Source of the DNA: Bacteroidota bacterium
GTDB taxonomy: Bacteria; Bacteroidota; Bacteroidia; Chitinophagales; BACL12
Assembly: GCA_029571985.1 (NCBI GenBank)
Contig: JAKQVC010000047.1
Coordinates: 1 to 64,000 of the forward strand
Reading direction: 5' to 3'
DNA length: 64,000 nucleotides
Shown here: piece by piece, positions 1-64,000 of the stretch
Numbering within the stretch: the first letter of the stretch is position 1
How the letters are laid out: each line of letters starts with the position of its first letter
Made by a program: the position numbers and the translations under genes
Notes under the pieces: model-generated
What the model saw: only the letters and a program-made list of their open reading frames with translations
Told to the model about the DNA's origin: nothing
Databases searched by the model: none

Positions 1-235
1 CATTCGTCTCACTACTCACTACCCACTACTCACTACCTTTTGAAAGAGGAATGAGGAATAAGGAATGAGGAATAATGCTTAATTGAATTCTGCTCTTGCG
101 TATCAGCTAGATTGCTTCGCCGCTCCTTGGGTCGCGGCTCGTAATGACGGGTGTGCATTAAACCCAAGTGGTTGCGAAGCAACCACGACCAAACATCCGC
201 ACGTCGACACGTCGGCACGTCGACACCTGCATTAC
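1..235. repeat. Composite dispersed repeat
   Basis: A non-coding stretch made of short tandem heptamers (ACTCACT/ACCCACT at 10-40, GAGGAAT/AAGGAAT in opposite sense at about 45-75), a segment related to the widespread CGTCATTGCGAG...GAAGCAATC repeat (reverse orientation, about 110-150), and a perfect hairpin GTGGTTGC-GAA-GCAACCAC at 168-186. It ends with octamers of the ACACGTCG type at 199-229. About 130 bp of it recurs at 36662-36790. I regard open frames through it as chance. Confidence 0.7.
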
Positions 236-1821
236 TGCTTCACCAGCTGCACATATTGAACTTTACCACTGTCTTTATCGGTGCAGTGAATCAGGTATAA
301 ACCTGAGTTGAAGGCGCTTGCATCTATTGCCAGTGTCCGCTCGGAAGTTTGCTGCGTATAAATGCATTGTCCCGACATGTTAAATATCTGTATCGTATAC
401 GACCTGGCATCCAACTGCAATTGGGTAAGGCCGTTTGTCGGGTTGGGCTGTAGTGAAAGGGTATTGTTTTGTACCGATTCTCTTAATCCTAAGGCACAGG
501 TAAACGCCGATGTAAAGGCATCAGGTTCTCCTAATGCTGACGCTCCGGTAGAAACTGTATAAGTGTGCGCGACAGAAGTAAGCGCATTCGCGTAGGCAGT
601 TGTCGTTTTCGGTGTAACTATAAGTGGTTCACTGGTGGAGCAGTCATCCGGTAAGGTACCGGTTGCGGTTTTTACCATTAATAAAGTGCCATTGGTATAA
701 ACCGTTCCTGCATCATGCACATAACCGGTCATAAAAATATTGGAGCCATACAGCAACATCGCATCAGGCGAATTGCTTTTGTTACCAAGTGAACTGTATG
801 AATATGACCAGATAATATTTCCGACGGTATCCAACTTTAATAAAAACAAATAGCCTGTGCCTAAATTATAGAGATTTCCCATTGCATACACGCTGCTTCC
901 TTTCACTTTAATGGAACGAAATGAACCACTCTTATCATAATTGGTGAAATCATATTGGTTTGCCCAATTCAATTCACCATCTGTTTCTGCATTTACGATA
1001 AATAAATCCTCATTCAATACCACACCCGTTTCGTCGCCATGAATGGTCATGTATAATTCGTTATTGGCATAAGCCAGATCCACGGCATGCATGCGACCGT
1101 TTTCGGTAGTTAAATTGCGTAGATAGGCTTTGGTAAACACTTCAGCCCCGGCATTGTTAAATTTCGATAAACAACCCCGCATGCGGCTTGAACCTCCCGG
1201 TGCATAGGTAAACCTACCGGAAGTAAAATAGCTGTTGCCGGCACGTACGATACTATAATAGGTATCGCCACCGGTAGTTTCGTTATAATTATTCAATTTG
1301 GTCAGGTTTCCGGTATTGCGATTTACGGAAAACAGCACAGCCTCTTCATTATTCACCGGATCAAGCGTTTGTCCAGCTACGATATACGTGCTACCGGCCT
1401 TTTTTTCAATGACCTTATAAAAACTGGAACCCGGGTTTTCTAACACTTTTATCCAGGAAACGGTATTGGTCGTATAATCATATTTACCAATAAACGCGGT
1501 GGTTTCATCTTCGGTAGCGGTTTTCCGGTGACCGGCAAATACAATTTTACCATCTGAATCCACAATCATGCTGCATACATAGGGCAAAATCGTTTCATCA
1601 ACTACGGTAATGGTGCGACTGTCGATTACATTTCCGGCGATGTCGTATCGCACGAATAACACTTTGTTATCGTCGTTTCCGGCTACCAGAATATCGGTGC
1701 CCATTACCTGCACGGCATTAAATACAATATCGGAGGTTCCGGTGCGGAATTCGGTGGTGTATTGGGCGTGGAGGGCATTTAGGGTGCCTACACATGTCAA
1801 AAGGACTAAAAGGAAACGCAT
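232..1821 (-). CDS. Secreted T9SS cargo protein (type A sorting domain)
   Basis: The product is 529 residues long. It has a Sec signal peptide (residues 1-19, ending ALHA) and a long beta-rich middle with repeated short segments of the type found in bacterial beta-propellers (GNIxxxRxxx, GKIVFAGHR, YTVAGQT-like units). The C-terminal ~75 residues are a T9SS type A sorting domain, with an LQPNPTNGLTQL entry, the IFNMSGQCIY strand and a terminal VQYVQLVKQ. Such proteins cross the outer membrane through the Por/Gld secretion system and are released or anchored to the cell surface. The substrate or ligand cannot be told from sequence. It is the first of several cargo genes on this strand. Confidence 0.88.
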   Translation of the reverse strand: MRFLLVLLTCVGTLNALHAQYTTEFRTGTSDIVFNAVQVMGTDILVAGNDDNKVLFVRYDIAGNVIDSRTITVVDETILPYVCSMIVDSDGKIVFAGHRKTATEDETTAFIGKYDYTTNTVSWIKVLENPGSSFYKVIEKKAGSTYIVAGQTLDPVNNEEAVLFSVNRNTGNLTKLNNYNETTGGDTYYSIVRAGNSYFTSGRFTYAPGGSSRMRGCLSKFNNAGAEVFTKAYLRNLTTENGRMHAVDLAYANNELYMTIHGDETGVVLNEDLFIVNAETDGELNWANQYDFTNYDKSGSFRSIKVKGSSVYAMGNLYNLGTGYLFLLKLDTVGNIIWSYSYSSLGNKSNSPDAMLLYGSNIFMTGYVHDAGTVYTNGTLLMVKTATGTLPDDCSTSEPLIVTPKTTTAYANALTSVAHTYTVSTGASALGEPDAFTSAFTCALGLRESVQNNTLSLQPNPTNGLTQLQLDARSYTIQIFNMSGQCIYTQQTSERTLAIDASAFNSGLYLIHCTDKDSGKVQYVQLVKQ

Positions 1822-2070
1822 GAGAGCTTATTTGGGGACTAAATTAAGAAGTAATTTTTATAATGATATATACAGAATATCGATTACTGCAATCTGTAGT
1901 TAATGCAATTCTTATAGGGGCCATCCAGCTTAGGGTCAATAACAAATACTATCCGTGAGTACTCGAACTCAATATTCCATGCAAAATCAATCCCTCCGAT
2001 TTTACAAATTGCCTTCTTTTCTCTACTGTACAATTATGAGTTGCATTTTATTTAGCTGAACTACTTTCTA

Positions 2071-3321
2071 TTACTGTTTAACCCATTTCACCACTTGTGA
2101 TCCAGTGCTAGTTGAAACTAATGTGAAGTAAACACCGGAATTAAGGCTTGAGATATCCGCAAATCCTGATGCGTCGAATGCTACTTTTACTTTCTGGCCA
2201 TATAAGTTATATGAATATACATTATCAATAGGTGTATTCTTTGATATGGAAAGTGTGATGTAGTCTATTGCGGGGTTTGGTGAAATAGTAATCAAACTTA
2301 TTCCTACATTCGAAATAGTTGTTCCAATGCCACCATTTGTTGTGTTATAGATTTCTCCGAGTCCTCCTATAAAAAAACAATGATCTTTAGTTAAACAATC
2401 AATATCATAAATTCCGATGGGCATGTCGTTGATTGTAGTTTCAATCCAATCACCACCACCGTTCTGAGTTTTATATATTGCAATAGAATCCTGTATATCG
2501 AATTGCTCAGCAAGATAACCGTTGTTTTCATCAACAAATTTCATGGTAACAAAGTGGCTACCAGGAATGGGAGTAAATTCTTTAATTGTATCCCACGTTT
2601 CACCACCATCAATTGATTTAATCAGAGCCAGCCGCTCAAGAATAAAAACAAGATTTTCATTTATATGCACTATATCGCGACCATACTGTGCTGTTATATT
2701 TTCAGTCCAAGATTCTCCTCCATTTATTGTTTTATATATTTTATAATCTTCACCAATATCATCCATTGGACTTCCAGTGACACATATGCAGGTATCCGAA
2801 TTGACGCAGGAAACCGCTCCAATACTTTGCGCACTAATATTAGGAATAGTAATAATTACATTATCAAAACCGTCATCAGTCGTTTGAACATACCCATAGC
2901 CATCACCACCACAAATAAATACCTGCGAGCCATTAAGAGTAAATACATCGAAATTTGAAGCCCAATATAGAGGGAAAGATACGGGTAATTGCCAAGTCGC
3001 CCCTGAATCATATGTTCTTAGTGCAACACCTCCACTACCTATCTCTGAATAATAGCCAGCGCAATAACAGGTATCATTGCCAACGCAATCTATTGAGACA
3101 GCACCAGCATCGTATACTTCATCCCACGTGTAACCCAAAGTTGAACTCTTAAATATATGTTTGCCCGTACCATAAAACATGGACGAATCTGTTGTAATTT
3201 CCAAACAATTAAACGCTCCTTCGCTTAATGGAATTTCATCATAGATTTTATTCCATTGAGAAAAAGCAGTCGTCCCAATTAAAACGGTATTTATAATTAT
3301 TACTATACCTTTTGTAATCAC
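2071..3321 (-). CDS. Secreted T9SS protein with BNR/Ycf48-like repeats
   Basis: The product is 416 residues long, with a signal peptide (about 1-22, ending TAFSQ). Several repeats carry the sialidase/BNR-type signature of DGG or NGG followed by W (NGGESW, DGGETW, NGGGDW), as in Ycf48-like propeller proteins. Four cysteines appear in VDC/CYC pairs around residues 85-95 and 185-195. The last ~75 residues form a T9SS type A sorting domain (ISPNPAIDYITL, SLNSGVYF, ending VVKWVKQ). The family is typically cell-surface and non-enzymatic. The gene is more AT-rich than the chromosomal core genes to its right, as is the next one, which may reflect recent acquisition (inference). Confidence 0.85.
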   Translation of the reverse strand: MITKGIVIIINTVLIGTTAFSQWNKIYDEIPLSEGAFNCLEITTDSSMFYGTGKHIFKSSTLGYTWDEVYDAGAVSIDCVGNDTCYCAGYYSEIGSGGVALRTYDSGATWQLPVSFPLYWASNFDVFTLNGSQVFICGGDGYGYVQTTDDGFDNVIITIPNISAQSIGAVSCVNSDTCICVTGSPMDDIGEDYKIYKTINGGESWTENITAQYGRDIVHINENLVFILERLALIKSIDGGETWDTIKEFTPIPGSHFVTMKFVDENNGYLAEQFDIQDSIAIYKTQNGGGDWIETTINDMPIGIYDIDCLTKDHCFFIGGLGEIYNTTNGGIGTTISNVGISLITISPNPAIDYITLSISKNTPIDNVYSYNLYGQKVKVAFDASGFADISSLNSGVYFTLVSTSTGSQVVKWVKQ

Positions 3322-3422
3322 AAAATATCGATTATATAAATAGAATTAAAATCATTACTAAAGAACCGCATATCATACATTCCCGATATACATTTTGATA
3401 AATCGTAATAAATTCATGTTTT

Positions 3423-4361
3423 TCATAAAATAACAATTTTGTGTGAGTAATTTTTATTTGAACTTTGTAAGCTCAAAACATAATTTCCAGAAGGAAAAGT
3501 CTCTAAATTAAGGTGTATATCAACAGATGATTTAAACTCTTTAATTATCTGACCTTGAGTATTAAATATGAAAAGGTTGGCGTCAGAACAAATACCTATA
3601 ATTGACAATTCATAACCATTGTAAGTTATGGTAAAAGGAGCGCTATGCATAACTTCAATATCTGTAACTTCAGGAGTAAGAGAATCACATGCATATGATT
3701 CATTAACATAGTAACTAATTTCATCATCCTCATAACATCTCAATCCAGATGGCGGAAAGCTGTCATCGCCGCCATTTCTTAAAAATAAATAACAAAAAGG
3801 CCCAATTTTTTCTACTAATTTATTTGAAGGAAATAATAAACTTGAAGTGATATCAGATTGTATATAAAGCGTTTTTAACAAACTACCATCATAAAGCTCA
3901 AATACCACAGAATCCACTGTAATTAAAACTGAATCACCAGATCCATAAAACACGTCGTGCGCATACCAATTTTCACCAGTAAAATTATAGAGCAAAACAA
4001 ATTTGCCATCTACATAAAAATACACTTTCCCATCACTTTCATATGTATAGTAAAATTTTTCTTGGTCTAAGTACCCGCCTGGATCAAAATAACTAGAATG
4101 CAATTTCCTACATGTAATACCTTCAATAAGTGTATCTATTTCACATACTATTTTATTATATCCGGTTATGTAAACAGTATCATCAAAATCAATCCCATAA
4201 ATATCATGATAATGCCATGTTGCGCCAATCGGAGCAAAATTATTTGTTTGAGTAAAAACTGTAAATACAGTAAATATCAAAGGAAGTGTAGTAATTAATC
4301 TCAAAATATAGGCATTTAGCATTAAATTAACCATAAACTTTTTATTCACACTAGGAAGCAT
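3423..4361 (-). CDS. Secreted protein with T9SS-like C-terminus
   Basis: The product is 312 residues from the first ATG. M10 (start at 4334) or M14 would put the hydrophobic signal segment (ILRLITTLPLIFTVF) nearer the N-terminus and is equally possible. The middle holds no family I can name. The C-terminal ~70 residues have the beta-strand pattern of a sorting domain (LFIFNTQGQIIKEF, FPSGNYVLSL, ending YSHKIVIL), though the usual PNP entry motif is missing. It lies 101 bp from the preceding T9SS gene on the same strand and shares its low GC. Function unknown. Confidence 0.75.
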   Translation of the reverse strand: MLPSVNKKFMVNLMLNAYILRLITTLPLIFTVFTVFTQTNNFAPIGATWHYHDIYGIDFDDTVYITGYNKIVCEIDTLIEGITCRKLHSSYFDPGGYLDQEKFYYTYESDGKVYFYVDGKFVLLYNFTGENWYAHDVFYGSGDSVLITVDSVVFELYDGSLLKTLYIQSDITSSLLFPSNKLVEKIGPFCYLFLRNGGDDSFPPSGLRCYEDDEISYYVNESYACDSLTPEVTDIEVMHSAPFTITYNGYELSIIGICSDANLFIFNTQGQIIKEFKSSVDIHLNLETFPSGNYVLSLQSSNKNYSHKIVIL

Positions 4362-4807
4362 TCTTCATTCAAATAAATCAGGCTATAAGGTAAAGTGGCA
4401 CGCATTATACCTATTAACAATAAGTTAATACGGGGGGGGGTAATTAACAGTGTTTTCATGATATAAATTTTAATGGGTGATAATATAGGTATTTAAATGT
4501 ATTCCTAAGTTTTTATTTCTCCAAATAATTTAACACATTTCTCCAAAACAAATTTTCTATTCACGGAAAACCGTCAGTCCTAATTTGTATACACTTATTG
4601 AGATGCTCGCTACAAATTATACAGACAATACATACATATAGCTTAATAAGAAACTTGCCTGGATATGAATACAAATTGTAACCGGATTCTGTTTTTCGAG
4701 TGTAGTTTAAACTGTCATTCAAGTGTTTTTGGCCAAAATGCGCATGCCGATAAGCACAGCCAATGTGTATGATGGAACTATTCTAAGGCCTTTGTGTTTT
4801 ATCTGAT
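4362..4807. other. AT-rich intergenic region, no gene seen
   Basis: About 450 bp separate the cargo gene from the Rof-like gene. It contains a run of nine G at 4432-4440, unusual in this AT-rich context and a possible slippage tract. I see no credible ORF, RNA gene or repeat. Confidence 0.5.
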
Positions 4808-5050
4808 ATGTACACCCCCATTTCCTGCTCCATTTACGACCAGCTTGAAGCATTTGCCGTTCAGGGTGTTGAGGTGACTTTGATTTACCGCAATAGCGAA
4901 AGTGAAGAAATGCAGGTAACCACAAAAATTCATGATTTACAAACCCGAAATCATGTTGAATATCTGCTCACTGCATCCGGACTGGAAATACGACTCGACC
5001 ATTTGGTTTCAGCCAATCAAATTCCGGTTGCGGGTACTTGCGGATTGTAG
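4808..5050 (+). CDS. Rho-binding antiterminator (Rof/YaeO-like)
   Basis: An 80-residue protein that matches the Rof (YaeO) family over its whole length. It has an N-terminal YTPISCSIYDQLE (compare YxPINCxxYDxLE in E. coli YaeO), a central IHDLQTRNHVEYLL (compare DLVSRKNVEYL) and a closing GLEIRLDHLVS strand. In E. coli this small Sm-like protein binds the Rho hexamer and blocks its RNA binding, reducing Rho-dependent termination. The match is from memory of the family, not a search. It is transcribed alone, convergent with the YCII gene, whose stop lies one base away. Residues SESEEMQ form a small insertion relative to the enteric protein. Confidence 0.72.
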   Translation: MYTPISCSIYDQLEAFAVQGVEVTLIYRNSESEEMQVTTKIHDLQTRNHVEYLLTASGLEIRLDHLVSANQIPVAGTCGL

Positions 5051-5051
5051 T

Positions 5052-5522
5052 TTATTCAATTTTTTCTGCCTGAATCTTTTTGTGATCATCCAGATACAGA
5101 GGTAATGCTGCAGAGCCATACCAATGATACATTTCCGGAACCAGTACTTTTTCCTTTATCGTTGGGTCGTTTTGTAATAATGTTTCTGCTGTTGCAAAGT
5201 CGGGCACATCTAATATAAAAATGCCTCTGTACTGCTGATCATTTTTTTCCATTGGTCCGGCCACTACTAATTTACCTGCTTCGGCCATGTGGCTCATGTT
5301 AGCAAAATGTCCGGCAAACAAACTATCGCGCAGCACCGGGTCTGCTATCTGGTTAGGACCGGTTTTTAATATTACAAACACATACATTTTCATGCCATAA
5401 GCATCTGCACCAAGCGATTTGGCCAGGGTTGAGTCGTAGGTGGTTTCAGGTGATTGTGCTGACAGCAGTTGTGGCGACAACCATACAAAGGCGAGCAATA
5501 AAAAAATACGTGGATTTTTCAT
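5052..5522 (-). CDS. Secreted YCII-domain protein
   Basis: The product is 156 residues long, with a Sec signal peptide (1-22, ending LLSAQ). A YCII-related domain follows from about 45 to 135: YVFVILKTGPNQ, HFANMSHMAEAGKLVVAGPM, YRGIFILDVPDFATAETLLQNDPTI. This ferredoxin-like fold is found in small dehalogenase- or isomerase-like and often uncharacterised proteins. The conserved His (H75, in HFANM) and the GxVVAGP turn are present. A periplasmic location is unusual for the superfamily but common among Bacteroidota homologues. It lies 111 bp downstream of the TonB receptor on the same strand and may be cotranscribed with it. Confidence 0.75.
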   Translation of the reverse strand: MKNPRIFLLLAFVWLSPQLLSAQSPETTYDSTLAKSLGADAYGMKMYVFVILKTGPNQIADPVLRDSLFAGHFANMSHMAEAGKLVVAGPMEKNDQQYRGIFILDVPDFATAETLLQNDPTIKEKVLVPEMYHWYGSAALPLYLDDHKKIQAEKIE

Positions 5523-5633
5523 CTGGTGAAAATAATGAAGTTCTCAACCAGCGCAAAAAATTCCGGCAGGGAAGTCAAACATGCTTGCATTCCATCGAGC
5601 CCCACTTGCAGGGCGCGACAATTGGTGTGTAGT

Positions 5634-8075
5634 TCAAAAATCCAATTTCATCCCCGCCTGGAAAGTACGAGGTAAACCCGGACGATAGCCTGCAGGCCGA
5701 TCAGATACGAGGTAAACGGTATCTGCTATATTCATAACATTTGCAAAAAAACACCAGTTTGGATTTACGGTATAATTTATGCCTGCGTCAATAACAGTGC
5801 GTGCCGGTATTAAAAGGGCAGGATCTATTTGTCCCTGTCCCGGTGTTGTGCGCATACTACTGATATAATTTACGTTGACATTTGCAGCCAATTTACGATA
5901 CGACAATCCAATCAAGCCATTTAATTGATGAGCAGATTGATAAGGAAAAATATCGCCCGCCTGCACTTCTCCCCAATCTTCATATTGCGCATCAAAATCA
6001 TTTGAAAAACGGCTGTCGGTAAATGTATAAGCTATTACGACCGGAATGCTGAATGGGGCATCCGGCTGTAAAGCACACAAGTCATATCCGGCTTGAATTT
6101 CTAAACCTGCGGTTAACACTTCACCCGCATTAAATTGGTCGCCGGTTCCGGCACCACCTGTTGATGTCATATCCGTTCCCAATAAATTACTGTAATCATT
6201 TACAAATGCGGTTGCATGCAAGAGTGCAGCGCCTTTGCTGTATCGAATGCCAGCCTCATAATTTATACTGCGCTCGGCATCAGTGTCAGGCGTAACCCCG
6301 GGAGGGCCAAATCCGGCATGTACACCGGCAAACACATGCGTAGACTTTTCAATAGCATAATCAATACCAATACCGGGCACAAATGCTGCAATACTATTGG
6401 ATAAAGTAGTCATATCCGTACCCACTCTGTCAGGGTCTGTTTTCCCGTAATCATCTTCCTGCAATTGGATACTTTCATATCGCAGTCCGGGAACAATTGT
6501 CCATTTACCCCATCCTAATTGATATTGTATATATGCTGCTAATGCTTCTGCGGTTTTAATGCGATTACTTTCAGTGCCGGGAGTGCCTGATTGAGTCAGC
6601 TCCATGATACCCTCTTCCATAGCATACACATCATCCCATTGATAGCGGTCGACACCATCGCGATGTACACGCAATCCAAATGCGGCATCATGCTTCCACA
6701 TACCAAAACGTGCATGATAATTTAATTGGGTTTGAACACCTCTTGCAAAATAATCGCGATTATTTGCACGGATAGATAAAGCATTTGACAAGGTGCTGTT
6801 TGCGCCGGTAAGTATGGCGTAAGCATCATTTACAGTAGCAGGACTTTCTAATACCTGAGTGAGTGCATATTTAGTGCCCAAACTATCTGTTACATTATTT
6901 AATTTATACCAATTGCGTTTAAACTGCGTGGCATAAGCGGTGGTAGTAAGTGTAAATTGTTTATTGAATTCTATATCATGTGTGAGGCTATATTGTTGCT
7001 GCGTGGCTTCCATATTATCTAACTGAGAGGCAGCATATCGGCGATAGGGTGTTGCATTAAAGTCGTCGAGTGTTAATCCCAAATAGGTTTCATTTGACTG
7101 TTCAGATGTTTGTGCTGCTTTAATGGTAAGCGACTGGTATCTCCTTGCTTCTGCGCCGGTGTTAAAACGTACTTTAGCTAAATAATCACTTTTTGTAAAT
7201 CCGGTATTACCATTATTATCCAGTTCTTTAAAACCGGCAGAGGTATATTGAAATGTTTCAAACAAATAGGCTACATGTTCGTGACTATTTCCGGCAAAGG
7301 CATGTACATTTCTTAAACCAAAATTCCCGGCCGACAATCGTACATGTGCGGTTAAGGATTCAGGAATTGGTGTTGAAATAAAATTAATGGCACCACCGGT
7401 AGTATACGGGCCATATTTAATCTGGCTGCTGCCTTTTAAAATTTCTATGGCATGCATACGACCCATTGTTGGAAAATAATATGCCGATGCTTCAGCGTAA
7501 GGTGCGGGCGCCGTGAGCACACCATCTTCCATGAGGGTTATTTTTGCGCTTCGTTCAACACCTGTTCCGCGAAGGCCGATATTTGGCCGTAGTCCAAAAC
7601 CATCCTCTTCACGCATATTGACACCGGGTGCCAGGCGCAAAGCACGTGTGGCATCTGTATATTGAAATTTTTGGAGTTCTTTTGGTGAGATATATTGCAC
7701 GGATCCGGGCACGCCTTTTAGTGCGTTAGAACCTTTGGTTATGATGACGACATTATCCAGAGCGACTACACTTTCGGTTAGTACTACATTTACTTCCTGG
7801 GATTTTGCGGGCATCACTTCAATGGCGCGTGACTCCTCCTTAAAACCCACACTGCTAAACACGAGCGTATATTTCCCGGCCGGTACATCGGCCAACTTGA
7901 AATAACCGGATCCGTTGGTAGCAGTAGCTAATCCGGTTTGGTCGAGATACACGTTCACCCCCTGTATAGCCGTCAGGCTGTCGCCCATCAACACCGAACC
8001 TGAAATAGCGCCTGTTTGTCCAAGTGCATGCACACAGGCGAAAACACCAACAATCACACCACCGATAAGCTTCAT
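5634..8075 (-). CDS. FecA-like TonB-dependent receptor
   Basis: The product is 813 residues long. It begins with a signal peptide (ACVHALGQ), followed by a carboxypeptidase-regulatory-like beta-sandwich (about 22-105: GAISGSVLMGDSLTAIQGVNV, GKYTLVFSSVGF). A plug domain runs from about 115 to 225 (SVQYISPKELQKF, APGVNMREEDGFGLRPNIGLRG, EILKGSSQIKYGPYTTGGAINF), then a 22-strand-type barrel ends in an aromatic residue (FQAGMKLDF). The plug resembles Fe(III)-dicitrate/siderophore receptors (FecA). The N-terminal signalling domain of true FecA is absent, so no direct sigma/anti-sigma signalling is expected. A palindromic operator candidate and a good promoter lie upstream, consistent with metal control. 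Confidence 0.88.
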   Translation of the reverse strand: MKLIGGVIVGVFACVHALGQTGAISGSVLMGDSLTAIQGVNVYLDQTGLATATNGSGYFKLADVPAGKYTLVFSSVGFKEESRAIEVMPAKSQEVNVVLTESVVALDNVVIITKGSNALKGVPGSVQYISPKELQKFQYTDATRALRLAPGVNMREEDGFGLRPNIGLRGTGVERSAKITLMEDGVLTAPAPYAEASAYYFPTMGRMHAIEILKGSSQIKYGPYTTGGAINFISTPIPESLTAHVRLSAGNFGLRNVHAFAGNSHEHVAYLFETFQYTSAGFKELDNNGNTGFTKSDYLAKVRFNTGAEARRYQSLTIKAAQTSEQSNETYLGLTLDDFNATPYRRYAASQLDNMEATQQQYSLTHDIEFNKQFTLTTTAYATQFKRNWYKLNNVTDSLGTKYALTQVLESPATVNDAYAILTGANSTLSNALSIRANNRDYFARGVQTQLNYHARFGMWKHDAAFGLRVHRDGVDRYQWDDVYAMEEGIMELTQSGTPGTESNRIKTAEALAAYIQYQLGWGKWTIVPGLRYESIQLQEDDYGKTDPDRVGTDMTTLSNSIAAFVPGIGIDYAIEKSTHVFAGVHAGFGPPGVTPDTDAERSINYEAGIRYSKGAALLHATAFVNDYSNLLGTDMTSTGGAGTGDQFNAGEVLTAGLEIQAGYDLCALQPDAPFSIPVVIAYTFTDSRFSNDFDAQYEDWGEVQAGDIFPYQSAHQLNGLIGLSYRKLAANVNVNYISSMRTTPGQGQIDPALLIPARTVIDAGINYTVNPNWCFFANVMNIADTVYLVSDRPAGYRPGLPRTFQAGMKLDF

Positions 8076-8100
8076 ACCTAATAGGTTTTAAATTCGGCAG

Positions 8101-8131
8101 CAAAGTTCCCTTTCGATGACCGGACGACAAA
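8101..8131 (-). promoter_or_regulatory. Promoter of the TonB receptor gene
   Basis: On the minus strand, TTG (complement of 8128-8130) is followed by 19 bases and then GAACTTTG (complement of 8101-8108). This is one base off the Bacteroidota -7 consensus TAnnTTTG at the canonical spacing. It lies about 25 bp upstream of the start codon. Confidence 0.6.
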
Positions 8132-8148
8132 TACCTGTATTAGGGTAT

Positions 8149-8165
8149 TTTAGATTTTGTCTAAA
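8149..8165. promoter_or_regulatory. Palindromic operator candidate upstream of receptor
   Basis: A perfect inverted repeat TTTAGA-TTTTG-TCTAAA lies 18 bp upstream of the -33 element. Its shape suits a dimeric metalloregulator of the Fur or DtxR type. Which family binds is inference. Confidence 0.4.
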
Positions 8166-8416
8166 TAAGATGAGCTGAAACCTAAATTCCGGCAACACGC
8201 ATTATGCAAGCCTTCGAATCCCTTACACCAATTGAACTGAAACCAAAAGCCATGCACACGGTACACGGCCAAAACGTTTCTGCACAAGCCTGTCAATCTT
8301 AATTCACCAGATGCTGCAGGAAATACTTGTTATCTATAGATATAAGTTCAAGATGAACCGGAAGTAGCACACGGAGCGGGTTGTGGCGATCTGTCTGATT
8401 TCTGTACACGGACCTT

Positions 8417-8515
8417 TGCGGCGAATAGGGCGGTTATTCACCGCATGTTTTGAGGTGATTGTGTTTGTTTTTGCGGTGAATCCTGTTTATATTTACCGCA
8501 TATTTTGCGGTGAAT
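8417..8515. promoter_or_regulatory. Six-half-site operator array before fic
   Basis: Two copies of a three-half-site module lie exactly 55 bp apart. Copy 1 has TGCGGCGAAT (8417-8426), nine bases, ATTCACCGCA (8436-8445), five bases and TGAGGTGATT (8451-8460). Copy 2 has TGCGGTGAAT (8472-8481), nine bases, ATTTACCGCA (8491-8500), five bases and TGCGGTGAAT (8506-8515). The last half-site ends one base before the Fic start codon, so a bound protein would block initiation. I infer autoregulation by the Fic protein, which has a winged-helix-like C-terminus. No consensus is cited from literature. Confidence 0.65.
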
Positions 8516-8516
8516 C

Positions 8517-9635
8517 ATGTGGATACACGAACATACAGACTGGCCAAATTTCATCTGGGATGCACAACTCCTGGCTTCAAAACTTGGAGATGTGCGCCAT
8601 AGACAGGGCCGCCTACTTGGACGTATGGAAGGGCTGGGGTTTGAATTGCGCCGTGAGGCCCGTCTCGACATGCTCACCAGCGACGTTGTAAAATCCTCCG
8701 CCATTGAAGGTGAAATTTTGAACCTGCAGGAAGTTCGATCCTCTATCGCGCGCCGTTTAGGGCTGGAAATTGGGGGTCTTATTCCCACCAGCCGGCATGT
8801 TGACGGCATAGTTGACATGATGCTTGACGCCACACAGGAATTTGAAAAGCCACTGACTAAAGAACGACTTTTTGACTGGCATGCCGCCCTGTTCCCCACC
8901 GGAAGAAGCGGGATACATAAGATTAGGGTTGGCCATTGGAGAACGCCTGAGGCAGGCCCAATGCAGGTAGTGTCTGGCGCAATGGGGAAAGAAAAAATTC
9001 ATTTTGTTGCGCCGGATGCCTGGCGACTTGAAAATGAAATGCAGGAATTTCTGAGGTGGTTTGAAAAAAAATCTGATATCGATCCGGTGGTAAAGGCCGG
9101 CATCGCTCATTTATGGTTTGTTACCATCCACCCATTTGAGGATGGGAACGGGCGTATTGCTCGTGCTATTGGCGATATGGCTTTAGCGCGCGCTGACGAA
9201 ACCTCTGACCGGTTCTACAGTCTCTCTGCGCAAATAGAAAGAGAACGGAAAGCCTATTATCACCAATTGGAGCTCCAGCAGCGCAGTGATACCGACATCA
9301 CGGGATGGCTCATGTGGTTCCTGGATTGCCTGGGAAGGGCTATCAGCCGTGCCGAAATATCATTGGGAAATGTACTGCTTAAAGCAGAACTCTGGCAAAA
9401 ATTAAACCAAATTCCCGTCAATGAACGCATGCGCAACGTCATCAATCGTATGTTGGAAGATGCGTTTACAGGCTATATTAATACCTCCAAATATGCAAAG
9501 CTGGCAAAATGTTCAAATGACACCGCGCTGCGGGATATTCAGCTGTTGGTGGAACGAGGTATATTTCTGCAAAATGCAGGTGGTGGGCGGAGTACGAGTT
9601 ATAGGTTGCGGGCGGGAGAGATAAATAATGATTGA
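8517..9635 (+). CDS. Class II Fic family AMP-transferase (DUF4172 type)
   Basis: The product is 372 residues long. The N-terminal DUF4172-like helical domain (1-85) carries the inhibitory helix motif S60xxxE64G65, which in class II Fic proteins folds back on the active site and blocks ATP. The Fic core has the complete motif HPFEDGNGRIAR at 205-216 with catalytic His205. The C-terminal ~70 residues (SKYAKLAKCSNDTALRDIQLLVERGIF) look like a winged helix. Fic enzymes usually transfer AMP from ATP to Ser/Thr/Tyr of target proteins. The target here is unknown. The ATG is fixed by the operator array that abuts it, leaving no room for a Shine-Dalgarno site. It stands alone, with no antitoxin gene beside it, as expected for an in cis inhibited enzyme. 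Confidence 0.9.
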   Translation: MWIHEHTDWPNFIWDAQLLASKLGDVRHRQGRLLGRMEGLGFELRREARLDMLTSDVVKSSAIEGEILNLQEVRSSIARRLGLEIGGLIPTSRHVDGIVDMMLDATQEFEKPLTKERLFDWHAALFPTGRSGIHKIRVGHWRTPEAGPMQVVSGAMGKEKIHFVAPDAWRLENEMQEFLRWFEKKSDIDPVVKAGIAHLWFVTIHPFEDGNGRIARAIGDMALARADETSDRFYSLSAQIERERKAYYHQLELQQRSDTDITGWLMWFLDCLGRAISRAEISLGNVLLKAELWQKLNQIPVNERMRNVINRMLEDAFTGYINTSKYAKLAKCSNDTALRDIQLLVERGIFLQNAGGGRSTSYRLRAGEINND

Positions 9636-9772
9636 GGGGGATGGGTTGGGTTCTTACCATCTGGGGTAGAAATTACCTCATGAATATATTTCCACTGAAT
9701 CATAAATTCGAATGAAACACAAATTTTTCTTGCCGTTTGCATAATTTCTTAATCAAAAATAGCAATCACTAT

Positions 9773-10687
9773 TTAATATATAAATAGGCGTTTTGTTAAC
9801 ACCGAAAGTTCTAATTCGAGTTTCACAACATAAATCCCGGTTGGTAAATTAAGTGGGGTAGAATAATATTTGTAACCTGTAAAATCAGAAAATAATTTAT
9901 TACCCTGCATATCAAATACATTTATCTTACAATCCGTATACTCCTGGAAAGTTATATACAATGTATTTGCATGGTAATAAAGATGAGCAAATTCCTCGCC
10001 TTCAAGTTGCTCCTCTCCACTAATAATATTAGAAGTATCTCCTGCAACAATGGGCTGCCCAAGCTGTATTTGATAGCCCATATCAAATATTTTCTTTTCT
10101 GCTACACTTGCTTTGTGGTTTAATCTAACCCAACCGAGATGCGTTCCGTAGTCGTTTATTTGCAGAGGTATAAAATAATCATATTCATCTGTTCTCGTAA
10201 GCAATCCATAATGAGGGCTAGGAAAACCACACACATTTTCTGCATATATTAAATATGCCGCTCCCCAATTATCGTGTATAGAAATAGTGTCATTAAGGAG
10301 CACAGGTTTTACACCCATAGTTTGATTATAAAAACTATCACATATATCAGAACATATACATTCTATTTCTGAAGGTGTTGGTATAGGTAAAATTGCACTG
10401 CCAACAAGATTTGATCGATACGCAGAAATGAAAAAAGCGCCTGCAAATCCACTGCACGAATAACCTTCCGTTGCTGACGCGCATGTAAAAAATCGAAAAT
10501 CCATTTGCCCATCCTGGTCAACATCAATCGGAAACTCAAAGCCATTATACTCCCACTGCCACCATACATCCGGGTTTATGTCGGAATAAAGCACTTGAGC
10601 ATCAGAATCTTTGCAAAGTATAATACTCAAAGCAAAAGCAGAATACTGTGATAATTTCTGAGAATTCATTGTATACATATTTTCCAA
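9773..10687 (-). CDS. Secreted protein with T9SS-like sorting domain
   Basis: The product is 304 residues long. The start may be M1 or M7. A signal-like segment spans LSQYSAFALSIILCKDSDAQ. A DVDQDGQMDFRFF element at about 55 resembles a calcium-binding Asp-rich loop. Six cysteines lie between residues 70 and 120 (ECICSDIC cluster). The C-terminal ~70 residues (LYYHANTLYITF, INVFDMQGNKLF, LPTGIYVVKLEL, ending VLTKRLFIY) match a T9SS sorting domain. The rest is unrecognised; similar proteins are predicted surface or secreted proteins. It is convergent with fic and 137 bp from it. Confidence 0.78.
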   Translation of the reverse strand: MENMYTMNSQKLSQYSAFALSIILCKDSDAQVLYSDINPDVWWQWEYNGFEFPIDVDQDGQMDFRFFTCASATEGYSCSGFAGAFFISAYRSNLVGSAILPIPTPSEIECICSDICDSFYNQTMGVKPVLLNDTISIHDNWGAAYLIYAENVCGFPSPHYGLLTRTDEYDYFIPLQINDYGTHLGWVRLNHKASVAEKKIFDMGYQIQLGQPIVAGDTSNIISGEEQLEGEEFAHLYYHANTLYITFQEYTDCKINVFDMQGNKLFSDFTGYKYYSTPLNLPTGIYVVKLELELSVLTKRLFIY

Positions 10688-10804
10688 TAAACCTTTGAAT
10701 AATCGGATACTAATAGGACAACAATCAAACCCTAAATATTGATAGATTAAGTGAATAATATGAATGCTGCCTTATCTCGTTGTTTTGGATATTCTGCATA
10801 AACA

Positions 10805-10863
10805 GACCCCATTTGCTTGTATGAAACTGACCTCATTTCTGCGCCGCAAATTGATCCCTCTTT
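10805..10863. mobile_element. IS21-like phased end repeats (remnant)
   Basis: Three related copies of (T)GACCCCATTT occur at 10805-10814, 10828-10838 and 10852-10863, spaced 24 bp apart. Multiple phased repeats of a GGGGTCA-type sequence are the hallmark of IS21-family ends. No istA or istB gene is present, so this is at most a solo end or a remnant. The rest of the 450-bp gap (10688-11139) shows nothing else I can support. Confidence 0.4.
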
Positions 10864-11139
10864 TTTGTTGAAGCATATTGATTTGGCATCTTGGTTTGTG
10901 GATCGATGCAATCTTGCATTCTGTAAATTTAGATATTTACTGTTCCACTCTCGAATGCAACGGTTGTAACTGATTCTGATTTTGTGCTAGTCTGCGACTA
11001 CCAAAAGGATAAGACCAGCTACATGATTATACACCACTAGGTTTAAAAAAATGGTGATAATTATATTTAAACTATATTTACAGGAGAAATTATAAACTAT
11101 TTGATTACTCTGGTTTATAATTCATTTAATATTTATATT

Positions 11140-11922
11140 ATGAATATAAATAAACAATCTAAATTAAACCTACTTCTCTCAAGCTACCCCGTTGGCGTAG
11201 TCCTTCAGACTTCCTGGCTGGAAAAGGAAGGTTACAGCTATGCATTACAACAGAGCTATAGAAAGAACGGCTGGCTAAAATTGTTGGGACGCGGCGCCAT
11301 GATCCGTCTGAGCGATAAAGTTGTAAGCTATACAGGAGGCATATATGCCTTGCAAGTCCAGTCAGGTCTTATGATTCATCCGGGAGCTAAAACAGCGCTA
11401 AACCTCTTAGGGAAGGCACATTACCTGGAAATGTCAGCGAGGCGTGTTAGTCTCTTCGGGGGAGAGAAGGAACGCCTGCCAACCTGGTTGCGAAACTATG
11501 ATTGGGGCCAAAAAATAGCTTATTACCCAACGTCATTTCTACCAGCTGACCTAGGCCTAGTTCAAATAGACCTCGGAAATTTCTCCATCCAAGTATCCGG
11601 CGGTGCGCGCGCGATTCTGGAATGCCTCTACCTGGCACCCGGAAAAATGGAATTGCAGGAATGTTATGAGTTGATAGAAGGGCTCAACGACTTGCACCCC
11701 GGAAAGGTGCAACAACTTCTTGAAGTCTGCACTTCCATAAAGGTTAAGCGATTATTCCTCTATTTGTCGGAACGAGCTGGCCATGCATGGTTTAAAAAAT
11801 TGGATTTGGAAAAAATAGATTTAGGGAAAGGCAAACGCAGCATTGTAAAAAATGGAGCTTACATAGAAAAATATCAAATTACTGTCCCAAGAGCACTAGC
11901 ACAGAATGAAACAGAGATATAG
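11140..11922 (+). CDS. AbiEi-type antitoxin (type IV TA)
   Basis: The product is 260 residues from the ATG at 11140. A TTG 39 bp upstream would add a hydrophobic tail unlike the family. Residues 1-70 form the winged-helix DNA-binding domain (GVVLQTSWLEKEGYSY, KNGWLKLLGRGAMIR). The rest is the AbiEi C-terminal antitoxin domain (GLMIHPGAKTALNLLGKAHYL, SGGARAILECLYLAPG, LERAGHAW-like strand). In AbiE systems this protein represses the operon and neutralises the AbiEii nucleotidyltransferase toxin, giving abortive infection of phage. Its stop overlaps the toxin start by 17 bp, as usual for the pair. Confidence 0.85.
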   Translation: MNINKQSKLNLLLSSYPVGVVLQTSWLEKEGYSYALQQSYRKNGWLKLLGRGAMIRLSDKVVSYTGGIYALQVQSGLMIHPGAKTALNLLGKAHYLEMSARRVSLFGGEKERLPTWLRNYDWGQKIAYYPTSFLPADLGLVQIDLGNFSIQVSGGARAILECLYLAPGKMELQECYELIEGLNDLHPGKVQQLLEVCTSIKVKRLFLYLSERAGHAWFKKLDLEKIDLGKGKRSIVKNGAYIEKYQITVPRALAQNETEI

Positions 11923-12810
11923 AGATCAGGTGTCGCTCTTGCTCAGGGTTTTACCGGAATTAACAAAGGAAAATTGCTTTGCGCTGCATGGCGGAACAGC
12001 AATCAATTTATTTATTAGAGATATGCCGAGATTATCAGTAGATATTGATCTTACATATATCCCTATTGCTGATCGCGCAACATCTCTTCAAAATATTCAA
12101 GAGGCGCTAGGTAGAATAAAAGGATATGTTGCTGCCGCCATAAAGAACATTAAAATAACAGACAACATAAGTTCTGACGCTGCCAAGCTGTTTTTCTCTT
12201 TAAACGGGGTTCAAATAAAACTCGAAGTCAACCTTATTAAGCGAGGAGCTTTGTTTGCGCCTGTAATAATGGGTCTATGTAAGAAGGCACAAGAGGAGTT
12301 CGATTCCTTTTGTGAGATGCAGATCGTTTCGTTTGGCGAACTGTACGGCGGAAAAATTTGTGCAGCTCTGGACCGCCAACACCCCGGGACTTGTTTGATG
12401 TGAAGTTGCTGCTGGATAATGAAGGCATCACAGAGGAGGTAAAAATTGGATTTATATTATTCACTGTGAGTGGTAATAGCGTAATGCGTAAGATGATTAA
12501 TCCAAATTTGCATGATCAAAAAGATGCTTTGGCGCATAATTTCGAAGGCATGACTAACGAGTCATTCATCTATTCAGATTTTGAGGAAACGCGGTTGAAA
12601 TTGATTGATAATCTTAGCAATGTCTTGACGCAAGGAGATCGGGAATTTCTATTAAGCGTAAAAGGCCTCACACCACAATGGGATATTTACGATTTTAAGC
12701 AATTTCCCGCAGTGCGTAGAAAATTGCTCAATTTAGAGGCTTTTAAAAAAGCCAAACCTGAGCAATATCAGGAAATATATGAGCATTTAAAACTTGCATT
12801 AAAACGCTAA
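11906..12810 (+). pseudogene. AbiEii nucleotidyltransferase toxin, frameshifted
   Basis: Two overlapping frames together give a complete AbiEii toxin of about 301 residues. Frame one (11906-12403) holds the nucleotidyltransferase signature HGGTAINLF (28-36) and RLSVDIDL (42-49), and ends ...GKICAALDRQHP. Frame two continues RDLFDVKLLLDNEGITEE... to 12810. The family reads straight through KxxAxxDRxxPRDLFD, so one base is missing in the run CCCC at 12382-12385 (one C more restores the frame). Either the gene is inactivated, or the assembly or read lost a base in a homopolymer. The active-site motifs lie in the first part, but the truncated product would lack the whole C-terminal domain. Confidence 0.82.
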
Positions 12811-12899
12811 TTAAATTTGATTATGTTAATGCAATAGTGGTGACCTTATAGTAAAAACTGAAAGTCAAGTCACATTAATAACATGGTGACTGTTTAGGA

Positions 12900-15107
12900 T
12901 TACAACTTAACAAACTTTGTTGCCGCGCTTACGCCGGTTGAGGTTACATGTGCAAGATAATTGCCCGGTGGGAGGGATGATATATCTATCACTCCATAAG
13001 GAACGCCCTGATATAATGCACTTCCCTTTTGAGTGAGCATTTGATCACCTTGCATAGAATAGATTGAAATACTGAAATCGCCGCTTATATCATTTTGAAA
13101 ATAATAAACCAACTGCTCTGTAGCGGGATTCGGGTAAACTGATAACAATGAAGACTCCTCCTCCACCACATCTTTGCAATAATCAGATGAAAAATTGGGT
13201 GGAAAATTAAAAGCAGGCTCTGTGTACCCTATTATGCCGGTTGGGTTGTGTACGTTGAGCATACCGGGACCGGCATATATCAGATTACTGTTTTGGTCAA
13301 CCACCAATCCATGATCATAAGTGTACGAAAAATTAGGAATCAGCGCTTGTTCTTGAACATCTGCACTAACAAAATAATAAATACCGGTCGAATTCAGGTA
13401 CCATAATTTTCCGGTTTGTTTATCAACCGTCATCCGATACATATCAAGGTCGGTTATGTAGTAAAGACTGTCTTCTGTTAAATGAAACAAGCTTTCACCA
13501 CTACCAACATATGCACCTCCGCTAATATCAGGTTCGATATAATAAATAGACATGAACTCAGTTATAGGCGAGTTGGACGCATCAAATACGGTCCACTCAG
13601 AATCATTGAACACATAAACTCCACTGTGTGAAACCGCAAATAATTTACCCTGATATATTTCAAAATTATGTAGGGTGTAATCACCCGCAATAATAGGTAT
13701 GTCGATTTTTTCCCAATCTGCATTATCCGGTTTCCGCATAAAATAATCGCCCATTTGCAGCCAGATGGTATTTTCCTCATCTACAAGAATTTCCCTGATC
13801 AGGTCATCACAAGTATCCAGATATGCCCATGCCCTGTCGTGATATACCAAGGAAATGCCATCATATTCAAGAATGCCATTCTCTGACGATACCCAGACCT
13901 TACCATCGGGTGCACAGCTGATATGTTCTGCAACAAAATCTGCGGGTGCAATGCCGTCTACAGAAAATACTTGCATATCCTGGTCTTGAATCCGCGTAAT
14001 CTGCCTGTCATCCGCTAACCAGATAGTATTTTCATCATCCACATCCATACTTTTACTGGATAAGTCAACACGATCCGGTCGGATGGTAGTTTCTCCGTTA
14101 CCATCAATGTATTTCATGATACCATCCATGGCAAAAAAATCTTTTCCCATTTCATCGCGGTATATATATACCGGATAAGGTAATGCAAGGTCGTTATCCA
14201 CTATCTCAGGTACATGGAAATTCTCATCAATTGAAAGCTTCACATACTTCGATTGATCAAATCGTGTATGGTAATGGGCTGCAATACTCTGATCACCGTT
14301 TAAAATCAGATTGGCGAAACCACTCAATGCTTCATCAAATTCAAAATTGTTAGCAGGTAATATCGTCCAGGTACCTTTTGAGAAAACAGCCAAACCTCCA
14401 TCTTTCAGCACCTCCTCATCTTTTCCTGTTTCATAAACATAGTTAAAGCTCAACCAAAAATTGCTTTCACTGTCGATTAAGAAAGATGTAAAGTCGTGGT
14501 TGTCAATTTCGCTTATATTAACCGTGGTAATGAGCTGAGCAAAATCTGTCAGTTGATAAATGCGTATCGTATCATCATAGCTACTGGCATAATAAACAAT
14601 ACCGTCTGCTCCTTTCGCCAGTGTCGGTGCATAACTGGTACTGACAACCGGCATAACATGGCAAATACTTGTTTGTGGATCGTACCGGTATAATTCACCC
14701 AAATAATTACTGATGAATATTCTGTTGAAGGCATCAATACATATCCGTGTCATGCCGAGTACTTGCCTTGGTGTAAGGTCTTCATTCAGCAACTGTTTCT
14801 TGGTTACTGTATTGCCTGTTATTTGGTACAACCCATTACTTCCTACCGTCCATTTGTTTCCGGCGTTATCGAGGGCTACAGCTCTGACAGACCCAAGTAG
14901 ACCTGAGTTTTGAGCATCAAATTGATATGTCTTTCCATCGGCATAGGTATAAACAAGCAGGCCATTCGCAAGTCCAAAACAAGCCTCGGCGCAATTCGAG
15001 ATAATATTTGTAAGGGGATAGCTTCCAAAAATGGCAAGATCAGTTGGTGACTGAGCAGTAAGCCCTTTGAGTGTACATAAGCACAATGTAAGTGTAACTG
15101 TTTTCAT
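12900..15107 (-). CDS. Secreted two-component-type beta-propeller, T9SS cargo
   Basis: The product is 735 residues long. A signal peptide (1-18, ending LKGLTAQ) is followed by many propeller blades of the two-component-regulator propeller type (NKWTVGSNGLYQI, DGKVWVSSENGILEYDG, NTIWLADDRQITRI, ENTIWLQMGDYFM). The C-terminal ~80 residues are a T9SS type A domain (LLSVYPNPATEQLVYYF, ISIYSMQGDQML, LPPGNYLAHV, ending AATKFVKL). The blades are those of hybrid two-component sensors, but here no kinase follows, so this is a free secreted propeller. The ligand is unknown. Confidence 0.87.
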   Translation of the reverse strand: MKTVTLTLCLCTLKGLTAQSPTDLAIFGSYPLTNIISNCAEACFGLANGLLVYTYADGKTYQFDAQNSGLLGSVRAVALDNAGNKWTVGSNGLYQITGNTVTKKQLLNEDLTPRQVLGMTRICIDAFNRIFISNYLGELYRYDPQTSICHVMPVVSTSYAPTLAKGADGIVYYASSYDDTIRIYQLTDFAQLITTVNISEIDNHDFTSFLIDSESNFWLSFNYVYETGKDEEVLKDGGLAVFSKGTWTILPANNFEFDEALSGFANLILNGDQSIAAHYHTRFDQSKYVKLSIDENFHVPEIVDNDLALPYPVYIYRDEMGKDFFAMDGIMKYIDGNGETTIRPDRVDLSSKSMDVDDENTIWLADDRQITRIQDQDMQVFSVDGIAPADFVAEHISCAPDGKVWVSSENGILEYDGISLVYHDRAWAYLDTCDDLIREILVDEENTIWLQMGDYFMRKPDNADWEKIDIPIIAGDYTLHNFEIYQGKLFAVSHSGVYVFNDSEWTVFDASNSPITEFMSIYYIEPDISGGAYVGSGESLFHLTEDSLYYITDLDMYRMTVDKQTGKLWYLNSTGIYYFVSADVQEQALIPNFSYTYDHGLVVDQNSNLIYAGPGMLNVHNPTGIIGYTEPAFNFPPNFSSDYCKDVVEEESSLLSVYPNPATEQLVYYFQNDISGDFSISIYSMQGDQMLTQKGSALYQGVPYGVIDISSLPPGNYLAHVTSTGVSAATKFVKL

Positions 15108-15186
15108 AGCATGCTGATAATAAAATAACGTATAGAATCTGGAGATAGTATAGGCTTAATTTTGCCTAGGAATACATTTTTTTTAA

Positions 15187-15459
15187 CTTCAAAACACATT
15201 TACGGGGGAGCCCCTTGAAAAGCTGGCAGGTATGCGCGCACGTGCGGCACATACCCTTCTCCGACATAAAGCTATCCTCTCGGCCATGGATGCAGCAAAA
15301 AAAATGGGCAAAACCATCCAAACCGCGCGAGCCGCTCTTATTGATCTGAAAGGGCTCGGTATTGTTCATGATATTGCGGGCGATGGGAAGGAGAGATTGT
15401 ATGTGTATTCGCAGCTGATTGAAATATTAGAGAAAGGAACGGAGGTGATAGGGTATTAA
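15187..15459 (+). pseudogene. C-terminal fragment of a Fic family protein
   Basis: An open frame preceded by a stop at 15184-15186 encodes about 90 residues. The segment AMDAAKKMGKTIQTARAA, then LKGLGIVHDIAGDGKERLYVYSQLIEILEKGTE, is the typical C-terminal winged helix of Fic/DOC proteins that end in YxYxxYLxILxxGTE. The Fic core is missing upstream. It is not a duplicate of the Fic at 8517, whose C-terminus is different. An ATG at 15232 would give a 75-residue product, but I regard this as a remnant. Confidence 0.6.
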
Positions 15460-15523
15460 GAGGTACATTTTTTAAAATCAGGCGAACATACTTGCATTTG
15501 ATGCAACCACAAATTCCGAATTG

Positions 15524-16198
15524 TTATTTACTAATTCTGTATCGCACTCCAGGATTATTTCCATAATGTCTAATTGATACTCGATTTTGGTATTCCAATC
15601 CTGCTATTTTAAAACCCTCCTTTGTCTTTGGATAATATACTAAGATTAAATCGTTAGAATAGTTAAACTGCATGTTATCAAATCCACTACCTAAAAGGCT
15701 TAAACCGGTCCTTGTTGAATCATAATAATTTGACTGTAATCTTAGAAGAGAATCTGAAGCAAAGGTGTGGTTCTTTATGTTTATATATCGATTTAATATT
15801 AATCTAAGATCATCTTTGAAAGCACCAATGTTATTTGCGATATAATTGTTTGAATTTATATAATTAATCAATTCACTCCAATTATAGTCAAAAATGGCAT
15901 TAAATTCGTCAATTGTATGATCTGCAATAGTATACTTCAGGGTAGGTATTATTATTTGTTGTTTACCACTATCAATTACGATTAATTCACAACCAACTGA
16001 CTCACTGCTTGAAATGTCTATTATTGAGTAAAGCCAACCCTTAAACTCAGGCAAATAAATTGAATCGGAAATCTTGTATGGTGGAGCAATTCTTAACTCT
16101 CCTGAAGTATGTCGTTCCTCAGGAATTTTTACCTGCTTATCGCAACTAGTAAGAGCAAATAATAATATTGTAATTATTAATCTTGTCATTTTTATCAA
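15524..16198 (-). CDS. Hypothetical lipoprotein
   Basis: The product is 224 residues long, with an N-terminal lipoprotein signal (LIITILLFALTSC, lipidated Cys about residue 19). No domain is recognised in the remainder. It is AT-rich, with many Asn and Ile, like the T9SS cargo genes nearby. It may start at M4 (MTRLIIT). It probably sits in the outer or inner membrane facing the periplasm. Single gene, no operon partner visible. Confidence 0.7.
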   Translation of the reverse strand: MIKMTRLIITILLFALTSCDKQVKIPEERHTSGELRIAPPYKISDSIYLPEFKGWLYSIIDISSSESVGCELIVIDSGKQQIIIPTLKYTIADHTIDEFNAIFDYNWSELINYINSNNYIANNIGAFKDDLRLILNRYINIKNHTFASDSLLRLQSNYYDSTRTGLSLLGSGFDNMQFNYSNDLILVYYPKTKEGFKIAGLEYQNRVSIRHYGNNPGVRYRISK

Positions 16199-16457
16199 TG
16201 TTGTTCTAATATTCAGCGGAAAAGGTAAATATTGTAATCCAGTTTAGCTTTAACAGAGCAGTATATGTTTCATTCAATATTCCAGTTCCGCCCCTGAAGG
16301 CTCCCCCAGCCACCTTTTTGTACGAAATACCCACCCTAAGCTGTACAACTCAACAGTTTTCACATTCTCATTTCTAAATACTTTATCATCTTGCTCTTTG
16401 GTTTTAAGACCGTAAAAATTCATGTTATACTTACAGCCTCTTTGCTGATCTAATTTT

Positions 16458-16847
16458 TCAAGAACCTTTAAGATTCCGAGATTCTATGTTGTAAATTAAG
16501 TAAACTATGATCCCAGACAATACAATAGGAAGTGACACCAGTAAAAAAATTGTATTTGAATGGATATTTACTATAGTAGTCCATAAGCTATCTCCACTAA
16601 ACAAAGTATATATATACATAAGCATAAAATATGAAATTAAAAAAATAAGCGGATATGAATATTTGAATCTTAATTTTAAGAAATGAGCTACTAATAGGAG
16701 TATACATGTTAATACTACACTTGGTATCAAATAAATTACCATCAACACAGCAATCCCTACGTTTCCGACTAATAACGAAACTATAAAGCAAAAAAAGATT
16801 GCCAACAAATAGAATAAAATGAATGCGCTGCTTACCGTACGTAACAT
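16458..16847 (-). CDS. Small hypothetical membrane protein
   Basis: The product is 129 residues long with four predicted membrane spans (FILFYLLAIFFCFIVSLL, IAVLMVIYLIPSVVLTCILL, YPLIFLISYFMLMYIYTLF, TIFLLVSLPIVLSGIIVYLI). No family is recognised. The strongly hydrophobic, regularly spaced segments support a real integral membrane protein. Confidence 0.6.
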   Translation of the reverse strand: MLRTVSSAFILFYLLAIFFCFIVSLLVGNVGIAVLMVIYLIPSVVLTCILLLVAHFLKLRFKYSYPLIFLISYFMLMYIYTLFSGDSLWTTIVNIHSNTIFLLVSLPIVLSGIIVYLIYNIESRNLKGS

Positions 16848-16940
16848 TGTTTAACTTGATAGTAATACATTAATTCTGTTTATAATTTATTGAGCATTAA
16901 ATCGGTTTCTGATTTGTCATTAAAATTGCGAAAGAATTGG

Positions 16941-16980
16941 GGTCAGTATACGGCGATCATATGTGGTCTATTTGAGTGGG
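16941..16980. mobile_element. IS21-like end repeat (remnant)
   Basis: GGTCAGTAT at 16941 and GGTCTATTT at 16965 are again 24 bp apart and read in the opposite sense to the repeats at 10805-10863. No transposase gene is attached. Weak on its own; the matching period with the left remnant is the reason to list it. Confidence 0.3.
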
Positions 16981-16997
16981 ATTTCTAATAATGGTTA

Positions 16998-17351
16998 TTA
17001 CTTTTTTGTTAAATTAAAAAAGCCTACAATATTTGTACTTACAAATATGCCAAAGTTTTTAGGACGAGAAAATCCAATACACAATGGCATTGAATTAACT
17101 AATTCATATCTAATCGGATACGGATGCCAAATTAATATCGTAACATTGCTTTCATTTCCCGATAACAAAAAGTCGCCATCAATATCTAACATTTTTATTG
17201 CTGTTACACCGGGAATACCTTCACTCCAAATAGCTAACAATTCGTTTGTCTCAATTCGCCCCATGTTGCCACTTTTAACATTAGCAAGATTATTATACCT
17301 AAATAAACCTGCAACTATTAATTCCGAACTATTTGGCTTTATTTCGACCAT
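16998..17351 (-). CDS. Doubtful small ORF, possible secreted-protein fragment
   Basis: A 117-residue frame with the peptide MLDIDGDFLLSG, which resembles FG-GAP or dockerin-like Asp-rich loops, and with no signal peptide or sorting domain. It may be an internal piece of a decayed T9SS cargo gene. An overlapping plus-strand frame (16963-17367) looks less protein-like. Confidence 0.25.
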   Translation of the reverse strand: MVEIKPNSSELIVAGLFRYNNLANVKSGNMGRIETNELLAIWSEGIPGVTAIKMLDIDGDFLLSGNESNVTILIWHPYPIRYELVNSMPLCIGFSRPKNFGIFVSTNIVGFFNLTKK

Positions 17352-17630
17352 ATTACCGGTAATTTAATTTGCGAATTAAATATTTGCAAAATTATCGAGT
17401 GGCGCCTCCATAAACGTTTGCCCGCCAAACTCTATGTCAAACCTCTATAAATGAACCAACAACTTAGCTTCAACCCTTAATTTGAGCAATAAATTCTGAT
17501 GCTATTTTGCTTTACAAATGTTTCAACCAGTACACAAAAGGCTTCATATGACGGGCAAATGAATTTCCATAATCAAATATAACTGAATTCAGAACAGCAG
17601 AAAGGTTTAATGTATGGTGTACTAAAACAA
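17352..17630. other. Intergenic, no gene seen
   Basis: AT-rich sequence between the doubtful ORF and the tRNA-derived array. I see no ORF or RNA gene here. Confidence 0.4.
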
Positions 17631-17663
17631 AAAGGCTTTGAAGAATTTTTCCTCAAAGCCTTT
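17631..17663. terminator. Terminator after array unit 1
   Basis: Inverted repeat AAAGGCTTTGA (17631-17641) / TCAAAGCCTTT (17653-17663), followed on the minus strand by a T-rich stretch. It is the last hairpin of the tRNA-Phe-derived array. Confidence 0.65.
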
Positions 17664-17752
17664 ATTTTTCGTGGTGTGGGGCGGGATCCCACCCTCCTGC
17701 ACTGCGTTACGGAGTGCGGCAGGGAACCGCGACACAAGGATTTACTTAAAAT

Positions 17753-17791
17753 AAAAAAGAGGCTGCCTACTTTTGAGACAGCCTCTTTTTT
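17753..17791. terminator. Terminator after array unit 2
   Basis: A 13-bp stem, AAAAAAGAGGCTG (17753-17765) with CAGCCTCTTTTTT (17779-17791), symmetrical and flanked by A and T runs. Its core is the same as the hairpin after unit 3. Confidence 0.75.
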
Positions 17792-17875
17792 CTGTGGTGT
17801 GGGGCGGGATCCCCGCCTGCTCCGCTGCGCTCCGCAGTCGGGCAGGGAACCGCGACACAAGGATTTACCTAAAAT

Positions 17876-17911
17876 AAAAAAGAGGCTGCCTACTTTTGAG
17901 ACAGCCTCTTT
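17876..17911. terminator. Terminator after array unit 3
   Basis: AAAGAGGCTG (17878-17887) pairs with CAGCCTCTTT (17902-17911). The loop is the same as in the unit 2 terminator, showing that the terminator was copied together with the repeat. Confidence 0.7.
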
Positions 17912-18001
17912 GTTCGTGGTGTGGGGCGGGATCCCACCCTCCTGCACTGTGTTACGGAGTGCGGCAGGGAACCGCGACACAAGGATTTTTGTACATAATA
18001 A

Positions 18002-18025
18002 AAGAGGCTAAAAATTTAACCTCTT
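18002..18025. terminator. Terminator after array unit 4
   Basis: AAGAGGCTAAA pairs with TTTAACCTCTT with one mismatch, with a short A/T loop. On the minus strand it is followed by TTTATTATG. Confidence 0.55.
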
Positions 18026-18116
18026 CTTATGTGGTGTGGGGCGGGATCCCCGCCTGCTCCACTACGTTGCGCAGTCGGGCAGGGAACCGCGACACAAGGA
18101 TTTTTGTAAAATAAAA

Positions 18117-18143
18117 AAGCGAGGTTGATGTTCAACCTCGCTT
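18117..18143 (-). terminator. Intrinsic terminator of tRNA-Phe
   Basis: A perfect 12-bp stem AAGCGAGGTTGA / TCAACCTCGCTT with a three-base loop, followed on the minus strand by a T tract. It starts six bases after the tRNA 3' end. Confidence 0.8.
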
Positions 18144-18148
18144 CTCCG

Positions 18149-18221
18149 TGGTGTGGGGCGGGATCGAACCGCCGACACAAGGATTTTCAGTCCTTTGCTC
18201 TACCAACTGAGCTACCGCACC
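18149..18221 (-). tRNA. tRNA-Phe (GAA)
   Basis: A 73-nt cloverleaf. It has acceptor GGTGCGG, TA, D arm GCTC...GAGC, anticodon arm GGACTGAAAATCC with anticodon GAA, variable loop TTGTG-like, T arm GGCGG-TTCGATC-CCGCC, 3' acceptor CCACACC and discriminator A. CCA is not encoded. The acceptor stem has one C5-A68 mismatch (GGTGCGG against CCACACC), while all other stems pair. The 3' half is the source of, or has exchanged sequence with, the four partial copies downstream. Confidence 0.93.
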
Positions 18222-18294
18222 TTTTTTTGCCTGCTTTGTGCCTTTTTGTGCTTAAAACCGGCTTTTTTGGTTCCTTTTCTGTAAAAAGGGACTG

Positions 18295-18325
18295 CAAAGA
18301 TACTTGTTTGGGTATTATTTTCCAA
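18295..18325 (-). promoter_or_regulatory. Promoter of tRNA-Phe
   Basis: Minus-strand TATCTTTG (complement of 18295-18302) fits TAnnTTTG. A TTG (complement of 18323-18325) lies 20 bases upstream. The promoter overlaps the 3' end of the membrane protein gene. Confidence 0.5.
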
Positions 18326-20636
18326 CAGGGATGTTATTGATTATGAAAGAATCGGCTGAAATGATGTCGTGGTAAGTGTTCCAGCCGCTGTGGCGAATCA
18401 TCAGCTCGTCGAAACTGCCGGGTGATTTGTCGTCGCTGATTACCTTGATTTTACGCACCGCCGGAACCACCTCAAAATCAGTGGAGGCTCTTACCCAGCC
18501 CTGCAGGATGTCTACACTCTCCTTTGGCACTATGGCCGTCCGGCTGATTTCAACGCCCTGTGCATCCAAAAGCAGTACCAGCAAATTAGGGAATGTGACA
18601 CTTGCTGGATCGTTCATTGCCCAGGCGCTGGCTTCTACCCAGATGGGTTGATCTACCGATACCGGAACCTCAGCAATGGTGACATGGCGCTCTTCTAAAT
18701 TAAAGCCCCTGCTACCCAAAAATCCATCGCCAGCAGGCAAACGACTATGCTCAAAATCATCGTAATAATATACTGCAACCGGATGCACCGCCATATATGA
18801 CCCATAATTGGTGCTATAGGACTTGAGAGAATCCCGTTCGAGGATAAACGTCGATTTTGCAAATGGCGTGCCCTTCGCTTTTATATCCTGGATATCCATC
18901 ACACAAAAAGTAAAACCTTCTGCTTCTTTAATGATTTCCACGTGTTCCATGATATATTTCTCACCCCGGGTAAATACCAATTCCTTTTTCACCATCAACA
19001 AAATCTTGCCCTTCGGAAAATGCGAAAATATTTCTGCTGTGGTATCCATCGGCATAAATGGATGACTTACCATACTCATCACATCGAGGGTTTGTTGGTA
19101 TGATGTGCGACTCAGCATGGCATCCATAAGCGGTAAGTGCAAGGCATAAGCAGCTTCCATTGCCTGAAAACCAAAACCACCGGAGCGGTCGACCATCATT
19201 TTTTCGGAACCAATATAAAAAGCCGGCACATACAACAGGGCATCAAAATCTTCCGGTTTATATTGGGTGTCGGCTAATACATGATTAAACGGGTTGTGGT
19301 CAGTACCGAATGGGTTCAGTGCATTTTCATGCTGTATACTGGACGTGATTTTCCGGTAGTATAAGCCTGCATCAATTACAAACAGGATGCAATAAGCCGC
19401 TATAAATAAAACGCCTGCATGCTTGTATCTTTTTTTAATTTTTTTATGCAACATCCACGCTAACACAGAAATCGCTACGAGATAGACGTAATAAAAGCCC
19501 CAGGCAAATCTTCCCGGTGACCGAAATTGTTTAAGTGGCGGCAGGATGTCTAATAAAAATTGCAACCCCAGGCTAAAGGGCAACGCCATGCTAAACATCA
19601 GCATACCCACACTTGCCCAAATAAAAGGCGCCATATTACCTGGCATTAAAATGCCGGTTCTGCTAATGGAACGCGTATGTAAATACCGTTTCGTCCACAC
19701 AAAAACTAATACAAATAAAAAAATGAGTCCGGCTAAACCCACATAAGCATAACCTTCCATATCACCATCGTTCAGGTGAAATATTTCTCGAACCTGATTG
19801 CCGAATGTACCGTTTCGCGGAATAAAAACAGTTTGGAAAGTTGCTTTATATCTGAAAAATCCCCAAGGTGAATCCGGACGATCTGTAACCGAATCTGTAG
19901 TTCGAATAAACAACATAATCAGCACAACAGGCAGCGCCGCGGTAACAAGTGCCAATACGGCATGTTTCCAGTTGCTGTGCGCTCGCACCCAAACGGCTAT
20001 ACCATAAAAGCCGATAAACATAGCGGCAATCAATGTATAATACATATGGATGCAACCAAAAAAAACAACCAGCATAATAGTGGTTAACATATGCCGCCAA
20101 TGAAATTGTGTTCGCTGACATTGTATCATCTGCCACCAGACAACCGGAATAAACATGGCATAGGTAAGTGCATAGTGACCCCAGAGGCGCTCTGATTGTG
20201 GTGTCATTAATCCGATACACAAGGCTATGATTGCCGCATACCAGATGGGCATCTGATAATGCAATAAAATTTTATACAGAAAAATAATACCGAGATAAAA
20301 ACTCAGCAACATGGCGATATGGAGAATACCAATCGTGTATTGGTTCACAGGACACACATGATTATCTACCCAATTAATCATCCAGGTAAGTGCGGGCTGA
20401 TTATCTGTAAACACGACATGTTCGCCGTAGGGATACAACATACCGGTAAAATGCATGCCTTCATCATAGCGCACATACCAGGCTGGTGTAAAATAATTTT
20501 TAATCGCATCGCCACCGGCAGAAAACAAATAATCATTAGGATGTGCAATGGTTTGTTTCCAACCTGCTAATATTAAGCAAGCCGCTATACAAGCGAAAAT
20601 ACTAAAATGCCATTTTTGGAGCAGTCGATTCTTCAT
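18315..20636 (-). CDS. Large polytopic membrane protein, putative GT-C-like enzyme
   Basis: The product is 773 residues long. About eleven to twelve membrane spans occupy residues 10-430. An acidic pair lies in the first external loop (FSAGGDAIKNYF, DN at about 70-80). A large soluble C-terminal domain (430-773) contains repeated beta-strand segments ending IIRHSGWNTYHDI. The topology, an early loop with Asp and many spans, is that of GT-C lipid-linked sugar transferases (PMT/ArnT-like) or YfhO-like proteins. No diagnostic motif fixes the family. It is the last gene of an operon with two GT2 enzymes (4-bp overlap), which supports a role in glycan assembly using polyprenyl-phosphate sugars. 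Confidence 0.8.
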   Translation of the reverse strand: MKNRLLQKWHFSIFACIAACLILAGWKQTIAHPNDYLFSAGGDAIKNYFTPAWYVRYDEGMHFTGMLYPYGEHVVFTDNQPALTWMINWVDNHVCPVNQYTIGILHIAMLLSFYLGIIFLYKILLHYQMPIWYAAIIALCIGLMTPQSERLWGHYALTYAMFIPVVWWQMIQCQRTQFHWRHMLTTIMLVVFFGCIHMYYTLIAAMFIGFYGIAVWVRAHSNWKHAVLALVTAALPVVLIMLFIRTTDSVTDRPDSPWGFFRYKATFQTVFIPRNGTFGNQVREIFHLNDGDMEGYAYVGLAGLIFLFVLVFVWTKRYLHTRSISRTGILMPGNMAPFIWASVGMLMFSMALPFSLGLQFLLDILPPLKQFRSPGRFAWGFYYVYLVAISVLAWMLHKKIKKRYKHAGVLFIAAYCILFVIDAGLYYRKITSSIQHENALNPFGTDHNPFNHVLADTQYKPEDFDALLYVPAFYIGSEKMMVDRSGGFGFQAMEAAYALHLPLMDAMLSRTSYQQTLDVMSMVSHPFMPMDTTAEIFSHFPKGKILLMVKKELVFTRGEKYIMEHVEIIKEAEGFTFCVMDIQDIKAKGTPFAKSTFILERDSLKSYSTNYGSYMAVHPVAVYYYDDFEHSRLPAGDGFLGSRGFNLEERHVTIAEVPVSVDQPIWVEASAWAMNDPASVTFPNLLVLLLDAQGVEISRTAIVPKESVDILQGWVRASTDFEVVPAVRKIKVISDDKSPGSFDELMIRHSGWNTYHDIISADSFIINNIPVGK

Positions 20637-21349
20637 AAGCTGCGGACCACAATTTTAATAAAGTTCCACGCTTCCTGCGTTAAGGTGCGTAAACGCATGC
20701 TGCTAAATTGTACATCATCCCTTAAGGTAACGGGAATAGACAACAAGGTGATATTTTGTGTACGAGAGGCCAGAAAAATAAACTCAAGATCAAACAAATA
20801 CCGATTAATTTGTGTGCGTAAAAACAATTCTTTTCCTTTTTGATTAAACCCTTTTAATCCACATTGTGTATCCGAAACTTTTAAACGCAAAATAGCGGTT
20901 GTGCAGAAGCGCAGCACTTTCGAAATAATTCTACGCACCTGCGGCACATGCGTATAATATGCGGCATCTTTTACTCCGGCGGCAATATCGCATTGGTTGT
21001 GATCAAGTGATGTATACACCCGTAATATACTTTCTATGGTATATGGAAAATCTACATCTGTATAAATAATATAATCTGCGGTTGATTGGCCCACACCTTT
21101 TCGCAGTGCGTGACCTTTACCTGCGTTTTGTGCATAGGCCGTATAATGGCTTGCAGGAATATCTTGTTGCAATTGCAGGATATCTGTTTCAGAAACGCCC
21201 TTTACACTTCCATCATTTACTAAAATAATGTGTATGCGTGTTTCTGGAAGCTGCGTTGACAATTGCGTATAAGCTTGAATAATGTGCTGCACCCATCCCT
21301 GAGCAGGATTATAACACGGCAATACGATATCAAGTGTTTTTTCTTTCAC
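20633..21349 (-). CDS. GT2 family glycosyltransferase (DPM1-like)
   Basis: The product is 238 residues long with a GT-A fold. It has an N-terminal DIVLPCYNPAQG, a nucleotide-sugar region ending LVNDGS, the NAGKGHALRKG signature, the DxD-like TDVDFPY metal site, and the late acceptor segment DTQCGLKGFNQKGKELF, which is typical of dolichyl/polyprenyl-phosphate mannosyl- or glucosyltransferases. No C-terminal membrane anchor is seen. It abuts the next GT2 gene without spacing and overlaps the membrane protein gene by 4 bp, so the three are probably translationally coupled. Confidence 0.87.
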   Translation of the reverse strand: MKEKTLDIVLPCYNPAQGWVQHIIQAYTQLSTQLPETRIHIILVNDGSVKGVSETDILQLQQDIPASHYTAYAQNAGKGHALRKGVGQSTADYIIYTDVDFPYTIESILRVYTSLDHNQCDIAAGVKDAAYYTHVPQVRRIISKVLRFCTTAILRLKVSDTQCGLKGFNQKGKELFLRTQINRYLFDLEFIFLASRTQNITLLSIPVTLRDDVQFSSMRLRTLTQEAWNFIKIVVRSL

Positions 21350-22069
21350 CTACTTTCTAAAAATGCCGTATTTAATAATGCACCATATCGCATGCACTCC
21401 ATCTGTCCATTTAATTTTTTTTCCTTCTTCATAGGTGCGTCCATGATAGGCGATACCCACTTCATAAAATTTTATACCGGGAATGCGGGCAAGTTTAATC
21501 GTTACCTCCGGCTCAAATCCAAACCGGTTCTCATGCAAAGTTAATTTTTTCAGGTAGTTGGCTCTTATCAATTTATAGCAGGTTTCCATGTCGGTCAGGT
21601 TTACATCGCTCACCATATTACACAAACCAGTCAGTAGTCTGTTGCCAACGGCATGCCAGTAAAACAAAACCCGATGCGGCTTATCATGGGTAAATCGAGT
21701 GCCATAAACAACGTCGGCCTGACGTGCAAATACAGGCTCAAGCAACGTAGCTATGTCGGCCGGATCATATTCTAAATCAGCATCTTGTATACAAATATAA
21801 TCGCCTGTTGCTGCCGCGATACCATCACGTAAGGCTGCGCCTTTACCTGCGTTTCGCTCCTTATGGATATAAGTGAATGCTGAGGGTGTGACTTGCAGAT
21901 AGGTTGCTAATTGTTGTGCTGTATTATCCGTACTGCCATCATTAATTACAATGATTTCCATATGCATCCGGTTCGGCAGCTGGGTTTGTCTCAAACTATC
22001 TAATACCTGTACGATGGTGCCAGCCTCGTTATAAACGGGCACGAGAACAGAAAGCGTGTCGACAGGCAT
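21350..22069 (-). CDS. GT2 family glycosyltransferase
   Basis: The product is 239 residues long. It has a GT-A fold with [36 protein letters not shown], metal site QDADLEYDP, and the late conserved block [13 protein letters not shown], as in polyprenyl-phosphate glycosyltransferases. The DMETCYK block marks the subfamily that makes polyprenyl-phosphate glucose or mannose. It is the first gene of the three-gene glycosylation operon. There is no transmembrane tail. Confidence 0.88.
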
Positions 22070-22107
22070 TGTGTAAAGCTATCAAAACTCTTACGTTCAA
22101 AATAATC

Positions 22108-23052
22108 TTATGCCTTTGGAATCTTGATGGTATATTTCTGACCTGCCTTAACGGTTAGCATATCACTTCTGAGCCATGGATTATAATATTTAAGTTGCTT
22201 ATAATTTGTGCCATGGTCCTTGGCAAACTTAGCCAGATTAGCAATGGTAGTGGTTACATCCACTGTTGTATATTCAAGTGGATTATATAAATCTTCCTGC
22301 GTTAAAAAGAATCCATATTCTTGCGTATGCTGATAAATGGTTTTAAACGCCAGGGCTCTAAATACATAGCGGGATGTTTCTTCTCTGAAGTACAAATCAT
22401 AGTAGGAATTTTCATCCTGATAGCCAACAGCACCTTCAATGGCACCCATCCCTGCGTTATAAGAGGCGGCAGCGAGGGTCCAGTTGCCGAATCGGGCATA
22501 GGCATCTTTAAAATATTTGCATGCCGCAACAGTACTTTTTTCCATATCGTATCGCTCATCCACTTCTGCATTCACCACTAAACCATAATGTTCGGCTGTA
22601 GCTTCCAGAAACTGCCAGTAGCCGTGCGCGTTTGATGGAGATATTACATTGCGCAAACCGCTTTCGGCCATTGCCAGAAATTTAAAATCATCGGGTACGC
22701 CGTTTTCCTTCAGTGTTTTCTCGATAACCGGAAACCATCTATTGGCGAGTTTTAAATTTTGAATGGTATTGCTATGCCAATATCCGGTAACATTTAATTC
22801 CCTGTCGAGTCGTTCATAAACTTCCGGGTCATCCATTGGCACTGTTTCGCCTGCAAAGGTTACCTGATCGGGCACTCTTGCTGCATAATATTTTATCGTA
22901 TTTAAATCATCTGCCAGATCGGTAAGTGTATCTGTTTGTATAGCAGGCAGTGCTTCATTTTTTGCTGATGCGCTATTGCCTTTCACGGCTAATACAACCA
23001 CAGCACCTATGCCAACACAAGCACCAATCAGAATATAATACAATTTCTTCAT
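22108..23052 (-). CDS. Lytic transglycosylase with LysM-like C-terminus (MltD-like)
   Basis: The product is 314 residues from the ATG at 23052, which forms an ATGA overlap with the preceding gene. An upstream ATG would lie inside that gene. Residues 5-24 form a signal anchor. The SLT domain (about 105-225) has the catalytic Glu130 in FLAMAESGLRN, then SNAHGYWQFLEATAEHYGL and the SYNAGMGAIEGAV motif. The last ~45 residues (NLAKFAKDHGTNYKQLKYYN...KAGQKYTIKIP) are a LysM-type peptidoglycan-binding module. It cleaves the MurNAc-GlcNAc bond, giving 1,6-anhydro ends. Confidence 0.9.
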   Translation of the reverse strand: MKKLYYILIGACVGIGAVVVLAVKGNSASAKNEALPAIQTDTLTDLADDLNTIKYYAARVPDQVTFAGETVPMDDPEVYERLDRELNVTGYWHSNTIQNLKLANRWFPVIEKTLKENGVPDDFKFLAMAESGLRNVISPSNAHGYWQFLEATAEHYGLVVNAEVDERYDMEKSTVAACKYFKDAYARFGNWTLAAASYNAGMGAIEGAVGYQDENSYYDLYFREETSRYVFRALAFKTIYQHTQEYGFFLTQEDLYNPLEYTTVDVTTTIANLAKFAKDHGTNYKQLKYYNPWLRSDMLTVKAGQKYTIKIPKA

Positions 23053-23561
23053 GCAGATTCTTTTTTCTTGTATACCGGCACTGTTGAACACGGTTCGCCG
23101 TACATGATACTTTTAACTACCGGACGCAAATGGTTTGTAATGGCGAGATAAGCTTCCGCCGGCACTTCTTTATCGCTACAACCTTTAATCACTACCCGTT
23201 GGTCGACATACGTATTTACCGGCACTTGTTGAATAGCCAGCTCATAAAAACGCACGAGGGCCTGTTGGGGCGTGCCCATCACCACTTGTTGCGCAACAGG
23301 TTCGAGATTAGCGGCCACCAGCATCCATGCCCAATTGGGAATAATGGCATCTGCCGAGCAGTGTACGGCAACCACTTTATCTTTGTACACCGACCAGTCG
23401 GTTGAGCCCAGGGCTTCACGGAAATCCTTTTCACGCAGGATCAGGCCTTTAAACAGGTGGTCTTTCAAATCAAAGGAAAGAATAGTACCCGGTGCCGGAT
23501 ACAGATCTTCCAGATCAAAGGTGAGCAAACCGCTCTGTGCTACTTTATTGACGAGTTCCAT
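23049..23561 (-). CDS. DUF2480 family protein
   Basis: The product is 170 residues long and matches the Bacteroidota DUF2480 family end to end: MELVNKVAQSGLLTFDLEDLYP, FDLKDHLFKGLILREKDFREAL, VAVHCSADAIIPNWAWML, RVVIKGCSDKEVPAEAY and the terminal KSIMYGEPCSTVPVYK. It is cytosolic, of unknown function. The invariant Cys residues (HCSAD, KGCSD, EPCST) hint at metal binding or redox activity, which is inference. It is cotranscribed with the transglycosylase through an ATGA overlap. Confidence 0.88.
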   Translation of the reverse strand: MELVNKVAQSGLLTFDLEDLYPAPGTILSFDLKDHLFKGLILREKDFREALGSTDWSVYKDKVVAVHCSADAIIPNWAWMLVAANLEPVAQQVVMGTPQQALVRFYELAIQQVPVNTYVDQRVVIKGCSDKEVPAEAYLAITNHLRPVVKSIMYGEPCSTVPVYKKKESA

Positions 23562-23602
23562 GTTATTTCTATAAAAGTAAGACTATCCCGCTTCGAAAAC
23601 AA

Positions 23603-23636
23603 CAAACCCGCAACAGGTGCTCCGGTTGCGGGTTTG
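23603..23636 (-). terminator. Intrinsic terminator after ppiD-like gene
   Basis: A perfect 12-bp stem CAAACCCGCAAC (23603-23614) / GTTGCGGGTTTG (23625-23636) lies 44 bp past the stop of the PpiD/SurA-like gene. It is followed on the minus strand by TTGTTTT. Confidence 0.75.
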
Positions 23637-23679
23637 CGAAACGGGCTAGTCGTATAACGATACCCTGCTGTAAAAAGTT

Positions 23680-25860
23680 TTAATCGCCGTATATATATCG
23701 GTTGTCGACCACGTTGGCCTTCATTTTCAGTTCATTCAGCATACCCTGACCCTGAAACTTATTTTGCAGGCTGTAAGTGAGCTGATTTTTATTCAATGTG
23801 AAATCCTGGTTTTCAGGAGCCGGTGTGCGTTCAAAAGGCTGCACCAGATAAACGGCACGAACACCATCGATTGGGCCAACCAATTTTCCGTTTTCAGCTG
23901 CAAACACAGAACCGATCACTTTTGGATCGCGACCAATAATTGGTGCACTTGGTGATGACATGCTGGCATTTCGCACGGTATCGATACGCAGGTTCAATTT
24001 AGCCGCAACTGCATCCATAGAATTTCCGGATTTTAATGCTTCCGTAAATTTTTGTTTTAATTGCTCTGCTTTCTTTTCCTGAATTACTTCCAGTTCAACC
24101 TGATTGCGTACAAATTCCAATTCTGCAATACCGTTAACACGAATTTCTTTCACATAGGCGATGAGCACATAGTCGGTGAGGTTAAAATATTTAAACTCAT
24201 TCAAATCAGCATCAAAAGCCCAGGTAACTACTTCGCGAGAGTTGCTTAATCCCGGAATTTCGTATGTTGATTTTGTAAATTGTTGTGTGCTGCGATTCAT
24301 CAGGCGGTTTTCAATAACACCCTGCTCAAAACTTTCAGGTGTCTGATGATCCTGATAAAAAGCTGTAGCCTGTTTTTCAACCGCATCAATTGTTTCTTTA
24401 CCCGGAGCAATGCGTTTGCTGAGGAAAGCAACATTCACAAATTCTTTACGGTTTTTCTGTTCAGTAATTTCAATGAGGTGAATACCAAACATTGTTTTTA
24501 CAACACCCACTTTACCAACAACACCTGTTTTGAAAATATAGTCTTTGAACTCAGGCACAAAATTTACAGATGGTGTTGACCAGCCTAAATCGCCGCCCTG
24601 TTCTGCAGAACCTTGATCTTCAGAAACTTCACCGGCAATTTTACCAAAATCGCCACCTGCATTTAATAAGCCCTGAATACTATCCACAATTTTCATAGCT
24701 GCAACACTGTCGCGCTGTTCGTTGATGCTGATGAGGATATGGCGTGCTTTAACTGAATCCGGCATATTGCTGCGGCTTTTCAGTTGTACCATTTTATAAT
24801 ATTCTGCCATTTGGAATGGACCAATTAAAGAGCCGGCAGGTTTAGAAAACAGTGAATCGATATAATTAGAAGGAACACCCTGAGTTTCTAAATCGGTGCG
24901 GCTGTAATTGCTATTGCCGTAGCGATCAGGATCTTCAGAGCGGGTTGCAATAAACGTACTATCTTTTTTAGCCGTTTTCATTTTAGTTACCAACTCCATC
25001 AATTTAGCTTGGGTGGCAGAACTGTCGGCAGCTGATGGTGTGAAATCATACATTACGTATTCAATTGCACGACCTTCAGTTTGCTTGTATTTATTTTTAT
25101 TCTTGTTGTAGTAAGCTTCAATATCTTTATCACTTACCGTAATCGTTGAGTCAGCAATCATGCTGTAAGGCAAGCTCACCATGGTAAAAGAGGCACGTGT
25201 ATTGGCGAGTGTGTAATTGCGTTTTGCCATCCATTCGGGCACATAAGCCGCCTTGGAAAACAAATTCATGTATTTAGTTTGTTTGTAATCGCGGCGAGCG
25301 GCTTCTTCGCGACAAATAAACTGATAATATTCCTGACGTGCTCCCGGATTTTGTTGTTGCAATTCGGGGTTTGAAATATTATCAATAAATGCGGGCAGTA
25401 AGGATGCGTCGTATTGTCCGGTTTTAGACAAGCTGATATAATAATTTTTGATAGCAGGATGCGGATTTGGACCGTAAATAATACTGCTGAATTCTTCGCT
25501 GGTTACGCCAAGTCCAATCTCTTCATATTGTTTATCCAGAATAGCTTCATTAACGAAACTGGTCCATGCCTTATCTGCAACCTGAAATTCAGTCTGGTTA
25601 TCAAGCTGATATTGTCCTTGTTCAAAGGCCAAAATCTGGTTATTGAAAGTTAACTCTTCCAATAAAGCTTGTCCGCGACGTTGATCAAAAGCCTCACGTG
25701 AAACTTCTTCACCATAAATGGCTGCAAATTCAGGGGCTTTATTTTTATTAAAAATGCTCGTGTTAGAGTTGGTTGCATCTTGCACCAAAAAGGCAACCAG
25801 ACACAAGGCAATCAAGCCCACGGCCACCCACGAATATTGACGAATTTTTGAAATAAGCAT
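23680..25860 (-). CDS. PpiD/SurA-like peptidyl-prolyl isomerase
   Basis: The product is 726 residues long. It has one N-terminal membrane anchor (SWVAVGLIALCLVAFLV, about 12-28) followed by a periplasmic SurA-N-like chaperone region (40-250) and a parvulin (PpiC) domain at about 370-475: KARHILISINEQRDS, GGDFGKIAGEVSEDQGS, QGGDLGWSTPSVNFVPEF, TMFGIHLIEI. A second, degenerate parvulin-like region and a helical C-terminus follow. This layout is that of PpiD, the inner-membrane-anchored foldase for outer-membrane and secreted proteins, and fits the large load of secreted T9SS cargo here. It is a single gene with its own strong promoter and terminator. Confidence 0.88.
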   Translation of the reverse strand: MLISKIRQYSWVAVGLIALCLVAFLVQDATNSNTSIFNKNKAPEFAAIYGEEVSREAFDQRRGQALLEELTFNNQILAFEQGQYQLDNQTEFQVADKAWTSFVNEAILDKQYEEIGLGVTSEEFSSIIYGPNPHPAIKNYYISLSKTGQYDASLLPAFIDNISNPELQQQNPGARQEYYQFICREEAARRDYKQTKYMNLFSKAAYVPEWMAKRNYTLANTRASFTMVSLPYSMIADSTITVSDKDIEAYYNKNKNKYKQTEGRAIEYVMYDFTPSAADSSATQAKLMELVTKMKTAKKDSTFIATRSEDPDRYGNSNYSRTDLETQGVPSNYIDSLFSKPAGSLIGPFQMAEYYKMVQLKSRSNMPDSVKARHILISINEQRDSVAAMKIVDSIQGLLNAGGDFGKIAGEVSEDQGSAEQGGDLGWSTPSVNFVPEFKDYIFKTGVVGKVGVVKTMFGIHLIEITEQKNRKEFVNVAFLSKRIAPGKETIDAVEKQATAFYQDHQTPESFEQGVIENRLMNRSTQQFTKSTYEIPGLSNSREVVTWAFDADLNEFKYFNLTDYVLIAYVKEIRVNGIAELEFVRNQVELEVIQEKKAEQLKQKFTEALKSGNSMDAVAAKLNLRIDTVRNASMSSPSAPIIGRDPKVIGSVFAAENGKLVGPIDGVRAVYLVQPFERTPAPENQDFTLNKNQLTYSLQNKFQGQGMLNELKMKANVVDNRYIYGD

Positions 25861-25894
25861 ATGCGCTCTTGTAAATTTTAGACTTTAGGGGATG

Positions 25895-25924
25895 CAAAGG
25901 TAGTATTTGAGGCGGGGAAATCAA
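25895..25924 (-). promoter_or_regulatory. Promoter of ppiD-like gene
   Basis: A full Bacteroidota promoter: TTG (complement of 25922-25924), exactly 19 bases, then TACCTTTG (complement of 25895-25902). It lies about 35 bp upstream of the ATG. Confidence 0.75.
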
Positions 25925-25930
25925 AACGGT

Positions 25931-26090
25931 CAATAGTGAGTGGTGAGTAGTGAGAAGGGCCTGCCCTGAAGTGAAGGCTTTCGGCGCGTAGCAGAGAAAG
26001 ACTTCTACTTCAGGAGGCGGTTGATTTTGGCATTTGCCGCACACTCTCACACACAAATCCGCCGTACGGCGGACCTCACTTGCACATTTG
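25931..26090. repeat. Composite repeat: heptamers plus hairpins
   Basis: GTGAG-type heptamers at about 25934-25956 are followed by a long imperfect stem-loop. Its arm CCTGAAGT...CTTTC (25965-25982) pairs with 25996-26014, with centre GCGTAGC at 25986-25992. Then comes a perfect 16-bp palindrome TCCGCCGTACGGCGGA at 26058-26073. The order, heptamers then hairpin, recurs at 29254 and 36459. Confidence 0.65.
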
Positions 26091-26131
26091 CATTTCACGG
26101 CCCGTTTGCATTTCCGGCTGTATATTCGCAG

Positions 26132-26875
26132 ATGCGATTGATATTAGACCTGGGGAATACCCGGCATAAGTTCGCCGTTTATAATGGTCAGGAGTTCGTG
26201 AGCACGGGGTCTGAGCCGCATCTGACCACCGGGCATGTGGCGCATGTGATTGACACTTACGCCATTACAGAATCCATTGTTTCGAGTGTCGACCATCACG
26301 ATGATGACCTGGAGGCGCTGCTGGAGGCAGAGACCCGTTTGATTCGCTTTAATCATCAGACACCGCTGCCTATTATGAATCTGTACGGAACCCCCAACAC
26401 CCTTGGGAAAGACCGTTTAGCCGGGGTTGTGGGTGCGAGAGTTGCTTTTCCGGAGCTGCCGGTGCTCGTTATTGATGCCGGCACCTGCATAAAATATGAC
26501 TTTGTTGACGCTCAGGGCGGTTATTATGGCGGAGCGATAGCACCGGGTTTATATATGCGTTTAAAGGCGATGCACAATTTTACCGCCAGGTTACCGTTAA
26601 TAGAGCCGGAAAACTATACTGTTCTGGCAGAAGTGCCAATCACAGGCAATTCCACCACAGATTCCATGCGCTCTGGAGCACTTAACGGTGCCGTCTTTGA
26701 GGTTGAAGGAGCAATAGCTGCTTATAAGCAGTTACACCCCAGCCTTACAGTCATAATTACAGGCGGAGATGCCGGTTTCTTTGAATTGCATGTGAAAAGC
26801 AGGATATTTGCACGCCCAAATCTGGTACTGGAAGGCTTAAATGCTATTCTGAACTACAACTTGACAAATCACTGA
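26132..26875 (+). CDS. coaX: Type III pantothenate kinase
   Basis: The product is 247 residues from the ATG at 26132. The longer frame upstream runs through repeats. It is an ASKHA-fold kinase with the phosphate-1 motif LDLGNTRHKF (5-14), GTPNTLGKDRLAG for the pantothenate/active-site region, and the phosphate-2 motif VIDAGTCIKYDFV, followed by GGAIAPGL. It catalyses ATP-dependent phosphorylation of pantothenate, the first step of coenzyme A synthesis. CoaX enzymes need a monovalent cation and are not feedback-inhibited by CoA. The stop shares its A with the start of the next gene (tgATG), so the two are coupled. Confidence 0.93.
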   Translation: MRLILDLGNTRHKFAVYNGQEFVSTGSEPHLTTGHVAHVIDTYAITESIVSSVDHHDDDLEALLEAETRLIRFNHQTPLPIMNLYGTPNTLGKDRLAGVVGARVAFPELPVLVIDAGTCIKYDFVDAQGGYYGGAIAPGLYMRLKAMHNFTARLPLIEPENYTVLAEVPITGNSTTDSMRSGALNGAVFEVEGAIAAYKQLHPSLTVIITGGDAGFFELHVKSRIFARPNLVLEGLNAILNYNLTNH

Positions 26876-28299
26876 TGCTCCGCCGAATATTTCCGATTCT
26901 GATCGTATTCCTTACAACGGTAACCCTTTCAGCACAAACTAATTCGCCTTATTCCCGATATGGATTAGGCAATATTTTTCCAACCACTTTTGGTGCTTCC
27001 AACGGCATGGGCAGTTTATCTGCAGCCTATTTGACGCCAACGAATATAAATGTGGGCAATCCATCCTCATATGCCGAATTTAACTCAGCAATTCTCGATG
27101 TGGGTATCAGCGGCCGCGTATTAACCCTCAATACCGAAACCGAATCTTTCACCTCCGGCGATGGCAACCTGGCCAATCTGGCTTTGGGCTTTCCCATGTT
27201 AAAAAATACGCGCAGGCATAAAATGGGCATTGCCTTCGGATTATTACCTTATAGCTCATTTTCCTACGCCATTTCTGAAGAGGTGGTAACTGACGATCCC
27301 GATTTAGGCATCAAACAATATGATTATGTTGGCGAGGGAGATATTTATCAGATATTTGGCGGATTAGGTTATCGTTTTCAGACAGATACAACCAGAACTA
27401 TACGTTTGCGCGATGACGATACAAAAGATACTGTAATTGCAGCACATATTTTCAATATTGGCGGTAATACCGGATATCTGTTTGGCAATTTATATAACCT
27501 CACTTATGCTTCTTTTCCGGATGTGTTTAATTCGCAAACCACTAAACTCACACGTGAAAGTACTGTAAATGGCGGTTTATATACAGTAGGCGTTTCTTAT
27601 CAGCGTCAATATATTCGTAAAGCAGGTACCAAACGCGATTATTTAAACTGGAGATTTGGCGGATCAGTTTCTCCGGCTGCGGAGATTCGTGGAAATCAAT
27701 CAGTGCTGTGGACGAATATTTTGAAAAGCGGTAATTACGAATTTGTTACCGATACTTTATATAATTCGCCGGATACTTCAGGCAATATTCAGTTGCCGTT
27801 ATCCTATCAGGCGGGTTTATCATTTGCTTTCTTTACCTCTGAGATAAAAGATAAAAATCAATTTATTATCGGTGCAGAATATGCTGCCACACAATGGAGC
27901 GCCTATGAAGGATTTCAGGATGCAGGTGTTTTAGGTGATAGCTGGAGAGCAAGTTTGGGTGCCGAATATATTCCGAAATTGAAAGCCGCCAGAGAAACCG
28001 GCAAAGAAAATGGCAGCAAATACAAGCCTCAACTCTCCTATCGCTTAGGTGCATATACCGGTGTAAGCAATATTGTTGCCGAAAATGGTGAGCAGCTATC
28101 TGATTACGGTGTTACTTTGGGCATGGCTATTCCTATCGGACGTAATATTCCGAATTTCTATAGCGCCTCCCGCATCAATCTGTTTATGCAAATTGGTCAA
28201 CGCGGTGGCAATACCAATTTTTCTGAAACCTACTATAATTTTGGTGTCAGCTTCAGCGTGTCAGACTCTAATTGGTTTGAACGATATAAACTCAACTAA
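26875..28299 (+). CDS. Outer-membrane beta-barrel protein, coaX-lptC linked family
   Basis: The product is 474 residues long. A signal peptide (1-21, ending VTLSAQ) is followed by the family hallmark NSPYSRYGLGNIFP and many alternating amphipathic strands with aromatic girdles (GIAFGLLPYSSFSYAI, SYRLGAYTGVSNIV), ending in NFGVSFSVSDSNWFERYKLN. Bacteroidota genomes often carry this family between coaX and lptC. It resembles FadL- or PorV-type barrels in general appearance only. The 1-bp overlaps at both ends suggest translation coupled with coaX and lptC, pointing to envelope assembly (inference). Confidence 0.8.
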   Translation: MLRRIFPILIVFLTTVTLSAQTNSPYSRYGLGNIFPTTFGASNGMGSLSAAYLTPTNINVGNPSSYAEFNSAILDVGISGRVLTLNTETESFTSGDGNLANLALGFPMLKNTRRHKMGIAFGLLPYSSFSYAISEEVVTDDPDLGIKQYDYVGEGDIYQIFGGLGYRFQTDTTRTIRLRDDDTKDTVIAAHIFNIGGNTGYLFGNLYNLTYASFPDVFNSQTTKLTRESTVNGGLYTVGVSYQRQYIRKAGTKRDYLNWRFGGSVSPAAEIRGNQSVLWTNILKSGNYEFVTDTLYNSPDTSGNIQLPLSYQAGLSFAFFTSEIKDKNQFIIGAEYAATQWSAYEGFQDAGVLGDSWRASLGAEYIPKLKAARETGKENGSKYKPQLSYRLGAYTGVSNIVAENGEQLSDYGVTLGMAIPIGRNIPNFYSASRINLFMQIGQRGGNTNFSETYYNFGVSFSVSDSNWFERYKLN

Positions 28300-28892
28300 T
28301 GACGCCGGTGGTTTACACACCTGAACCACTCCGCAATACACGATACACTTTTTTTCGTGCCTGCTGTTTATGTGCGGCTTTATTCCTTTTTACCATTACC
28401 GGTTGTGTAAATGATGTTAATGAAGTTAATCGCACCACGCAATTAGCGGAGCCGGGTGTTGAATACGGAAAAAACATTGAACTATTTTATAGTGAATTCG
28501 GGCAGGTGAAAGTACGTATTACCGCACCTGCCGTTACGCGTTACCTGAGTGGCGACCCCTATACTGAATTTACGGAAGGATTGCGCGTTGAATTTTATGA
28601 TGAACACATGCAGGTTAGCACCTGGCTTACAGCTAATTACGGTGTTAGATACGAGTCGCAAGGCCGAACCGTTTTAAAGAATGATGTGCAGGTGCTGAAT
28701 GAAAAAAAGGAGTATTTAAATACAGAAGAACTTATCTGGGATGAAAAGAGACACATTATTTTTTCCGAAAAATTTGTGAAAATAACCACTCCGGATCAGG
28801 TAATTTATGGAGAAGGCATGGAAGCTGATGAACAACTCACCAAATATGTCATCAAGAAACCTCAGGGCGTAGTAGATAAGCCTGTTGAATAA
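28299..28892 (+). CDS. lptC: LPS export periplasmic protein LptC
   Basis: The product is 197 residues long. The N-terminal anchor looks lipoprotein-like (ALFLFTITGC, Cys about residue 36 from the first ATG). The LptC beta-jellyroll follows: GKNIELFYSEFGQVKVRITAP, PYTEFTEGLRVEFYDE, TWLTANYGVRYESQGRTVLKNDVQVLN, LNTEELIWDEKRHIIFSEKFVKITTPDQVIYGEG. LptC receives lipopolysaccharide from the LptBFG transporter and passes it to LptA. Bacteroidota versions are commonly this divergent. The start overlaps the previous stop by one base. Confidence 0.88.
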   Translation: MTPVVYTPEPLRNTRYTFFRACCLCAALFLFTITGCVNDVNEVNRTTQLAEPGVEYGKNIELFYSEFGQVKVRITAPAVTRYLSGDPYTEFTEGLRVEFYDEHMQVSTWLTANYGVRYESQGRTVLKNDVQVLNEKKEYLNTEELIWDEKRHIIFSEKFVKITTPDQVIYGEGMEADEQLTKYVIKKPQGVVDKPVE

Positions 28893-28986
28893 GCATCTCC
28901 CAGTAATAAAAAAAACCTTTTTAACCTGCACGTGTTATAGGAGCATTCATCTCTTATTTGTAACTTTAATCAAGCGAATAAACGAT

Positions 28987-29253
28987 ATGTCAAAAAAGCA
29001 AGACTCCGGATCAAATTTGTATCTGCGTTTGATGAAAATATTTGAGGTCATGTGGTTAATCACTGCTGTTTGTGCCCTCGTTATGGCAGTTACACGGGGT
29101 ATTAATGGACAGTCGTACGGCTCCTATATTTATATTACCTGCTTTACAGGTGCTGTTGCCTTATTTATGTATCGATTCAAAAAGAAAAACAGAAAGTATC
29201 TCGAATCGCATTACGCGAAGCAGGAAGAGCTTGATAGAAGGAAGGAGGGGTGA
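28987..29253 (+). CDS. Small conserved membrane protein
   Basis: The product is 88 residues from the ATG at 28987. The first ATG of the longer frame lies inside lptC and adds an unlikely Cys-rich leader. It has two membrane spans (VMWLITAVCALVMAV, YIYITCFTGAVALFMY) and a charged tail KKKNRKYLESHYAKQEELDRRK. It follows lptC by 94 bp on the same strand. Small proteins of this size occupy the same place in related genomes. Function unknown. Confidence 0.65.
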   Translation: MSKKQDSGSNLYLRLMKIFEVMWLITAVCALVMAVTRGINGQSYGSYIYITCFTGAVALFMYRFKKKNRKYLESHYAKQEELDRRKEG

Positions 29254-29378
29254 GGTGTGAGTGGTGAATAGTGAATGGTGAGAGGTGAGGGGCTTGCCCT
29301 GAAGTGAAATTTTACGGAGTGCAGCGGAGGAAGTACCTGAACACATGAACACCTGAACACATGAACACATGAACACCT
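29254..29378. repeat. Composite repeat: heptamers, hairpin core, octamers
   Basis: GTGAGTG/GTGAATA heptamers (about 29256-29290) are followed by a decayed hairpin with centre GTGCAGC (29319-29325). Octamers ACACATGA/ACACCTGA then occur at 29340-29378. It has the same architecture as 25931-26090 and 36459-37219. Confidence 0.6.
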
Positions 29379-29425
29379 AGCACAAGCGCCATCACTTCCC
29401 TCAAAAATTCTTTTATATTTACCCA

Positions 29426-29959
29426 ATGAACCCCTACCCTGCTATTGAAACGGAGCGATTGATTTTACGGGCGACAGCTATTGAAGATGCCGAGCTGATT
29501 TATGCCTTACAAAACACAGAAGGCTGGATAAAATACATTGGCGACAGAGGTGTTCGTTCCGTTAAGGATGCCGAACGATATATTGCAGAGCGCATGATGC
29601 CGCAATATATGCGGTTGGGTTTCAGTAATAACACGATTTTTTTAAAATCAGATGGCAGTCGCATTGGTGTTGCCGGACTGTATGCACGGGAAGGACTTGA
29701 TCATGTCGATTTAGGATTTGCTTTACTTCCGGTATTTATGCGCAAGGGATATATTCGTGAAGCAGGTGAAGCCCTGTTACATGCTGCAACGCATGTGTAT
29801 CAACTTAAACAAGTAGATGCGATTACGACCGAAGAAAATGTGGCTTCACAACAGGTATTGCGCGGCCTTGGTTTTTCTTTTGTAAAACGCACCAGACTTC
29901 CTGACGATCCGGAAGAATTATTATTATTTACGAGGTTACTGGAAAAAGAACATGCTTAG
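29426..29959 (+). CDS. GNAT N-acetyltransferase (RimJ/RimL type)
   Basis: The product is 177 residues long. It has an N-terminal ETERLILRATAIEDAELIYAL, the central LGFALLPVFMRKGYIREAGEALL acetyl-CoA loop (motif A) and EENVASQQVLRGLGFSFVKR (motif B), all typical of ribosomal-protein-type GNAT enzymes that acetylate an amino group using acetyl-CoA. The acceptor is unknown. The stop overlaps the next gene by 8 bp. Confidence 0.88.
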   Translation: MNPYPAIETERLILRATAIEDAELIYALQNTEGWIKYIGDRGVRSVKDAERYIAERMMPQYMRLGFSNNTIFLKSDGSRIGVAGLYAREGLDHVDLGFALLPVFMRKGYIREAGEALLHAATHVYQLKQVDAITTEENVASQQVLRGLGFSFVKRTRLPDDPEELLLFTRLLEKEHA

Positions 29960-30815
29960 GTTTATTTGTATTTCCATCGGTGTGATGAGTTGTCATCTTT
30001 CGTATGCACAAACTGATTCTGTTCGAACGAATCCATTGGATGATGATGTGTATCTGCATCCGGTCGATTGCATTACTGCTTATACTTTACCAAAAGGCGA
30101 ATGGATATACGGACAATCTTTGCAAACGCTTCCTTTTCCGAGCTGGATGTTTTATGGCATTACTGACAAGTTGACTACACAAATAGATTTACTTCCCTGG
30201 ATAGGTGGTTTTGTTACAGAATTAAAGAAACCTATCCCAAGTTTAAATTTACGTTATCAATTTGTGGAGCAACATGGTGCAGTTCCGAGCATTGCTTTTG
30301 AAGCCATGTTTATTTATTTCTGGGATACTTTAGACAGGTTTGAAACTGTTTCTACCCATGTTTATGAAAGTGGTGCTTACTGGCATTTTAAACCGGTAAT
30401 GAGTTATCAATTTGGTGATGACTGGTATGTGCATACATCAGTTGGTGCTGATTATATCGGTGCGCTGATTATGGAAACAACAGACACCGTTGAACCGGTT
30501 ACCAGGAATTTTACCAAAAGCTGGAATCCCAATGCCGCAGTGGGTGTAGATTACAGGCCATCGCCCTTTATCAGTTATCACATTGCCTGTAATTATGGCG
30601 CTACTCTTACTTTTTTAGAAAATGTGCCGCGTAAGTTCATGTTTACCTACGGGTTTCGCGTGGCGCCATTTTATAAAAATCGTTTCGGGATATTGCGGAG
30701 TATGCGCATTGAATTATTATCAATTAACGGGTACTTCCCTGACCTGAAAACCTATCAGGGAATACCAGTGCCTATTTACCCGTATATTTACTGGCAATGG
30801 CAACGCCGTCCCTGA
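29952..30815 (+). CDS. Predicted exported protein, possible beta-barrel
   Basis: The product is 287 residues long. A signal peptide (1-20, ending LSYAQ) is followed by strand-rich sequence with many Trp and Tyr (HFKPVMSYQFGDDWYVHTSVG, VGVDYRPSPFISYHIACNYG), consistent with an outer-membrane barrel. No family is recognised. It overlaps the upstream GNAT gene by 8 bp, and the downstream one by one base or more, depending on the start chosen for the latter. Confidence 0.7.
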   Translation: MLRFICISIGVMSCHLSYAQTDSVRTNPLDDDVYLHPVDCITAYTLPKGEWIYGQSLQTLPFPSWMFYGITDKLTTQIDLLPWIGGFVTELKKPIPSLNLRYQFVEQHGAVPSIAFEAMFIYFWDTLDRFETVSTHVYESGAYWHFKPVMSYQFGDDWYVHTSVGADYIGALIMETTDTVEPVTRNFTKSWNPNAAVGVDYRPSPFISYHIACNYGATLTFLENVPRKFMFTYGFRVAPFYKNRFGILRSMRIELLSINGYFPDLKTYQGIPVPIYPYIYWQWQRRP

Positions 30816-31408
30816 TGATACCACTCAATCTGAAACTTGAAAATGCGCATGTTCAACTACGTGCGTTGCAGGAATCTGATTTAGAACATCTTGCGCATTT
30901 TGCGGATGAGGAACCTGATTTATGGCAGTATAGTTTAATGCCCATTCATGGTACGGCCGATATGCAGGCATATATTCGTGCAGCTTTGGTTGGCAGGGCA
31001 GCAGGAAAAGAATTTCCTTTTATTATTTATAATAAAGATTTGAATCAATATGCCGGATCAACACGTTTTTACGACATACAATTTCAACAACACAGTTTAC
31101 AAATAGGCTATACCTGGTTAGGTAAAGCTCATTGGGGAAGTCGGGTAAATAAAAGTTGTAAATTTTTGATGCTTGCATATGCCTTCGAGCAATTACACAT
31201 GGAGCGTGTCGAATTTCGTGCAGATGTGCGCAATGCACGCAGCAGGAAAGCAATGGCATCGATTGGATGTGTGGAAGAAGGTATTATTCGCAGTCACATG
31301 ACATTGGCAGATGGCTCACGACGGAGCAGTGTAATGCTCAGTATACTCAAGGATGAATGGGAGTCAGGCGTAAAAATGCGTTTGAAGCAACTCGTTGAGG
31401 CCGGGTAA
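30815..31408 (+). CDS. GNAT N-acetyltransferase
   Basis: The product is 197 residues from the ATG at 30815, which shares one base with the preceding stop (tgATG). An ATG at 30797 adds six residues. The GNAT signatures are VQLRALQESDLEHLAHFAD, LQIGYTWLGKAHWGSRVNKSCKFLML (motif A) and VRNARSRKAMASIGCVEEGIIRSHM (motif B). It is an acetyl-CoA-dependent acetyltransferase of the RimJ/RimL family with unknown substrate. Confidence 0.85.
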   Translation: MIPLNLKLENAHVQLRALQESDLEHLAHFADEEPDLWQYSLMPIHGTADMQAYIRAALVGRAAGKEFPFIIYNKDLNQYAGSTRFYDIQFQQHSLQIGYTWLGKAHWGSRVNKSCKFLMLAYAFEQLHMERVEFRADVRNARSRKAMASIGCVEEGIIRSHMTLADGSRRSSVMLSILKDEWESGVKMRLKQLVEAG

Positions 31409-31600
31409 ACAGGGGCTCACGGCAGCTGAATGCCTCACGTGCTCAGGAATTGAATATGTGGTAAGGCAAACTTGCGATGCACCTATACATACATCTTGCC
31501 CCAATCATTTTTTACAAAAAAACAGCCTGTAATTATTGCAAGCCTTTTGTGGCATGCAAAAATTTACTCCGGATTGTATGCAGGAATTACGATGTGGCGG

Positions 31601-31918
31601 TTACTTGCGTTTGCCCGCTTCGTATTGATCGTCGGTGTAGCAGATGACCAGGTTGGCTTCGGAGCGCCATTCGGTAAAATACACAATCACATCTGCTTCA
31701 TTTTTCCATTCGGTAAAAAACCATTTTCCGCTATCGGTGGTAGCATCGCTTTTCCATTCGGTGCGGAACACAATAACATCGGCTTCGGCGGGCATGTCGG
31801 TAACATACACAACCTGAGTGGCTTCCGATTTCCAGTCTGTTTTATACACGATTTGCGCATGTGCTGAAAAAGCGAGGCACACAAAGCCCAAAAGCAGGAG
31901 TAATCGAGTGGTGTTCAT
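31601..31918 (-). CDS. DUF6150 family secreted protein
   Basis: The product is 105 residues long. A signal peptide (1-21, ending SAHAQ) is followed by four short repeats of the form YxTeWxSeA(D/T)xxVxxT (YKTDWKSEATQVVYVT, FRTEWKSDAT, FFTEWKNEADVIVYFT, YDDQYEAG). This matches the small DUF6150 family of Bacteroidota. The periodic aromatic/Trp strands suggest a small extracellular beta-sheet. Function unknown. It is monocistronic. Confidence 0.78.
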   Translation of the reverse strand: MNTTRLLLLLGFVCLAFSAHAQIVYKTDWKSEATQVVYVTDMPAEADVIVFRTEWKSDATTDSGKWFFTEWKNEADVIVYFTEWRSEANLVICYTDDQYEAGKRK

Positions 31919-32031
31919 TGTTACGGTTTGGTTTAAAGGTCGTCAGTTTCAGGAAGTCTGCAAAATGTAATCTGCATTTTACCTCCTTTTGTGCATACTA
32001 TGACTAATTTCGTGCCAAAATACTGCAAACC

Positions 32032-32373
32032 ATGGCAAAAACATCTACAATTCAACTGGCAGTAACGCTGGGTAGTGATAATATACCTGAAAAAATTACC
32101 TGGAAAGCCGACGACAATGCGCAAAAGGCGCCTGAAGAGTGCAAGGCGTTTATGCTAAGTTTGTTTGATGGCGAGGCGGATGAGTCGCTTCGGATTGACC
32201 TTTGGACCAATGAGATGCGTCAGGACGAAATGGACAAGTTCTTTTTCGAGACCTTTCTTACGATGGCAGACACCTACAAACGCGCCAACACGAACGAGGA
32301 GGTAACCACTTTAATTAAGGATTTTGCGTTTCAATTTGGGGAGAAGGTGGGGTTGTTAAAGCGGAAAGAATGA
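32032..32373 (+). CDS. gldC: Gliding motility protein GldC
   Basis: The product is 113 residues long and matches GldC: STIQLAVTLGSDNIPEKITWKA, CKAFMLSLFDGEADESLRIDLWTNEMRQDEMDKFF, TMADTYKRANTNEEVTTLIKDFAFQFGEKVGL. It is a small cytoplasmic protein linked genetically to Bacteroidota gliding/T9SS. In Flavobacterium johnsoniae it enhances gliding. Its presence fits the many T9SS cargo genes in the window, although the core por/gld genes are elsewhere. Confidence 0.9.
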   Translation: MAKTSTIQLAVTLGSDNIPEKITWKADDNAQKAPEECKAFMLSLFDGEADESLRIDLWTNEMRQDEMDKFFFETFLTMADTYKRANTNEEVTTLIKDFAFQFGEKVGLLKRKE

Positions 32374-32388
32374 GGTAACTTAAGGCTT

Positions 32389-33150
32389 ATGAAACGCGTT
32401 GGTATATGCCTGTCGGGCGGGGGAGCAAGAGGCATTGCACATATTGGGGTTTTGCAGGCGCTTGAGAGTGCAGGCATTTTTCCGGAAGTAATTTCCGGTT
32501 GCAGTGCAGGTTCGATGGTGGGTGCTTTATATGCAAATGGTTTGCCGCCAAGGGATATTTACCGGCTTATTGAAAAGAAAAGTATCTACAGTATTATCCG
32601 GATGGGATTGCCGGATAAAGGCATGATGGAATTATCCTATTTCAGAAAAATATTATCAGATAATATTCCGCATGATCGCTTTGAAGATTTAAAGAAACCT
32701 TTTTTTGTGTCGGTAACCAATTTAAATACCGGTCGTGCGGAAATTGTTGGTTCGGGCAAGCTCATTGATTTGGTAATTGCCTCTCAATCAATTCCGTTAG
32801 TTTTTAAACCACAACAAATTGGTGAGCATATTTATGTTGATGGTGGTGTACTCAACAATTTACCTATTGAACCCATCAGACCATTATGTGATGTATTAAT
32901 TGGCGTTAATGTAAATCCGGTTAATTATCAAAAGAATTTACAAGGCATGCGGGATGTTGGGTATCGGGTTCTGAATTTAACTTTAATGTTGAACATGCAG
33001 GAGCGTCTTAAGCAATGTGATTTTGTGATAGAACCCAAAACCGGTGATTTCACCATTTTTGATGTGAGTCGCTCTAACCTGATTTATGATGCAGGATATG
33101 AAGCTGCGTTGCCTGCTGCGGAATCTATTTCGAAGTTGCTGCGCGATTAA
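32389..33150 (+). CDS. Patatin-like phospholipase
   Basis: The product is 253 residues long. It has the patatin oxyanion loop SGGGARGIAHIGVL (9-22), the nucleophile motif GCSAGSM (Ser in GxSxG, about residue 40) and the catalytic Asp in DGGVLNNLP (about 158-166). It is a lipid acyl hydrolase of the RssA-like cytosolic group, with no signal peptide. It lies 15 bp after gldC and is probably cotranscribed with it. Confidence 0.9.
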   Translation: MKRVGICLSGGGARGIAHIGVLQALESAGIFPEVISGCSAGSMVGALYANGLPPRDIYRLIEKKSIYSIIRMGLPDKGMMELSYFRKILSDNIPHDRFEDLKKPFFVSVTNLNTGRAEIVGSGKLIDLVIASQSIPLVFKPQQIGEHIYVDGGVLNNLPIEPIRPLCDVLIGVNVNPVNYQKNLQGMRDVGYRVLNLTLMLNMQERLKQCDFVIEPKTGDFTIFDVSRSNLIYDAGYEAALPAAESISKLLRD

Positions 33151-33253
33151 ACTGCTTTCTTTTGCTAAGGTGACGAAATCCATTACATTTGCTGGTGATG
33201 CGATTTTGCGTCTGGCATTATAGTTATCCAATAAAATACATTATTCATTCAAC

Positions 33254-33769
33254 ATGGCACTTATACTTCCTGTTCACGGCATTCATCCACAATTTGGCAA
33301 TGATTGTTATATCGCGCCAAATGCAACTGTTGTAGGACAAGTTGAGATGGGTGATCAATGCAGTATATGGTTTAATGCCGTTGTGCGTGGCGATGTGAAC
33401 ACCATTAAAATGGGTAATAAAGTAAATGTGCAGGATAATGCCGTAATTCATTGCACTTATAAAACAGCGCCGACAGTAATTGGCGACAATGTATCAATAG
33501 GTCATAATGCAATTGTGCATGGTTGCACTCTACACAATAATATTTTAGTTGGCATGGGCGCGATTGTGATGGACCATGCTATTGTGCACGACAATGTATT
33601 AATCGCAGCCGGCAGTGTTGTATTGGAAAATAGTGTATTGGAATCCGGATTTATTTACGGTGGTGTTCCTGCCAAAAAACTGAAACCTTTAAGTCAGGAA
33701 GAATTTCGTGGTACGATTGAACGCATCACCAATAATTATGTGATGTATGCGGGATGGTTTAAGCCGTAA
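33254..33769 (+). CDS. Gamma-class carbonic anhydrase family protein
   Basis: The product is 171 residues long. It is a left-handed beta-helix of hexapeptide repeats (VVGQVEMGDQCSIWFNAVVRGDVNTIKMGNKVNV). The three zinc-ligand histidines of the family occur in DNAVIHCTYK and in VSIGHNAIVHGC. It resembles YrdA/PaaY-type trimers, of which some are CO2 hydratases and others of unknown activity. Single gene, 104 bp past the patatin gene. Confidence 0.87.
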   Translation: MALILPVHGIHPQFGNDCYIAPNATVVGQVEMGDQCSIWFNAVVRGDVNTIKMGNKVNVQDNAVIHCTYKTAPTVIGDNVSIGHNAIVHGCTLHNNILVGMGAIVMDHAIVHDNVLIAAGSVVLENSVLESGFIYGGVPAKKLKPLSQEEFRGTIERITNNYVMYAGWFKP

Positions 33770-33789
33770 GGTGATTTTCAGTCGGATGA

Positions 33790-34569
33790 TTATTCTGGTG
33801 GCTGTGCAGTTGGTTGACCACTAAATAATTTAATTGTGTAATTCAATAAGTCTGTATCGCCATAAGCGCCATGACCGGGTATTACAGTTTTTACATCCGG
33901 ATAAGCCTCTTTAACGCGTTGAACGGTTTCTGACCATTGAGGAACATAGGCATCGCCCAAATACCCTTTACTAGCTTCTAATTCTTTTATTAAACATCCG
34001 CCAAAAAGCACATGATCATCCGGAAAATATCCAACGATATTATCTGCAGTGTGCCCTTTTCCAAAATATTTTGCTTCTATCTCTGCATTCCCGACAGAAA
34101 AATGCTGCACATCTGTAAAAGTAGATTTGGGCATGGCATGGTGGAGACTATCGGCCAGGTGAGGCGTTTGTACATAGGCGAAAGAAGGAATTCCAGCCTG
34201 ATGAAAAGCATCGAGTCCGCCCAAACAATCATCATGAAAATGTGTAGGTACTACCGCTACAATTTTACACTGTAAGGCATCAGCGATCCATTTCATTAAA
34301 TGTTGTGCGCCAATGGTATCTGTTGGTGTATCGAACACGATTACCTCATCTGCATTTCGCATGATAGCGCCATTGCAGGGTACGTTTCCAAAATCCTGTG
34401 TTTGCTTATAGGAAGTATGAACAAATGTATTTTCCGCCACTTGAGTAATCACGAGTACATCATCATGAAATACCTCCTTAGGCACAAACACTTCAGTTTC
34501 TGAATGGCATGCCGCGGTGAATATCCAGATCAAGGTGATACATATATAATGCAGACTTTTACTACTCAT
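33790..34569 (-). CDS. Subclass B1 metallo-beta-lactamase, lipoprotein
   Basis: The product is 259 residues from the ATG at 34569. It has a lipobox (WIFTAAC, Cys21). The zinc-1 site is H110-F-H112-D-D114 within PTHFHDDCLGG, together with the His of GKGHTADN. The zinc-2 site uses Asp114, the Cys of LFGGCLIKE and the His of VIPGHGAYGD. All B1 ligands are present. B1 enzymes hydrolyse most beta-lactams including carbapenems, and chromosomal B1 enzymes are common in environmental Bacteroidota. The lipobox implies membrane anchoring, as in NDM-1. No mobile element is adjacent, so it is probably intrinsic. It is convergent with the carbonic anhydrase gene. Confidence 0.9.
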   Translation of the reverse strand: MSSKSLHYICITLIWIFTAACHSETEVFVPKEVFHDDVLVITQVAENTFVHTSYKQTQDFGNVPCNGAIMRNADEVIVFDTPTDTIGAQHLMKWIADALQCKIVAVVPTHFHDDCLGGLDAFHQAGIPSFAYVQTPHLADSLHHAMPKSTFTDVQHFSVGNAEIEAKYFGKGHTADNIVGYFPDDHVLFGGCLIKELEASKGYLGDAYVPQWSETVQRVKEAYPDVKTVIPGHGAYGDTDLLNYTIKLFSGQPTAQPPE

Positions 34570-34699
34570 TTTGTAAAGATATTTTAATCTCTGCAAGTCG
34601 TTTTAAATAGAAAGCACAAAACCTTCATAGCATATCAGAAGAATTACTCTTCGCGCAACAGTGGAGTAAAATCATAAATGACTTCATACGCAATTGAAA

Positions 34700-35035
34700 G
34701 TTCCAGAAAACTGTTTACGCGCAACCGGCTGCCCTCACTTGCTTCCTTTCGCGGGCCAGAGGCCCGCACGTTGATGCGTTTGCGAAGTCGCAACTTTGCT
34801 TGGGAGCATGTGGGTAGTCGCGATCGCCCAAATAGGAACCTGACGGCTCTCACGACCTATCAAATGGGAGCCTCTGAGGGCCAAAGGCCTTCACAAAAAC
34901 GTGCTCACGAGGGCCTCTGGCCCGACGTGCTCAGGATGTTTAAAGGAAAAGGCTGTGCTTCAAAATGTTTTATCCGTAAATTGCGTTTCGAAGCACGCGA
35001 GGGCCTCTGGCCTGAGCGCCTAAGCCCAATCAACC
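34700..35035. repeat. Cluster of GGCC-AGA-GGCC hairpins
   Basis: The noncoding stretch contains GCGGGCC-AGA-GGCCCGC (34751-34767, perfect), TGAGGGCC-AAA-GGCCTTCA (34875-34893), GGGCC-TCT-GGCCC (about 34910-34922) and GGCC-TCT-GGCC (about 35002-35012). It also has TTGCGAAGTCGCAA (about 34785-34798), which has a C-GAA-G centre. An open frame of 158 codons (34678-35154) crosses it but has no protein-like composition. Confidence 0.6.
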
Positions 35036-35067
35036 ACCCCTCCCAAAAAAAATTATCCCCATTCCAC

Positions 35068-35097
35068 TTGCAAATTCAAAAAATTAAAAGAACTTTG
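35068..35097 (+). promoter_or_regulatory. Promoter of creD
   Basis: TTG (35068-35070), 19 bases, then GAACTTTG (35090-35097): the same -7 variant as the TonB receptor promoter. The ATG lies 17 bp downstream, giving a very short leader. Confidence 0.6.
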
Positions 35098-35114
35098 CAA
35101 TACAAAGTAAAACT

Positions 35115-36458
35115 ATGGACACCGACAAAACCCCATCCGCATTCGACCAGGTGAGCAATTGGTTCAGTAGGTCTGTTACCGTTAAACTATTTATGATTCT
35201 GCTTCTGGCGCTGCTGCTGCTCATACCGGCCAGCATGATTACAGGTTTGATTCACGAACGACAATCATTGCAAACCGAATCTGTGCAGGAAGTTTCCAGC
35301 AACTGGGCGATGGACCAGGAAATCGTAGGACCTGTAATTACCATTCCTGTTATGAGAACGCAGGCAAATGGCGCGGGCGGATGGATTGAATATGTGCAAT
35401 TACTTCCGGAAAATCTGACGATTAAAGGCAATGTCACGCCCGAACAGTTACACAGAGGTATTTATGAAACTATTGTATATCGCACGAAATTAGATGTTGC
35501 CGCAACTTTCGACACCACATTTGTGCGCTCTGTTATTGGCGAGAACGACAGGATAGACTGGTCGAAGGCAGTAATTTCCATTGGTATACCCGACATGCGC
35601 GGCATCGAGCAAGAAATCCTCTTGCAAATGAATGGAAAAGCCTATACCGTAAATCCGGGAATTCCGGATTATGCCATTGTAAAAAGTGGTGTTTCAGCGG
35701 TTATTCCGCTGGCATCAATTATGGATGGCAGCAGCCTCGATGTGCAATTCTCATTGGCCTTGCAAGGCAGCTCAATTTTAAGTTTTCTGCCAGTCGGCAA
35801 AAACACACATGTTACCTTAAACTCCAAATGGCAGGATCCGGCCTTTACCGGCGCATTTTTACCGGATAGCAGAACCGTAAACAGTGATGGATTTTCAGCC
35901 GACTGGAAAGTGCTGCAACTAAACCGCAACTTCCCGCAAGTGTGGACAGGCAGCACCTATAATGATGAATTGACCACAACCGGCTTCGGGGTTGAATTAA
36001 TAAATGGCGCCGACGACTATCAAAAATCCATGCGTTCGGTTAAATATGCTTTACTCACGATTGCACTTACTTTTTTAACATTCTTTCTAACAGAAACCAT
36101 CAATAAAAAACGCATTCACCCATTCCAATATATTCTGGTTGGACTGGCACTATGTCTATTTTATATTTTATTGATTTCACTGTCGGAACAATTAACATTT
36201 GACACAGCTTATTGCATTTCATCACTTGTCATTGTTGCAATGATTACCTTATACAGCAGAACATTTTTTGCCCTGTGGAAACACAGCTTATTGTTAATGC
36301 TGGTGCTAATAGGTTTATACGGATATCTATACGTCACACTCCAAGCCACCGATTACGCACTACTAATCGGCGCAGCTGGATTAACGGTAATGTTAGGCTT
36401 GACGATGTATCTGACAAGAAGGGTAAATTGGTATGGTTCTTTGAGGAATGAGGAATAA
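35115..36458 (+). CDS. creD: Cell envelope integrity protein CreD
   Basis: The product is 447 residues long. It has one N-terminal span (MILLLALLLLIPASMI), the CreD signature ITGLIHERQSLQTESVQEVSSNWA and GPVITIPV, and a large periplasmic region. Five to six C-terminal spans follow (about 310-440) with TFLTFFLTETINKKRIHPFQYILVGLALCLFYILLISLSEQ. E. coli CreD is an inner-membrane protein of the CreBC regulon that affects envelope integrity and beta-lactam tolerance. A beta-lactamase gene lies 545 bp away, divergently oriented, which is suggestive only. Confidence 0.9.
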   Translation: MDTDKTPSAFDQVSNWFSRSVTVKLFMILLLALLLLIPASMITGLIHERQSLQTESVQEVSSNWAMDQEIVGPVITIPVMRTQANGAGGWIEYVQLLPENLTIKGNVTPEQLHRGIYETIVYRTKLDVAATFDTTFVRSVIGENDRIDWSKAVISIGIPDMRGIEQEILLQMNGKAYTVNPGIPDYAIVKSGVSAVIPLASIMDGSSLDVQFSLALQGSSILSFLPVGKNTHVTLNSKWQDPAFTGAFLPDSRTVNSDGFSADWKVLQLNRNFPQVWTGSTYNDELTTTGFGVELINGADDYQKSMRSVKYALLTIALTFLTFFLTETINKKRIHPFQYILVGLALCLFYILLISLSEQLTFDTAYCISSLVIVAMITLYSRTFFALWKHSLLLMLVLIGLYGYLYVTLQATDYALLIGAAGLTVMLGLTMYLTRRVNWYGSLRNEE

Positions 36459-37219
36459 GGAGAAAGGAATGAGGAAAAAGGAATAAGGAATGAGAGAGCC
36501 TGCTCTGTAGCGAAAGTTTACGGAGCGAAGTGGAGAAAACTTTCTGCTTCAGAGAGGAATGAGGAATAAGGAGAAAGGAATGAGGAATAAGGAATAAGGA
36601 ATGAGAGAGCCTGCTCTGTAGCGAAAGTTTACGGAGCGAAGTGGAGAAAATTTTCTGCTTCAGAGAGGAATGAGGAATAATGCTTAATTACATTTCGCTC
36701 TTGCGTTCGGCTAGATTGCTTCGCCGCTCCTTGGGTCGCGGCTCGCAATGACGATGATGCGTTTAACTTACGTGGTTGCAAAGCAACCACCTCTCGGTTA
36801 AGTTTCCCGTCATTGCGAGCAAGCCTGACGGCGCGCAGCAGAGGCAGGCGAAGCGAAGCAATCTTGCTGATGGTTAGTTAACTTTTAATTCGAAGGATTT
36901 TTTATAGGAATGATGCTCTTGCGTATCAGCCAGATTGCTCCACCACACAACCCTCGACGAAGTCGATTTGCATTCGTCTCACCATTTAAAAAAGGAATAA
37001 GGAATGAGGAATAAGGAATAATGCGCAATTGCATTCCACTCTTGCGTATCAGCCAGATTGCTCCACAACGCACTCCCCTCGACGAAGTCGATTTGCATTC
37101 GTCTCACCATTTAAAAAAGGAATGAGGAATGAGGAATAAGTAATGAGGAATGCAAATAAAATTGCACTACCTGATACCTGATACCTGATACCTGATACCT
37201 GATACCTGCTACCTGATAC
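36459..37219. repeat. Repeat-dense intergenic region
   Basis: The stretch contains RAGGAAT heptamers (36455-36500, 36555-36605, 36665-36675, about 36994-37015 and 37119-37150). Two copies of a long hairpin with centre GCGAAGT lie at 36503-36554 and 36614-36665. A segment nearly identical to 42-190 lies at 36662-36790 and includes hairpin GTGGTTGC-AAA-GCAACCAC. An inverted CGTCATTGCGAG repeat at 36808-36862 contains a GCGCAGC centre. A segment with TCGA-CGAAG-TCGA is duplicated (36920-36990, 37045-37115). Seven 7-bp CTGATAC units (one CTGCTAC) lie at 37171-37219. No gene is seen. Confidence 0.8.
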
Positions 37220-37234
37220 CCATTAATAAATACT

Positions 37235-37277
37235 AAAAAAGCAGCACAATTCCTATCCCCAATTGTGCTGCTTTTTT
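37235..37277. terminator. Bidirectional intrinsic terminator
   Basis: A perfect 17-bp stem AAAAAAGCAGCACAATT (37235-37251) / AATTGTGCTGCTTTTTT (37261-37277). It lies 19 bp past the stop of the minus-strand lipoprotein gene. Confidence 0.85.
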
Positions 37278-37295
37278 GTATCACTCCTGTGTGAA

Positions 37296-38423
37296 TTACA
37301 TGTACTTAAAATAAATAAATTTCGGTCTGTAGATACGTGCGTCATCGAAGAGGTCGAAGAAATTGAGACTGTTTTTATTATACGACAGCAATAAATATCC
37401 GGAGCCGGTGGTAAATTGGGTATGCACCCATGCATTATATGTCCAGATATCACCACCCGTTTCAGGAGTGGTATAAATGGTTTGTTTAGTTGTCCACGGA
37501 CCGGTTGGTGAAGTAGCTTCCCAACTATAAATGTCGTTGCCAAATAACACTTCTTGTGTAACAAGGCGATATTTACCTGCATGATAAAAAACAGCAAATT
37601 GTGGTGATACATCCACATTGAGTCCGCTCGGACGTTTCATACGACCGATAGTACTTTCCGGTTCTGTTAATACCCAGCTGGTGCCATTCCACCATTCGCG
37701 GGTTCCCCGGATATTTCCAGCAGGATATCTGCACACATGACCGTATTTTGTGAATGTATACGTTTCAGGTCCATATACATAAATATAACCACCATCTTCC
37801 ATCACATGAGCGCCCCACATGATATCTGTATCAGTAAATACGGTAGTGCGATTACCTTCCACTAAACCAGGCAAGCTAAATGTGACTAAATCGGTACGGA
37901 TATAGGCAAAATCAAATGCTTCAGGACCGGTTCGAATATAGTATTGCATAAACACGTAAAGTGTATCACCTATAACTGTACCATCGCCCGGCCAGTACCA
38001 TTCATTATCCGGATCGTCGGTATTGACCAATGCTTCCGGTGCATCAATGGTATTGCCGCACACGGTAGTAAAATTCGAGCCTGTTTGCACCATGAAACAA
38101 TTGCGTATCAGAGGTGTAAATGGTCGCGAGTAATCTGCGTACACGGTATCTAAAAAACTATCGCCGAACATCCAAACGGTTCTGCCATCGGGTAATAAAA
38201 CCGAATAAGTTGCGTCGCCGCCTGTCCAGCCATTTCCGCTTCTATCGAAGAAGGTGTTGAATTTATTAGCAGGCTTAGTGGTAATGCCGGCTGCAGCCAG
38301 ATTATCCTCATCAATTGTGGGGTTTGTAACATTCGGATTTGGAACAAGCCGTTCGCAGGTGGTGAAGGTGAGCAACGTTGCGCAGGCGATCAGCAAGTGC
38401 CCGAATCGGGTTAAGGTTGACAT
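37296..38423 (-). CDS. Five-bladed-propeller lipoprotein (DUF4185/DUF5005-like)
   Basis: The product is 375 residues long. The N-terminus is lipoprotein-like (LLIACATLLTFTTC, Cys about residue 23). A propeller follows with GWTGGDATYSVLLPDGRTVWMFGDSFLD (65-92), GDGTVIGDTLYVFMQYY, DIMWGAHVMEDGGYIYVYG and PQFAVFYHAGKYRLVTQE. The GGDxxxSxxLPDGRxxWxFGDS block is typical of DUF4185/DUF5005 proteins with a glycoside-hydrolase-43/117-like fold. An enzymatic role is not established. It is probably exposed on the cell surface. Monocistronic. Confidence 0.78.
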   Translation of the reverse strand: MSTLTRFGHLLIACATLLTFTTCERLVPNPNVTNPTIDEDNLAAAGITTKPANKFNTFFDRSGNGWTGGDATYSVLLPDGRTVWMFGDSFLDTVYADYSRPFTPLIRNCFMVQTGSNFTTVCGNTIDAPEALVNTDDPDNEWYWPGDGTVIGDTLYVFMQYYIRTGPEAFDFAYIRTDLVTFSLPGLVEGNRTTVFTDTDIMWGAHVMEDGGYIYVYGPETYTFTKYGHVCRYPAGNIRGTREWWNGTSWVLTEPESTIGRMKRPSGLNVDVSPQFAVFYHAGKYRLVTQEVLFGNDIYSWEATSPTGPWTTKQTIYTTPETGGDIWTYNAWVHTQFTTGSGYLLLSYNKNSLNFFDLFDDARIYRPKFIYFKYM

Positions 38424-38473
38424 ATGTAAAATGAAGTTCTAAACAAATTTACCATAATCTGAACAGACCCTCC

Positions 38474-38481
38474 TACTTTTG
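38474..38481 (+). promoter_or_regulatory. -7 element of ctaA
   Basis: TACTTTTG fits TAnnTTTG and lies 15 bp before the ATG. No TTG is found at the expected upstream spacing. Confidence 0.45.
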
Positions 38482-38496
38482 CGTTAAACTTAAGCT

Positions 38497-39510
38497 ATGC
38501 GCGCGGTCAGGATATGGTTATGGGTTGGTGTGGTGATGGTGTTGATTCAGGTAATGTTGGGCGGTATCACCCGATTAACGGAATCAGGTTTGTCGATTGT
38601 AGAGTGGAATGTGGTAATGGGCAGTTTTCCGCCCACTTCAGATGCAGCCTGGCAACAGGAATTTGAAAAGTATCAGCAATCAGCTCAATTTGAAAAAGTA
38701 AATACGGATTTCACCGTTCAGGAATTTAAACAAATTTTCTGGTGGGAATTTATTCATCGCCTTTGGGCACGTTTAATCGGATTTGTATTTCTCTTTCCAT
38801 TCATTTGGTTTTTATTCAAAAAATATTTTTCACGCGATTGGGTGAAGAAATTACTTATTGTTTTTGTTTTAGGTGGACTGCAAGGGTTTGTCGGCTGGAT
38901 TATGGTTGCCAGTGGATTGGCTGGTGACCCCTGGGTGGATCCAAGTAAATTGACCATTCACTTGTTATTAGCGCTCATGGTATATGTGTACTTAATTTGG
39001 CTGGCATTATCGTGGCAAGACAAAAACCTCAGGCCCAAAAATGTTGCCTTGTTTAAAGGCATGCGTTGGATTACCGTATTCGTTTTTATTCAGATTGGAT
39101 TAGGCGGCTTAATGGCCGGAACAGATGCGGGCAGAATCTATACCACCTGGCCTCTGATGCAGGGGCGATTTGCGCCGGAGGGCGCTTTCAGCGGATTATT
39201 GACTGCTGATAAATTAGTTGCACTGACACCGGAAATCAACTTTATACATCGCACATTTGCCATACTGGTTACGGGAATTATTGTGTTTTTGTGGTGGAAG
39301 AACCGCAGCAATATGAGTCGTCATCAATTTCAATTATTTACCACAGTTGTATTTTTAGTGTGTCTTCAATTTTTATTAGGTGTATTCACACTGATTAACT
39401 CGGCGCAACAAATTCCGGTTTTTTTAGGCGTAGCCCATCAAACGGTTGCCTGTATTTTATTATGTGTTTGCATCATGGTGATGTATAATGCCAAGGGCAA
39501 ATCAGCATGA
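38497..39510 (+). CDS. ctaA: Heme A synthase (COX15/CtaA)
   Basis: The product is 337 residues long with eight membrane spans. The four heme-ligand histidines lie in FIHRLWARLIG (first bundle), SKLTIHLLLALM, NFIHRTFAILVTG and GVAHQTVACILL. The motifs GGITRLTESGLSIVEW and GGLMAGTDAGRIYTTWPLM identify the long COX15-type form. It oxidises the C8 methyl of heme O to the formyl group of heme A for aa3-type cytochrome oxidase, so the organism respires oxygen. Single gene; the partner ctaB is not in the window. Confidence 0.93.
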   Translation: MRAVRIWLWVGVVMVLIQVMLGGITRLTESGLSIVEWNVVMGSFPPTSDAAWQQEFEKYQQSAQFEKVNTDFTVQEFKQIFWWEFIHRLWARLIGFVFLFPFIWFLFKKYFSRDWVKKLLIVFVLGGLQGFVGWIMVASGLAGDPWVDPSKLTIHLLLALMVYVYLIWLALSWQDKNLRPKNVALFKGMRWITVFVFIQIGLGGLMAGTDAGRIYTTWPLMQGRFAPEGAFSGLLTADKLVALTPEINFIHRTFAILVTGIIVFLWWKNRSNMSRHQFQLFTTVVFLVCLQFLLGVFTLINSAQQIPVFLGVAHQTVACILLCVCIMVMYNAKGKSA

Positions 39511-39520
39511 TGTATCTGGG

Positions 39521-40054
39521 TTAAGCCTGTTGCTTGATATAATCAGCGCGATCAAGTGCATATACAACGCCCGGTTGATTGTCAAAATTAAAATCATGAC
39601 TATAAGTCATGCCTATTTTCTTTAGCACCTTAACAGATGTACTATTGGCAGTCATGGCGCGCCCCACAATTCGATTCAGACCCAAAGTATTAAATCCATA
39701 TGCAAGCGAAGCCAATGCCGTTTCCGTTGCATACCCCTGATTCCAGTATGCGCGCAGCAATCGGAATCCGATATCATATTCATTATTTTCAGCAGTATAT
39801 TTCAAACCACACCATCCAATGCATGTTTGATCCTGCTTTAATACAATTGCGAGTCGGCCCACCTGATATTTTTGATACTGGTCGTATTGCCGAATAAAAT
39901 TTTGTGTTGCCTCCAGACTGGCAAATGGTCCATCTCCGGTATACTGAATGACCAGCGGATCCAGGTTCATGTCGTACATGACCGGTGCATGTTCCACCAT
40001 AATATCAGACATGATGGTGCGCGGTGTTTCGAGTCGAATAAGTGGAGATGACAT
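39521..40054 (-). CDS. GNAT N-acetyltransferase
   Basis: The product is 177 residues long. It has LETPRTIMSDIMVEHAPVMYDMNLD, YDIGFRLLRAYWNQGYATETALASLAYGF (acetyl-CoA loop) and GRAMTANSTSVKVLKKIGMTYSHDF (motif B). It is a RimJ/RimL-type acetyltransferase with unknown acceptor. It lies 9 bp downstream of the methyltransferase gene and is probably cotranscribed with it. Confidence 0.87.
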   Translation of the reverse strand: MSSPLIRLETPRTIMSDIMVEHAPVMYDMNLDPLVIQYTGDGPFASLEATQNFIRQYDQYQKYQVGRLAIVLKQDQTCIGWCGLKYTAENNEYDIGFRLLRAYWNQGYATETALASLAYGFNTLGLNRIVGRAMTANSTSVKVLKKIGMTYSHDFNFDNQPGVVYALDRADYIKQQA

Positions 40055-40063
40055 GTGTATTAG

Positions 40064-40816
40064 TTAAGGTCTCGTGCAAATCAGATACAACATACCCGTG
40101 CGTTTGCCTTGTGCTGGATTTTCCAGCTCGCCGGCATTTTTAACATCTACCATAGTAAATCCGATATGTTGTAATTCCTCCGTTATCTTTTTTCGACGCA
40201 CCCAATACAGAACGGGTTGATGTTTGTGAAAGAATTTTTTATTTACAGCACCATTTAATTTCAGCCATGGCAAATCATAACCTGTCCCTTTTTCGCCGCG
40301 CAGTCGTCGCAATAATACAAGCACACTGCTCAGTATTGGATTATACCAACGCGCTTCATAATCGAGAAAGGAAAACACACATACGGAGCCGGGTTTTGCC
40401 ACACGATATGCTTCACGGAGTGCTGTATGAAATAAAGTTCTGTCTTCAATGAAACACAGTACCTGTTGCGGGTATATCAGGTAATCAAATTGTTGATCCG
40501 GGTATATAGATAAATCAGCAGCATTAGCTACCTGAAATTGCACCGCAGATTGCTTTTTTTCGGCAAGCTCCCGCGCATGTGCAATCATTTTCGGGACAAT
40601 ATCGAAGGCTTGTATATCCTTAAATCCAAGTTGTTCGAGGTAAAAAGCTATGCGGCCGCCTCCTGTTCCTGCTTCAAGTACTGATTTTGTAGCATCGGTA
40701 AAATAGTTGCGAATCAAAAGTGCTTCAGCGGCAATAATACCCTGTTCATTTGCCCAGCGATCAAATAAATCATGTGCGTATAAATCCGCATTTACATGGT
40801 GAATAGGCTCTGACAT
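40064..40816 (-). CDS. Class I SAM-dependent methyltransferase
   Basis: The product is 250 residues long, a Rossmann-type methyltransferase. It has motif I VLEAGTGGGRIAFYL (about 47-61), FDIVPKMIAHAR (motif post-I) and FDYLIYPQQVLCFI (motif II), followed by AYRVAKPGSVCVFSFLDYEARW. The substrate is unknown. It resembles the Methyltransf_11/25 group acting on small molecules. First gene of a pair with a GNAT enzyme. Confidence 0.87.
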   Translation of the reverse strand: MSEPIHHVNADLYAHDLFDRWANEQGIIAAEALLIRNYFTDATKSVLEAGTGGGRIAFYLEQLGFKDIQAFDIVPKMIAHARELAEKKQSAVQFQVANAADLSIYPDQQFDYLIYPQQVLCFIEDRTLFHTALREAYRVAKPGSVCVFSFLDYEARWYNPILSSVLVLLRRLRGEKGTGYDLPWLKLNGAVNKKFFHKHQPVLYWVRRKKITEELQHIGFTMVDVKNAGELENPAQGKRTGMLYLICTRP

Positions 40817-40924
40817 GGCAGGGCTAAATTAAACAATTGGTTGTTAAGGGAACCCGGCTGATAAACAGATTTATTGCAATCACAAACGTTCCGGCTTAGT
40901 GCGACAATGTTGATGCGAATAAAA

Positions 40925-41341
40925 TTATGAATTTCCTTTCACCGATACTTTAATCATTTTCTTCAGCACTTGTATATCCACATCTGCAAGTTTGTTGATA
41001 TAAATACAACCGCCACCAGTTTTATGTTTGCCTAATTTTTCCAGGAATGGATTTAATGCAGAACGACTGCCCATCAGGTATAAGGAAAAATTCGCTTTGC
41101 GGGGAGAAAATCCAATTATAAACCAATCTACCTGTCGGCCTGTAGCGGGACTTGTATAGCGTTTATCGCCAAATGCAACAATTGCTTTTCCCCACATACG
41201 TGGTTTCGTTTTGGTTGCTTCTTCCATTAACGCAATCAATGTTTGTGCGTCCTGTATCCGCTGTTCTGATTCCAGCGATTGGATGAAATCATTTACACTA
41301 GCGTCAGTTGCTTGTGTTTTAATTTTTGCCAGTTTTCCCAT
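40925..41341 (-). CDS. DUF1801 domain protein
   Basis: The product is 138 residues long. It has KTQATDASVNDFIQSLESEQRIQDAQTLIALMEEATK, then KPRMWGKAIVAFGDKRYTSPATGRQVDWFIIGFSPRKANFSLYLM and the terminal KHKTGGGCIYINKLADVDIQVLKKMI. This is the small YdhG-like DUF1801 fold. Cytosolic; biochemical role unknown. Confidence 0.87.
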   Translation of the reverse strand: MGKLAKIKTQATDASVNDFIQSLESEQRIQDAQTLIALMEEATKTKPRMWGKAIVAFGDKRYTSPATGRQVDWFIIGFSPRKANFSLYLMGSRSALNPFLEKLGKHKTGGGCIYINKLADVDIQVLKKMIKVSVKGNS

Positions 41342-41388
41342 GGTTCTGATGATTTATCTGTTTGCTATTATAAAACGGGAGAAGGCCT

Positions 41389-41925
41389 TTATGCAGGCTG
41401 AGATTGTTTCCGTTTAAGAATTAGTGAACTGATGAGTGACACCAGAATACCTATAGGCAGTATTTCCATGTAGGTAATCATGAAAAAATACAGCGGTTTT
41501 TTATACATCTCTGTCGACTTAGCCAATTCTGCCGTTTTTTCAGCGATTTCCGTTTCTGAGGCGCCGGAAGACTTCAGGTCATCAAGCATTTTTGCGCTAA
41601 ACTTATCCATAAAATCCGGCATGAAGTACACGTAATCAATTCTCCAGGAAATTACATACATCGTAGAGGCTATCAATACTATTGCCAGACCAATGCCGAA
41701 CGCCTTGCCAAAGGATATAAATCCCTGATTCAACTTGTCTCGATAATTGCGAATACCCACAAACACCAAGGAGAAGGCAACCAACATGGATGCATAGCCA
41801 ATCATCATGGAAGTGCCATAATCGACATTACCTTCACAATGGCTGAGGTAGTTCATGGAAATGAGCATGAAGGTTGAAACCATTAAGCCTGAAATGATTC
41901 CATAGATTAGGATGTTCTTTTTCAT
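41389..41925 (-). CDS. DUF4199 family membrane protein
   Basis: The product is 178 residues long with four membrane spans (IYGIISGLMVSTFMLISM, MIGYASMLVAFSLVFVGI, FGKAFGIGLAIVLIASTMYVI, YFMITYMEILPIGILVSLISSLIL). A charged loop carries the family pattern IRNYRDKLNQGFISFGKAF. DUF4199 is widespread in Bacteroidota, and its gene often lies next to a LuxR-type regulator, as here (113 bp upstream, same strand). Function unknown. Confidence 0.85.
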   Translation of the reverse strand: MKKNILIYGIISGLMVSTFMLISMNYLSHCEGNVDYGTSMMIGYASMLVAFSLVFVGIRNYRDKLNQGFISFGKAFGIGLAIVLIASTMYVISWRIDYVYFMPDFMDKFSAKMLDDLKSSGASETEIAEKTAELAKSTEMYKKPLYFFMITYMEILPIGILVSLISSLILKRKQSQPA

Positions 41926-42037
41926 TTGTGTTTTATTTTATGGGGCCAAAAGTGTGGTGACTGAACCGGATTTCGGTCATACTTTCGGCCGATTTTGCCT
42001 GTATGTGGTGTAAAATTCTACTAAAGTACGAACACTT

Positions 42038-42523
42038 TCAGGGTATTACACGCAAGGCCCTGGCTCGTTCAATGGCCTGGGTTCTGCGTTTCACATCGAG
42101 TTTAACAAAGAGGCTTTGGTTATGTGTTTTGATGGTACTCAGCGAAATAAACAGGGTATTCGCAATTTCCTGGTTGCTCAATCCCTTCGCCATAAGTCCA
42201 AGCACCTCCACTTCTCTTTTGCTTAAATCAAGACGTCGGATGGCCGCCTCATCAGGTACAAAATGGTCGGTACTGAGTACCGGAATTTCCTTTTCAACGA
42301 TAATCGTTTGCACTTTAGGTTTCGACAGTTTCAAGGCCAGCCAGATACCAAGTGCCGTGAACAACAGGGCAATGCACCCAATAAACAGTTCGAATGCATG
42401 GTCGTATACAACGAAGCGCAGCTCCATCCAATTCAGCAAAAACATACATGCCGCCATACTACAGCCGTAGAGCAGAATATCTTTGTATTTAATCCAAAAC
42501 GATTTGAAGTCAGCCACCTGCAT
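42038..42523 (-). CDS. Membrane-anchored LuxR-type transcription regulator
   Basis: The product is 161 residues long. Two spans (ILLYGCSMAACMFLLNW, LFIGCIALLFTALGIWLAL) lead to a GerE/LuxR helix-turn-helix at about 93-157: LSKREVEVLGLMAKGLSNQEIANTLFISLSTIKTHNQSLFVKLDVKRRTQAIERA. The family binds DNA through this C-terminal domain. Here it is tethered to the membrane without a response-regulator receiver domain. Upstream of the DUF4199 gene and likely to form a functional pair with it. Confidence 0.87.
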   Translation of the reverse strand: MQVADFKSFWIKYKDILLYGCSMAACMFLLNWMELRFVVYDHAFELFIGCIALLFTALGIWLALKLSKPKVQTIIVEKEIPVLSTDHFVPDEAAIRRLDLSKREVEVLGLMAKGLSNQEIANTLFISLSTIKTHNQSLFVKLDVKRRTQAIERARALRVIP

Positions 42524-42648
42524 GCATCCTTTTCTTTGTGGGACAAGTTACCTTTTGTAAAAGTAGATAAACTACCGGATTTCATACATGGTGTCACGGC
42601 AAATACAGACAAACGCAAACAAGGTCTTATAATAACCTGTTGGGTTTG

Positions 42649-43512
42649 TCACATGATTTCGTACACATGCTTACGGATGTTGGAGGCAATCTTTTCGATA
42701 GGCAGGTCATTTGTGTCTCCGCCAAACGGATCTTCTATTTCTTCGGCAATTAACTCAAGGCTGGCCAATACATAAAAAATAAATACAACAACCGGAATAA
42801 CATAATAACCCAAGCTAAATACGAATCCAAAAGGCAGAGTCATTACGAAGAAGAAAATAAATTTCTTTATAAAGGCATTATAGGAATAAGGGATGGGTGT
42901 GTTTTTAATCCGTTCGCAGGCGCCGCAGATGTCGGTGAAGGACTGCAATTCGCTGTTGATGATAAAAAACTGGTCGCCGGTAATTTTTCCGGAAGTATAT
43001 AAATAATTTGAACGCTTAAACAACAAAGAGGCCACCTGATTGGGTTTATGTTTGTGATGTTCAATCTCAAGGTCGAGGCCTTCGAATAACATCAGGCTGA
43101 CTTCTTCATTCATCAGGTGTTTCGCCAATACATCGGCATATCCGGCAATTAGATTTTTGAAATAGAGTTTTTCGTGATCACTTTCAATATAGGCATTTAA
43201 TTTAATGGCCAGATTTCTGCTATTATTAACCAGTGAACCCCAAAGTTTACGCCCTTCCCACCAGCGGTCATAGGCCGTATTGGTGCGATAAGCCAGCAAC
43301 AGGGACAGCACAAACCCCACAGTGGTATGCATAATGGTGAGGTTTCTGACATAACTGGATTCACTCAATTTCCAATATTCCATTTCCAGATAAGCGATAA
43401 TGCCCGAATAAGCAGCAATCAGCAGCATCATAGGCATTAGCTTACGAAAGGTATCCGATTTATGGAACCTGAAAATAAATGTTATCCAGTCTTTGGGGTT
43501 ATATTTAATCAT
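42649..43512 (-). CDS. Bestrophin-family ion channel
   Basis: The product is 287 residues from the ATG at 43512, which starts MIKYNPKDW as in homologues. The longer frame adds twelve atypical residues. It has bestrophin/UPF0187 features: LLIAAYSGIIAYLEM (TM1), MHTTVGFVLSLLLAYRTNTAYDRWWEGRKLWGSLVNNSRNL (neck and family signature), CERIKNTPIPYSYNAFIKKFIFFFVMTLPFGF (TM3), and the C-terminal EIEDPFGGDTNDLPIEKI. Bacterial members are pentameric channels, some cation- and some anion-selective. Confidence 0.9.
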   Translation of the reverse strand: MIKYNPKDWITFIFRFHKSDTFRKLMPMMLLIAAYSGIIAYLEMEYWKLSESSYVRNLTIMHTTVGFVLSLLLAYRTNTAYDRWWEGRKLWGSLVNNSRNLAIKLNAYIESDHEKLYFKNLIAGYADVLAKHLMNEEVSLMLFEGLDLEIEHHKHKPNQVASLLFKRSNYLYTSGKITGDQFFIINSELQSFTDICGACERIKNTPIPYSYNAFIKKFIFFFVMTLPFGFVFSLGYYVIPVVVFIFYVLASLELIAEEIEDPFGGDTNDLPIEKIASNIRKHVYEIM

Positions 43513-43745
43513 ACCGCTTATATAAATTTCACAAGAAAGTTGCCACAAAGGTAAGGCATACCGGAAACTCGAAACTTGAGTGAAGCATATTATTTCTCGG
43601 TTTACACAAAAGCGTGCGCGAAGGATAAAGTAAAAAATGTGCTTGTTAACAAAAAATACCTTTAAACCACGCTGCTGAACTATGATAAAAGTTGTTTCAT
43701 TTCTCCCCCCAAAAAAAGAAAGACACTTAGAAGACTGAATGACAA

Positions 43746-44549
43746 TTATTCAGGTTTACGCGCCTGCAATGCATACACCATCGGTATGTGCCCATGCAAA
43801 TGCTCAATAATAAATTTACCGGGTTCTATTTCGCGCGTGTGTTGAAAACAATTGTATGGCGAATACGGGTATTCTGCGAATGAAGTAATAATCAGATTTT
43901 GGGTAATCAAATTTTGCAGCACTGAAGCTATGGCGTGATTCCACATTACATAATCCTGTTGAATATTGGCGGTTGGATCGGCATAGGTTCCGGATTCCGA
44001 TTCGATGATAGGTTGATTGCTTTGATATGGATATTTGATATGCGTAAATGCATCATCAAACATCCAGACTACAGGATGAAATTCGACAAAAATAAATTGA
44101 CCACCGGGTTTAAGATAGCGTGCAATTATTTGCGCCCAGGCTGATAAATCCGGCAACCATCCAATAGTGCCATAGCTCGTAAACACGATATCAAATTGTT
44201 GATCGAGGTGTTGTGGTAAATCATAAATATTACAACAAATAAATGTTGCAGGCATCTGAATGGTTTGTGCGAGTTTGTTTGCTTCCGCGATGGCTTTATC
44301 AGATAAATCGACACCGGTTACCTGTGCACCCATGCGCGCGAGGCTAAGGGTATCCTGACCAAAATGGCATTGCAGGTGCAGAATAGATTTGCCCTGAACA
44401 TCGCCGAGCAATTGCAATTCAATATCGTTCAGTGAAGATTTTCCGGCAATAAATGCAGGCACATCATAAAAATCAGAGTGTATATGTGCATCCACCCGGT
44501 TGTTCCAGGAGGCTTTGTTGATGTCTGCGTAATGTGTTTCTTCTTGCAT
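43746..44549 (-). CDS. Class I SAM-dependent methyltransferase
   Basis: The product is 267 residues long. It has motif I SILHLQCHFGQDTLSLARMGAQVTGVDLSDKAI (about 54-86), FDIVFTSYGTIGWLPDL and YLKPGGQFIFVEFHPVVW, the pattern of the Methyltransf_11/25 group with an unusually Cys/His-bearing motif I (LQCHFGQD). Many Bacteroidota and Firmicutes carry this family. Substrate unknown. It is divergent from the tail-fibre gene. Confidence 0.87.
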   Translation of the reverse strand: MQEETHYADINKASWNNRVDAHIHSDFYDVPAFIAGKSSLNDIELQLLGDVQGKSILHLQCHFGQDTLSLARMGAQVTGVDLSDKAIAEANKLAQTIQMPATFICCNIYDLPQHLDQQFDIVFTSYGTIGWLPDLSAWAQIIARYLKPGGQFIFVEFHPVVWMFDDAFTHIKYPYQSNQPIIESESGTYADPTANIQQDYVMWNHAIASVLQNLITQNLIITSFAEYPYSPYNCFQHTREIEPGKFIIEHLHGHIPMVYALQARKPE

Positions 44550-44798
44550 GCTATCAGGTTACTTAAGCGCAAATCTAAAATTTATACCGATAAGGTGATT
44601 TATTACCACTGGCGATACGTTCAGAATACATATGTACATTATTATCAATTGATATAACATAGGATTCGTTCAGCTTCAGTAAAAACAACAAGGCTGCATG
44701 TGTCGGGGAGCTATGCAAGCTGTGGATTCTAAGTTTCCGGAAAATATGGTTTTATCCGGATGAGATGTTCATTGACCTTTGCTTAAAACAAATCAGGC

Positions 44799-47159
44799 AT
44801 GAAATCTCTACACTATTTATGGTTAGCCGCGGGTTTAACCCTGTGTGCATTAACCGCCGGGGCACAATCGAATACATTTCCGACAACAGGCAGTGCGGGC
44901 ATAGGCACAACAGATCCTGCGCCCTCGAGTTTACTGGATATGGTAAGCACTTCCAAAGGTTTACTTGTTCCGAGAATGACAAAAGTGCAGCGGGATGCTA
45001 TAGTTTCACCTGCAACTGGCTTATTGATTTACCAAACCAATTTAAATCCCGGCTTCTTCTATTATAATGGCAGCTCTTGGACAGCGATTTCTACACAGGA
45101 TGCAAGCAAAACATTGAACAATCTAACTACCACTGCTGTAAACACCACTCTTCAACCCGGAATGGATAACACGATTGATTTAGGTTCCGGAACCTTCAGT
45201 TGGCGAAATTTATATGTGGATGGGGTTGGTTATCTAAACACTGTAAAAGTATCGAATTATGCAGGCACTCCTGAGGCGGGAATGATCAGGTGGACAGGTA
45301 CTGAATTTCAAGGGTATACCGGATCGAGCTGGATTAGTTTATCGGGTGGCGGCGGTGGAGGTGTTTCTACCGATTTATCGAATTTGACCACCACTGCTGT
45401 AAATGTAGATTTAAACCCCGGTCTTAATGCTGTTTATGACTTAGGCAGTACAGATGATAATTGGGATAATCTCTACCTCAATAAAACCATTTATATTGAT
45501 GATATTTCAGCGTTGGCGTTTCCTGGATATTATGATATTCCAAGTATTTCAATAGGTGATACAAAATTTAGTGGAGATGAAGGTCAAAACAATATTTATA
45601 TAGGTGAATTCACTGCAGAAAATGCAACTAATACTGCAACGCGCAACGTGTATATTGGCTCAGCTGCGGGACGGAATTCAACCTCAAGTGTTGGCAATGT
45701 ATTCGTTGGTTCAGATGCAGGTCGGTCGAACTCAACGGGAAGCAATAATGTAAGTATTGGTCAGTATGCAGGTTCAAATGCTACAACCGGAATAGAAAAT
45801 GTACTTGTGGGAATTTCCGCAGGATCTGGTATTACTACCGGTAAAAAAAATGTCTTAATAGGTGCTTATACTTATGCAGAAACAGAATTTGGCGGTATTG
45901 ATTCATTAAATGTGATCTTAGGTCATCGGGCAGGATCATACAACGATGGCTCGGGCACAGTATTAATTGGTGCTTTTGCAGGGCATTATAATAATAAAAA
46001 TGGCAACGTGTATGTTGGTAACAATGCAGGATTTAATGCGACTGAAGGCTTTGACAATGTACTTATAGGAGACAATGCGGGTTATACACAACATGATGGA
46101 TACGCGAATACATGTATAGGTGCAAGGGCAGGATACAATGATGGAGCGATTGCCGGAACAGCCAGTAAATACAACGTATATATTGGTACAGATGCCGGCT
46201 ACAAGAGCAAAGGTGCTTATAATACCTATATCGGTTCTAAATGTGGCGACACCTATGTGGACAATGAGCAATGTGTATTGATGGGCTATGGAACCGATGT
46301 TTCGTCAAGCACCATAACAAATGCGATAGGCATCGGGTATTTCACGTCTGTAAGTCAAAGTAATTCAATACGCTTAGGCAATACATCTATAAATAAATTT
46401 GGAATCGGTAAAAACGTATCGGCAGGAAGTATCATGGAATTCCAAGCCACTACTGCTAAATTAACAACCGGTGGTGTATGGACTGACGCAAGCGACAGAA
46501 AATTAAAACAAAACATTACTGAGTTAGATAAAATGGAAGTGTTGCAGAAAATAAATGACTTATCTGTTACCCAATGGAATTATAAGGCAGACGACCCTTC
46601 TATTTTTCACGTCGGGCCAATGGCTCAGGACTTTTATGCTGCATTCGGACTTGGAGATGATACAACGATTGCAGCCATGGATAAAGCCGGGATAGCCTTA
46701 ATCGGTATTCAGGCATTGACTGATCAGCTGGAAGCAGCGAAAGCATTAAACACGACAAGAGAAGAAATGGTAAATGCCTTACAACAGGAAAATGCCGACT
46801 TAAAAACACGATTAGAAAAATTGGAACAGATTGTTCTCGGGACAAATGAAACTTCCGGACAGCCTGCAAGTCAAACAGTTGTGCTGAGCGAATCACAACG
46901 TGCAGCCTATATTGCACAAAACAATCCGAATCCTTTTACTGATAGAACTGTGATTAACTATTTTGTGCCAACACAATCCGGAACAGCCTACCTGTTGATT
47001 TCAGATGCCACCGGCACAGAAATTGCCAGAACCAGGCTCAGTACTGGTGAAGGCTCAATTGAAATAGATGCTACTGAAATCAGCAGCGGCACATTGTCTT
47101 ACAGCTTACTTGTAGATGGAAAAATTATTGCTACAAAAATTATGATTCATACAAAGTAA
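44799..47159 (+). CDS. Surface protein with S74 chaperone and T9SS-like C-terminus
   Basis: The product is 786 residues long. After a signal peptide (1-22, ending LTAGAQ) come short strand repeats. From about 265 to 500 there are YadA-head-like beta-roll repeats of the form N-x-x-I/V-G-x-x-A-G (NVYIGSAAGRN, NVFVGSDAGRS, NVSIGQYAGSN). A Peptidase S74 intramolecular chaperone starts at SDRKLKQNI, with the expected Ser565/Lys570 dyad, and continues VGPMAQDFYAAFGLGD to a coiled coil (about 640-690). The end (QNNPNPFTDRTVINYFVP...GTLSYSLLVDGKIIATKIMIH) resembles a T9SS sorting domain. S74 domains trimerise phage tail fibres and may cut themselves off. Confidence 0.87.
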   Translation: MKSLHYLWLAAGLTLCALTAGAQSNTFPTTGSAGIGTTDPAPSSLLDMVSTSKGLLVPRMTKVQRDAIVSPATGLLIYQTNLNPGFFYYNGSSWTAISTQDASKTLNNLTTTAVNTTLQPGMDNTIDLGSGTFSWRNLYVDGVGYLNTVKVSNYAGTPEAGMIRWTGTEFQGYTGSSWISLSGGGGGGVSTDLSNLTTTAVNVDLNPGLNAVYDLGSTDDNWDNLYLNKTIYIDDISALAFPGYYDIPSISIGDTKFSGDEGQNNIYIGEFTAENATNTATRNVYIGSAAGRNSTSSVGNVFVGSDAGRSNSTGSNNVSIGQYAGSNATTGIENVLVGISAGSGITTGKKNVLIGAYTYAETEFGGIDSLNVILGHRAGSYNDGSGTVLIGAFAGHYNNKNGNVYVGNNAGFNATEGFDNVLIGDNAGYTQHDGYANTCIGARAGYNDGAIAGTASKYNVYIGTDAGYKSKGAYNTYIGSKCGDTYVDNEQCVLMGYGTDVSSSTITNAIGIGYFTSVSQSNSIRLGNTSINKFGIGKNVSAGSIMEFQATTAKLTTGGVWTDASDRKLKQNITELDKMEVLQKINDLSVTQWNYKADDPSIFHVGPMAQDFYAAFGLGDDTTIAAMDKAGIALIGIQALTDQLEAAKALNTTREEMVNALQQENADLKTRLEKLEQIVLGTNETSGQPASQTVVLSESQRAAYIAQNNPNPFTDRTVINYFVPTQSGTAYLLISDATGTEIARTRLSTGEGSIEIDATEISSGTLSYSLLVDGKIIATKIMIHTK

Positions 47160-47185
47160 TCAGAATAATCTGCTCATTACAAAAT

Positions 47186-47238
47186 AAAGGCACCATCGTT
47201 CGGTATAACATCAGTCTATTTCGCTCGATGGTGCCTTT
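47186..47238. terminator. Bidirectional intrinsic terminator
   Basis: A 13-bp stem AAAGGCACCATCG (47186-47198) / CGATGGTGCCTTT (47226-47238) with T tract, between the convergent tail-fibre and DinB genes. Confidence 0.85.
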
Positions 47239-47261
47239 TTTGAATGAGATACGTAGTACAT

Positions 47262-47786
47262 TTAGATTAGAGGATAATACTTCTCGGACAATGTCCTAAA
47301 ATGCCAACGCTGATGTCCGGCCAGCATGAATCCGAGCGCTAGTGGGCTATATTGCACATCATTATAGCCGTTGCCTAATTCGAGCAGCATTTCATCGGTG
47401 CAGGACTTAAAGAAAAGAATAGTTGCCTTTCTGATGAGGATTAATTCTTCAAGCAAATCATGTACCGAGCGACGATTTGCATGTGCATGTTGCGCAAAAA
47501 TATCTTCATCGTAGGGTATCATTTTCTGTTTATCGCCTCGGGCAATAGCGGTAATTCGATACATGAACACACGCTCTGTATCTATAAAATGCTGCAGTAT
47601 ATCTTTAATTGTCCACTTACCCGGAGCATACGTATTTTCGCCAAGGGCAAGCCATTTTTCTAATGGTGCCTGTTCAAGTTCAGAAAGGCTGAGTTGCAGT
47701 GATTCAACAACAGGAATATCTTCTGCCAGATCTATGTATCTGTCAAAGTAAGCAGGCATTTTTTCAATTGCTGATTTTTTCATCAT
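47262..47786 (-). CDS. DinB family protein
   Basis: The product is 174 residues long, a four-helix DinB/YfiT-like fold. It has GKWTIKDILQHFIDTERVFMYRITAIARGDK (first metal His in LQHF), VHDLLEELILIRKATILFFK, and a final MLAGHQRWHFRTLSEKYYP carrying the second and third His. Such proteins are often thiol-dependent transferases or of unknown role. Last gene of an operon that begins with the GlxA-like regulator. Confidence 0.87.
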   Translation of the reverse strand: MMKKSAIEKMPAYFDRYIDLAEDIPVVESLQLSLSELEQAPLEKWLALGENTYAPGKWTIKDILQHFIDTERVFMYRITAIARGDKQKMIPYDEDIFAQHAHANRRSVHDLLEELILIRKATILFFKSCTDEMLLELGNGYNDVQYSPLALGFMLAGHQRWHFRTLSEKYYPLI

Positions 47787-47793
47787 GTAATTT

Positions 47794-48261
47794 TTATTCG
47801 ACTGAAATATGGGTATCTAGTAAATATTGTTCAAATTGAGGATGCTCCGGTTGCATAAGAATGTGTTTAATCCATGCATTGCGTTCATGCCAAATAACAG
47901 CCAATTCCCAAACACAGGCTGTCATACCATCACCGGAATACAATGAAAAGTCTGCATCCTGATCTTTCTTGATATACACATAGTTTTGCAGCATGTTTTC
48001 GCCGGTCCACCAATTAATCAGTACATAACAAGCATCAACACCCGCATGCACAATCATAGTTGCGATTTGATACACCGGTAATTTATATGCATGACATTTT
48101 TCTAACCACCCGGTCAGATGCGATTTTATTTGCACCCATGTTAATGCGTCGATTGAGCTGTTCTGTCTGGTAATCGTGTAGACTTTAATACGCCAGTTTT
48201 CATGTGTATCAACTTTAACAAATTGAATTGTACGTTCCGAGTATGGAGTAAAGTCAATCAT
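47794..48261 (-). CDS. Hypothetical protein
   Basis: The product is 155 residues long, has no signal peptide and belongs to no family I recognise. Features are VKVDTHENWRIKVYTIT, WTGENMLQNYVYIKKD and the terminal WELAVIWHERNAWIKHILMQPEHPQFEQYL. Homologues with this last block occur as small conserved proteins in Bacteroidota (memory, unverified). The ATGA overlap with the M1-like gene and a spacing of 7 bp to the DinB gene show one operon. Confidence 0.7.
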   Translation of the reverse strand: MIDFTPYSERTIQFVKVDTHENWRIKVYTITRQNSSIDALTWVQIKSHLTGWLEKCHAYKLPVYQIATMIVHAGVDACYVLINWWTGENMLQNYVYIKKDQDADFSLYSGDGMTACVWELAVIWHERNAWIKHILMQPEHPQFEQYLLDTHISVE

Positions 48262-50777
48262 TGATTGTGGCTTTGTATATACTGTTGTTCATAAAAAATA
48301 ACTGCTTCCAACATTTCCGGTTGCTCGCTGAATCTATTTTTAAGCATTGTGTAAACTTCCGGCATTTCTTTACCGTCGAGCATTTCCAATAATTGCAGGT
48401 TCTGAAAGATGTCATTGATATCCTGCTCGAGCAGTGATTGCTTAAACCGTTCAAACATAAAATTAAATCCTGCCTCCGACTGATTGAATGCCCACAAAGT
48501 GTAAGCAGCAGTAAACGGATAATCCCATACAGGAGTTGCGAGATACCAGCGCGGGGAAGTATTGTCTTTCAAGCAGGCTAATGCATATTCGACTGCACGC
48601 GTATCACCTAAAGCCTGCAATCCATATAATGCTGCAATGCGGTTCTGATTTTTCCAACTTGGCTGATGCTCCAACTGCATTAACAAGTCATATGCCTGGC
48701 TGGATTGTGTATTTCCGATGGCAATGGCTGCAGCTGTAACGACCCTGTCGCTTGTGTCGTTGAGCGCCTGTATATATAGATCAATATAAGCAGAATCTTT
48801 AGAGGAACCTAATACCGTTATCGCCGCACTTTTTAACCAGGATTGTTCTTCTTGTATACAATTCAGTAATACCTTTCGCACTGCCGGTGTAAAGGGGCGC
48901 TCTGCTGCGTATGATAAACCTCCAATAGCATTATATCGGTATCTCCAATAGGCATCTTTAGCAATTTCCTTCTGGAAAACATCTACAACTACCTGCCGAT
49001 TGTTCGTTGCCTGCGTTGTATCTATCGCAAATTCCAACAGATGTGTAATGGCTTCCTGCTTTGCCAATACGTCGTTACTCTGTTCCAATTGTGCGAACCA
49101 GCTAGGAGTAGATTTTGATTGCTCATAGTTACACAAAAACAATCCATGCATATTAAAATTGATGAAAGTTGGCTCAGATGCATGATCAAAATAAAAAACC
49201 TGCTCTTGTTTTGGCTCCAACTGAATCGTATATACATGTGCATCAATTTCGATGTCGATTTTTCCCTGAACATATTGCGGCCCATTTGGATTTTCCGGTT
49301 GTGTTGTAAGTTGTACAATCTTTAATGCTAACTTTTTTGTATCCGCGGCATATGCTGTTGATACTTCAAACTCGGGATAAATATCCTGATATACCCATTG
49401 ATCAAAAAACCATTGATACGACTTTCCGGAAACGCGCTCTATGCAGTGTTGAAAGTCGCGGGTTGACACTTGCTTGTTCGCATATGTCGAAAAAAAAGTG
49501 GTCAGTGACTGCTTCCAGATTTGCTCGCCTAATTCCTTACGCAACATGCGCAACACGAGTGCGCCTTTATAGGTGGCGTAACTATCCGCTACAAATGCCT
49601 GCACATCAGCAATGGTATCCGGCACAAGTGGATGTCTGTTGCCATTCTGTATGTCATTAAGTAGATTACCGATTTCGAAGGGATAATACCATAATTGATA
49701 TTCCGCAGCGCCATGCACATATTCTGTAAACAATCCGGCATAATATTGTCCGAATGCTTTACTCAACCATAAATCCTCCCATTGCACCGGTTGGATGCAA
49801 TTGCCAAACCACTGATTAGCCAATGCCTGCACGGCAACACCATCCCATAAATATTGATAATCAGCATGCACTCCTGCATCATCAATATAATTATCCGACA
49901 AAATCGTGTTGACATGTTGCCCTACCCTTCCCGGAAACGGATAATCCTGAACCACCACCATACCATATTGATCAAATGGATAAGTATAACCGGTTTCACG
50001 CTCTAAAAATGTAAGCATTTCCGGCAATAAAATGGTTGTTGCTTCAACAGCAGTGCGTTCGTCAGGATAACCATACACAACGATTTCGGTGTTACCTGGA
50101 GGTCGTTTCACCGGCTCGTATTCACCAACAACTATAAAAGCCAGATAAGCCGGAATGGGTGTGTGCGTGCGATATCGGAAAGTTGTTTGCGTAGCAGATA
50201 TTTGTTGTGTTCCAACCAGATTGCCGCAGCTTATCAGCATCATTGATTGATCAACGGTAGCAGAAATATCAAATGTATATACATCCGAAATTGCCGCATG
50301 ATGTGGAAACCAATATGCATTTCCATCGGGTTCGCCGCTGCTCCATATTTGTTTTCTTTTCAGTGGTGTTGTAGTGGTGGGTTGCATAAATCGCAATCCC
50401 TTTCCAAAACTTCCACTTATCGAGATTGGGTCGGCATGATTTACATGTGTTGTATTATAGGTAATTTGCAATTGCAAGCGTTCTCCGGCCGCATATTGAG
50501 CATCAAGGACGATAATCAGTTTGGTTTGATTGCTACCTGATTGATAGTGGTAATTTAACTGCTTATTGCCCATTGTGACTGCATGTATGTTTAAATCTGC
50601 AGCATCCAGGCTTATAGAGTCGGCAGCTTGCAATAAGTTGATGGTAATATCTGCTTTACCTTGAGCCTGTTGTTTTGACCAGTCAAACTGCAAATCAAGC
50701 GCAAGATGCTGCACATCAATTACCTGTGCTTGAAGTGCACAGCAACACAGCATAAAAACCAAACATATTATTCTCAT
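48258..50777 (-). CDS. M1 aminopeptidase homologue lacking the zinc site
   Basis: The product is 839 residues long. After a signal peptide (1-18) comes the M1 N-terminal saddle domain, which includes SSGEPDGNAYWFPHHAAISDVYTFDISATV. Next is the peptidase-like domain: ALANQWFGNCIQPVQWEDLWLSKAFGQYYAGLF aligns with the M1 stretch HELAHQWFG...WLNEGFATY. The C-terminal half has HEAT-like repeats. HEXXH is replaced by QALAN (317-321), the distal zinc Glu (NEGF) by Lys (SKAF, 339-342), and the GxMEN exopeptidase loop by YPFPGRVG. No metal can bind as in the active family, so hydrolysis by the known mechanism is excluded. Probably a binding or scaffold role (inference). Confidence 0.85.
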   Translation of the reverse strand: MRIICLVFMLCCCALQAQVIDVQHLALDLQFDWSKQQAQGKADITINLLQAADSISLDAADLNIHAVTMGNKQLNYHYQSGSNQTKLIIVLDAQYAAGERLQLQITYNTTHVNHADPISISGSFGKGLRFMQPTTTTPLKRKQIWSSGEPDGNAYWFPHHAAISDVYTFDISATVDQSMMLISCGNLVGTQQISATQTTFRYRTHTPIPAYLAFIVVGEYEPVKRPPGNTEIVVYGYPDERTAVEATTILLPEMLTFLERETGYTYPFDQYGMVVVQDYPFPGRVGQHVNTILSDNYIDDAGVHADYQYLWDGVAVQALANQWFGNCIQPVQWEDLWLSKAFGQYYAGLFTEYVHGAAEYQLWYYPFEIGNLLNDIQNGNRHPLVPDTIADVQAFVADSYATYKGALVLRMLRKELGEQIWKQSLTTFFSTYANKQVSTRDFQHCIERVSGKSYQWFFDQWVYQDIYPEFEVSTAYAADTKKLALKIVQLTTQPENPNGPQYVQGKIDIEIDAHVYTIQLEPKQEQVFYFDHASEPTFINFNMHGLFLCNYEQSKSTPSWFAQLEQSNDVLAKQEAITHLLEFAIDTTQATNNRQVVVDVFQKEIAKDAYWRYRYNAIGGLSYAAERPFTPAVRKVLLNCIQEEQSWLKSAAITVLGSSKDSAYIDLYIQALNDTSDRVVTAAAIAIGNTQSSQAYDLLMQLEHQPSWKNQNRIAALYGLQALGDTRAVEYALACLKDNTSPRWYLATPVWDYPFTAAYTLWAFNQSEAGFNFMFERFKQSLLEQDINDIFQNLQLLEMLDGKEMPEVYTMLKNRFSEQPEMLEAVIFYEQQYIQSHNQ

Positions 50778-51700
50778 GGTTGTTGTTTTTTTACGATACG
50801 CATTAATTGTTTCTCACTTTTCAATCCTACAGCGTGTGCTATTTCTATGGTAGACATATCCGGGTGCTTAAATAATTCCATAGCCTTAGCTACACGTATG
50901 GAAGTAATAAAATCATTAACCGTTATCCCTGTTTCTTTTTTAAATATGCGTGTAAAATTGCGTTCGCTCATATGGGCTACATCGGCTAATTGAGCGAGCG
51001 AGTGTTTTTGATGGATATGTTGCACCACAAAATCCTGTGCGGTGTGAATACCGGTATGTATATGATTGCGATGTGAAAAATACGCGCTTTCCTGTTCTGC
51101 AGTACCGCCTCTTCGATTATATACAACCAATTCACGGGCCACCAGGTGCGCCAGATAACTACCCTTTAATTTTTCGATAATATGCAATGTCAAATCAATT
51201 CCGGCAGCAATACCCGCACTGGTATACATATTATCTTCATCTGTAAACAAAATATTTTGTTGCACTTTTATTGCAGGATATCGCTCTTGTAATTCGGCTG
51301 TTTTCTTAAAATGCGTTGTGCAATTTTTTCCATCTAACAATCCCGTTTCTGCCAATACAAATGCTCCCATACAAATGCTGCACACATGTACACCGGACTG
51401 ATATTGCTTACAAATCCAATCAAACAAAGCTCTATGTTCCAGAAATGCATCTGAAGTCAGATAACTATGCGCCGAGCCCGGAATAAGCAGAAAGTCGCCT
51501 GCCTGCAAATGCGCTTTTGAATAGTGCATCACATCCCCAAAGGGCAACCCACTTGTTGTGGTCACCGGTTCTCCGATGCCACAGTAGGCAATTTCAAAGT
51601 CAGCCTGATAATCAATGGCTTCATGCAAAGCCTGGTCAGGTCCGGCCAAATCCAGTATATGTACCTCAGGAAGCACCAGAAACAGAAATCGAGTTGCCAT
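50774..51700 (-). CDS. GlxA-type transcription regulator (DJ-1/PfpI + AraC)
   Basis: The product is 308 residues long. The N-terminal DJ-1/PfpI-like domain runs from 3 to 170: FLVLPEVHILDLAGPDQALHEA, LLIPGS, and nucleophile-elbow region HVCSICMGAFVLAETGLLDGKNCTTH. The C-terminal AraC DNA-binding domain (about 210-305) has VQHIHQKHSLAQLADVAHMSERNFTRIFKKETGITVNDFI and a second helix-turn-helix with STIEIAHAVGLKSEKQLMRIVKK. It is the first gene of an operon of four with ATGA overlap to the M1-like gene, suggesting local control of that operon. Ligand unknown. Confidence 0.9.
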   Translation of the reverse strand: MATRFLFLVLPEVHILDLAGPDQALHEAIDYQADFEIAYCGIGEPVTTTSGLPFGDVMHYSKAHLQAGDFLLIPGSAHSYLTSDAFLEHRALFDWICKQYQSGVHVCSICMGAFVLAETGLLDGKNCTTHFKKTAELQERYPAIKVQQNILFTDEDNMYTSAGIAAGIDLTLHIIEKLKGSYLAHLVARELVVYNRRGGTAEQESAYFSHRNHIHTGIHTAQDFVVQHIHQKHSLAQLADVAHMSERNFTRIFKKETGITVNDFITSIRVAKAMELFKHPDMSTIEIAHAVGLKSEKQLMRIVKKQQP

Positions 51701-51817
51701 TCACCTATTTTTAGGCAAATGTAAGGTGCTTATGTATGTAAAAGTAGACGAATGGAGGACATTTCCGGCCATATATTTTTGCTTTCCTGAAATCAGGCTC
51801 AGGTGAGGTGGCCTATA

Positions 51818-52582
51818 TCATTTTATGACTTCCACCTGCATATCGTCGATCCAGAGCGTAACATTTTTGCCGGTTGAGTTTGCAGTTAGACCCAATTCGA
51901 CACTGCTATACATACCTTTTGTTCCCTGCTGGAAATACAATAAATCTGTTGGCAGGGTTTTCGTGCTCGTATCTTCTATGATGAGTTGTCCATTCTGATA
52001 TAATCGAATTGCGCCATCATCTTTTGTAGATAAAGTAATTTCCCAGGTCAGGTTTACCCATTCATTTCGCGGAAAAGCTATACGTTGATTATCGGGTTGA
52101 TAAATATCTGTTTCTAAAAATTTATGCTCTACCATCATGCAACTATCCACTAAGGCGAGTCGTATTCCCGGCGATGCACCGATTGCTGTTTGCTCTTCTA
52201 TATCCATCAGAAACAGCCAGTCGACCGGCTCATTTCCTTCCAGATAATACCAGCAGGAAGCGCGCATAGTTTCTCCTTCCCAAAAGGCCATGTTGTGTTT
52301 AGCTATGCTAGATTTTGAAACAATGTCGTTAGCTGTAGGTACAGCAGTGCATTTGATTGACTGACTTCCAAAGTGACTAAATGTAGAATCCAAGTCAAGC
52401 TGATTTTCCGGAAGTGTTATTTGGGTAAATGACCAAAGCGCATCCTCTTCCGGAAACATATCATCAAAACTCAGGTACGCTTCAAAATCATCTGCAAAAA
52501 AATCAGGACCTTCAAATAATGTATTATTCAAGCATCCGGAAAAAGCGGAGATTAACAAACAACATACAATCAATCTCTTCAT
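51818..52582 (-). CDS. Hypothetical lipoprotein, concanavalin-like fold possible
   Basis: The product is 254 residues from the ATG at 52582, which forms an ATGA overlap with the preceding gene. It has a lipobox (LLISAFSGC, Cys17). The rest includes FADDFEAYLSF, FGSQSIKCT, MRASCWYYLEGNEPVDWLFLMDIEEQ, EWVNLTWEITLSTKDDGAIRLYQNGQLIIED and LGLTANSTGKNVTLWIDDMQVE. This is the strand order of polysaccharide-lyase/LamG-like jelly rolls that bind carbohydrate. No catalytic site is assigned. Confidence 0.75.
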   Translation of the reverse strand: MKRLIVCCLLISAFSGCLNNTLFEGPDFFADDFEAYLSFDDMFPEEDALWSFTQITLPENQLDLDSTFSHFGSQSIKCTAVPTANDIVSKSSIAKHNMAFWEGETMRASCWYYLEGNEPVDWLFLMDIEEQTAIGASPGIRLALVDSCMMVEHKFLETDIYQPDNQRIAFPRNEWVNLTWEITLSTKDDGAIRLYQNGQLIIEDTSTKTLPTDLLYFQQGTKGMYSSVELGLTANSTGKNVTLWIDDMQVEVIK

Positions 52583-53067
52583 TTTGTTGTTGCATTTAAC
52601 GTGTAACCAATAGAAAGTCCTCCCCAATGCTGCACTTGAAAATCGACGATATATGAAATGAGCGGTGTATAAGCAGCACGGAAAAACCAGGGGCTTTGTG
52701 TTTTTTGATAGCGGTATCCGATTTCAGCGGTAGTAAGCGAAAAAAATGCTCCATTTGTTGTAACCGTAACACCCTGACCAATACCTGCATCAACCTGCGA
52801 AGAACCACTTCCTAATTTGGCATGCAGCATAAGCGGAAAAACCAATCCCACGCCATTATTCTTATCAATTGGCGCCAGGCTCAATCCGGCACGCCAGGCG
52901 AGTGTGCCTTTCTCGAACAGATAAAAATCCTGCTCATAATTAACAGAACCTAATCCGCCACTGCCGGCTAGTTCAAGGTAGACGGATTTTGACTTAACCT
53001 CTGTTTGGGCGTGGAGTGTAGTGCTACAAAGGGCGATTAGCAGGGTGATAAAACAGGGTAAATGCAT
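52579..53067 (-). CDS. Outer-membrane barrel-like protein
   Basis: The product is 162 residues from the ATG at 53067, chosen because a signal peptide (FITLLIALCSTTLHAQ) follows directly. The longer frame would hide it. Alternating strands are VYLELAGSGGLGSVNYEQDFYLF, LAWRAGLSLAPID and FFSLTTAEIGYRYQ, ending GGLSIGYTLNATTK. This is consistent with a small eight-strand barrel. Cotranscribed with the lipoprotein gene (ATGA overlap). Confidence 0.72.
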   Translation of the reverse strand: MHLPCFITLLIALCSTTLHAQTEVKSKSVYLELAGSGGLGSVNYEQDFYLFEKGTLAWRAGLSLAPIDKNNGVGLVFPLMLHAKLGSGSSQVDAGIGQGVTVTTNGAFFSLTTAEIGYRYQKTQSPWFFRAAYTPLISYIVDFQVQHWGGLSIGYTLNATTK

Positions 53068-53192
53068 TAAGCATAAACGCTTACCCTCAACAAAATCATA
53101 TAAGTCACATGCGCGCTCATTCATACAACTGAATGTACAATTACAAATTCACGTTAAAGAGCGAAAATGCCATAACCAGAATATATGGTGAA

Positions 53193-53696
53193 TTATTTCA
53201 AATGTAATACAATCTTATTCTTATTGACTAAAATGACATCATAGACATATGCAGTAAAAGGCCTGTCAAGCTGATCACTATTATACTTTGTAGAAGAAAC
53301 TAAGACCTGGTTATCTACAATTTCAAACGAAGCTACATCGTAAATCACTTCTCCAACAAGACAAGGGATAAAAAAATCGTAGCAAAATTTTCCAGAAGCA
53401 TCAAAATGCAAGTCATCACGAAAGTTAGGAATTGACAACTTATCATAAAGCTCATACGTGCTATCGCCAATTGTCTTTGTATAGCCGGTTGTGTCTTCCA
53501 TAGGACATTTATCGTACGGAATCAGCGTTACCACACTATCTCCGAACCAAGAATTTTGAGATCGCCAGTGATTCTCTTGCATGAGCGATAATACCTGGCT
53601 ACCTGTTTGCCCGTGGGCAAAGCACGATTGACATACAAAGAAGGCCAAAATCGACAGAGAAGTAACCAATTTCGATAATTTAAGTTGCTCCTTCAA
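53193..53696 (-). CDS. Hypothetical secreted protein
   Basis: The product is 167 residues long with a signal peptide (ILAFFVCQSCFAHGQ). No family is recognised. It has NHWRSQNSWFGDSVVTLIPYDKCP and the terminal YVYDVILVNKNKIVLHLK, reading like a lipocalin-type or small beta-barrel domain (weak). It lies 125 bp upstream of the barrel gene on the same strand. Confidence 0.65.
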   Translation of the reverse strand: MKEQLKLSKLVTSLSILAFFVCQSCFAHGQTGSQVLSLMQENHWRSQNSWFGDSVVTLIPYDKCPMEDTTGYTKTIGDSTYELYDKLSIPNFRDDLHFDASGKFCYDFFIPCLVGEVIYDVASFEIVDNQVLVSSTKYNSDQLDRPFTAYVYDVILVNKNKIVLHLK

Positions 53697-54010
53697 TTTT
53701 CCAGATATTTTTCAATTATACAAATAGACGCAAGTATATAACTTCCAAAACTAACAAAATTCAAACATATAGTCAATATCTCCTTAAACAATTTTTGTTC
53801 TTCAAAATAAATCTCAAACCTCCCCAAAAAAACTAACTCATCTTACAACTAGTAATTCATAAGGACTATACCATTCAGATTGTAACCCACAGTGGAAAGA
53901 CACGCCGAGGCAAAGACATCCGCACCTACAAAATTTAACTTATTAAGATTCGCCGCAACCAGTAAACATAAAGAGATACTAATCCACTCCCTTAAACTTA
54001 ATTAAGCACT
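53697..54010. other. Intergenic, no gene seen
   Basis: AT-rich 314 bp between the secreted-protein gene and the last gene of the nitrous oxide reductase cluster. No convincing terminator or ORF. Confidence 0.4.
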
Positions 54011-54775
54011 TTAAATATCCTTTCTTGTGAACTTTCTTTGGGCTAAAATAAAAGGCACTGCAATCCACAACAAAAGTGCAAAGAAGCACCAAACTAATCC
54101 GGTACTACTACCTAGAAATTGCGTAAAAAGTGCCCCGGTGTACCCCATAATCGCAGCCATATCCAATTGCATCAGCATGATTATCCTGGTTAGGTCGACA
54201 GGATTCAGAAACGTAAGCATCATGAGCATTTTCTCTAATGGATAATTGCTAAAATTAAACAAAAAAAGCAGCACAAGTGCATCATAAATAAACACAAAAT
54301 AGAACCACAATAATAGCGCAATACCAATACCTTTAGTTTTATCACGCGCATATACAACTGCTAAAAACGCGATTGCTGTAAACACCCATGTTAAGGCTAA
54401 TCCGCAACACAACAAAATCAAAGCGGAGCTATCCCTAAAGAATATCAGCACAGGAATTCCACAGCCAAATATAAAAGAAAGGCTTAATGCGGCACCCACG
54501 CCAACAAACTGGCTAAAAAACAAGGTGCTGCGCTTTATAGGCTGAGCAAGAATCAGCTCTGTAAACTCATATGCATTATAATAGTAACTTGAAGCAAATA
54601 CTACACTAAACAAGGGCAATACGATTAATACTATGTTTAATAAACTAGTTATAGCCTTCACCGGTTCAGCGCTTATCATAAATAAACCACTGCTTATAGC
54701 TATGAGAAAAACGGCATACGCAATCAGAATTTTACTGCGCAGTATGTCCAGGAAAACATACTTAACAAGTTTCAT
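54011..54775 (-). CDS. nosY: ABC transporter permease NosY
   Basis: The product is 254 residues long with six membrane spans. It has the ABC-2 permease pattern of NosY: FASSYYYNAYEFTELILAQPIKRSTLFFSQFVGVGAALSLSFIFG and a late FLNPVDLTRIIMLMQLDMAAIMGYTGALF. With NosD and NosF it forms the NosDFY complex that energises maturation of the tetranuclear copper-sulfide (CuZ) centre of NosZ in the periplasm. Last gene of the cluster; it overlaps nosF by 4 bp. Confidence 0.87.
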   Translation of the reverse strand: MKLVKYVFLDILRSKILIAYAVFLIAISSGLFMISAEPVKAITSLLNIVLIVLPLFSVVFASSYYYNAYEFTELILAQPIKRSTLFFSQFVGVGAALSLSFIFGCGIPVLIFFRDSSALILLCCGLALTWVFTAIAFLAVVYARDKTKGIGIALLLWFYFVFIYDALVLLFLFNFSNYPLEKMLMMLTFLNPVDLTRIIMLMQLDMAAIMGYTGALFTQFLGSSTGLVWCFFALLLWIAVPFILAQRKFTRKDI

Positions 54776-55488
54776 ATGCTAATTTTTTGTTCAGCCATGT
54801 AACTCGCTATTGAGCGTCCTAAATTATTTGAAGACGTTTCTCGCTTTAAGTCTTCCAATGTTTTATAAAAGGCTATTCGACCTTCGATTAAAAATAATAC
54901 ATCAGTAGCAATTTCCTCCAAGTCGGCCATAATATGTGAGCTAATGATTATGAGTTTGCCTTTCGACTTTTCTTTCCTAATTTTTGCTTTCAACAGTTCA
55001 GCAGATAGAGGATCAAGCCCGGCAGTAGGTTCATCCAAAATGAGTATTTTGGGATTAAACATAAATGCCAGCGCAGCATTTACTTTTTGTTTCATGCCAC
55101 CGGATAAACCGCCCAAAGGCTTAGCAAACATATCTCGAATATGATAAGCCTCAAATAATTCATTATCCAAATCATTAGTATGCCTCCGCAAATCACGCAT
55201 CATAAAAAATAATTGGCTGACTAACATATGCTCTGGAAATCGGATAATTTGAGGCATATACCCAATATCAGTTCGATAAAGCTCTGAGCCGGATATATTT
55301 TTCTGCTGCACATAGATATTTCCGGAAGTTGGCTTTGCCAAACCCAGAATACACTTCATCAAAGTGCTTTTTCCACTACCATTTGGACCAATAAGTGCAA
55401 CAGACTGCCCGGCATTGAACCGAAGCGCTATATCTGAAATTGCACGAACCGATTTATATTGCTTAGAAATATGTTGAATATCAATCAT
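54772..55488 (-). CDS. nosF: ABC transporter ATPase NosF
   Basis: The product is 238 residues long. It has Walker A GPNGSGKST, a Q-loop region YMPQIIRFPEHMLV, signature LSGGMKQKV, Walker B ILILDEPTAGLDP and switch His in ISSHIMADLEEIA. It is the ATPase of the NosDFY copper-site assembly complex. Assignment rests on the motifs plus its position between nosD and nosY. ATGA overlaps on both sides. Confidence 0.9.
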   Translation of the reverse strand: MIDIQHISKQYKSVRAISDIALRFNAGQSVALIGPNGSGKSTLMKCILGLAKPTSGNIYVQQKNISGSELYRTDIGYMPQIIRFPEHMLVSQLFFMMRDLRRHTNDLDNELFEAYHIRDMFAKPLGGLSGGMKQKVNAALAFMFNPKILILDEPTAGLDPLSAELLKAKIRKEKSKGKLIIISSHIMADLEEIATDVLFLIEGRIAFYKTLEDLKRETSSNNLGRSIASYMAEQKISI

Positions 55489-56720
55489 AATACAAATGCC
55501 TGCATTGCAGGTTTCAAATCTTTTACTTGTTCGGTTGTTATTCCCGGCATGATTCTTTCAGACCTATCGAGGAGAAATACAGTAAAACTTCTGTATAACA
55601 TAATGGCGTAAGGCATTCTTTCAACAATCATACTATACATACTTACAGGGGAATGCGGTATGTCGCCTGTGCCATCTTTGTTCATATCATAACCACTATA
55701 TGTATCCCAATAATTACCATTAAAATTTTGACCAGCCAGAGAGCCGTTGGTTGCCATATCAAATGAATTTCCAATAAAGTTATTTCCACGTACGATTACA
55801 CTACTGCAACTTGCCTGTACCCTGCAAGCCCATCCATTTTCAGTAAATAGATTATGTAAAAGATATACCCTGTTTGTTCCTTCCATATACAATCCGTTGG
55901 TATTCTGCCGAAAAGTATTGCCTGAAACCTCACAATCATTGATTTCCTTTAATAAAATACCAAAATTTGCAGCACCTGAACCTTGACTAAACGTATTATC
56001 TCTTATGTGCACTCGACTAGAAAACATTACCGCAACACCCGAACCATTGCGATCAAAAACATTGCCTACATATTCATCATCATTACTAAACATAAAGTGA
56101 ATACCATACCGCAGGTTATCAGAGCTGTTGTTCATGTATACTCCTGTTTTAGAGACAAACTCAAAATAAATGCCATCCCGGTGACCTGAAACAGTATTAT
56201 TTTTTATGGTAAGGCTATCGCTTTTCCAGGCATGAATCGCGTTTCCTGAGCGCTGTTCACTGATACCGACGGCATGGATGTTGTTATTTATAACAACACA
56301 ATTTGAAGCATTTACAAGCGAAATACCAAAACAGGTGTTCCTGATATTTACATCTTCTATAATACACCCATAAGCTGATAACAATTTGATACCCGCCCGC
56401 TCATCTACACTACTATAGCCGGTGTTCTTAATTGTAAGGCCTTTTACATGTATGTTTCTTCCTTCTAAAACTAAAACAGAACCCAATTGTTGCCCATCAA
56501 ATACAACTTGCTCAATTCCATACAACGTTAGTGGTTTCCGAATAATGAGGTCATGTATTTTATAATTTCCCGGAGCAAACTTAATTATTGTGTGCGGTGG
56601 CACGTGGTCAATAATACGCTCAATATCTGCTTGAGCCGACGGCTTGACATAAATGGTATCTAAGGCCAATAAGCAAGTTGCATTTGAAAGTAAGCATACG
56701 AAAATAAATAACCGTATCAT
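55485..56720 (-). CDS. nosD: NosD, CuZ-site maturation protein
   Basis: The product is 411 residues from the ATG at 56720, which directly precedes a signal peptide (IFVCLLSNATCLLA). The remainder is a right-handed beta-helix of CASH/NosD repeats: GIKLLSAYGCIIEDVNIRNT, NNNIHAVGISEQRSGNAIHAWKSDSLTIKNN, GVYMNNSSDNLRYGIHFMFSNDDEYVGNVFDRNGSGVAVMFS. A C-terminal GNYWDTYSGYDMNKDGTGDIPHSP block follows, which is diagnostic for NosD. It is a periplasmic partner of NosF/NosY. Confidence 0.93.
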   Translation of the reverse strand: MIRLFIFVCLLSNATCLLALDTIYVKPSAQADIERIIDHVPPHTIIKFAPGNYKIHDLIIRKPLTLYGIEQVVFDGQQLGSVLVLEGRNIHVKGLTIKNTGYSSVDERAGIKLLSAYGCIIEDVNIRNTCFGISLVNASNCVVINNNIHAVGISEQRSGNAIHAWKSDSLTIKNNTVSGHRDGIYFEFVSKTGVYMNNSSDNLRYGIHFMFSNDDEYVGNVFDRNGSGVAVMFSSRVHIRDNTFSQGSGAANFGILLKEINDCEVSGNTFRQNTNGLYMEGTNRVYLLHNLFTENGWACRVQASCSSVIVRGNNFIGNSFDMATNGSLAGQNFNGNYWDTYSGYDMNKDGTGDIPHSPVSMYSMIVERMPYAIMLYRSFTVFLLDRSERIMPGITTEQVKDLKPAMQAFVL

Positions 56721-56748
56721 AAAGGCTAAATATACCAAATTTGTATTG

Positions 56749-57177
56749 TCAAGGCAACCAATCATGAACCGGAATTGACCTGCCTGCCATAGATTCTAAC
56801 AAAACATTAAGAGCATTTGTATCTGACAATGCAATTACCTGGCCATTCATAGGTGTTTTCAATTGTTCAGATGTAAATAGTACAACCTGGTCGATGCTCA
56901 GCAAATTTTCCGGATTATTATAATCAGTAAGTAATATCAATTTTACATCATCACGTTGAATCATGTTCTTCTCAAGAAAGGATTGCATACAGTGCGCATC
57001 ATCAAATACAAACACTTTTCCGGTTACGGATACTATTTCAGTCGCGTATTTTTTCTCCATCACCGTCATTTTACAAAAGGCACAGGCATCCGCGCCCTCC
57101 TGTATTGGTCTTTGTTTCGCAGAACATGAAACAAAGATGGATGCTAAACTTAGAATTAAAAGTCTCGATAGTTTCAT
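56749..57177 (-). CDS. nosL: NosL copper chaperone lipoprotein
   Basis: The product is 142 residues from the ATG at 57177. An upstream TTG would overlap the preceding gene. It has a lipobox (SIFVSC, Cys18) and the NosL metal motif ACAFCKM (Cys32, Cys35, Met37). VSVTGKVFVFDDAHCMQSFLEKN follows. In other bacteria NosL binds Cu(I) and delivers it to NosD/NosZ. It lies 17 bp after the upstream membrane protein gene and 28 bp before nosD. Confidence 0.9.
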   Translation of the reverse strand: MKLSRLLILSLASIFVSCSAKQRPIQEGADACAFCKMTVMEKKYATEIVSVTGKVFVFDDAHCMQSFLEKNMIQRDDVKLILLTDYNNPENLLSIDQVVLFTSEQLKTPMNGQVIALSDTNALNVLLESMAGRSIPVHDWLP

Positions 57178-57194
57178 CCTACTCAAATTTGCAG

Positions 57195-57776
57195 TCAACT
57201 GATTTTTCTACTTTTTCGCCACGCCAATATTGAAACGAGGCAGGCGACTGCCACACCGCCAATGTAAAACCAACCGCCACCATGCGGGTAAGAATATGCC
57301 CCAAAATTGAGTAATTGCTTATATCCAATTAATGGTGGCTGATAGCTCATTCCAGGTACTTGTATAGCTGCGTCGGGATCCAAATTGTGACCATATGTAT
57401 ATTCCCAATGCCAAAAATCATAGATGGCCAAAATACTGAATATTAATAAAAAAGCTGTCCAACCAAAAAGCAATTTTCTCGATCCGATAATAGCTGTCAA
57501 AATCCCGGATGCTGTAATAAATGCTATAATATAAGGTAGGAAAACAAACTCCTTGAAATCATTTTGGTCTATAATCGCCATCCCAATATAATGATTTAAA
57601 CCATTGATAATCTCTATATCACCCGAAATTTTATGCAGGTAGATATATAAACTAAGCCCTTCCGGATACTGGGGTGCTGTTAAATAAATTACCCAAAAAG
57701 GAAACTTGAAGGTAAACAGGAAGAGCAGCGCAGCTATTCCAATAACTACGCGATGTTGTATGCCTAATTTTTTCAT
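57195..57776 (-). CDS. Membrane protein of the nos cluster
   Basis: The product is 193 residues long with about five membrane spans (VVIGIAALLFLFTFKFPFWVIYL, HYIGMAIIDQ..., YIIAFITASGILTAIIG, LLFGWTAFLLIFSILAIYDFW, GGWFYIGGVAVACLVSILAW). Conserved-looking periplasmic residues are HKISGDIEIINGLNHYIGM and WEYTYGHNLDPDAAIQVPGMSYQPP. Small membrane proteins at this site, between the fasciclin gene and nosL, recur in Bacteroidota nos clusters (memory). The His/Met content of its loops would allow copper handling, which is inference. Confidence 0.72.
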   Translation of the reverse strand: MKKLGIQHRVVIGIAALLFLFTFKFPFWVIYLTAPQYPEGLSLYIYLHKISGDIEIINGLNHYIGMAIIDQNDFKEFVFLPYIIAFITASGILTAIIGSRKLLFGWTAFLLIFSILAIYDFWHWEYTYGHNLDPDAAIQVPGMSYQPPLIGYKQLLNFGAYSYPHGGGWFYIGGVAVACLVSILAWRKSRKIS

Positions 57777-57790
57777 AATATGCTTTTAAT

Positions 57791-57821
57791 ACTACCGGGT
57801 AGTGAATCACTACCCGGTAGT
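57791..57821. promoter_or_regulatory. Perfect hairpin inside the nos cluster
   Basis: ACTACCGGGTAGTG (57791-57804) / CACTACCCGGTAGT (57808-57821): a 14-bp perfect stem with a three-base loop, between the fasciclin gene and the nosL-side genes. No T tract follows on the minus strand, so it is not a standard terminator. It is a candidate processing or mRNA-stabilising site that sets expression of nosZ above the accessory genes. Confidence 0.55.
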
Positions 57822-57844
57822 ACCATTCATCCTAACTTAAACTA

Positions 57845-58405
57845 TTATTTAGCCGGCGGCAATAAAACACCATCCACCACGTAAATGAGTCCATTACTTG
57901 CAGGTATTGTAGCTACAACATTTACCTCATTGACCATTAATTTATCACCATTAAGGTGAATCGTTACGTTTTGCCCATTTGCCATACCAACAGTTTGTCC
58001 ATCATTTAAATAATCCTGACGGTATACGCCAACTGCTACATGGTACTCTAGAATATTCTGAAGTGCCAAGCGATTTTCATCTTTCATCAAATCATCTAAA
58101 GTCTCCTTTGGCACCTTTGCAAATGCCTCATTTGTTGGTGCAAAAACTGTAAATGGGCCTGCATTGCTGATATCATCTACATACTCAGCTTGCTTAAGTG
58201 CAGCAACCAATGTTGTGTGATCAGCTGATCCTACAGCTATTTTTACGATGTCTTTTTGAGATACATCATCTACTACTGCTTCTTGACCGCCTGCATGTTG
58301 AGCGTCAATCGCAGTGGTTGTATCCGATTGTGTTTCAGAAGAACCACAACCTACAGTACCTGATATTGCGAGCAGGCACATTAATCCATATATTAGATTT
58401 TTCAT
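57845..58405 (-). CDS. Fasciclin-domain lipoprotein of nos cluster
   Basis: The product is 186 residues from the ATG at 58405. It has a lipobox (AISGTVGC, Cys20). The FAS1 domain runs from about 55 to 184: DHTTLVAALKQAEYVDDISNAGPFTVFAPTNEAFAKVPKETLDDLMKDENR, then LQNILEYHVAVGVYRQDYL, and the closing NVVATIPASNGLIYVVDGVLLPP. Fasciclin proteins are common between nosZ and nosL in this phylum. The role is unknown, perhaps protein contact on the membrane surface. It follows nosZ by 28 bp. Confidence 0.88.
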   Translation of the reverse strand: MKNLIYGLMCLLAISGTVGCGSSETQSDTTTAIDAQHAGGQEAVVDDVSQKDIVKIAVGSADHTTLVAALKQAEYVDDISNAGPFTVFAPTNEAFAKVPKETLDDLMKDENRLALQNILEYHVAVGVYRQDYLNDGQTVGMANGQNVTIHLNGDKLMVNEVNVVATIPASNGLIYVVDGVLLPPAK

Positions 58406-58433
58406 AACTAACAATTTTATTGCTTTAAAAACC

Positions 58434-60407
58434 TTATTTAGCCGCTTCCTTAGTTACTTTACCGGTACTATAGGTTAATGGCACACTTGAACCGGCTGGC
58501 GAAACTCGAATATATCCTTGCATTTCTTGGTGTAATGCAGAGCAAAAGTCAGTGCAATAGAATGGAAAAACACCCACCCTGTTTGGCACCCATTTTATTG
58601 TTGCTGTTTCGCCCGGCATAATCAGCATTTCAGCATTGTCGGCTCCTTTCACCGCAAATCCGTGTGGCACGTCCCAATCCTGTTCAAGATTGGTTACATG
58701 GAAGTATACTTCATCTCCAATTTTAACCCCTTCAATATTGTCTGGCACAAAGTGTGATCGTATGGATGACATAACAACATGTACTTTATTTCCCTCGCGG
58801 ATTACTTTGGCTTCTTTTTCTCCTTTAGCTGCATAAGGGTGATTATTTTCTTCTATTTTGAAAATCTTTACTGAATTACCTTTCACCAATTCTGCCGGGA
58901 TTGCCTCTGCATAATGTGGTTCACCTGTAGTCGGAAAGTCGAGCAACAATTCCATTTTGTCTCCATCTATACTATATAATTGTGCCGATTGGGTTAGCTC
59001 AGGGCCGGTCGGCAAGTATCTATCTTTTGTAATCTTGTTGTAGGCAATTACATACTTACCCCAAGGCTTAGCAGTTGGACCTCCTGGAACACATAAATGA
59101 CCAATACTATAGTATGTAGGAACGCGGTCGAGCACTTGCAATGACTGAACGTTCCATTTAACAATTTCAGATGAAACAAAGAATGAAGTATACGCATTAC
59201 CCTTGTCGTCAAACTCAGTGTGCAAAGGTCCTAAGCCTGGTTTCTGCACTTCACCATGCAGAACACTTTCGTATTTTAACACTGGAATACCATCATATTC
59301 AGCTTCAAAGTCCTTTGCATCAATAGCCTTCTGAATTTTATCAAATGAAAATACCGGGATTAATGCTGCCAATTTTCCCGATCCTACAATATACTGACCT
59401 GTTGGGTCAACATCACATCCGTGTGGCGACTTTGGACAAGGAATTAAATATAATACATCTTTTAATTCTTTTGGATCTAACACTAGAACCTCGTTCTTTA
59501 TTTCAGAAATGGTAGTATGTTTTGATTCATCGTAATAATTATGTGCATACTTTACATTCTTTTTGCTTCCTTTTCCGGCTTTTGCGTACTCTTCAGCTTT
59601 TTTCCAGTTAACTGCCAGAATAAAGTCTTTATCCTTCTGGCTAGCGTTTACCTCAAGTAAAGTAAATGCCTGCTCTGAGTTATAACAACTAAAGAAAAAC
59701 CAGTCGTGAGAAGGCCCTTTTCCTGCGCGCGCCAAGTCAGTATTTAATGGCGGAATTTGCAACTGAAATGCAACATCCATCATACCACTTTCTTTTTCTA
59801 CGCTCACAAAACTGATATATCCCTTAAAATTTTCTTTATAAGAATTAATTGATACATCTGGATTTGACCCCTGATAATCCGGAGGAGAGCTAAAACGGGT
59901 ACCCGCTACAGTATATTCCGTATTCTCTGTAATAAATGGTGAAGAGTGATTTCCTGAACTATTGGGTAATTCAATAATTTCAGCAGTTTTAAATGTCTTC
60001 ATATCAATACGTGCAATGCGTGGGGTGTTATTGGCATTTCCAAAAGCCCATCTGCCATCATGTACGCCATTCGTTGTAGATAAGGCCGGGTGATGTAAAT
60101 CATCCCATGGAACAAAACCATGTGAAGTCATTAGCATGCCTTTTGTTTCCTCTGTATATCCCCAGCCTGTTTCAGGATCAGCAGAGAATACAGGTATTTC
60201 TCTAAACAAACGACCAGACGGTATACCGTAAATAGCCATTTGCCCACTAAATCCACCGGAAACTACATTGTAAAACTCATCGTACGTGCCAGGGGCAACA
60301 TACACTTTTGTAGCGGCGTCGCCTGTAGCAACAGATACGCCTGATTTGGGTTTACAACCAATAATTGCAATGGTCGCAACCAACAATACTAAAGATAAAT
60401 TTTTCAT
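58434..60407 (-). CDS. nosZ: Nitrous oxide reductase, clade II (Sec/lipoprotein type)
   Basis: The product is 657 residues long. The signal is not Tat. It is a short hydrophobic leader with lipobox AIIGC (Cys18), as in clade II enzymes. A seven-bladed propeller carries CuZ histidines in DDLHHPALS, GNHSSPF, SPHGCDV, PLHTEFD, IGHLC and EPHYAEAIP. The C-terminal cupredoxin domain has the CuA motif C618-TDF-C622-SAL-H626-QE-M629 and an upstream His in DVPHGFAV. It reduces N2O to N2 in the periplasm with electrons from a c-type cytochrome, the gene for which lies 31 bp upstream. All copper ligands that can be recognised are intact. Confidence 0.95.
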   Translation of the reverse strand: MKNLSLVLLVATIAIIGCKPKSGVSVATGDAATKVYVAPGTYDEFYNVVSGGFSGQMAIYGIPSGRLFREIPVFSADPETGWGYTEETKGMLMTSHGFVPWDDLHHPALSTTNGVHDGRWAFGNANNTPRIARIDMKTFKTAEIIELPNSSGNHSSPFITENTEYTVAGTRFSSPPDYQGSNPDVSINSYKENFKGYISFVSVEKESGMMDVAFQLQIPPLNTDLARAGKGPSHDWFFFSCYNSEQAFTLLEVNASQKDKDFILAVNWKKAEEYAKAGKGSKKNVKYAHNYYDESKHTTISEIKNEVLVLDPKELKDVLYLIPCPKSPHGCDVDPTGQYIVGSGKLAALIPVFSFDKIQKAIDAKDFEAEYDGIPVLKYESVLHGEVQKPGLGPLHTEFDDKGNAYTSFFVSSEIVKWNVQSLQVLDRVPTYYSIGHLCVPGGPTAKPWGKYVIAYNKITKDRYLPTGPELTQSAQLYSIDGDKMELLLDFPTTGEPHYAEAIPAELVKGNSVKIFKIEENNHPYAAKGEKEAKVIREGNKVHVVMSSIRSHFVPDNIEGVKIGDEVYFHVTNLEQDWDVPHGFAVKGADNAEMLIMPGETATIKWVPNRVGVFPFYCTDFCSALHQEMQGYIRVSPAGSSVPLTYSTGKVTKEAAK

Positions 60408-60438
60408 AACGGTTTATTGATCTTAATGTTGTGTTCTA

Positions 60439-60921
60439 TTATTGTTCTCCATCATTCGCACGCATGTATTCCAGAACATCCCGGGCGTCGCCTATCGAAA
60501 CATTCTGGTTTGGCATGCGGGTAAGACAGAGTTCCAGCAACTTTTGTGCTTCGGGATCTCTTTCAAGCATGGTTTCAACATTGGTGACCATATTCATAAT
60601 CCATTCCGGTTTACGTGTTTTGGTGATACCGGCCCAACCTGGTCCTACAACTCGCTGATCAGTGAGCGCATGACAGGCACTACATTTCATATCATAAATG
60701 TCTTTGCCCCGCTTTACACGATCTTGTTCTAGCGGTGTGGCTAGCGTGACAGATTTTACTTCTCCAATTCCGCGTCCTTCAGAAATCATTTTTTCACTCT
60801 CGGTTTTGGGTCCGAGCATGCTTTCCGGTTTTTTACCTTCGGTACCTGGAATATCTTCATTGCCGCCGCATGCTGTCAACAATAAACCCATAAATAGTGC
60901 GATGATAAGTTGGCTTTTCAT
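60439..60921 (-). CDS. Lipoprotein cytochrome c, probable NosZ donor
   Basis: The product is 160 residues from the ATG at 60921. The longer frame has an atypical leader. It has a lipobox (LLLTAC, Cys18). A single heme-binding motif C80-S-A-C83-H84 follows, with a likely Met ligand in LTRMPNQNVS (class I cytochrome c fold). It is the first gene of the nos cluster and lies 31 bp before nosZ. That supports electron delivery to NosZ from the membrane surface. Confidence 0.88.
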   Translation of the reverse strand: MKSQLIIALFMGLLLTACGGNEDIPGTEGKKPESMLGPKTESEKMISEGRGIGEVKSVTLATPLEQDRVKRGKDIYDMKCSACHALTDQRVVGPGWAGITKTRKPEWIMNMVTNVETMLERDPEAQKLLELCLTRMPNQNVSIGDARDVLEYMRANDGEQ

Positions 60922-60939
60922 AGTAAGTATTTTATTAAA

Positions 60940-60947
60940 CAAAATTA
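60940..60947 (-). promoter_or_regulatory. -7 element of the nos cluster
   Basis: Minus-strand TAATTTTG (complement of 60940-60947) fits TAnnTTTG. No TTG at -33, which would suit an activator-dependent promoter. Confidence 0.5.
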
Positions 60948-60993
60948 GAAGTATTGCTATACTTTTATTAATGATGAATGTTTCCATATAAGA

Positions 60994-61005
60994 TGACTTA
61001 TATCA
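60994..61005. promoter_or_regulatory. Crp/Fnr-type site upstream of nos cluster
   Basis: TGACTTATATCA (TGA-N6-TCA) fits the half-site spacing of the Crp/Fnr/DNR family. It is centred about 65 bp upstream of the start predicted from the -7 element. Between divergent rmlA and cytochrome genes. Confidence 0.4.
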
Positions 61006-61059
61006 CCTAAAATTGACTCTACAGGGATAAAAACCTCTGATAAACTGCTTCGATGCGCC

Positions 61060-61067
61060 TATCTTTG
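61060..61067 (+). promoter_or_regulatory. -7 element of rmlA
   Basis: TATCTTTG fits TAnnTTTG and lies 17 bp before the GTG start, leaving a very short leader. Confidence 0.5.
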
Positions 61068-61084
61068 CGCCAAAACCAATTACC

Positions 61085-61948
61085 GTGAAGGGAATTATAC
61101 TCGCCGGAGGCTCCGGCACGCGCCTGCATCCGATTACACTGGCTATCAGTAAGCAGCTCATGCCTATTTATGATAAGCCGATGATATACTACCCGTTGTC
61201 AACCCTGATGATGGCCGGTATCAGAGATATCCTGATTATCAGCACGCCGCATGATTTACCCGGATTCAAAAGGTTATTGGGCGATGGCAGTCGCATCGGT
61301 TGCTCATTTTCCTATATTGAACAACCGTCACCCGACGGATTGGCGCAGGCTTTTACATTAGGCGCCGACTTTATTGGAAACGACAAGGCTGCTTTGGTAT
61401 TAGGCGACAATATTTTTTACGGTTCCGGTTTGGGCGAATTGCTCACGGCAAATAACGACCCTGACGGAGGTATTATTTACGCCTATCACGTGAGTGATCC
61501 GGAGCGTTACGGTGTTGTGGAATTTGATCAGCAAGGAAAAGTACTGTCGATTGAAGAAAAACCGCAGCAACCAAAATCAAATTACGCTGTACCCGGTTTA
61601 TACTTTTATGATAATTCAGTTGTTGATATTGCTCGTAATTTAAAACCAAGTCCACGCGGTGAATACGAAATTACCGATGTCAATAAAGAATATTTAAAAC
61701 AAGGTAAATTGCATGTGAGTGTATTACCTCGTGGTACCGCCTGGTTCGACACCGGTACTTTTGATTCATTGATGGCCGCCAGTACCTTTATTCAATTAAT
61801 TGAACAGCGCCAGGGACAAAATATAGGTTGCATTGAAGAGGTTGCCTATCGCAAAAAATTTATTGATGCTGCACAATTGGAAGCTATTGCGCAGCCATTG
61901 ATGAAAAGCGGCTATGGACAATATCTGATGCGTTTATTAAAGGCTTGA
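61085..61948 (+). CDS. rmlA: Glucose-1-phosphate thymidylyltransferase
   Basis: The product is 287 residues long, starting at GTG (61085), which places the nucleotide loop at the very N-terminus as usual. Motifs are [76 protein letters not shown] and [10 protein letters not shown]. All RmlA sites for dTTP and glucose-1-phosphate are present. It makes dTDP-glucose, the first step to dTDP-rhamnose and related sugars for cell-surface glycans. Other rml genes are not in the window. Confidence 0.94.
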
Positions 61949-62084
61949 TACAGGGTACGCTGCGCGGATGAATGGTCGGGTGCAGAAAATTTTTTGCGGA
62001 TAAGTCGCAACAACGTTAACACAGGTAAACAGCGAGGATATATGTATCTGTTCACAATAAATCAGATCGTAAACAAAACAAATT

Positions 62085-63110
62085 ATGCATAAAATACTCA
62101 TAACGGGAGGTTGCGGATATATAGGCTCTCATACGGCGATTGACCTTCTCGAAAAGGGTTTCGAAGTAATTTCGATTGATAATTTGTCTTTGTCTAAAAC
62201 GTTTATTCCAGACCGCATTCGCGATATCACCGGAAAACCGTTTCATAATTACCGCGTTGATTGCCGTGACTTAAATAAAATGCGCAATATCATTGACCAG
62301 CATGGTCAAATTTCAGGTATTATTCATTTTGCAGCATTTAAATCTGTTGGTGAAAGTGTAAAAAAGCCACTGGTATATTTCGACAATAATATCAACAGCA
62401 CCATAAATATTTTACGGATAGCAGAAGAGTTCGCCATTCCCAATCTGGTATTTAGCTCTTCATGCAGCATTTATGGCAATAACGCACAGCAACCAGTTAC
62501 TGAAGATACGCCATTTTCTACCCCGGAATCACCATACGGATGGACAAAGCTGATTTCAGAGCAAATGATTGCAGCGCATGCAAAACAATCGAAAACAAAA
62601 TTCATTGCGTTGCGCTATTTTAATCCGGTAGGTGCACATAGCAGCGGGCGACTGGGTGAAATTCCATTTGGTAATCCGGAAAATCTGGTGCCAAATATTA
62701 CACAGACTGCTATTGGTAAGAAGTCAGGATTTACGGTTTATGGTACCGACTACGATACACGCGATGGCTCATGTGTACGCGATTATGTGCATGTAATGGA
62801 TATTGCTGATGCCCATACACTGGCCTTGCAATATCAGCTCGATGCAAAGCAGTTGGATAATTATCAGGTCTTTAATCTCGGTTCAGGCAGCGGTGTTACG
62901 GTGCTGGAGCTTATTCAGGCTTTTGAAAAAGTTTCCGGCGTGAAGCTCAATTACACAAAAGGACCCCGCCGTGAAGGTGATGTTGTTAGTATATTTGCTG
63001 ATAACACCAAAGCCATTCAGCAGCTTAATTGGCATGCACGTTATTCGTTAGAAGACATGATGCGCACTGCCTGGCAATGGGAACAAACAATGCGAGAGGA
63101 GTCCATTTAA
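62085..63110 (+). CDS. galE: UDP-glucose 4-epimerase
   Basis: The product is 341 residues long, an extended SDR. It has the NAD loop TGGCGYIGSHTAIDLL (7-22), FSSSCSIYG (catalytic Ser), the Y-x-x-x-K dyad in SPYGWTKLISEQM, RYFNPVGAH, DGSCVRDYVHVMD and NLGSGSGVTVLEL. It interconverts UDP-glucose and UDP-galactose for surface polysaccharides. It lies downstream of rmlA on the same strand (136 bp). Confidence 0.94.
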   Translation: MHKILITGGCGYIGSHTAIDLLEKGFEVISIDNLSLSKTFIPDRIRDITGKPFHNYRVDCRDLNKMRNIIDQHGQISGIIHFAAFKSVGESVKKPLVYFDNNINSTINILRIAEEFAIPNLVFSSSCSIYGNNAQQPVTEDTPFSTPESPYGWTKLISEQMIAAHAKQSKTKFIALRYFNPVGAHSSGRLGEIPFGNPENLVPNITQTAIGKKSGFTVYGTDYDTRDGSCVRDYVHVMDIADAHTLALQYQLDAKQLDNYQVFNLGSGSGVTVLELIQAFEKVSGVKLNYTKGPRREGDVVSIFADNTKAIQQLNWHARYSLEDMMRTAWQWEQTMREESI

Positions 63111-63115
63111 ATCAT

Positions 63116-63964
63116 ATGATGCCGGAATTACTTTTCAACTTTCAGGAATTTTTTGGCCATACACCGGCTGAGGCATCTATTATTGTATTCAACCTGATAT
63201 TGATTGAATCCATGCTGAGCGTTGACAATGCTTTGGTAATGGGCACCATGGTGATGGACTTACCTAAAGAACAAAGAGGTAAAGCCTTACGCTACGGTAT
63301 TTTCGGTGCCTATTTCTTCAGAGGAATTGCCCTGCTGCTGGCTAACTGGCTGATACAGGTGGTTTGGTTAAAAGCACTTGGAGGTCTGTATCTGATCTGG
63401 CTGGCCTTAGATTATTTTAGAAGTTCTTCTACAGCCACAACCGCCGACGACACCTTAAACAAATCCAACAATTGGTTTTATAAAAACACCGTTGGCCGGA
63501 TCGGAAACTTTTGGAGCACCGTGATATTGGTAAATATTATGGACCTTGCCTTTTCTATTGATAATGTTTTTGCGGCCGTTGCCTATACCGACAATATTTA
63601 TTTAGTTTGTCTGGGAGTATTTATTGGCATCCTGGCCATTCGTTTTGTTGCGCAGGGGGTAATTAAATTATTAGAAAAATTCAGCTTCCTGAATACCAGT
63701 GCGTTTTTAATCATTGCCCTATTAGGCTTAAAACTCATGCTGAGTTTTATTTGCTATGAATTTGGCAGAAACACTGCACTTTGTCATTTTTTAGAAAGCG
63801 AAAAAACCGATTTGTATTTTAGTTTGATTACCGTTGCCATATTTATTTTACCTGTATTAACCAGCTATCTGTTCAATTTCCCTAAATCTTCAAAAGATCA
63901 TCACACAGCAGATTTTGCCCATTTTCAGGATGAGGCAGATAAGGCAGAAGATTCAGAAAATTAA
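63116..63964 (+). CDS. TerC family integral membrane protein
   Basis: The product is 282 residues from the ATG at 63116 (63119 equally possible). The longer frame overlaps galE by 80 bp. It has seven to eight spans and the TerC family acidic motifs LIESMLSVDNALVMGTMV (about 22-39) and VNIMDLAFSIDNVFAAVAYT (about 138-157). The paired SVDNA and SIDNV Asp-Asn motifs line the putative ion path. Homologues (YceF/YkoY/Alx) export manganese and help metal loading of exported proteins. Ends with a charged cytosolic tail. Confidence 0.9.
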   Translation: MMPELLFNFQEFFGHTPAEASIIVFNLILIESMLSVDNALVMGTMVMDLPKEQRGKALRYGIFGAYFFRGIALLLANWLIQVVWLKALGGLYLIWLALDYFRSSSTATTADDTLNKSNNWFYKNTVGRIGNFWSTVILVNIMDLAFSIDNVFAAVAYTDNIYLVCLGVFIGILAIRFVAQGVIKLLEKFSFLNTSAFLIIALLGLKLMLSFICYEFGRNTALCHFLESEKTDLYFSLITVAIFILPVLTSYLFNFPKSSKDHHTADFAHFQDEADKAEDSEN

Positions 63965-64000
63965 CAAGCTGGTTATTTAATTTCCAACAGAAATCAAATT

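Follow-up and report, generated by a model that had tools for sequence, protein, structure and literature searches.

Introduction

Tyrosine-integrase elements use the 3′ halves of tRNA genes, bring a replacement 3′ end with them and leave 3′-fragment copies behind. Homing endonucleases usually carry an extra DNA-binding module beside the nuclease domain. The tyrT repeats of E. coli (rtT RNA) are arranged in tandem downstream of a tRNA and include part of that tRNA's 3′ end; to our knowledge, they hold no T-loop hairpin and are linked to no nuclease family. REP elements are small palindromes (PMC3733652). SegB of phage T6 is a GIY-YIG homing endonuclease that cuts within tRNA genes, prefers the motif RAWTSGAAC and drives recombination-dependent tandem amplification of a tRNA segment (PMC13096335). 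The reverse complement of the SegB motif, GTTCSAWTY, corresponds to the tRNA T loop, and it is this same sequence that hairpins interrupt in the genome studied here.

The 64-kb stretch of DNA that we analysed (hereinafter the window) contains a tandem array of hairpin-interrupted partial tRNA copies next to its tRNA-Phe gene. Comparison with other tRNA loci of the same genome, with relatives and with a cross-phylum sample of GIY-YIG loci leads us to propose that the array is probably a relic, an ORF-less series of tRNA-homing cassettes.

A tandem array of interrupted tRNA-Phe 3′ halves

The sole tRNA gene of the window, identified with ARAGORN, is an intact tRNA-Phe(GAA) at 18148–18221 on the minus strand (Rfam tRNA score 68.7 bits). 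Four tandem copies of its 3′ half lie downstream on the same strand, bearing out what an earlier note on this DNA had described, and each is 73 nt long, starting at about tRNA position 36 and running through to the 3′ end. In unit 1 (18031–18103), unit 2 (17916–17988), unit 3 (17794–17866) and unit 4 (17671–17743), numbered outward from the gene, a 35-nt hairpin splits the T loop between GGTTC and GATCC, which confirms the earlier observation of same-place T-loop hairpins of about 35 nt in two alternating types. Sequence comparison assigns units 1 and 3 to hairpin type B and units 2 and 4 to type A, giving the outward order B-A-B-A; identity amounts to 34/35 between the A hairpins, 31/35 between the B hairpins and 24–26/35 between an A and a B hairpin.

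All four units lack one T-stem G (TCGCGG vs TCGGCGG in tRNA-Phe). This common deletion points to a single founder and supports amplification of one unit, one of the origins suggested earlier. Amplification of a single A-B dimer was considered as a full account of the array and rejected, because the spacers after units 2 and 3 are identical at 47 of 50 positions even though they join different hairpin types, and because unit 1 has a B hairpin nearer to one at the tRNA-Arg locus of this genome (33/35 identical) than to its counterpart in unit 3. TRF reports a period of 123 nt with 3.8 copies (score 591), and the full repeat units, 115–123 bp long, differ from one another by 12–30%. Since the units are 73-nt copies of the adjoining gene, a chance origin is ruled out. 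An assembly artefact, which the earlier note had held out as a possible refutation, is unlikely in view of the divergence between units, the presence of similar copies on several contigs and the occurrence of the cassette in isolate genomes.

In an Rfam scan of the array region, the tRNA is the only real match and the remaining ones fall far under the gathering thresholds. No GIY-YIG ORF was found inside the array and no GIY-YIG match anywhere on the contig of the window, and we therefore describe the array as a relic or non-autonomous derivative rather than a complete element.

Two other features of the window are recorded here. At 11101–12810 (plus strand), an AbiEi antitoxin gene (PF11459, PF17194) is followed by an AbiEii-like gene in two frames, with 11906–12403 matching AbiEii and 12358–12810 continuing in a different frame; together they are probably a decayed type IV toxin–antitoxin pair. 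Positions 36443–37220 hold tandem repeats of the AGGAATA/GAATGAGG type with higher-order units of 111 and 125 nt and a palindrome-like GTAGCGAAAGTTTAC stretch, and GAATGAGG and TACCTGA repeats similar to this cluster occur at C4:93262 (L019).

The units lie upstream of the ancestral tRNA-Phe terminator

Each copy had been thought to carry its own intrinsic terminator. A terminator scan scored a stem-loop with a T run after three of the four units, namely unit 2 (17879–17911, minus strand), unit 3 (17753–17791, minus strand) and unit 4 (17631–17663, minus strand), for which the claim stands; the stem-loop after unit 1 (AAGAGGTTAAATTTTTAGCCTCTTTTATT) is weaker and lies under the scan threshold. 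A further stem-loop with a T run (inverted repeat I6; 18117–18143, minus strand) directly follows the intact tRNA-Phe gene.

The position of the ancestral terminator can be read from two relatives, a congener (G043) and a family member (G056), in which the tRNA-Phe locus is orthologous, the upstream gene being 49% and 36% identical, respectively. The G056 terminator directly 3′ of tRNA-Phe reaches a score of 33 to the last terminator of the array and at most 13.5 to the others, and the corresponding G043 terminator scores 23 to the last and at most 8.5 to the others. The stem-loop that now follows the intact gene matches the relatives' terminators worse than the last one does and is not the ancestral terminator. 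It is the terminator after unit 4 that best resembles them, indicating that the units entered between the T loop and the original 3′ end. Such an insertion point would be expected of a cassette that restores its tRNA. Filled tRNA-Phe sites (L105, L112 and L129) and empty ones are both present among relatives, and the site is a putative nuclease target.

Interrupted copies recur at other tRNA genes

Genome-wide, 33 tRNA genes over the Rfam cut-off were listed, and the loci of 30 were inspected together with their flanks. This search beyond the window, which the earlier note had proposed, revealed T-arm-broken partial copies at seven further tRNAs, so that eight are now affected: Phe (four copies), Arg(CCG) (three), Glu (four, two of them upstream of the tRNA), Ser(GGA) (two), Ser(TGA), Pro, Lys and Leu. 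Insertion between GTTC and GA is common to the Phe, Arg, Glu, Ser and Pro copies; the Lys copy has GTTT at the insertion point, and the Leu insert is located at the border between T stem and loop.

When up to three mismatches are permitted, a third type of hairpin (type C, GCCTGCNYGACGCAGGAGGGCAGG) is matched at seven places in the 4.0-Mb genome, all seven in T loops of copies of the Glu and the two Ser tRNAs, and the reversed-pattern control has no match genome-wide. Full-length A and B hairpins are found in this genome only at the Phe and Arg copies. The core shared by A and B is matched with one mismatch in the Lys copy; its single exact match outside tRNA copies stands among unrelated sequence and lacks the hairpin, and the remaining core matches whose sequence was inspected are unrelated coding or repeat sequence. 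A dispersed, REP-like distribution with many intergenic copies was not found for type C or for the A/B hairpins in the genome-wide search. The likeness between the Phe and Arg hairpins and the occurrence of type C at both Glu and Ser loci suggest that hairpins pass, as it appears, between tRNA loci. By eye, loci with a common hairpin type also have similar T stems (GGCGG in Phe and Arg; GGGG in Glu and Ser).

Interrupted copies are linked to small GIY-YIG genes

The genome contains five small GIY-YIG genes; two others sit in larger frames of 614 aa (UvrC-sized) and 465 aa. Three of the small genes, one of them interrupted by a stop codon, reside in the tRNA-Glu region, where the tRNA and a terminator are followed by a GIY-YIG gene and a broken copy, and then by a second terminator, GIY-YIG gene and broken copy. 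A small GIY-YIG gene also directly follows tRNA-Val. The fifth (L070; C132:55000–60500) has no tRNA and is flanked by long palindromes, CCTGCCCTGAAG...CTTCAGGGCAGG, that are repeated several times.

Among the best 30 GIY-YIG loci in the order, about 11 show the tRNA cassette arrangement or its mirror, in which a broken copy and a GIY-YIG gene stand ahead of the intact tRNA, and the tRNAs concerned are Pro, Asp, Met, Ala and Val; the members of a separate GIY-YIG subfamily in the order show no tRNA. In three relatives (L105, L112 and L129), tRNA-Phe itself is followed by a GIY-YIG gene and then by a 3′ part with a T-loop insert, and in L105 and L112 there is a distinct terminator after tRNA-Phe. 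The array search in 40 relatives returned just tRNA-Phe matches and no second Phe T-loop array at that sensitivity, which argues that the units are not conserved as RNA.

Arrays of the same general design do exist at other tRNAs. ORF-less tandem arrays occur at tRNA-Gly in one relative (G097), where four copies recur with a 111-nt period, and at tRNA-Val in the congener, placing the array of the window in a recurring kind. At tRNA-Phe, the congener has two short upstream copies with a different hairpin after GGTGCGGT. Tandem arrays of 5′ tRNA halves are located upstream of the intact tRNA at L097 (G080) and L238 (G097), with periods of about 98 and 111 nt; they repeat the apparent tRNA promoter region, and the arrays may be transcribed. 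The genomes G025, G009 and G041 hold a dispersed perfect palindrome, TCCCGATAGCTATCGGGA, that lies far above its reversed-pattern control genome-wide and, unlike hairpins A–C, is not restricted to tRNA copies as far as seen.

The proteins encoded by the tRNA-linked genes are minimal. PF01541 is over its cut-off in all five tRNA-linked GIY-YIG proteins tested, and residues Y6, Y17, G19, R27 and E64 are invariant across 14 GIY-YIG proteins. The tRNA-linked proteins measure 78–104 aa, and in those tested Pfam detects nothing beyond the nuclease domain and the T5orf172 model that overlaps it, with no separate DNA-binding domain.

To obtain an independent sample, 84,980 species genomes were scanned with four tRNA-linked GIY-YIG proteins, yielding 80 loci that were picked by protein alone. 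A tRNA lies on the same strand within 400 nt upstream in 59 of the 80 loci; for 66 of the 80, the upstream sequence extends to 250 nt or more. In the copy test, the GIY-YIG ORF is followed at 44 of 56 loci by a copy of the tRNA 3′ end, for which the chance expectation is about 0.002 per locus, and the anticodon arm, the T arm or both are broken in 42 of these 44 copies, the other two retaining both arms intact. According to gapped alignments, TCCCG..CGGGA-like hairpins take the place of the anticodon arm in many cassettes of the Met, Ala, Val, Pro and Asn types, and in Asp cassettes TCC..GGA hairpins break the T arm. The cassette is present in isolate genomes, e.g. that of Niabella ginsengisoli (L164).

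The tRNA isotype clusters on the phylogeny of the nuclease. On a GIY-YIG domain tree, built from few columns and with many unresolved forks, the isotype changes 19 times as compared with 38.6 times after shuffling (none of 200 shuffles as low). An Asp lineage has members in Ignavibacteriota, Chlorobiota and Cloacimonadota, and in an Asn pair a Thioalkalivibrio-titled bin groups with a Bacteroidetes bin; bins may be misassigned. Isotype-specific lineages that extend across phyla are the pattern that homing endonucleases would show.

A homing-cassette model and its alternatives

In this bacterium and many of its relatives, a cassette consists of a tRNA, a terminator, a GIY-YIG ORF and a hairpin-broken partial copy of the same tRNA. 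We propose the following model for these loci. The nuclease would cut the tRNA gene at a fixed arm, the T loop in this genome and the anticodon arm in many relatives, and recombinational repair from a cassette-bearing copy would then insert a unit carrying a replacement tRNA 3′ end and terminator, so that the tRNA would stay functional. The original 3′ end would be pushed downstream with a hairpin at the former cut site, and the displaced copies would persist because the hairpin would destroy that site; successive rounds would generate tandem arrays. At tRNA-Phe, the nuclease gene would have gone missing and left only short units, and the acceptor part of unit 4 would be the displaced original 3′ end of tRNA-Phe.

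Several features speak against the cassette model. The Phe array has no GIY-YIG ORF; the nuclease has only about 80–100 aa and no added DNA-binding module; the restored intact tRNA keeps the presumed target, leaving self-immunity without an explanation; the anticodon arm instead of the T arm is broken in many relatives; broken copies stand ahead of tRNAs with no intervening GIY-YIG gene; palindromes similar to the hairpins are dispersed in some relatives; and GTTCGATCC in tRNA-Phe agrees with the SegB motif at only 8 of 9 positions.

The copies could instead be plain tandem duplicates of the tRNA 3′ end, produced by slippage or unequal crossing-over, with mobile palindromes (REP/RPE-like) entering later and being tolerated only in non-functional copies, and with the GIY-YIG genes as mere passengers of hot tRNA loci. 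Small TCCCGN8CGGGA palindromes are indeed dispersed above control in several relatives, copies with no nearby GIY-YIG gene exist, among them broken copies upstream of tRNAs with no intervening GIY-YIG gene, and survivor bias is to be expected given that intact essential tRNAs tolerate no inserts. We nevertheless regard duplication followed by palindrome insertion as unlikely, since in this genome hairpin C is confined to T loops of tRNA copies and full A/B hairpins to the Phe and Arg copies, copies of the Phe, Arg, Glu, Ser and Pro tRNAs share one insertion point, and GIY-YIG genes follow a tRNA in 59 of 80 loci (66 testable) and form isotype-specific lineages.

The earlier note had also considered a structured RNA that mimics part of a tRNA. 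Such a functional RNA, acting as a T-arm/acceptor mimic or as a decoy for tRNA-cleaving nucleases, would be transcribed by read-through. The units do fold, with modest z-scores of -1.2 to -3.6, some of their terminators are good, and some upstream arrays in relatives repeat the apparent tRNA promoter region. Against an RNA function, no promoter-like site was found within the array, no Rfam family was matched, the congener's tRNA-Arg copy is decayed, and copies differ between species in tRNA, arm and hairpin, all of which makes a conserved regulatory RNA quite improbable.

We give similarly little credence to the idea that the hairpin is a retention device, whereby crossing-over between the repeated sequences 5′ of the hairpin would carry it into the essential tRNA with lethal effect and so make loss of the cassette hard. 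The T-loop type leaves only about 20 nt of safe homology 3′ of the hairpin, in line with such a role, as is the finding that nearly all copies are broken in at least one arm; the idea is purely inferential and compatible with the cut-site explanation, and both could act jointly.

Scars of serial tyrosine-integrase insertion at tRNA-Phe, the remaining origin put forward earlier, are very improbable: although integrases use tRNA 3′ halves and a 48-nt intact 3′-half copy, probably an attachment-site boundary, is found in G056, that copy retains an intact T loop, whereas the T loop is interrupted in all four units of the window and leaves no intact identity block at the crossover, the T-stem deletion and the insertion point are common to all four, and no integrase was found among 13 ORFs checked with Pfam between 9.8 and 25.9 kb of the window. 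The G056 copy belongs to a pair of loci on contigs C160 and C502 (L133 and L132), where a GGTACAACATAGGTACAAC stretch follows tRNA-Phe and the same stretch lies beside the 48-nt copy on the other contig; the two loci are probably opposite ends of one integrative element and form a contrast to the hairpin-broken copies.

Comparison with known systems

We suggest, tentatively, that minimal GIY-YIG cassettes and their ORF-less derivatives may constitute an undescribed and widespread class of bacterial mobile element that would home to tRNA genes of the chromosome, reconstitute the tRNA that they enter and mark the displaced copies with a transferable cut-site hairpin. If true, this would account for the abundance, in Bacteroidota and neighbouring phyla, of broken tRNA copies and small GIY-YIG genes and would show how a selfish nuclease can live within an essential gene. 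Searches of open-access full texts yielded no description of tRNA-linked GIY-YIG cassettes in bacteria or of hairpin-broken tRNA copies. The nearest kind is that of free-standing tRNA-associated GIY-YIG homing elements, and hairpin-broken copies and ORF-less arrays are undescribed in the literature that could be searched.

Unlike tyrosine-integrase elements, the Phe array has no integrase nearby as far as found, carries a hairpin inside the T loop at the junction and is built of units of ~120 bp. Like REP and Rickettsia palindromic elements, the hairpins are small palindromes inserted in genes; unlike those elements, the type C hairpin is restricted here to the T loops of tRNA copies, and the hairpins are tied to tRNA copies and GIY-YIG genes. 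With the SegB-type enzymes of T-even phages, the system shares a GIY-YIG nuclease beside tRNAs, a T-loop motif and tandem amplification of a tRNA segment. It differs from SegB systems in its location on a bacterial chromosome, in a minimal protein of 80–100 aa that would be the cleaving enzyme, in the distal, hairpin-broken copy of part of the host tRNA and in the existence of ORF-less arrays. By analogy, the simplest account is that the tRNA-linked bacterial cassettes display a bacterial relative of SegB behaviour, and the arrays, if this is true, would be a bacterial counterpart to the newly described amplification by phage SegB.
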